NCBI GenBank assembly: GCA_913009315.1
Contig: CAJVZA010000024.1
Coordinates: 1 to 23,149, forward strand
DNA length: 23,149 nt
Origin: an uncultured Hippea sp.
Lineage (GTDB): Bacteria > Campylobacterota_A > Desulfurellia > JAADFJ01
Direction of reading: 5' to 3'
Below, piece after piece: positions 1 through 23,149 of the stretch (its first letter is position 1; the number at the start of each line of letters is the position of its first letter). The notes under the pieces were generated by a model. It made no database searches and had not been told where the DNA came from. It worked only from the letters and a program-made list of their open reading frames with translations. A program made the translations under genes and the position numbers.

Positions 1-2419
1 CCAGAAAACGTAAAGCCATTCTATGATATTCCAAAATTCTATGGAGAAATGCAGGTTTAATAATTGGGTTTTCTACATTTAATTTTTCATTTAGAAATAA
101 GAAGAAGTTTATCAATTCAGGGATTTTTTCCCATTCAACAGTTGTTCCAAAGAGAGTTACCCTATTTTTCCCCCTTTTTTTTGATTTATTTAGAAGCTCG
201 TCAGCTTGTTTAATTGCTGAAGCTATAGGGTGCTTCGGCTTAACAAAAGTAAGTCCTGCAGATAATGTAATGAACTTATTGTTACAAGTATATTTCCTGA
301 ACTGCTGATTAAGATAAACTGAAAATATTATCATCGTCTCCCAGGGACCGACCAAAACCAAATCATCACCGCCGGAGTAAACGGTATAGATATTCCCGAA
401 ATCAATCTGTTCTCCGCCAAGGTAATCTTTAAAACTTTCTTTCTCGATACCGTCAATACGCAAAAGTTCTTCTGTAACCTTATCCTTATAAGCTAAAGAC
501 ATTACTTCCCCTATCCACCCGGTAAAGAAAAGTTCAAACATTCTGCTCAGAGTCAAAAAGCGTGAGACGGTTTTTCTGTCAATGTCAGGCAGCCCAGATT
601 CAAACCTCGATGGATTTTCAAAGCCTTTACTGAATATCAATCCGAGATTATCAACATCTGCTTTAAGAACACCGAGAAGATCGCTTCCATAAACTTTATC
701 ATCTTTTTTCCATCTTGAAAGCATTGCAATCTCTTCAAAACTTAAAACCTTTTTATTGTCATCAACTGGAATATGATTTGCGTAATATTTTTTTATTGGG
801 ATAGATCGAGTTAAATCGGCTTTTTCACTACCGTTACCAATATCATAGATCAAATAATACTCTTCTTTATCCCTGTAATCCTCCAGCAATTCAACATAGT
901 AATGATCTTTCTTCTCAACCCCGCCGTCTTTTTCATTATGAAAGATTACAATCTTTTTACCTTCATCTTCCTCCTCTTTAGTTACATTGCCTTTTCCAAA
1001 AGCAATATAATTACATTTAGGCAACTGCTGTCCTATAAAGAGCTTATCTCTATAACAAATAAAACAACACTTTACAGGACGACCTTGTTCATCTTTATCT
1101 TTTTCCTCATATGTTGCCGGTCCTTTACCGCATATCTTGCAGTCACTGTTGCCTTGATATGCTTCATACATTTCAGTCGCTTTAAATGCTTCAGGATTCC
1201 ATTTTTTCTCTTGGGCGACTGCCAAGACGTTTTGTGACTTATGAATCTTCTCGGTTTCAAGTTTATAAAACATCTCTTCTGCTGTCTTAAAAAAACTGTA
1301 GACCTTAAATTCTTCCCTAAATCCTTCAATAGGCATCCATGACATCAAAAAAGAAAACTGATTAAAATATGTTTTGTGTATTTCCTCTTCAATTTCCGCT
1401 TTGACTCTTTGCAGAATATTGTCTGCCCCTTTAATATTTGGAGCAAGCAATAGAAATTTTCCACCAGTAGAGAAAAGATTACACACAATGGGAAGGTCAA
1501 GGGCATGGAGTATCTTGTGGATGGTCACTTCAGAAAACAGGTAAATAAAGAATGAACGAGCCCTGAGTCTTTTTGAAGCACCGCCTGAGCCTCTGTTAGT
1601 AATATCGAAGATGTAATCCTGTATTCCGGAAAAGTCACCTCCAATAAGTATAAACTCATTTTTTCTATTAAAATTTAGACTCTCATTAAGCGATCGAAGG
1701 TGTTGTCTATAGAGACATGCAGCAATCGCAGCAGTTCCCTTGAGATGATCAAAAAGAGAAATGTCTGAAACATCATGCTTGTATCTTGTATCACTCGGGA
1801 CTGCCCACATATATTCATGAATAATGTTAAGCCATGTGATAATGACATCATCAAAACAGGTGAAAGGTGATAAATTACGTATGCTTTTTTCAAACTGATC
1901 TATATGGGCATTAATTTCTTCATTCTTTAATTCTTTTATTTGTTCAGGAAAGCCGCTCATGGGTTTAAATGTGTTCAGCCGGTATCTACCAAAAGTTCTC
2001 TGCGATTCGCCCAGAGTAGCATAAGAAAAGACAGACTCCAACGGCAATGTCATTTGTCGTGCGAGGTTCCCTATTTCTCTTTCAGAACATGAATAGCTAT
2101 CTGCTGTCCTGACAATATCTATCATTTTCCAGACGCGCTTTTTATATTCATCAGATTGACCTACTAAATATGGATCACTTAATACGTCTTCCTTCTTAAT
2201 TTTAGTATCATGGTAGCGAACCAAAATGCTAACGAGATCAAGATCATACAAGGCGTCATTTTTTAGCTCATTTTGAAAACTATTAATAAATTCTGCCGAA
2301 GCTTTTTCATGGTTACACTTATAAATAGGATTTTTATTACCTCGATGCAACAACTTCCCCACATCATGCAGCAAAGCCCCAAGGACAACCGAATTATATT
2401 CTTTTACATCAAATTCCAT
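1..2419 (-). CDS. cas10: Cas10 (Csm1-like) large subunit of a type III CRISPR effector, partial
   Basis: Open from ATG 2419 to the window edge: 806 codons with no stop, so the carboxyl end lies beyond base 1. Residues H18-D19 in ALLHDVGK form the HD nuclease motif. A GDFSGIQDYIF segment near residue 260 is typical of the first palm region of Csm1. A zinc ribbon starts with C427-x2-C430 and is completed by a second cysteine pair near residue 450. The cyclase motif GGDD is at 683-686 in the context YSGGDDLVLVGPW. In this family the HD domain cleaves DNA and the GGDD palm makes cyclic oligoadenylates from ATP when target RNA is bound; both motifs look intact. The GGDD context and SGIQ motif favour Csm1 over Cmr2, yet the ORF just upstream looks Cmr1-like, so the subtype is uncertain. 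The start is separated from that ORF's stop by 2 bases, with GAGG inside the ORF as ribosome site, so coupled translation is likely. Confidence 0.95.
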   Translation of the reverse strand, partial: MEFDVKEYNSVVLGALLHDVGKLLHRGNKNPIYKCNHEKASAEFINSFQNELKNDALYDLDLVSILVRYHDTKIKKEDVLSDPYLVGQSDEYKKRVWKMIDIVRTADSYSCSEREIGNLARQMTLPLESVFSYATLGESQRTFGRYRLNTFKPMSGFPEQIKELKNEEINAHIDQFEKSIRNLSPFTCFDDVIITWLNIIHEYMWAVPSDTRYKHDVSDISLFDHLKGTAAIAACLYRQHLRSLNESLNFNRKNEFILIGGDFSGIQDYIFDITNRGSGGASKRLRARSFFIYLFSEVTIHKILHALDLPIVCNLFSTGGKFLLLAPNIKGADNILQRVKAEIEEEIHKTYFNQFSFLMSWMPIEGFREEFKVYSFFKTAEEMFYKLETEKIHKSQNVLAVAQEKKWNPEAFKATEMYEAYQGNSDCKICGKGPATYEEKDKDEQGRPVKCCFICYRDKLFIGQQLPKCNYIAFGKGNVTKEEEDEGKKIVIFHNEKDGGVEKKDHYYVELLEDYRDKEEYYLIYDIGNGSEKADLTRSIPIKKYYANHIPVDDNKKVLSFEEIAMLSRWKKDDKVYGSDLLGVLKADVDNLGLIFSKGFENPSRFESGLPDIDRKTVSRFLTLSRMFELFFTGWIGEVMSLAYKDKVTEELLRIDGIEKESFKDYLGGEQIDFGNIYTVYSGGDDLVLVGPWETMIIFSVYLNQQFRKYTCNNKFITLSAGLTFVKPKHPIASAIKQADELLNKSKKRGKNRVTLFGTTVEWEKIPELINFFLFLNEKLNVENPIIKPAFLHRILEYHRMALRFL

Positions 2420-2421
2420 TA

Positions 2422-2502
2422 TCACGCCTCACAATCATCAATCAATTTCACCACTCCCGTCCAAATCGGCGTCAACGCCTTCAATCTAAACTCCTCCATC
2501 AT
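2422..2502 (-). CDS. 26-codon ORF resembling a Cmr1 amino terminus, directly before cas10
   Basis: ATG ATG follows a strong ribosome site (GGGAGG, about 5 bases upstream). The peptide opens MMEEFRLKALTPIWTG, which from memory resembles the start of the RAMP protein Cmr1, then runs ten more residues to TGA. Full Cmr1 proteins are several hundred residues, so this is either a deletion remnant of a cmr1 gene whose start and stop survive, or a reused leader peptide. It ends 2 bases before the cas10 ATG, and the cas10 ribosome site lies within its last codons. Its translation could therefore set cas10 expression. The Cmr1 resemblance is recalled from family patterns, not searched. Confidence 0.55.
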   Translation of the reverse strand: MMEEFRLKALTPIWTGVVKLIDDCEA

Positions 2503-2583
2503 CTATCCTCCCTTTCCACATCCCATAACCGAGTCTATGGATACGCGGCACCTCTTAAGATTACCGTCTAATGCTCTCGCCGG
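2503..2583 (-). other. Unassigned open stretch and hairpin in front of the cas10 leader ORF
   Basis: A frame without an evident start ends RVSIDSVMGCGKGG and stops at TAG immediately before the ATG of the 26-codon ORF; the GGGAGG ribosome site lies in its last codons. The same DNA can form a hairpin with stems ATCCATA and TATGGGAT. It may be the tail of a deleted gene or an untranslated leader. I do not recognise it. The remaining bases, 2584-2707, show no gene I can support. Confidence 0.3.
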
Positions 2584-2707
2584 TTAATTTTTGGCATTAT
2601 CCTTTCTCCTCATTATCTAATTCACCATTTGTCACTCTTCTTCTGTTCTCTGCCCGGATAGTTAACCTTTTTTTGCCTTCAGAGGTTTTAGTATACTATT
2701 GCCCGAG

Positions 2708-3135
2708 TTAAAGTTTTCCTTCCTTTAACTTATCCCTTATACGCTTTGCCTTATCCGGCATTGTTTTGTGGAAAAACTCCATCTGGATTTCAAGCCACAT
2801 CGGCTTTTCTTTTACAGATTTTTACCTGTATGCCTCAATTTCTTTTTCGGTCTTGTAATAGAGTAACGGCTCAGTCTTTATCCTTTCACCTGTTTTTGAT
2901 TTTTTTAGATAATACGCATCGGCTTTATCCTGAGGCCTGTCGGTCTTGTCTTTTATCTCTATAAGATATTTCAGAGGGATTACAGGTATAACTATATTTC
3001 CTGCCTTCATCTTTTCCCTTACATCATACACTTTTTTGAAATCGAAGAGCATCTCAATAAACACATCAAGAAGAAAAATTAGATAACGAACCCTCTTTTT
3101 GTTCAATGCTGAAAAAAATTTTCGAGTCTAATCAA
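2708..3135 (-). pseudogene. Decayed nucleotidyltransferase-type gene fused to its small companion gene
   Basis: A GGGAGG site precedes TTG 3135, which opens LIRLENFFQH. A frameshift in the run of Ts near 3117-3110 moves the reading into NKKRVRYLI, the usual amino-terminal pattern of small predicted nucleotidyltransferases of the AbiEii/DUF6036 kind. The nucleotide-binding middle is missing, and the frame continues into the usual tail (IPVIPLKYLIEIKDKTDRPQ). It then runs into what looks like a short companion protein (KTEKEIEAYR), broken by an in-frame TAA at 2824-2822. The rest (KSVKEKPMWLEIQMEFFHK) ends at TAA 2708. The evidence is therefore a frameshift, an internal deletion and a nonsense codon. 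Such pairs often act as toxin-antitoxin-like modules; the function here is lost. Family recognition is from memory. Confidence 0.55.
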
Positions 3136-3240
3136 AAGAGACCTCCCATCGTCATTTTACTCAATTCTTATCTTACTATTTTCAATCTTTTGTAACCGAC
3201 TTCATTACAAAACAGAAAAAGCAATATTTCCGAAATATTT

Positions 3241-4221
3241 CTATCTTATTTCATACCTGCCCAGTCCGAACCCCGTCCCCTTTCCAACATGCAAAACCTC
3301 TCCGGCCCTGATTAAATCCATAAACGGCTCTATGTCGCCCTCAAATATTATCTCTCCGACAAAGCCCCCCATCTTCATCCTTGTATCCTGCCTTGCCGAG
3401 TATCTCTCCCAGTCATGCCACCTCAGTCTCCGGACTGAGACTTTCACTCCTTCAGCCTTTTTGATTATTCCGCTGAAATCCCATTCGGAAGGGTTTCCGC
3501 CGCAATGAAAATAATACAGAAGCGAGAGTCTTCGCAGGAGGTTTCTGATCAGGATATGGAATTCAAGCTCAAGGGTGAGGTGTCCGTTGTATACAATTCG
3601 TGTGGGAGTTAAGAAGCTTAGAGTTATGAGTTTAGAGTTATCGGTCCGGTTATTTAATAAATCCGGTTCAAGAGGCAGGATGCCGGTTTTGAATGTTCCG
3701 AGTGTCTTGGTTTCGGAATCATAGATGGTCTCACCATTGCAGCTGACATCACCTAACTCAAACTTCGCCTTACCTTTGCCCAGCCCTATCCTGCCAAGCT
3801 CATCAAAAGCATAGATGAAATAGGGAAGGTAATCTATTGCCCTGCCTATGAGGGTAAGGCCGAAGATTAGCTCATTGCCCTGTCCGTAATTTCTTCGCTG
3901 CTCAGACGGCGGCTCGATAACAAAAGGATGCGGAGCTGCTTTATATTTCCGCATTATCTCTGTATCTGCGGGTGGAGGAGTCTCAAAGATATATGAATAA
4001 ACACATTTTTCTTTAAGCAGGCAGTCGGTACATTCCCTGCTTTTTATGGCACAGACCACACGCCTGAAGGCATGACCGAATCCTCCCCTCAGGGTTGAGC
4101 CTTTGTAGGAGGGCAGAAGCATAGACTCCAGCGGTTTTATTCTAAAACTGAATGATGCGGTTTTGATCTGCGTAATATCCCCCCTGCAATATGCAAAACC
4201 CAAGCGGTTGAATTTTAACAT
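3241..4221 (-). CDS. cas6: Cas6-family CRISPR precursor-RNA endoribonuclease
   Basis: A 326-residue RAMP-fold protein of the Cas6 family that carries a central cysteine cluster. Cas6 cuts the CRISPR repeat transcript to release guide RNAs for the type III complex. The amino-terminal half has the family pattern SYKGSTLRGGFGHAFRR followed by a Cys-x6-Cys-x2-Cys-x5-Cys group (residues about 64-79), which may bind metal. The extreme carboxyl end, GKGTGFGLGRYEI, is the glycine-rich RAMP loop. The length is usual. No strong ribosome site precedes ATG 4221. A probable promoter (4267-4294) overlaps a repeat element directly upstream. The effector gene cas10 follows on the same strand after about 820 bp of decayed genes, so the two may be transcribed separately. 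No CRISPR array is visible in this window. Confidence 0.93.
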   Translation of the reverse strand: MLKFNRLGFAYCRGDITQIKTASFSFRIKPLESMLLPSYKGSTLRGGFGHAFRRVVCAIKSRECTDCLLKEKCVYSYIFETPPPADTEIMRKYKAAPHPFVIEPPSEQRRNYGQGNELIFGLTLIGRAIDYLPYFIYAFDELGRIGLGKGKAKFELGDVSCNGETIYDSETKTLGTFKTGILPLEPDLLNNRTDNSKLITLSFLTPTRIVYNGHLTLELEFHILIRNLLRRLSLLYYFHCGGNPSEWDFSGIIKKAEGVKVSVRRLRWHDWERYSARQDTRMKMGGFVGEIIFEGDIEPFMDLIRAGEVLHVGKGTGFGLGRYEIR

Positions 4222-4266
4222 AAATTTTCTTGTTTTGCAATAGCGAATTGTCTCATTTATTTTTTT

Positions 4267-4294
4267 AGCATAATGAGACCACTACAATAAGCAA
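4267..4294 (-). promoter_or_regulatory. Probable cas6 promoter formed at the edge of repeat B1
   Basis: Reading leftward, TTGCTT (4294-4289), a 16-base spacer and TATGCT (4272-4267). The -35-like box and spacer are inside repeat B1, while the -10-like box is unique flanking DNA, so the element appears to supply half of the promoter. Hexamers were matched by eye only. Confidence 0.4.
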
Positions 4295-4537
4295 ATTCAC
4301 AGCTTTTTATGAGGTTTTCTATAGGGCAACTCTATTAATTCTAAGCGTTTCAAATTGAGAATTCAAATCCGTCTCATCAAGACGCAAATTGCAGGTAATA
4401 GCAGAGCTATTGTCAAAATTTGCAACGCAGAGGAGATGGATTTGAGACTCAAGATGATCGTTTACGGATTAATAGAGTTGCCCTGAAGACAAGGCAAACT
4501 TTTGAAGGACTAACGGGTTAATTCAAAGAAGTTTAAC
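4273..4537. repeat. Repeat B copy 1 (B1), carrying palindrome A1 inside it
   Basis: Left part 4273-4323 (from ATGAGACC to TTTTCTATA) and right part 4488-4537 (GACAAGGCAAAC to GTTTAAC) match the continuous copy at 11396-11498 at nearly every base. Palindrome A1 plus four bases (TGAA) separates them here. The right part itself folds: AAACTTTTGAA pairs imperfectly with TTCAAAGAAGTTT around the core TAACGGGTTA. Confidence 0.85.
4324..4483. mobile_element. Palindromic element A copy 1 (MITE-like)
   Basis: A 160-bp element with perfect 16-bp terminal inverted repeats (GGGCAACTCTATTAAT and its complement). The two arms pair imperfectly along their whole length to a centre near the AGAGCT at about 4403. 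It has no coding capacity. Related copies lie at 4943-5075, 8898-9053 and 11800-11918. It interrupts repeat B1, and the matching uninterrupted site is at 11396-11498. There is no clear target duplication. I do not recognise the family; a transposase acting in trans is an inference. Confidence 0.8.
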
Positions 4538-4544
4538 TACGTAT

Positions 4545-4672
4545 GAGCCTGTTGATAAATGTTATTGCTGGGAATAGAGTGACGGAACAATCTCAAAAAA
4601 CGTTGATAATAAAGGGATTGCCACGCACCTTTCGGTGCTCGCAATGACAAATAGGAGTTTATCAACAGACTC
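4545..4672. repeat. Palindromic element E with an inner REP-type hairpin
   Basis: A 128-bp segment bounded by 15-bp inverted repeats (GAGCCTGTTGATAAA at 4545-4559 and TTTATCAACAGACTC at 4658-4672, one mismatch). Inside is a REP-like hairpin around GCACCTTTCGGTGC followed by TCGCAATGAC, a form of the CATTGCGAG repeats seen between genes in many bacteria. No coding sequence. Confidence 0.65.
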
Positions 4673-4768
4673 TTTACATTTGACATAACTCCTTGATTTA
4701 GTTTATAAGTAACCGGTGGATTAGTGCATTTCTATGGCAAGACTGCAGGTACAGCGGTAATTTTAACG

Positions 4769-4930
4769 TATCATGGGCATTGCGAGCGGAGTAATTTCAC
4801 CACAGGCAGGATGCCTATGATACACTGAGACTGCTTCGGCCTTCGGCCTCGCAGTGACAGAAGAAGGAAGGCCATTGCTTTGGATATTTCCTCTTCGTCA
4901 TTGCGAGCGCAGCGAAGCAATCTCGTCACA
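4769..4930. repeat. Cluster of CATTGCGAG-type REP palindromes
   Basis: Palindrome TATCATGGGCAT (4769-4780) pairs with ATGCCTATGATA (4811-4822). Next are two opposed REP units: GAGACTGCTTCGGCCTTCGG at 4826 running to GCAGTGAC, and GTCATTGCGAGCGCAGCG at 4896 running to CAATCTC. The paired opposite orientation is like bacterial interspersed mosaic elements. An apparent open frame over this DNA is composed of repeat sequence and is not called as a gene. Confidence 0.65.
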
Positions 4931-4942
4931 GACAATATACCT

Positions 4943-5075
4943 GCACACTCTATGAATTCTAAGCTTTTGAATTGAGAATCCAAAAGCTGCCTTATACATT
5001 AAAATATTCTGCGTAATGGCGCATCTTCAACTTGCAGAACTATTGCCATGATTTGCAGCTGGTTTTGAAGCTCAG
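4943..5075. repeat. Palindromic element A copy 3, degenerate, at the aorD stop codon
   Basis: ACTCTATGAATTCTAAGC and TTGAATTGAGAATCCAAA follow element A1 closely, and the right arm (TGCAG..ATTGCC..TTTGCAG..GCTCAG) follows it loosely. The left arm contains a local hairpin of AGCTTTTG (4962-4969) with CAAAAGCT (4981-4988). The right end overlaps the TGA of aorD (5074-5072). It may act as a transcription stop for the aor operon, although no T-run is obvious. Confidence 0.6.
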
Positions 5076-5302
5076 CCGCCGCCTATAGGAGGAAAAATAC
5101 TTATTGTATCCCCATCGGAAAGCAGGTAATCCATATTTCCTTCTATGCTTTTGCCGTTTACAAGAACTATTTTAGTCAGATCCTTAGGGATTTTCATTTT
5201 ATGAAACAGATCCTCAACTCTTGAATTTTGATCCACTTCACAAACAGCTTCTTTGCCGAAATCATCTCTCAGAGAAGCAAAGAATTTAACCTTTATAAGC
5301 AT
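5072..5302 (-). CDS. aorD: MoaD/ThiS-like sulfur-carrier protein of the aor cluster
   Basis: A 76-residue beta-grasp protein starting MLIKVKFFASLRDD and ending PPIGGG. The terminal Gly-Gly is the site that is adenylated and thiocarboxylated in MoaD/ThiS proteins to supply sulfur for dithiolene formation. A dedicated copy beside a tungstopterin enzyme suggests cofactor supply for AorB. I chose ATG 5302, which overlaps the aorC stop region by 17 bases; a longer in-frame reading upstream is only the shadow of the aorC end. Order and content match aorABCD of Aromatoleum aromaticum, where a MoeA-like aorE follows; here repeat A3 begins at the stop codon instead. Confidence 0.88.
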   Translation of the reverse strand: MLIKVKFFASLRDDFGKEAVCEVDQNSRVEDLFHKMKIPKDLTKIVLVNGKSIEGNMDYLLSDGDTISIFPPIGGG

Positions 5303-6533
5303 TGCCGGCAAAATAGTTGGACAATAAAAATTCATTAGCAAAGGCTGAAGGGTTTTTAAGAAAATCACCCGCTATCTTTTTGCCCTGTCCTATAAGTCCT
5401 TTGATTATTCCTATTCGGTCGTTGTCTCCCAATAAAGAAGCTCCTATTATTATGTCATTTTTTATGCAAAACTGTATGAATCGTCCTTTTGCAGGATCTT
5501 TCCATCTAACAATCTCTGCGTCCGTGTCGTTCCATCTGCCGAAGCTTGCAGCGCTTATCGTACCAAATGTTACCGAATTATAAAGTAAACCTCCTAAATA
5601 ATCACGCTTTTCGCCTGCCATATTGGACCCTGCAACCTCTCCATGCTCTACAGCAGCAGGCCATGTAGGGTATATTGCATTGCCGTTTTCTCTCAGTGCG
5701 GGACATTCGGCGATATCCCCGGCAGCATAAATTGATTCATCGTTCGTTTTCAACTGTTTGTCCACAATAATCGCATCTTTTATTGTTATTCCCGAACTTT
5801 TTAAAAAATCAATATTAGGTTTGATACCTACAGCTATCACGGCCATATCACCGGTTATTTCTTTACCATTTTCGGTCGAAATTGTAATTTTATCACTTTT
5901 TTCATCAATTTCGGTGATTGCGTCGCCGGTTACAAGCGTTACACCATTATTCATAAGCTGTTCTCTGAACATCAATGCGGCAGTTTCAGGAAGCATCTTA
6001 GGGAGAACGGTATCAAGCTTTTCAATTATCGTAATCTTCTTGCCAATTTTATACAGCGCATTTGCAAATATCATACCGATGAAACCGGAACCTATTATGA
6101 CGATTTCATCTGCGCTGCCTAAACGCCCCTTAAACCGTTCGACATCATGGTAATCCCATAAACTGACAACTCTCTCAAAAGAGCTCCACCGTTCGGGAAC
6201 AACAGGAACCGAACCGGTTGCAATAAGCAGTTTGTCGTACCCGATAATCTCTCCGTTATCAAATTCGACCCTTTTTGTATCAGCAAAAAGCTTTGTTGCC
6301 TTGCGGCCGGGAAGTAGTTTTACTCCGAGATCGTTCAAAAATTTCTCATTCCTGTCGTATAACTTCTCCCCGGTTATCTCTGATGTCAAATAGTAGGGAA
6401 TTAGCATTCTGCTGTATGGATGATCATCTGAAAACGCAGCATAAATATCGCTCGAAGGTTTGATCTTTTTTATTGTTCTGACAGCACTCAGGCCGCTTGC
6501 TCCGGTTCCCAATATCAGATATTTCTCAGCCAT
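5286..6533 (-). CDS. aorC: FAD/NAD(P)-dependent oxidoreductase subunit of the aldehyde oxidoreductase
   Basis: A 415-residue two-dinucleotide-domain flavoprotein. The amino-terminal FAD motif is GTGASG (residues 9-14), the NAD motif IIGSGFIG is near residue 148, and the late FAD motif TNDESIYAAGDIAECP is near 263-278. It belongs to the pyridine-nucleotide-disulfide oxidoreductase superfamily but has no redox-active cysteine pair at the usual place, like NADH oxidase or ferredoxin-reductase types. In the Aromatoleum AorABC complex this subunit passes electrons between the ferredoxin subunit and NAD. Its ATG follows the aorB stop with no gap (TAAATG), so coupled translation and a joint complex are likely. 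The assignment rests on gene order and motifs; a free-standing NADH:ferredoxin reductase is the alternative. Confidence 0.85.
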   Translation of the reverse strand: MAEKYLILGTGASGLSAVRTIKKIKPSSDIYAAFSDDHPYSRMLIPYYLTSEITGEKLYDRNEKFLNDLGVKLLPGRKATKLFADTKRVEFDNGEIIGYDKLLIATGSVPVVPERWSSFERVVSLWDYHDVERFKGRLGSADEIVIIGSGFIGMIFANALYKIGKKITIIEKLDTVLPKMLPETAALMFREQLMNNGVTLVTGDAITEIDEKSDKITISTENGKEITGDMAVIAVGIKPNIDFLKSSGITIKDAIIVDKQLKTNDESIYAAGDIAECPALRENGNAIYPTWPAAVEHGEVAGSNMAGEKRDYLGGLLYNSVTFGTISAASFGRWNDTDAEIVRWKDPAKGRFIQFCIKNDIIIGASLLGDNDRIGIIKGLIGQGKKIAGDFLKNPSAFANEFLLSNYFAGNAYKG

Positions 6534-8378
6534 TTATCCTAAACCGAGCTCTTCTATCTTTTCCTTAGATGGAACGGCATTATCATCCCAGCCTCTCAAC
6601 TGGTAATATTCAGGAAGCATTTTGTCAAGTTTATTGACCATTCCTTTTGTGGGTCCTTCGGCTATTTTTCCCTCCAGTATACGTTTCGGAAGAGTGTCTT
6701 CTGCGCCCAGAATACCTGCGCTAAGATTGTAAAGATGTTCCATATTCCAGATTCTCTCACCAATTTTAAGAGCATCATCCACTGAATAATCCGATCCCGC
6801 AGCAGAATTAATCATCGGAACAATTTCAGGAAGCCCAATCGCAAATGTACAGAAAATGCAAAGGCCGCTGCTGTCAACAACGCCGGTTGCATCCTGAAAA
6901 AGTTTTGTAAGAGCTGCCTTGCCCTCGGTTTCTGCAGGATCTGTTTTTTCCGGTATGCCCATAATTTCAGAGGCGATAGTATATGCTCTCAAATGATCGG
7001 CTCCTCTGTTGTTTGTTGCATATGCCAATCCTATTCCCTGTACTGCCCTTGGGTCATAGGCAGGAAACTCCTGTTTTTTAACACCCATAAAAAATTCCGG
7101 ATGACTGAATCGTTTAGAAAGCCGGTACGATCCTTCGGCAAGATAATCTCCGAAACCGCTTCTGTGTCCGGTATCATAAACCATCTTAACAAGCGCCTCA
7201 GCATTACCGAAATTAAGATTCATTCCGGCGGTCTTCTCATCAATTGCGCCGTTCTCATACAGTTCCATAGCACAGGCAAGCGTAGCCCCATAAGAGATTG
7301 GATCCATTCCGAGATCATTGCACAACCAGTTCGCTTTTATCAAAGCATCTATATCATCGATACCGCACAGGGGAGCCATAGCCCATATATTTTCATATTC
7401 AGGGCCTCCGCCTGCGTCCTTCCAGTTTCTTGAGCTTGTGCTGACAATATATTTTTCGGATGCATTATCGGGAAGTTTAGTCACTCTTCCGCAGGCAATA
7501 GTGCATGCAAAACATGCCTTGTTGGCAACAAGCCTTGTGTCAGCTATTGTTTCCCCGCTTATTTTTTCTGCATTTGCAAACTGGGAACTCCTGAAATTGT
7601 AGGAGGGAAGTCCTCCGTATTCATTCATGACATTGACCAAAACAGCCGTCCCGTAAGCAGGAAGCGCCTGACCGGTAACCGGTGCTTCTCTCAATATCTC
7701 TTTTGACTTGTTTATATCTTCGAAAAATCTTTCCGGATTGCTAACGCCTATTCCTTTTGTGCCGCGCACCACTATGGCTTTCAACTTTTTTGAACCCATT
7801 ACGGCACCTACACCGCTTCTGCCGGCGGCACGGTGTTTTTCATTTACAATGCAGCTGAAAAGAACCTTGTTCTCTCCGGCCGGGCCGATAGCTGCAACCC
7901 TTGAATCACTGTCACCTTCAACAGATTTCAAAATATCTTCGGTTTCCCAAACGCCTTTTCCCCAAATCGCTGCGGCATCTTTGATGACAACATCATCATT
8001 ATATATCGACAGATAAACAGGTTTGTCGGAAGCTCCTTCAAAAATGATCATATCATAACCGGCAAATTTGAGCTCTGACCCAAAATAACCGCCAGAATTT
8101 GAACATGCTATCGTTCCTGTCAACGGACTTTTGGTAACAACCATATAACGGGCACCGGTAGGAGCCGAAGTTCCGGTCAACGGTCCGGTTACAAAAATAA
8201 GTTTATTTTCTTTGCCGAGCGGATCTGTTTTAGAATCGGTTTCGCTTATCAGATATTTTGTTGCCAGGCCTCTTCCGCCTATAAACTCTTTTTGCCAATC
8301 TCTGTTGATCTTTTCAGTTTTGACTGTTCCCTCAGACAGGTTTACCCTCAATAATTTATCAGTATATGAATTACTCAC
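6534..8378 (-). CDS. aorB: Tungsten-containing aldehyde:ferredoxin oxidoreductase, catalytic subunit
   Basis: A 614-residue protein of the AOR family, which oxidises aldehydes to carboxylic acids (and can reduce acids) at a tungsten-bis-pterin centre. The amino-terminal AOR domain has GGRGLATKYLI and VTGPLTGTSAPTGARYMVVTKSPLTG patterns. The [4Fe-4S] ligands are Cys289, Cys292 and Cys296 (CFACTIAC), with Cys507 or Cys510 (GLCIFC) as the fourth. This agrees with the layout of Pyrococcus furiosus AOR (288/291/295/494). The pterin-region motif GIGLAYATNNRGADHLRAYT is present. The start overlaps the aorA stop by ATGA. With a ferredoxin subunit, flavoprotein and MoaD beside it, this is an Aromatoleum-type AorABC complex and not a lone archaeal-type AOR. 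The related BamB-type benzoyl-CoA reductase is less likely because the other bam genes are absent. Confidence 0.95.
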   Translation of the reverse strand: MSNSYTDKLLRVNLSEGTVKTEKINRDWQKEFIGGRGLATKYLISETDSKTDPLGKENKLIFVTGPLTGTSAPTGARYMVVTKSPLTGTIACSNSGGYFGSELKFAGYDMIIFEGASDKPVYLSIYNDDVVIKDAAAIWGKGVWETEDILKSVEGDSDSRVAAIGPAGENKVLFSCIVNEKHRAAGRSGVGAVMGSKKLKAIVVRGTKGIGVSNPERFFEDINKSKEILREAPVTGQALPAYGTAVLVNVMNEYGGLPSYNFRSSQFANAEKISGETIADTRLVANKACFACTIACGRVTKLPDNASEKYIVSTSSRNWKDAGGGPEYENIWAMAPLCGIDDIDALIKANWLCNDLGMDPISYGATLACAMELYENGAIDEKTAGMNLNFGNAEALVKMVYDTGHRSGFGDYLAEGSYRLSKRFSHPEFFMGVKKQEFPAYDPRAVQGIGLAYATNNRGADHLRAYTIASEIMGIPEKTDPAETEGKAALTKLFQDATGVVDSSGLCIFCTFAIGLPEIVPMINSAAGSDYSVDDALKIGERIWNMEHLYNLSAGILGAEDTLPKRILEGKIAEGPTKGMVNKLDKMLPEYYQLRGWDDNAVPSKEKIEELGLG

Positions 8379-8866
8379 AGGTTTGCCTCCTTGATGCTGT
8401 AAGCATCAGTCAATCTCAATGCCCATTCACTCATCTTTGGAGTAGATGCGGTATCAACATCTTTATAAAGAATCGCATCAGTAGGGCATACCGTTACACA
8501 TGACGGATCGCCGTCGCATAAATCGCACTTATACACCTTGCCCGTTACGCTGTCGAAACTTATCGTTCCAAACGGACATGCTATAGTGCATACCTTGCAT
8601 CCTACGCAGCTATTTTTATCGACAATCTTGGCTTTGGTTTTTACATCAACTGAAATAGCGGAAATGGGGCAGGAATTCATACACCACGCCTCATCACATT
8701 GAAAACATGCATACGGCACATATCGGGCAATTGCATCAAAAACAAAAGCCTTTATAGCCGATTTTGCAGGATTAAACTGTCCGGTCAAGTGCCAGGAACA
8801 GGCAAGTTCGCACTGCTTGCAGGCAGTACATTTTGATATATCAACCCTTAATGACTTCATGTACAC
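8375..8866 (-). CDS. aorA: Four-cluster ferredoxin-like electron-transfer subunit
   Basis: 163 residues with four cysteine motifs: CTACKQCELAC (from residue 16), CFQCDEAWCMNSCP, CVGCKVCTIACPFG and CDLCDGDPSCVTVCP. The set can hold four [4Fe-4S] clusters, as in the HycB/DmsB/AorA type. There is no twin-arginine or membrane segment, so it is cytoplasmic. It is the first gene of the operon, with ribosome site GAGGAGGT about 5 bases before ATG 8866 and an ATGA overlap with aorB. In the Aromatoleum complex AorA forms an electron-conducting chain between AorB units. Element A2 and a promoter lie directly upstream. Confidence 0.93.
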   Translation of the reverse strand: MYMKSLRVDISKCTACKQCELACSWHLTGQFNPAKSAIKAFVFDAIARYVPYACFQCDEAWCMNSCPISAISVDVKTKAKIVDKNSCVGCKVCTIACPFGTISFDSVTGKVYKCDLCDGDPSCVTVCPTDAILYKDVDTASTPKMSEWALRLTDAYSIKEANL

Positions 8867-8897
8867 CTCCTCAACTTCAAATAGATGTTAATTTTTA

Positions 8898-9053
8898 GGG
8901 TGCTTCTATCAATCATGGGCATTAGATTGAGAATCAGTATCCGCAGGTAAGGTGCAAATTGCAGTCAACAGTTGGCTGTTGCCGGGATTTGCAGTGAAAG
9001 AGGAGGCGAATTTGGAGCTCAGGATTATCATTTATGGATTAATAGAGTTGCCC
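8898..9053. repeat. Palindromic element A copy 2, within the aor leader
   Basis: A 156-bp copy. One end keeps ATTAATAGAGTTGCCC (9038-9053) exactly; the other (AGGGTGCTTCTATCAAT) is degenerate. The middle, GCAAATTGCAG..TTGC..ATTTGCAG, pairs with itself. It lies between the aor promoter (9100-9072) and the aorA ribosome site (about 8880), so it would be transcribed as a long hairpin in the aor mRNA leader. Confidence 0.75.
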
Positions 9054-9071
9054 TTAACTAAAAACTAATTT

Positions 9072-9100
9072 ATTATGTCATACTGCGCAGCTCTTGTCAA
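9072..9100 (-). promoter_or_regulatory. Probable sigma70-type promoter of the aor operon
   Basis: Leftward TTGACA (9100-9095), a 17-base spacer, then CATAAT (9077-9072): a perfect -35 and a near-consensus -10. Transcription would start near 9065 and cross element A2 before aorA. Confidence 0.65.
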
Positions 9101-9224
9101 GCAAAACAGGACAACCGGATCAGCATTTAATTACCATATAAATTAACTCACTTTGCGCACTCTAAGCTGCTCGAAACAGAGCAGGAGAAAGCTGTACGCA
9201 CATATCAGGACAAATTCTGCAACT

Positions 9225-9332
9225 CATTCATTTGAATAAGAGATTGATTTAAGGTATATTCAGGAGTTGTTGCGGTATAATGGTTCGGAAAGAGCCGCAA
9301 TTCGTACTCATGCGTCTCAAGATACAATTTAA
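9225..9332 (+). pseudogene. Remnant of a tyrosine recombinase (integrase) carboxyl end
   Basis: The frame reads HSFE, stop, then EIDLRYIQELLRYNGSERAA and IRTHASQDTI to TAA. It aligns by eye with the common integrase pattern HSFATHLLE..DLRYIQELLGH..TTEIYTHVS. The residue corresponding to the catalytic tyrosine of IYTHVS is arginine here, the GH is changed to RY, and there is a stop after HSFE, so it is inactive. It indicates that the hsdM region was once a mobile island. The rest of 9101-9517 shows nothing else I can support apart from the hsdM ribosome site GGGAGG at about 9503. Confidence 0.6.
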
Positions 9333-9517
9333 TTAAAAGATTTAAGGATATCTTATCGATTCAGAATTCGTCTTATAAATTTGCCTTGCACATTAGAGAG
9401 TATCCTCAAAAAATGGTATAGCGTGAAAGAACAATGAATTTATATAACGCCTGACAGCAAATTAATGAAAATATTTCTGAGTAAGAATTCAGATAATAAT
9501 TCGGGAGGATTGATGTA

Positions 9518-11095
9518 ATGGCCGGGAACAACAATAAAACTAAAGAAGAATCTCTTGAGAAGCAACTGTGGAAAGCAGCAGACAAACTCAGAAAGAATAT
9601 TGATGCTGCTGAATACAAACATATAATCCTGGGGTTGATTTTTCTCAGGTACATCTCGGATGCTTTTGAGGGGTTATACGGTAGATTGCAGGAGGGAAAG
9701 GATGATTACGCCGGAGCCGACCCAGAAGATAGAGACGAATATAAAGCGGAAAATGTCTTTTTTGTTCCTACTGCCGCTCGATGGTCACATCTTCAATCAA
9801 GAGCAAAACAGCCTGAAATTGGTAAAGATATAGATAACGCTATGGACGCCATAGAAAAAGAAAACCCTTCACTCAAGGGCGTTTTACCAAAGGTATATGC
9901 GAGAGGCAACCTCGACCCCACAGGTCTGGGCGGACTGATTGATCTTATCGGCAACATTGCTTTAGATAATGCGAAAGCCGGAAGTACCGATGTTCTCGGT
10001 CACGTTTTTGAGTATTTCCTCGGAGAATTTGCCTTAGCAGAAGGCAAAAAAGGCGGACAGTTCTACACCCCAAGAAGTGTTGTTCAATTACTGGTGAAAA
10101 TGCTTGAACCCTACAATGGCAGAGTGCTTGATCCATGCTGTGGTTCCGGCGGCATGTTTGTTCATTCGGAAAAGTTTGTTGCCGAACATCAGGGAAAGAT
10201 GAATGACATATCTATTTACGGGCAGGAGAGCAATCAGACTACCTGGCGATTGTGCAAAATGAATCTTGCTATCAGGGGCATTGACAGCTCTCAGGTGAAA
10301 TGGAACAATGAAGGCTCCTTCCTGAACGATGCCCACAAAGACCTGAAAGCAGATTATGTGATTGCAAATCCACCCTTCAATGACAGCGACTGGAGCGGAG
10401 ATTTACTTAGAAAAGACGGCAGGTGGAGATACGGCATACCGCCTGCGGGCAACGCCAACTATGCATGGATACAGCACTTTCTTTATCATCTAAGCCCGAG
10501 CGGAATTGCCGGTTTTGTTCTCGCTAAAGGTGCTTTGACTTCCAAAACCTCAGGCGAAGGCAATATCAGAAAGGAGCTTGTCGAAGCCCGATTGGTTGAC
10601 TGTATCGTGAATCTTCCTACGAAACTGTTTTTGAATACGCAAATTCCCGCAAGCCTATGGTTTATTTCCCGGAAACCCTCTCTCAGTCCCTCCCAAAGGG
10701 AGGGAAGTTTCTCTAATCTGGGGGGAGACGAAAGAGAGGGTGAAATACTTTTCATTGATGCCCGAAACATGGGACATCTTATTAACCGCAGAACACGGGA
10801 GCTTTCAAGAGAAGATATCCAAAAAATAGCAGAGACTTATCATAACTGGCGCAATCCAGACGGAGATTATGAAGATATCAAAGGTTTTTGCAATTCTGCC
10901 TCTATTGAAAGGGTGAGGGAACTCGACTATGTGCTGACGCCGGGACGGTATGTGGGCCTGCCGGATGATAAGGATGATTTTGATTTTAAGGAGCGGTTTA
11001 GCAAACTGAAAGCGGAGTTTGAGGGGCAGTTGAAGGAGGAGGCGAAACTTAATCAAAAGATATTGGAAAATCTGGAAAAGGTGAAACCGATATGA
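9518..11095 (+). CDS. hsdM: Type I restriction-modification DNA methyltransferase (M subunit)
   Basis: 525 residues. An amino-terminal helical HsdM_N domain (about 10-145) is followed by an N6-adenine methyltransferase domain. It has the SAM motif DPCCGSGGMF (about 204-213) and catalytic motif IV NPPF (about 283-286). HsdM with HsdS methylates adenine at a split recognition site; with HsdR the complex cuts unmodified DNA. A ribosome site GGAGG lies upstream of ATG 9518 with a somewhat long gap. Residues about 387-408 are an in-frame insertion from a palindromic repeat (10676-10740) between ASLWFISR and ILFIDARNMG. The last bases overlap the start of an hsdS-like stub (ATGA). No hsdR is seen, so this is an orphan methylase or a dead system. 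It is one of the few plus-strand genes in the window. Confidence 0.93.
   Translation: MAGNNNKTKEESLEKQLWKAADKLRKNIDAAEYKHIILGLIFLRYISDAFEGLYGRLQEGKDDYAGADPEDRDEYKAENVFFVPTAARWSHLQSRAKQPEIGKDIDNAMDAIEKENPSLKGVLPKVYARGNLDPTGLGGLIDLIGNIALDNAKAGSTDVLGHVFEYFLGEFALAEGKKGGQFYTPRSVVQLLVKMLEPYNGRVLDPCCGSGGMFVHSEKFVAEHQGKMNDISIYGQESNQTTWRLCKMNLAIRGIDSSQVKWNNEGSFLNDAHKDLKADYVIANPPFNDSDWSGDLLRKDGRWRYGIPPAGNANYAWIQHFLYHLSPSGIAGFVLAKGALTSKTSGEGNIRKELVEARLVDCIVNLPTKLFLNTQIPASLWFISRKPSLSPSQREGSFSNLGGDEREGEILFIDARNMGHLINRRTRELSREDIQKIAETYHNWRNPDGDYEDIKGFCNSASIERVRELDYVLTPGRYVGLPDDKDDFDFKERFSKLKAEFEGQLKEEAKLNQKILENLEKVKPI
10676..10740. repeat. REP-like palindrome inserted in frame inside hsdM
   Basis: 65 bp from CCCTCTCTC (10676) to GAGAGGG (10740), with an inner hairpin CCCTCCC-AAA-GGGAGGG. 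The translated insert contains SLSPSQREGSF, unlike the surrounding HsdM sequence but typical of frames read through GGGAGGG-type intergenic repeats. The reading frame is kept. Confidence 0.65.
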
Positions 11096-11211
11096 ATGAG
11101 AGGTTCGGAAAAAACAAGAAAGTAAAACAAGAATATTTATATTTTACTTTGGGAGCTAAAAGTAAAACAAGAATATTTATATTTTATTTTGGGAGCACCT
11201 ATGGATATTAA
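11092..11211 (+). pseudogene. hsdS-position stub of 39 codons
   Basis: ATG 11092 overlaps the hsdM stop as ATGA, the usual coupling for hsdS. Only MNERFGKNKKVKQEYLYF and a short repeat-encoded tail follow before TAA at 11211. There is no target recognition domain. Its second part lies in a 38-bp direct repeat. Most likely hsdS was deleted when the fic fragment and repeats arrived. I do not recognise the sequence itself; the assignment is by position. Confidence 0.35.
11119..11196 (+). repeat. 38-bp tandem duplication carrying a ribosome-binding site
   Basis: Two copies (11119-11156 and 11159-11196, period 40) differ at one base. Each runs from AAGTAAAACAAGAATA to TTTGGGAGC. The GGGAG of copy 2 is 5 bases before the fic ATG at 11201; copy 1 has the same site with no start codon after it. 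Confidence 0.85.
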
Positions 11212-11437
11212 GAAATTCAGAGCAGGTTCATACAAAAAGGGTTATAAATATCGCTGCTTCTTGCCTGAAAAAATCAACCACTCATTTTTCTGGACAGATG
11301 GGATTATCAACGAATTGCTGGAAAAAGCCTCATTGAAACTGGGGGAACTGAATTCCTTTTCCCGGTTTGTGCCGGATACTGACATGTTTATCATTATGAG
11401 ACCACTGCACAATAAGCAGATTCACAGCTTTTTATGA
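11201..11437 (+). pseudogene. Fic-family protein, amino-terminal fragment truncated by repeat B2
   Basis: ATG 11201 follows GGGAG. The first 66 residues (FRAGSYKKGYKYRCFLPEKI, then LGELNSF and VPDTDMFIIM) match the amino-terminal Fic_N region that precedes the catalytic Fic domain, which transfers AMP or similar groups to proteins. At 11396 the reading enters repeat B2 (ATGAGACC) and ends 13 residues later. The HPFx(D/E)GNGR active-site motif is absent, so the product would be inactive. The upstream alternative start TTG 11189 is less likely because it lies before the ribosome site. Confidence 0.75.
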
Positions 11438-11498
11438 GGTTTTCTATAGACAAGGCAAACTTCTGAAGGACTAACGGGTTAATTCAAAGAAGTTTAAC
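11396..11498. repeat. Repeat B copy 2 (B2), uninterrupted form
   Basis: About 103 bp from ATGAGACCACTGCACAA through GAGGTTTTCTATAGACAAGG to AGAAGTTTAAC. It is nearly identical to B1 (4273-4537) but has no element A between TTTTCTATA and GACAAGG, so it stands as the empty site. Its left end is the breakpoint of the fic gene. The right half folds as AAACTTCTGAA / TTCAAAGAAGTTT. Confidence 0.85.
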
Positions 11499-11506
11499 GA
11501 AGTATA

Positions 11507-11662
11507 TGGGAAACCTCATAAAGCCCGCAGGGAAGTCAAATAAAGGGCAATCTTCAGGAAATTAAAATTCTCAAACTAACCGGTTAGTACCTCAAATTTT
11601 AATTTCTAAATCTCACCCTTTCTTTGACTTCTGTGAATCTGTTTACTGTGCAGTGGTCTCAT
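11507..11662 (-). repeat. Repeat B copy 3 (B3), inverted and split by element D
   Basis: Read on the minus strand, ATGAGACCACTGCACAG (from 11662) to GATTCACAG stops at 11632, and resumes as GCTTTATGAGGTTTCCC at 11523-11507 after element D. It faces B2, so the pair forms a large inverted repeat. A minus-strand open stretch entering B3 (ending FDFLTIMRPLH) covers 11663-11764; I do not recognise it and do not call it a gene. Confidence 0.7.
11532..11631. mobile_element. Nested palindromic element D
   Basis: 100 bp with 16-bp terminal inverted repeats (GAAGTCAAATAAAGGG and CCCTTTCTTTGACTTC, one mismatch). An inner stem GAAATTAAAATT / AATTTTAATTTC and the perfect core CTAACCGGTTAG (11576-11587) sit inside, so the element is palindromic at three levels. 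It interrupts B3. As RNA it would form a strong hairpin between the converging fic fragment and lolA operon and could end transcription from both sides. Confidence 0.7.
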
Positions 11663-11764
11663 TATAGTAAGAAAGTCAAATTCTTCAAATTCCAAAAATT
11701 GGGCGTGTATCACGTCGCCATCTTCATCGGAAACAGCCTGATATTCAGGTGAAGGAAAGATATT

Positions 11765-11806
11765 ACAGTGAAGCCGTGCCGATATGCCTATTGCACTATG
11801 GTCTCG
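11765..11806 (-). repeat. Partial, diverged B copy (B5)
   Basis: Minus strand CGAGACCATAGTGCAATAGG to GCTTCACTG resembles the GAGACC..TGCA..ATAAGC..CACAGC pattern of B1 and B2. It joins directly to the truncated end of A4. The similarity is moderate. Confidence 0.45.
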
Positions 11807-11918
11807 TAAACGGATATCGAACATACCGCAATAATCTTTCCGTTGCCTGTGCAATCTGTGCCTTATCGACGGATTTGGGTTTTCGGTTTCAAACGCTCAG
11901 AATTAACAGAGCCGCCCT
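11800..11918 (-). repeat. Palindromic element A copy 4, diverged and truncated
   Basis: Minus strand AGGGCGGCTCTGTTAATTCT, GAGCGTTTGAAACC, CAAATCCGTC and a GGCAACGG..TTATTGC centre follow A1 step by step at roughly three-quarters identity by eye. The right arm breaks off at about CGTTTACG, where B5 begins. It stands next to B4 across the same junction as in B1/A1 (GAGGTTTTC then AGGGC). Confidence 0.6.
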
Positions 11919-11954
11919 GCGGAAAACCTCGTAAAAAGCGCGCGACGGTCTCAT
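11919..11954 (-). repeat. B-type repeat (B4) containing the lolA stop codon
   Basis: Minus strand ATGAGACCGTCGCGCG then CTTTTTACGAGGTTTTC matches the left part of B1 and B2 with a shorter middle. The TGA of lolA (11953-11951) is the TGA of this repeat. Confidence 0.65.
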
Positions 11955-12523
11955 TGTCCGGAATGCTCCAGATAATTTTCAAACAGGCGTTTGATACTGA
12001 AATTACATTTGAATTCCTGTTTATCAAAATAAAAATCGGTTATGTTGCCGAAAAGATCTGTTTGTTTTATGACTATCGGGAATCCTGCGCTGTTGAATTC
12101 AACGATCGCCCTGAAATCCGGATTTTTTTTCATAACAAATTGCCAGCCCTTTTTCTTTTTGCTTATATCGAACTGGCTGAGAGCGCTGCTTTTCCATAAG
12201 AATGCAATTGGATCTTCCCTGGAAATTCTTTTTATATAAGGTGCCGCTCCATTTCTAAAAAGAAAGAGCCTGTCTTTGTATATGCCGGTTACTTTTTTAT
12301 TAGAATATATATAAATTATTCCGGTATTTCTCTTTATATAAACTGTTCCCTTTGCAGTCTTCCATATTTTGTACAGTTTTATATAGCTTTTTTGCTTAAA
12401 CTCAGCCTTTACGCACTTTGCCTTGCTGAAGTTCTGTATGAATTTGTCTAAGCTTGATGCAGAAGCATTAAGTGGAATGCTGCCTGTGAGCAATACCGAT
12501 AAGATCAGAATACGAATAATCAG
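11951..12523 (-). CDS. lolA: LolA-like outer-membrane lipoprotein carrier, with unusual start
   Basis: A periplasmic chaperone candidate that would ferry lipoproteins to the outer membrane. The mature part has the LolA pattern (SSLDKFIQNFSKAKCVKAEF near the start, then GTVYIKRNTGIIYIYSNKK and a VEFNSAGFPIVIKQTD strand). A signal peptide reads LIIRILILSVLLTGSIPLNA. No ordinary start precedes it in frame: ATG AGG at 12538 is followed by TAA (12532-12530), then two lysine codons and CTG 12523. I give CTG 12523 (GAGG 9 bases upstream) as the start; TTG 12493 would cut the signal peptide. Changing that TAA to a lysine codon would give an ideal signal peptide, so a nonsense mutation is possible. 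The gene overlaps pyrD and ends inside repeat B4, so its carboxyl end may be repeat-altered. Confidence 0.75.
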   Translation of the reverse strand: MIIRILILSVLLTGSIPLNASASSLDKFIQNFSKAKCVKAEFKQKSYIKLYKIWKTAKGTVYIKRNTGIIYIYSNKKVTGIYKDRLFLFRNGAAPYIKRISREDPIAFLWKSSALSQFDISKKKKGWQFVMKKNPDFRAIVEFNSAGFPIVIKQTDLFGNITDFYFDKQEFKCNFSIKRLFENYLEHSGQ

Positions 12524-13382
12524 TTTTTTTTACCTCATTATTGAATTGTTTTATAATTACAGGAATCGAAGCCGGTGAAATAAAGTTGTATGTTCCTATG
12601 GAAACAAGAGAGGCTCCTGCCATAACAAACTGCAGTGCGTCATTTGCCGAGGAAATGCCTCCTCCTCCTATTATCGGGATAGATACTGCCTCATATACCT
12701 GATAAACCATCCGCACCGCTATTGGAAGTATGGCCGGTCCCGACAAACCTCCGGTCACGTTAGCCAGCGCAGGAAGCATCGTTTTTGTATCAATAATCAT
12801 TGCAGAAATCGTGTTTATGAGTGACAAGGCATCGGCCCCGGCCCCCTCGGCCGCCTTAGCGATCTCTCCGATGTCTGCTACATTTGGAGAAAGCTTTACT
12901 ATGACCGGCTTTGAACTGACCTTTTTTATATTTTTGGTAAGATATTCGGTCATCTTCGGCGACACTCCGAACTGCATACCTCCCGATTTAACATTTGGAC
13001 ATGAGATATTTATCTCAATGGCATCTATTCTTTTTATTTCATTAATCTTTTCTGTGAGTTTGATGAAATCATCTTTTGTCTCAGCATAAAGATTTGCTAT
13101 TGCTACCGAATGGAGAGTTTCAATGAATGGAATTTTATCCTTTATAAGCCGTTCTATTCCAATATTTTCAAGACCGATTGCGTTGATCATTCCCGATGGA
13201 GTTTCGATGATACGCATAGGCGGATTGCCTTTTCTCGGTTCAAGTGAAATGCCTTTCAGCACGAAACCGCCCAGCAGATCCGGATGATAGAAATCAAGAT
13301 AACTGTCTGCATAGCCGAAGGTTCCCGATGCCGCAATAAACGGATTGGCGAATATCAGCCCTGCCGTCTTAATACTTTTCAC
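12468..13382 (-). CDS. pyrD: Dihydroorotate dehydrogenase, class 1B catalytic subunit
   Basis: A 304-residue FMN TIM-barrel enzyme that oxidises dihydroorotate to orotate in pyrimidine synthesis. Seen: IFANPFIAASGTFGYADSY, the NISCPNVK loop holding the catalytic cysteine, LSLINTISAM, GGLSGPAILPIAVRMV and the FMN phosphate motif GGGGISSANDALQFVMAGA. I chose GTG 13382, whose codon overlaps the pyrK TGA and which gives the usual length. A longer reading upstream is only a shadow of the pyrK end. Pairing with PyrK makes it the NAD-linked class 1B enzyme. Confidence 0.95.
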   Translation of the reverse strand: MKSIKTAGLIFANPFIAASGTFGYADSYLDFYHPDLLGGFVLKGISLEPRKGNPPMRIIETPSGMINAIGLENIGIERLIKDKIPFIETLHSVAIANLYAETKDDFIKLTEKINEIKRIDAIEINISCPNVKSGGMQFGVSPKMTEYLTKNIKKVSSKPVIVKLSPNVADIGEIAKAAEGAGADALSLINTISAMIIDTKTMLPALANVTGGLSGPAILPIAVRMVYQVYEAVSIPIIGGGGISSANDALQFVMAGASLVSIGTYNFISPASIPVIIKQFNNEVKKTDYSYSDLIGIAHRQHST

Positions 13383-14092
13383 AACAGAAGCTCTTTGAGG
13401 GGGAATATGGTGCCGTCTTTGCAGACTCGCCTGTATCCGTTCTTTGTGTTTACAACGCAGCCCAGGCAGACGCCGAATCCGCATCCCATGTAGGCTTCAA
13501 GCGATGCGCAGCATCTGTTTGCCAGATCATCATCAATTCGGTTTCTAAAGGCTTTAATGAACGCAGCAGGTCCCGCTATATATAGATTTCTTTTATCTGA
13601 CTGCTCTCTTTTTGTCATAAAAAGTTCAACCAGATTGCCTCTGAATCCGCGGCTTCCGTCCATAGTGGAAAAAAAATCGGCCTTAATATCAATTAGATCA
13701 TATTTTGTTGCCGCTCCGTAGAAAATCGTCGAGTTATTTCTGCCTATAAAATCACCAAAAGCCGCGATAGAAGATCCTGCCGCAACTATGACGGCAGGTG
13801 CATCCGAAAACCAATTTCCCAAAGGACCGATAATTCTGAGCTTTGTCCCAGCACTTTTTTTTATAAGTCTTGAGGTAATCGCACCTCTTTTCTGTATTAG
13901 AAATGTCAATTTATTTTCTTTTTGTCTGTAGATGCTGAACGGTCTGTTCAAATGAAAATCTTCATTCGAAATTCCTACCATCGCAAACTGCCCGGGTTTG
14001 CTGAGTTCCATGCGCTCAGTTTCTACTTCAATCCGGTGAATTGATTCGGCTGCAGGTTTGTTTGATACAATAATTCCTTGAGTTTCTATCAA
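13379..14092 (-). CDS. pyrK: Dihydroorotate dehydrogenase electron-transfer subunit
   Basis: 237 residues. The FAD-binding motif RPFSIY is near residue 50. The [2Fe-2S] cluster cysteines are 204, 209, 212 and 224 (CGFGVCLGC then RRVC), the standard PyrK spacing. It passes electrons from PyrD to NAD. The nucleotide-binding loop reads VIVAAGSSIAAF where most PyrK proteins have a VAGGxGxAP-type glycine-rich loop, so NAD use may be altered. ATG 14092 overlaps the greA stop (ATGA); the end overlaps pyrD by one codon region. Confidence 0.93.
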   Translation of the reverse strand: MIETQGIIVSNKPAAESIHRIEVETERMELSKPGQFAMVGISNEDFHLNRPFSIYRQKENKLTFLIQKRGAITSRLIKKSAGTKLRIIGPLGNWFSDAPAVIVAAGSSIAAFGDFIGRNNSTIFYGAATKYDLIDIKADFFSTMDGSRGFRGNLVELFMTKREQSDKRNLYIAGPAAFIKAFRNRIDDDLANRCCASLEAYMGCGFGVCLGCVVNTKNGYRRVCKDGTIFPLKELLL

Positions 14093-14553
14093 ACCGTTAT
14101 CTTTTCTATCTCAAAATGTTTGATTCCTGATGGAATTCTTATCTCTACCTCGTCTTCTTCCGAACGGCCTATCAATGCTTTTCCTATAGGACTTGTTATG
14201 GATATCATACCCTTTTTTGGATCCGATTCATCCTGTCCGACTATCCTGTAGGTTATTTCCGAATCGTTATCAATGTCATATAGCAGAACCGTGGTGCCGA
14301 ACGAAACTTTATCGGCATTTATCTGAGAACGTTTGATGATTCTTACTGAGGAGAGACGTTCTCCGATTTGAGAAATTTTTTCTTCAAGAAATTTCTGTCT
14401 TTCCTTTGCGGCATGATATTCTGCATTCTCGCTCAAATCACCTTGAGCTCTTGCAACTGAAATTGATTTGATAACTTCAGGCCTTTGACTCGTTAATCTC
14501 TCAAATTCACTCTTGAGTTTTTTATATCCGTCTTCTGTTATAAGATTATTCAC
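14089..14553 (-). CDS. greA: Transcription elongation factor GreA
   Basis: 154 residues, slightly shorter than the usual 158. The amino-terminal coiled coil (1-75) carries the acidic-tip motif GDLSENAEYHAAKE (about 38-51), which enters the RNA polymerase secondary channel and stimulates cleavage of backtracked RNA. The carboxyl domain has SPIGKALIGRSEEDEVEI. It is placed between carB (23 bases) and pyrK (4-base overlap), as in several deltaproteobacterial-type genomes. Confidence 0.96.
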   Translation of the reverse strand: MNNLITEDGYKKLKSEFERLTSQRPEVIKSISVARAQGDLSENAEYHAAKERQKFLEEKISQIGERLSSVRIIKRSQINADKVSFGTTVLLYDIDNDSEITYRIVGQDESDPKKGMISITSPIGKALIGRSEEDEVEIRIPSGIKHFEIEKITV

Positions 14554-14576
14554 TTAACACCTCTCATCGACCCCCA

Positions 14577-17500
14577 TCATTTTTTCTGCAGTGATTGAAG
14601 ACTCGTATATTGCTCATTGTTACCGTTATATTTCCATCTTATCGATGCTATAATCGCTTTTGCCTCGCTTAAAGTCGTGCAATATGGAGTCTGATTGACA
14701 ATCGCGGCATTTCTTATATAAAAAGAATCCTTTTTGGCTATTCTACCCTGCGGTATATTTATAATGAAGTTTATTTTATGATTTTTAATGATATCAACAA
14801 TATTCGGTCTTCCCTCATTATATTTTTTTACAACATCGACATCAATTCCGTGTTCAGCTATAATTTTTGCGGTACCGCGGGTTGCACAGATTTTTATTCC
14901 CAATTCCTTTAACTGTTCTGCTACATAAATGATCGACTTTTTTATCGGATCGGAAACACTCAAAAAAACAGTTCCTGAATTCGGGAGAGGGTTGTTGCTT
15001 GAGATTTGTGCTTTATAAAATGCTTCCTCGAAACTTTTTGCCGTTCCCATAACTTCACCGGTCGAGCGCATTTCAGGACCCAAAATCACATCCGTTCCGG
15101 AGAATTTGATAAACGGCAGGACAACCTCTTTTACTGAAAAATGAGTAGGAGTAATCTCTTTTATTCCGAGTTCCTTCAAACTTTTGCCAAGCATAATTTC
15201 GGTGGCAACCTTTACCCATGCAACGCCAGTTGCCTTGCTTGCAAACGGAACGGTCCTTGATGACCTCGGATTTACCTCTAACAGATAGACCTGGCCATCT
15301 TTAATGGCATACTGTATATTCATAAGACCTTTGACTTTTAGCCGAAGACCGATATTTTTCGTTTGATTTTTTATAGTATCGAGCAGTTTTTCAGGAATGG
15401 TTCTGGTAGGTATGGAGCAGGCTGAATCGCCTGAATGAACACCTGCTTCTTCTATGTGTTCCATTATGGCGCAAATCACGACATCAGTTCCATCTACGAC
15501 TGCATCAACATCAATCTCTACTGCATTTTCGAGAAAACGGTCGACAAGGAGAGGGTGGTCGCCTGAAACATAAACGGCCTCTTCTATGTAATGTTCGAGT
15601 TCACTTTTGTCATAACAGATCTCCATTGCTCTTCCGCCCAGAACATAAGACGGCCTCACAATTACCGGATAACCTATCCTTTCAACTATCTTCATTGCTT
15701 CGTCTTTTGTAGCCGCCAAACCGTTTTCAGGCTGCCTTATGTTAAGATTTTTTGCAAGAATACCGAATCGTTTTCTATCCTCAGCTATATCGATTGATTC
15801 GGGATCGGTGCCGATAATGGGAACTCCGGCTTCCTTCAGGGAATTTGCAAGTTTGAGCGGAGTTTGGCCTCCGAATTGCAGAATAACGCCATCCGGTTTT
15901 TCATTTTCTATTATGCTCATTACATCTTCGAAAGTGATAGGCTCGAAATAAAGCCGGTCGGAAGTGTCATAGTCCGTTGAAACGGTTTCGGGATTGCAGT
16001 TAACCATTATGCTTTCGATGCCGGCTTCTTTTAAGGCAAATGCGGCGTGGCAGCAGCAGTAGTCAAACTCAATGCCCTGACCGATTCTGTTTGGCCCGGA
16101 ACCTATAATGAGTATCTTTTTTTTCTTTGACGGAATTGATTCATTTTCTTCATTCTCATATGTTGAATAGAAATACGGAGTTTTTGCGCTAAACTCCGCG
16201 GCGCATGTATCAACCATTCTAAATACGGATTTTATATTCCACAGATTGCGTTTTTTTCTTATAAAAAGCTGGCTTGTTCCGGTCAATCTTCCGATATATC
16301 TGTCTGAAAATCCGGTTTCTTTTGCCTGACGCAGCAGATCTGAATTTAACCGATCGTTTGTGAGGCGATTTGAAACTTCAACAGCTTCTTCTATCTGATT
16401 CAGGAACCACATATCTATACCGGTTAAAGAGTTTATCTTGTCTGCCTTATAACCTCGTCTGTATGCTTCTGCAATGTACCAGATTCTCTCAGGTGTAGGA
16501 ATAGCCGCCCGTTTATTGAATGCTTCATCAAAGTTCTCTCCAAACTCAGGAGACTCAAATCCATATCTGTCAATTTCGAGGGACCTTATGGATTTCAGCA
16601 GCGCTTCTTTGAATGTTCTGCCTATTGCCATAACCTCACCTACAGATTTCATCTGTGTTGTCAGCGTATTATCTGCATCCGGAAATTTTTCAAATGTAAA
16701 ACGCGGAAATTTCACAACTACATAGTCAAGCGAGGGTTCAAAGGCGGCATACGTTTCGCCGGTTATATCATTTGGAATTTCATCTAACGTGTATCCGATC
16801 GATAAAAGTGCTGCAATCTTTGCGATCGGAAAACCGGTGGCTTTGCTTGCTAAAGCCGAAGATCGCGATACTCTCGGATTCATCTCAACAATAACCATTC
16901 TTCCGGTTTTGGGATTAACGGCGAACTGAATATTTGATCCGCCTGTTTCTACTCCGATTTCCCGTATGACCGCAATTGCCGCATCCCGCATAATTTGATA
17001 TTCTTTATCAGTTAAGGTCATTACAGGTGCCACTGTTATTGAGTCGCCTGTGTGGATACCCATAGGATCAAGATTCTCTATGGAACAGATAATTACCACA
17101 TTGTCCTTTTTGTCTCTCATAACCTCAAGTTCATACTCTTTCCATCCGAGCGCAGATTCTTCTAAAAGAACTTCACCAATGGGGCTTATGTCAATGCCCC
17201 ATCTAACTTTTTTATAAAATTCCGCTTCATTGTATGCAATGCTTCCGCCTGTTCCTCCGAGTGTATAAGCAGGTCTGATTATTACCGGATATCCAATTTT
17301 CCCGATTGCATTTTCAGCCTGTTTTATATCCGTTATTGCTTCGGACTTGAGAACATCAAGAGATATATCCTGCATTGCCTGTTTAAAGAGTGCTCTATCC
17401 TCAGCTTTCTTGATAGTTTTTATATCGGCGCCGAGAAGACGAACCGGATACCGCTCAAAAACACCTCTTTTTTCAGCATCTATGACAAGATTAAGTGCTG

Positions 17501-17780
17501 TTTGTCCTCCCATCGTGGGCAGGATTGCATCCGGATGCTCCTTTATGATAATCTTTTCCAGAGCCTCTACGGTGATAGGTTCAATATAGGTTGCATTAGC
17601 CAGACCCGGATCGGTCATAATTGTTGCAGGATTGCTGTTCAGAAGAATTACACGGATACCTGAGCTTTTGAGGGCTTTTATTGACTGAGTTCCGGAATAA
17701 TCAAACTCGCATGCCTGTCCGATTACAATAGGGCCTGACCCGATTATCAGCACCGAATTAATAGTTTTATCTTGAGGCAT
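14577..17780 (-). CDS. carB: Carbamoyl-phosphate synthase large subunit
   Basis: 1067 residues, normal length. Two homologous halves each begin with an IIGSGP(I/N)xIGQ(A/G) nucleotide-fold motif: [19 protein letters not shown] near residue 13 and [19 protein letters not shown] near 563. Each is followed by an ATP-grasp domain with [14 protein letters not shown] or [14 protein letters not shown]. The carboxyl-terminal methylglyoxal-synthase-like allosteric domain starts near 935. It makes carbamoyl phosphate for pyrimidines and arginine. The small subunit gene carA is not in the window. It overlaps folD by 14 bases. Confidence 0.97.
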
Positions 17781-18654
17781 CGGTTTTTAAAGAAAGCTTA
17801 TATGCATAAAAAGTGTTTTTCATCAGCATAGCTATTGTCATAGGGCCTACTCCTCCGGGAACAGGCGTAATAAACGATGCGATTTTGCTTGCCTCATCAA
17901 ATCTTACATCTCCGGCAATTTTCCCGTTTACTTTAGAGATTCCAACATCCACCACAATCGCTCCTTTCTTTATCATATCGCCTTTTATCAGTCCCGGATG
18001 ACCTGTAGAACTGACGATTATATCAGCTTTTCTTGCTTTATCGTTAAGATTTCTTGTTAAAATGTGACATACCTGAACTGTGGCGCCGCGATTAAGCATC
18101 ATAGATGCAAGCGGCCTTCCGGTAACAGCTCCTGCGCCTATAATTATCGCATCTTTTCCTTTGAGTTCAATTTTGTAATGATCCAGAAGTGTAATTATGC
18201 CGAGGGGCGTACATGGTATGAAACGAGGATCACCGATGGCAAGCATCCCCATATTGTACGGGTTGAAGCCGTCCGCATCCTTGTGACGGTCTATTGCTCC
18301 CATAACTTTGTTTACATTAATAGATGCCGGCAGCGGGAGCTGAACCAGGATTCCATGAATTTTGTGGTCGGCGTTGAGATTGTTTATGATTTCTATGAGA
18401 TCGTTCCCGGATATGGAGTCCGGAAGATGATGATTTACCGTATAAAATCCGGCAGCAACGCATGCTTTTTTCTTTATATTTATATAAAGCGTGCTGGCCG
18501 GATTATCTCCGACAAGGATTGCGGCTAATCCGGGAACTTTACCATATTTTTTTTTGCTCTTTTTAACCTTTTCGGCAATGTCGGCTCTTATTTCAGATGC
18601 CAATGCCTTTCCATCAAGAATAATCGCTTTTTTCATATTGGCAAAGCTTATCAT
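17767..18654 (-). CDS. folD: Bifunctional methylene-THF dehydrogenase / methenyl-THF cyclohydrolase
   Basis: Interconverts 5,10-methylene- and 10-formyl-tetrahydrofolate. Seen: [15 protein letters not shown] at the start, the catalytic Tyr/Lys segment [38 protein letters not shown] and [16 protein letters not shown] near the end. The Rossmann loop reads [11 protein letters not shown] where GRSxxVGxPxA is common, which may bear on NADP or NAD choice. Start: ATG 18654 has an AAAGAG-like ribosome site; ATG 18636 ([10 protein letters not shown]) fits the family start better but lacks one. 32-50 bases separate it from the ABC ATPase gene, and it overlaps carB. Confidence 0.94.
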
Positions 18655-18704
18655 TATTAACTCTTTTGTCAATAAAAACTAGTTTTTTTCAGATGTATAA
18701 AGAG

Positions 18705-19637
18705 CTATTTTGCAGAACGCATGAGTTTGATAAATATCGATTCCAGATCCTTCCTGATCGGTTTTATGCTGATGACTTTTAGATCAAGCTCCTTTAATTT
18801 TTCAAGGACAGGTATAAGAAGTTCCGCTTCCTTAATCATTATGGCGTAAAGAGTCTCTCCCAAATTTTCTACACCGTTTACATTACTTAGCTTTCCGGCT
18901 TTTGCCGCTGATTGAGCATTTCCCTCAAAAATAATTTTATATCCGGCCGAAGACAGATATTTCATCTCATTTTTACTGATTGTTTTGACGATCTTTCCCT
19001 TGTTGAGGATTGCGACATTGCTGCATAGATCTTCTATATCGTTGATTATATGTGAGCTGAAAAAGATTGTTGCACCTTCTTTGTTCAATTGTCTTATCGT
19101 TTTTTTGAACAGATATCGTCCAACCGGATCAAGTCCGCTCATCGGTTCATCCAAAATGATTATATCCGGTTTGTGGATTATGGCTGCTATAATGCCGAGT
19201 CGCTGAACCATTCCTTTACTGTATTTTCTTATCTGTTTATCTGCCGAGTCGGATAGTTCGAATAGATTCATAAGCTTGTGTGCGCGGTCGGCAGCTTCCC
19301 TTTTTTGAATGTTGTGCATTGATGTCTGAAACATCAGAGTTTCCATACCGGTCAGATTTTCTACAAATGACGGGTTTTCAGGCAGAAAACCAAGATTTTT
19401 TCTGGATCTGTAATCAGTTGAATCGATACCGTTTATCAATACTTTTCCTTCATCCGCCTTTATCAGATCCATCATTATTTTTATGGTTGTGCTTTTGCCG
19501 GCTCCGTTCGGCCCTAAAAATCCGAATATTTCGCCTGTATCGACGCAGAATTCGACTCCGTCAACTGCCTTCTGTTTTTTTTTCAACGATCGGAATGTTT
19601 TATGAACATTCTCTATTTTTATTGCTTCCATTTTCAA
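18705..19637 (-). CDS. ABC transporter ATP-binding protein (ABC-2 type)
   Basis: 310 residues. Walker A is GPNGAGKS (about 38-45), signature YSKGMVQRLG, Walker B IIILDEPMSGLDP and the H-loop SSHIINDIEDL. A carboxyl extension of about 90 residues is typical of ABC-2 exporters of the CcmA/NatA group. It would energise the permease at 20475-21266. It overlaps the TPR gene by 4 bases. The substrate cannot be read from the sequence. Confidence 0.93.
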   Translation of the reverse strand: MKMEAIKIENVHKTFRSLKKKQKAVDGVEFCVDTGEIFGFLGPNGAGKSTTIKIMMDLIKADEGKVLINGIDSTDYRSRKNLGFLPENPSFVENLTGMETLMFQTSMHNIQKREAADRAHKLMNLFELSDSADKQIRKYSKGMVQRLGIIAAIIHKPDIIILDEPMSGLDPVGRYLFKKTIRQLNKEGATIFFSSHIINDIEDLCSNVAILNKGKIVKTISKNEMKYLSSAGYKIIFEGNAQSAAKAGKLSNVNGVENLGETLYAIMIKEAELLIPVLEKLKELDLKVISIKPIRKDLESIFIKLMRSAK

Positions 19638-20473
19638 CGTCCTTTATGATAATCGGCAAGTTTGCTTGTAGTTTTTATTTTACCTTTATCTATATAAAAT
19701 CTACCTCCATACGGATCTATCGGTATTTTTGTTAATATATTTTTATTGATGAGCTGTTTTAAATCTTTCGGATAAATCCCGTATTTTATTTTATACTTTT
19801 TTGCGGCATTTTCTAAAATCGCTATTTTGATAAGAGCATCCAAACGTTTCCTGTAAACGGACTTTACGGATTTATTGCGGCTGTTTTTTATCATATATCG
19901 GAGAAACAGTATTCCGAGTTTAGTTTCCCCTCCTTCATAAAAGTAACGGGCAGCGAGAGTTGTATATAAGGATGAGCCGGTAAGTCTGGCTGCTAATTTA
20001 AAGTAATGCGCCGCTTTGGTATAATTTTTTAAAAAATAGGCGTTGTTGAATCCTAAAAAGAATGGCAGCTGAAAATCCCACGGCCTGTATTTGAAGGCAT
20101 ATCTCAATAAAAAATCGAGGTCTTTTGCATGACCGATATTTGTAAATGCAGCCTGAGCAAAATAGTAAGCGTCTTCGTTGTACGGATTCAGCATAATGGA
20201 TTCTTCAATTGTTTGGAACAAGTTGAAATATTCGATATTTTTGAACTGCCTGTTCATAACCGCCTGTTTTTTGTTTCCAAAATATGTAATACCCTTGAAA
20301 GCAAGATAATCTCCTGTTATCCATCTGAACTCACCCAATGACGCCCGATACAATTTTCCATGAGGAGTATATCCTAATTTTAGCGGACTCCTTTCCATGT
20401 TATTTTTAAAATGCGGAATAAGTGCAATATAGGCGACTATAAACAGAAACAGAACAATATAAGTCTTTTTCAA
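19634..20473 (-). CDS. Membrane-anchored TPR protein with a GspG-like tail, in an ABC operon
   Basis: 279 residues. The amino terminus KKTYIVLFLFIVAYIALIPHF is a single membrane anchor or uncleaved signal. The middle (about 60-200) has TPR-like helical repeats (NPYNEDAYYFAQAAFTNIGH; then NYTKAAHYFKLAARLTG). The carboxyl end GIYPKDLKQLINKNILTKIP with IDPYGGRFYI matches the C-terminal pattern of type II secretion pseudopilins (GspG), without their amino-terminal pilin helix. It starts at TTG 20473, just past the permease stop, and overlaps the ATPase gene by 4 bases, so it probably works with this ABC system, exposed to the periplasm. The function is not known. Confidence 0.75.
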   Translation of the reverse strand: MKKTYIVLFLFIVAYIALIPHFKNNMERSPLKLGYTPHGKLYRASLGEFRWITGDYLAFKGITYFGNKKQAVMNRQFKNIEYFNLFQTIEESIMLNPYNEDAYYFAQAAFTNIGHAKDLDFLLRYAFKYRPWDFQLPFFLGFNNAYFLKNYTKAAHYFKLAARLTGSSLYTTLAARYFYEGGETKLGILFLRYMIKNSRNKSVKSVYRKRLDALIKIAILENAAKKYKIKYGIYPKDLKQLINKNILTKIPIDPYGGRFYIDKGKIKTTSKLADYHKGR

Positions 20474-20474
20474 T

Positions 20475-21266
20475 TCATACCAGATCTTTCTTGTTGAATA
20501 TGACCATTGACAGCGACAATACTATCCCAAGATAGAGTACAAAATAAGCCAGCGAATACAAAATTGAGCTGTAATTGATCTTCAAAGCGTACACTGCATA
20601 GGTGGTTAGATCAAATGAAGAGAAATTGGGTATAATATAGTACAGAAATTTGATCAGATATTTGAATACTGCCGGATATCCGGAAGTGCCTGCGGAACTT
20701 AAATAATCATAAACTCCCTGAGATGCATTTCCTACAATATATATGATGATTGTTCCGAAAAACGGGATAAAAAATGATGTGGCAAAAGATGTAAACAGAA
20801 ATCCGATACCCATCAGAAGCAGGTATTTAAGAAGTGTCATAACGGCTGCCCACGCTATGTTTGACCAGATAATAGGCAGTTTCGATTGATACATTCCCGC
20901 GGATATATTTATTACCGCCACCGACAGCAGCATATTGATTATAGTAATTGCTATCAGGATCATTGCAAAACCGAGAAATCTGCCGAGAAAATAGTTGGTA
21001 CGATTAATCGGATTTGACAAAATCGTATAGTCATACTTCCGCTCAATATCGCGCCAGACGGTTACAACTCCGCCGAACATTGCCAAAAACAGCAGGATAA
21101 AGGAGTTAAGGGAGAGCGACATTGTGATGGAAACTTCCTGAATCTGCCGCATTGAAAATGAGCTGAAGACGGGAACGAGGATAAACAGCAGCAGCATAGA
21201 TAATATTAAATAAAACATTCTGTCTTTTATCATTGCTCTAACAGTGAAAAACGCTATCTTCAGCAT
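20475..21266 (-). CDS. ABC-2 type transporter permease
   Basis: 263 residues with about six predicted membrane segments (for example MFYLILSMLLLFILVPVF, FLGFAMILIAITIINMLL, ILYSLAYFVLYLGIVLSL). The amphipathic segment after the first helix and the WRDIERKYDYTILSNPINR region are usual in ABC-2 permeases. I chose ATG 21266, which has GGAG 5-6 bases upstream. A longer frame from 21350 crosses the promoter and is rejected. It is the first gene of the long operon. Confidence 0.9.
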   Translation of the reverse strand: MLKIAFFTVRAMIKDRMFYLILSMLLLFILVPVFSSFSMRQIQEVSITMSLSLNSFILLFLAMFGGVVTVWRDIERKYDYTILSNPINRTNYFLGRFLGFAMILIAITIINMLLSVAVINISAGMYQSKLPIIWSNIAWAAVMTLLKYLLLMGIGFLFTSFATSFFIPFFGTIIIYIVGNASQGVYDYLSSAGTSGYPAVFKYLIKFLYYIIPNFSSFDLTTYAVYALKINYSSILYSLAYFVLYLGIVLSLSMVIFNKKDLV

Positions 21267-21293
21267 AAAAACTCCGGTGTATAATTTGCGGCT

Positions 21294-21321
21294 ATTATAA
21301 AGAGATAAGCATATAAGGCAA
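21294..21321 (-). promoter_or_regulatory. Probable promoter of the permease-to-lolA operon
   Basis: Leftward TTGCCT (21321-21316), a 16-base spacer and a perfect TATAAT (21299-21294), about 28 bases before the permease start. A small hairpin CCCCATCGGGG lies just upstream (21326-21336). Bases 21337-21500 hold no gene. Confidence 0.65.
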
Positions 21322-21500
21322 GCGCCCCCATCGGGGTCGTGTCTTTGCATTTGACATAACTCGACTTCTGTATACGATGATTTTACTTTAACGTGCGCAA
21401 ATGGAGATAGAAATCGGTGGGGATTTTTGAGTAGTTTTTTCGCAGACTAAAAATTTGAAGGTTAACCCATCACCCAAGAAAAAAGTTTTAGAAGAATTCT

Positions 21501-21773
21501 TTAATTCCTGTAAACTTTGTCGTGATGTCCTATATGCACAAAGATAATACTATTATCGTCAATTCTGATAATAATTCTATATATTAAATTTATAGAAACA
21601 GAATGATAATCTTTTAGTCTTCCGTTTAACTTATGCAGTCTTAAAGAGGGATGTCGTATATCTATCTCTGCAAGTTCTATCACTTTTTTATATGGACTGA
21701 TAAGATTGTAGTGAATTTTCAGGAATTCTCTTTCTATTTTTAGATAGCTTTCGGGAAAAATTAATCTATACAT
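21501..21773 (-). CDS. RelE/ParE-superfamily toxin
   Basis: 90 residues. The pattern HPSLRLHKLNGRLKDYHSVS, then YRIIIRIDDNSIIFVHIGHHDKVY, is that of RelE/YafQ-type toxins. Many members cut mRNA on the ribosome; ParE-type members poison gyrase. The late histidines and tyrosine (HHDKVY) resemble YafQ. Its ATG overlaps the antitoxin stop by one base (TGATG), so translation is coupled. Confidence 0.85.
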   Translation of the reverse strand: MYRLIFPESYLKIEREFLKIHYNLISPYKKVIELAEIDIRHPSLRLHKLNGRLKDYHSVSINLIYRIIIRIDDNSIIFVHIGHHDKVYRN

Positions 21774-22027
21774 CAGATCCCTAATCTTTTAAAGTGATCC
21801 TCCGCTGTTTCTATAATATATCTTTTTTCTTTATAATTTTTTTCTGCTTGTTTTATCGCATTATCCAATTCCAATTCTCTTAACTTATCGTATTTCGCTA
21901 TTGGAATAATTGTATATTTTGTCCGTCCTCTTACAGATATAAGTACGGATTCTCCCCTTTTTAAGTATTTTTCAACATAAGAAATACCTCTTCTTTTGAT
22001 GTCGTTTGCCGATATTTCAACAGGCAT
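21773..22027 (-). CDS. Phd/YefM-type antitoxin
   Basis: 84 residues. The amino-terminal DNA-binding Phd fold (ISANDIKRRGISYVEKYLKR, then VLISVRGRTKYTIIPIAKYDKLRELE) is followed by a toxin-binding tail rich in K and E. Ribosome site AGGAGG is about 8 bases before ATG 22027. It would neutralise the RelE-like toxin and bind its own operator (22046-22069). Confidence 0.85.
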   Translation of the reverse strand: MPVEISANDIKRRGISYVEKYLKRGESVLISVRGRTKYTIIPIAKYDKLRELELDNAIKQAEKNYKEKRYIIETAEDHFKRLGI

Positions 22028-22045
22028 AGTAAACCTCCTATCAAT

Positions 22046-22069
22046 GCTATTAACAGCACTAATAATAGC
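22046..22069. promoter_or_regulatory. Inverted-repeat operator of the Phd/RelE-like module
   Basis: GCTATTA at one end and TAATAGC at the other form a perfect 7-bp inverted repeat over 24 bases, overlapping the -10 box. This suits autorepression by the antitoxin. Confidence 0.6.
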
Positions 22070-22089
22070 GCTTTTATTAATTATGTCAA
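22062..22089 (-). promoter_or_regulatory. Promoter of the Phd/RelE-like module
   Basis: TTGACA (22089-22084), a 16-base spacer, TATTAT (22067-22062), leftward, about 35 bases before the antitoxin ATG. Confidence 0.7.
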
Positions 22090-22151
22090 CTATTGTAAAT
22101 ATCTTGATGTGGCAGTTTCTCTTTTTTGGATTAAACGCTCAAATAACAATT

Positions 22152-22541
22152 TTAATCATCTGCCGCATACTGCTCCGATATTTCTTTCCTTACAGTTTTC
22201 AGATCAAAATGTTCTCTAATAATCTCGCTGATCTCATCCAATATTTCTGTATTTGTGACAGTTCCTATTTTTTTAATCAATCTTTCTTTGTCTATGCTTC
22301 TGAGCTGTATTATCATTATCTTAGAATTGAAATTTAGATTGGCTTCGTTTTTGAGAATATACACATCAAACGGATAAATTTTAGCCACATTGGAAGATAG
22401 CGGAGCTACTGTAACCAAAGGCGAATAACAATTATGTATATTATTGGACAATATTAATGCAGGTCTTTTCTTCTCTACTTCATGACCAATCGTTGGATCA
22501 AAGTTCACCAGATATATTTCGCCTTTTCTAGGAAATGCCAT
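22152..22541 (-). CDS. MazF/PemK-type mRNA interferase toxin
   Basis: 129 residues. The amino terminus RKGEIYLVNFDPTIGHEVEKKRPALILSN is the diagnostic PemK/MazF pattern (GDIYLVDFDP..GHEQ..RPVLVIS). The later VAPLSSN and IQLRSIDKERLIKKIG match the conserved Thr/Arg RNA-binding strands. MazF enzymes cut single-stranded mRNA at short motifs. The gene overlaps its antitoxin by 14 bases. Confidence 0.93.
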   Translation of the reverse strand: MAFPRKGEIYLVNFDPTIGHEVEKKRPALILSNNIHNCYSPLVTVAPLSSNVAKIYPFDVYILKNEANLNFNSKIMIIQLRSIDKERLIKKIGTVTNTEILDEISEIIREHFDLKTVRKEISEQYAADD

Positions 22542-22755
22542 CGCTTATGGTTCCACTCAGTTGCTGACTTTCGCTTTTAATCTCCCCATAAGCGTCCATA
22601 TATGCTTTTTTTAACGCCTCTCTTTCCAACGATTCCAGTCGTTCCCGTATGATTTCGGCTATAAATCGGCTTCTCTTTCTTGCCGGTACTTTTTTCTTCA
22701 AAGTCCTCACCAATTCTCTTGGTAGAGAAACGGTCATTTTTTCTACCGTGTACAT
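22528..22755 (-). CDS. Ribbon-helix-helix antitoxin paired with MazF
   Basis: 75 residues. The amino end EKMTVSLPRELVRTLKKKV then RSRFIAEIIRERLE is a ribbon-helix-helix DNA-binding fold; the acidic and polar tail would bind the toxin. Ribosome site AGGAGG is a few bases before ATG 22755. It is the first gene of the module and probably its repressor. Confidence 0.87.
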   Translation of the reverse strand: MYTVEKMTVSLPRELVRTLKKKVPARKRSRFIAEIIRERLESLEREALKKAYMDAYGEIKSESQQLSGTISDGIS

Positions 22756-22783
22756 ATTTCCTCCTGTTTACTATTACATCCTT

Positions 22784-22813
22784 ATAATACCTCTACCGAG
22801 TGTGTAATGTCAA
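22784..22813 (-). promoter_or_regulatory. Promoter of the RHH/MazF-like module
   Basis: TTGACA (22813-22808), an 18-base spacer, TATTAT (22789-22784), leftward, about 30 bases before the antitoxin ATG. Confidence 0.65.
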
Positions 22814-22911
22814 GTACATGCGGAGTTGTATCTTGTATAATGGTAAGAGAAATTGAGAAGAAATATGATAAAATGTAATAATACAAGATCCGGATCCAGG
22901 ATTTTCCAAGA

Positions 22912-23100
22912 TTGAAAGATACAATTTTCAAAAATACTGTCAATGGAAAGACGATAAAGAGCAGGCTTGCCGTCTGGGATAATAAGCGGCAGCTGTTTGT
23001 GCTGCCCCGCAAATATATATTTTACCGCTCGGAACATATTCCGGATAGCGAAATTATTAATATCGACCTGAAGGGCAATATGTTTTCTGCAGTCTATTAA
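22912..23100 (+). CDS. Small unidentified protein or gene tail
   Basis: 62 codons from TTG 22912. The sequence is hydrophilic then mixed (GKTIKSRLAVWDNKRQLFV and YRSEHIPDSEIINIDLKG) and reads like real protein, but I do not recognise it. The frame is open back to a TAA at 22878-22880. An ATG with a GAGAAG site at about 22865 opens another frame that stops after 16 codons, so a frameshift between them is possible. TATAAT near 22839 could be its -10 box. The remaining bases to 23149 show nothing I can support. Confidence 0.4.
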   Translation: MKDTIFKNTVNGKTIKSRLAVWDNKRQLFVLPRKYIFYRSEHIPDSEIINIDLKGNMFSAVY

Positions 23101-23149
23101 GAGTGCTGCTGTTAATTCATATTCTCGTTATTTGATATTCTCATTTTTT

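What the first reader, a model, noticed from the sequence alone, without database searches (positions are those of the whole stretch)
4273..11498. Filled and empty site of an unrecognised palindromic element within one window
Repeat B1 (4273-4537) and repeat B2 (11396-11498) agree at nearly every base on both sides, but B1 has a 160-bp palindrome (A1, 4324-4483, plus TGAA) between TTTTCTATA and GACAAGG, where B2 is continuous. This is direct evidence that element A moved into, or left, a defined point in B. Against a simple recent insertion, the diverged A4/B4 pair at 11800-11954 shows the same A-in-B junction, so precise loss from B2 is also possible.
Basis: seen in the sequence. Interest (0 to 1): 0.75.

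Follow-up and report, generated by a model that had tools for sequence, protein, structure and literature searches.

The report
One mini-transposon nested inside another
Two families of tiny, gene-less mobile DNA repeats sit one inside the other: the small hairpin repeat jumped into the larger one long ago and has since been copied around mainly as its passenger, which is a well-resolved but fairly ordinary case of nested bacterial mini-transposons.

Summary
Window 4274-4544 (B1) and 11397-11661 (B2) are copies of one repeat family, and B1 carries a 160-bp palindrome (A1, 4324-4483, plus TGAA) exactly where B2 is continuous.

[quoted passage not shown] B is a ~265-bp IS5-type MITE: ends TGAGACCACTGCA, 3-bp target duplication (longest direct repeat 5 bp, ATWAT) checked against empty sites, and the same tip next to a DUF772 IS5-like transposase fragment. 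A is a separate MITE, ~156-164 bp: terminal repeats GRGYRMYTCTRTTAATYC, 4-bp target duplication checked against one empty site. The A end motif occurs 125 times in this genome and 87 times in a congener; a third genome of the genus has 6, against 3 control matches.

B1 and B2 are not one locus before and after. A entered B before the two A-bearing species split. Filled and empty B copies now coexist as parallel subfamilies (site 1: 13 filled/22 empty here, ~10/20 in the congener, 0/2 in the A-less genome), and an A-laden B moved as a unit after the split. A also occupies a second point in B.

No transposase was found for A. New member of a known kind.

The parts
4274..4323 (+). B1, left part of a B-family MITE (left terminal repeat TGAGACCACT.. 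up to insertion point 1); possible target duplication TAA at 4271-4273
4324..4483 (+). A1: 160-bp palindromic MITE nested in B1 at site 1
4484..4487 (+). TGAA, right-hand target-duplication remnant of A1 (TTAA in the sister species)
4488..4544 (+). B1, continuation after A1 (GACAAGGCAAAC...); right half missing
4545..4672 (+). D: third small inverted-repeat element (GAGCCTGTTGATAAA...TTTATCAACAGACTC) interrupting B1; a complete case of D inside B with an ATAC duplication is in L008
8898..9057 (+). Old, B-free copy of A, shared with the sister species at the same locus
11394..11396 (+). TTA, left target duplication of B2 (ATTAT if counted as 5 bp)
   Evidence: rule verified on L032/L103 and L007/L178/L179
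11397..11661 (+). B2: complete A-free B-family MITE; insertion point 1 lies at 11448/11449, point 2 at about 11570-11575
11662..11664 (+). TTA, right target duplication of B2
11800..11954 (-). A4/B4: ancient, decayed A-in-B (site 1) copy, orthologous in sister genome G001

Best explanation
B and A are two unrelated MITE families, moved in trans by DDE transposases. B (about 265 bp, IS5-type ends, 3-bp duplication) is cut and inserted by an IS5-family transposase of the DUF772/DDE_Tnp_1 kind. A (about 156-164 bp, palindromic, 4-bp TTAA/TAAA/CAAA-like duplication) was moved by a different transposase, which was not found and may be extinct here. In the common ancestor of G000 and G001, after divergence from G002, A inserted into B at site 1 and at site 2. 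Since then A has spread mostly as a passenger of B, giving parallel A-filled and A-free B subfamilies, further mixed by recombination or gene conversion between copies. Shown: both families, their ends, the target duplications by empty sites, two A positions in B, the pre-split age of A-in-B, and a post-split insertion of an A-laden B. Inferred: identity of the transposases, the A-free ancestor of B, and gene conversion as cause of same-locus differences.
For: A dispersed: 51 blastn matches; end-motif counts G000 125, G001 87, G002 6, controls 3, 2, 3. A target duplication: L027 CTAT-TAAA-[A]-TAAA-CTC against G002 CTAT-TAAA-TTC; over 22 B-free copies the 4-mers on the two sides match directly at 61/88 positions, permutation mean 48.4, p=0.00025, inverted matching not raised, p=0.38. 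Exact pairs are TTTA in L027 and L071, TAAA in L133, CAAA in L147. B target duplication: L032 against G001 empty site; A-laden B in L007 against empty sites in G001 and G002, ACC-ATAAT-TTA. B tip next to a DUF772/DDE_Tnp_1 ORF; IS5-family ends GAGACCATTGCA and GAGACCTTTGCA in PMC4596501. A-in-B shared by both species. All nine B-free A copies whose locus could be placed in G001 are shared. Site-1 states. A and its B flanks diverge to a similar degree.
Against: No complete autonomous element with A ends or B ends was found; the IS5-like ORF beside the B tip is truncated. At site 1 the two flanking 4-mers of A differ (TATA against TTAA/TGAA), as they do at site 2 (TATA/TACA against TTAA), so target duplication there is only inferred. 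At two orthologous B loci (L170/L168 and L037/L073) A is present in G001 and absent in G000 with the standard family junction, so precise loss cannot be excluded. The 4-mers were read off by hand after profile alignment, and exact pairs alone are not significant (p=0.12). The B-like copies of G002 are diverged, so the polarity rests on few copies.
Confidence: 0.85

Rival explanations
1. A was an original part of B, and the A-free copies arose by precise loss of A.
For: At two orthologous loci A is present in G001 and absent in G000; hybrid copies joining site-1 left flank, A and site-2 right flank occur (L066, L146, L131).
Against: G002 has B-like copies with an uninterrupted site 1 and no detectable A. 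Diverged A-free B copies (L036, L037) are continuous at both points. A has its own ends, its own target duplication and many B-free sites.
Confidence: 0.1
2. Same-locus differences in A reflect fresh A insertions into resident B copies in G001.
For: L168 carries a 79-bp A exactly at site 1 where orthologous L170 is continuous.
Against: The junction carries the family's TGAA, not a new copy of the target's TATA, so the A there is probably identical by descent with other filled copies; gene conversion or loss explains it better. All nine tested B-free A copies are old and shared.
Confidence: 0.05
3. A is a REP/IS200-IS605-type palindrome moved by a Y1 or REP-associated tyrosine transposase.
For: Y1 transposase genes exist in G000 (6 matches) and G001 (1 match); A is a strong hairpin.
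Against: Y1 elements insert without target duplication (established knowledge), whereas A shows a 4-bp one. The Y1 loci in this genome have other ends (GGGTCAGGTCTTCATT, CGGGGTCGTGTCTTT).
Confidence: 0.04
4. A is kept as a structured RNA or regulatory hairpin rather than as a transposon.
For: Full-length hairpin at -76.7 kcal/mol.
Against: Arms of old copies do not covary significantly (p=0.058), old copies decay and truncate freely, and no Rfam family matches.
Confidence: 0.04

Closest known systems
IS5-family MITEs with GAGACC.. ends: BrickBuilt of Porphyromonas gingivalis, and the Neisseria ATR element whose proposed parent is ISNme1 (PMC4596501)
   Same: Ends GAGACCNNNGCA-like, no coding capacity, many copies, short target duplication; B matches on all.
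   Different: No sequence relationship beyond the tips was tested; B contains long internal inverted repeats and carries A and D.
ERIC, Correia and RUP repeats (IS630-type palindromic MITEs; characteristics from memory)
   Same: A has a similar size (about 100-170 bp), a palindrome with full-length hairpin potential, and high copy number.
   Different: Those duplicate TA; A duplicates 4 bp. Ends differ, and no IS630 transposase was linked to A (IS630 families were not searched).
Nested insertion of mobile elements in general
   Same: One element inside another and hitchhiking with it.
   Different: Here both partners are tiny non-autonomous elements, and the nest has two A positions plus a third element D.

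Membership tests
MITE (element A) | Short, non-coding, paired terminal inverted repeats, many dispersed copies | tested here: met
MITE (element A) | Target-site duplication | tested here: met
   4 bp; one clean empty site and a permutation test
MITE (element A) | Shares ends with an autonomous element | tested here: inconclusive
   No partner found among PF01609, PF05598 or Y1 loci, or beside lone A ends; other transposase families were not searched
IS5-family MITE (element B) | IS5-type terminal repeats (GAGACCNNTGCA) | tested here: met
IS5-family MITE (element B) | Short target duplication | tested here: met
   3 bp (up to 5 bp counted as direct repeat); empty sites
IS5-family MITE (element B) | IS5-family transposase gene with the same ends in the genome | tested here: inconclusive
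   One B-like tip lies next to a truncated DUF772/DDE_Tnp_1 ORF in L093; the other end is lost
REP / REP-associated Y1 palindromes (element A) | No target duplication; insertion next to a fixed short target | tested here: not met
   4-bp duplication
IS630-type MITE such as ERIC or Correia (element A) | TA target duplication | tested here: not met
   Direct repeat is 4 bp: TAAA, TTTA or CAAA

The most novel reading that the evidence does not exclude
A belongs to a MITE family of an undescribed IS group that targets TTAA-like 4-mers and repeatedly enters B; B acts as a preferred landing platform that shuttles A (and D) through the genome.
Probability: 0.15. Interest if true: 0.4.

Novelty: new member of a known kind. 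Interest (0 to 1): 0.27.

Why it matters
It gives a dated, outgroup-polarised example of bacterial mini-transposons nesting and hitchhiking. It also warns that a with/without pair of repeat copies inside one window need not be a before/after pair of a single insertion. The two families are among the most abundant intergenic repeats of these genomes and break the assembly: many contigs end inside B.

Tried and rejected
Looked for an autonomous partner of A in three ways: PF01609, PF05598 and PF01797 searches, inspection of lone A ends, and the A end motif across all 25 genomes of the class. None was found; A is confined to two species. Tried viral contigs for A core and B tip: no match. Rejected Rfam RNA families. 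Rejected arm covariation as evidence of a selected RNA. Two papers read for nested MITEs gave no case with A's ends.

Full report
What is there. The window is contig 24 of a 1.74-Mb draft genome (G000, 87.6% complete). A same-genus draft, G001, holds A too; its record is titled Campylobacterota bacterium isolate M_MaxBin.016 (loci identical to G001 loci). A third same-genus genome, G002, holds no A by sequence search.

Element B. Complete copies (L031-L034, L036, L037) begin TGAGACCACTGCACAATAAGC and end with the reverse complement. Flanks show a direct repeat ATWAT. Because the outer A and T stay nearly constant while the middle three bases vary (TAA, TTA, TGA, TCA, ATA, CTG), I read this as a 3-bp duplication with TGAGACC as the tip; 5 bp is the longest reading. 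Empty sites confirm it: L032 against G001 (CA-ATAAT-GC) and the A-laden copy in L007, next to what looks like a tRNA gene, against both G001 and G002 (ACC-ATAAT-TTA in G002). The same 18-21-bp tip lies upstream of a truncated ORF with DUF772 (E=2e-22) and a weak DDE_Tnp_1 match, in L093. Published IS5-family ends are of this type (PMC4596501).

Element A. A gives 51 blastn matches in G000. Its end motif gives 125, 87 and 6 matches in G000, G001 and G002, against 3, 2 and 3 for a reversed control, and no excess in the other genomes of the class. Besides the 156-164-bp form there are 72-75-bp forms with the same ends, and copies interrupted by another short palindrome (CCTGTCTGCGTGCGACGCACAGGCAGG). 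The target duplication is 4 bp: in L027, shared by G000 and G001, TAAA stands on both sides, and G002 has a single TAAA at the orthologous place. Over 22 B-free copies, left and right 4-mers match directly more than when reshuffled among copies (61 of 88 against 48.4, p=0.00025), while inverted matching is not raised. The 4-mers were read by hand, so this is supporting evidence only.

How A and B are related in time. In G000, the copies of A most like A1 (84% identity or more over most of the length) lie in B. All nine B-free A copies that could be placed in G001 are shared between the two species. So A's own movement is mostly old. A-in-B is also older than the species split: both species have A at site 1 and at site 2, and the decayed A4/B4 of the window is orthologous in G001. 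G002 has two B-like copies with a continuous site 1, which makes A-free the likely ancestral state. Site-1 tally: G000 13 filled and 22 empty; G001 about 10 filled, 20 empty and one unclear; G002 2 empty. B itself stayed active after the split: B in L032 and L036 is absent in G001, and an A-laden B (L007) is absent in both G001 and G002. A and its B flanks diverge to a similar degree across A-laden copies (A 89-98%, flanks 91-100%), as expected for co-mobilisation.

Same-locus pairs. Two orthologous B loci differ in A: L170 (empty) against L168 (79-bp A at site 1), and L037 (empty) against L073 (A at site 2). In L168 the junction is the family's TGAA, not a fresh copy of the target, so independent insertion is unlikely; gene conversion between dispersed B copies or loss of A fits better. 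Hybrid copies joining the site-1 left flank, A, and the site-2 right flank (L066, L131, L146) also point to recombination through A.

Mechanism and limits. Trans-mobilisation of B by an IS5-type transposase is well supported; of A by an unknown DDE transposase, inferred. Neither a Y1 nor a TA-duplicating model fits. No RNA role is indicated: no Rfam match, and old copies show no significant arm covariation (p=0.058). The genomes are drafts and many contigs end inside B, so counts are lower bounds; the window loci and L003, L007, L027 and L032 are internal to contigs.

Verdict. Confirmed observation, interpretation partly right, ordinary in kind: a new pair of nested MITE families with a good outgroup-polarised history.

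Noticed in passing
window 4545-4672; L008 about 1737-1863; L162: A third small inverted-repeat element D (GAGCCTGTTGA ends, like the IS elements in L083/L086) sits inside B copies; in L008 it is flanked by ATAC on both sides, a clean 4-bp duplication.
   Followed up: partly
L011, L017, L019, L140, L070, L073: A short palindrome CCTGTCTGCGTGCGACGCACAGGCAGG or variants is inserted inside A copies, a further level of nesting.
   Followed up: partly
L057 end, L060 start, L082 about 60-120: Illumina adapter sequence (AGATCGGAAGAGC / GCTCTTCCGATCT) is left at contig ends of the draft genome, next to B copies in two of the three cases.
   Followed up: no
window 4895-4935: TCATTGCGAGCGCAGCGAAGCAATCTCGTCA, a REP-like repeat, lies downstream of B1 next to a partial A copy at 4947.
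   Followed up: no
G000:C21:14041-14468 (L007): An A-laden B copy inserted a few bases downstream of what looks like a tRNA gene, after the species split.
   Followed up: yes
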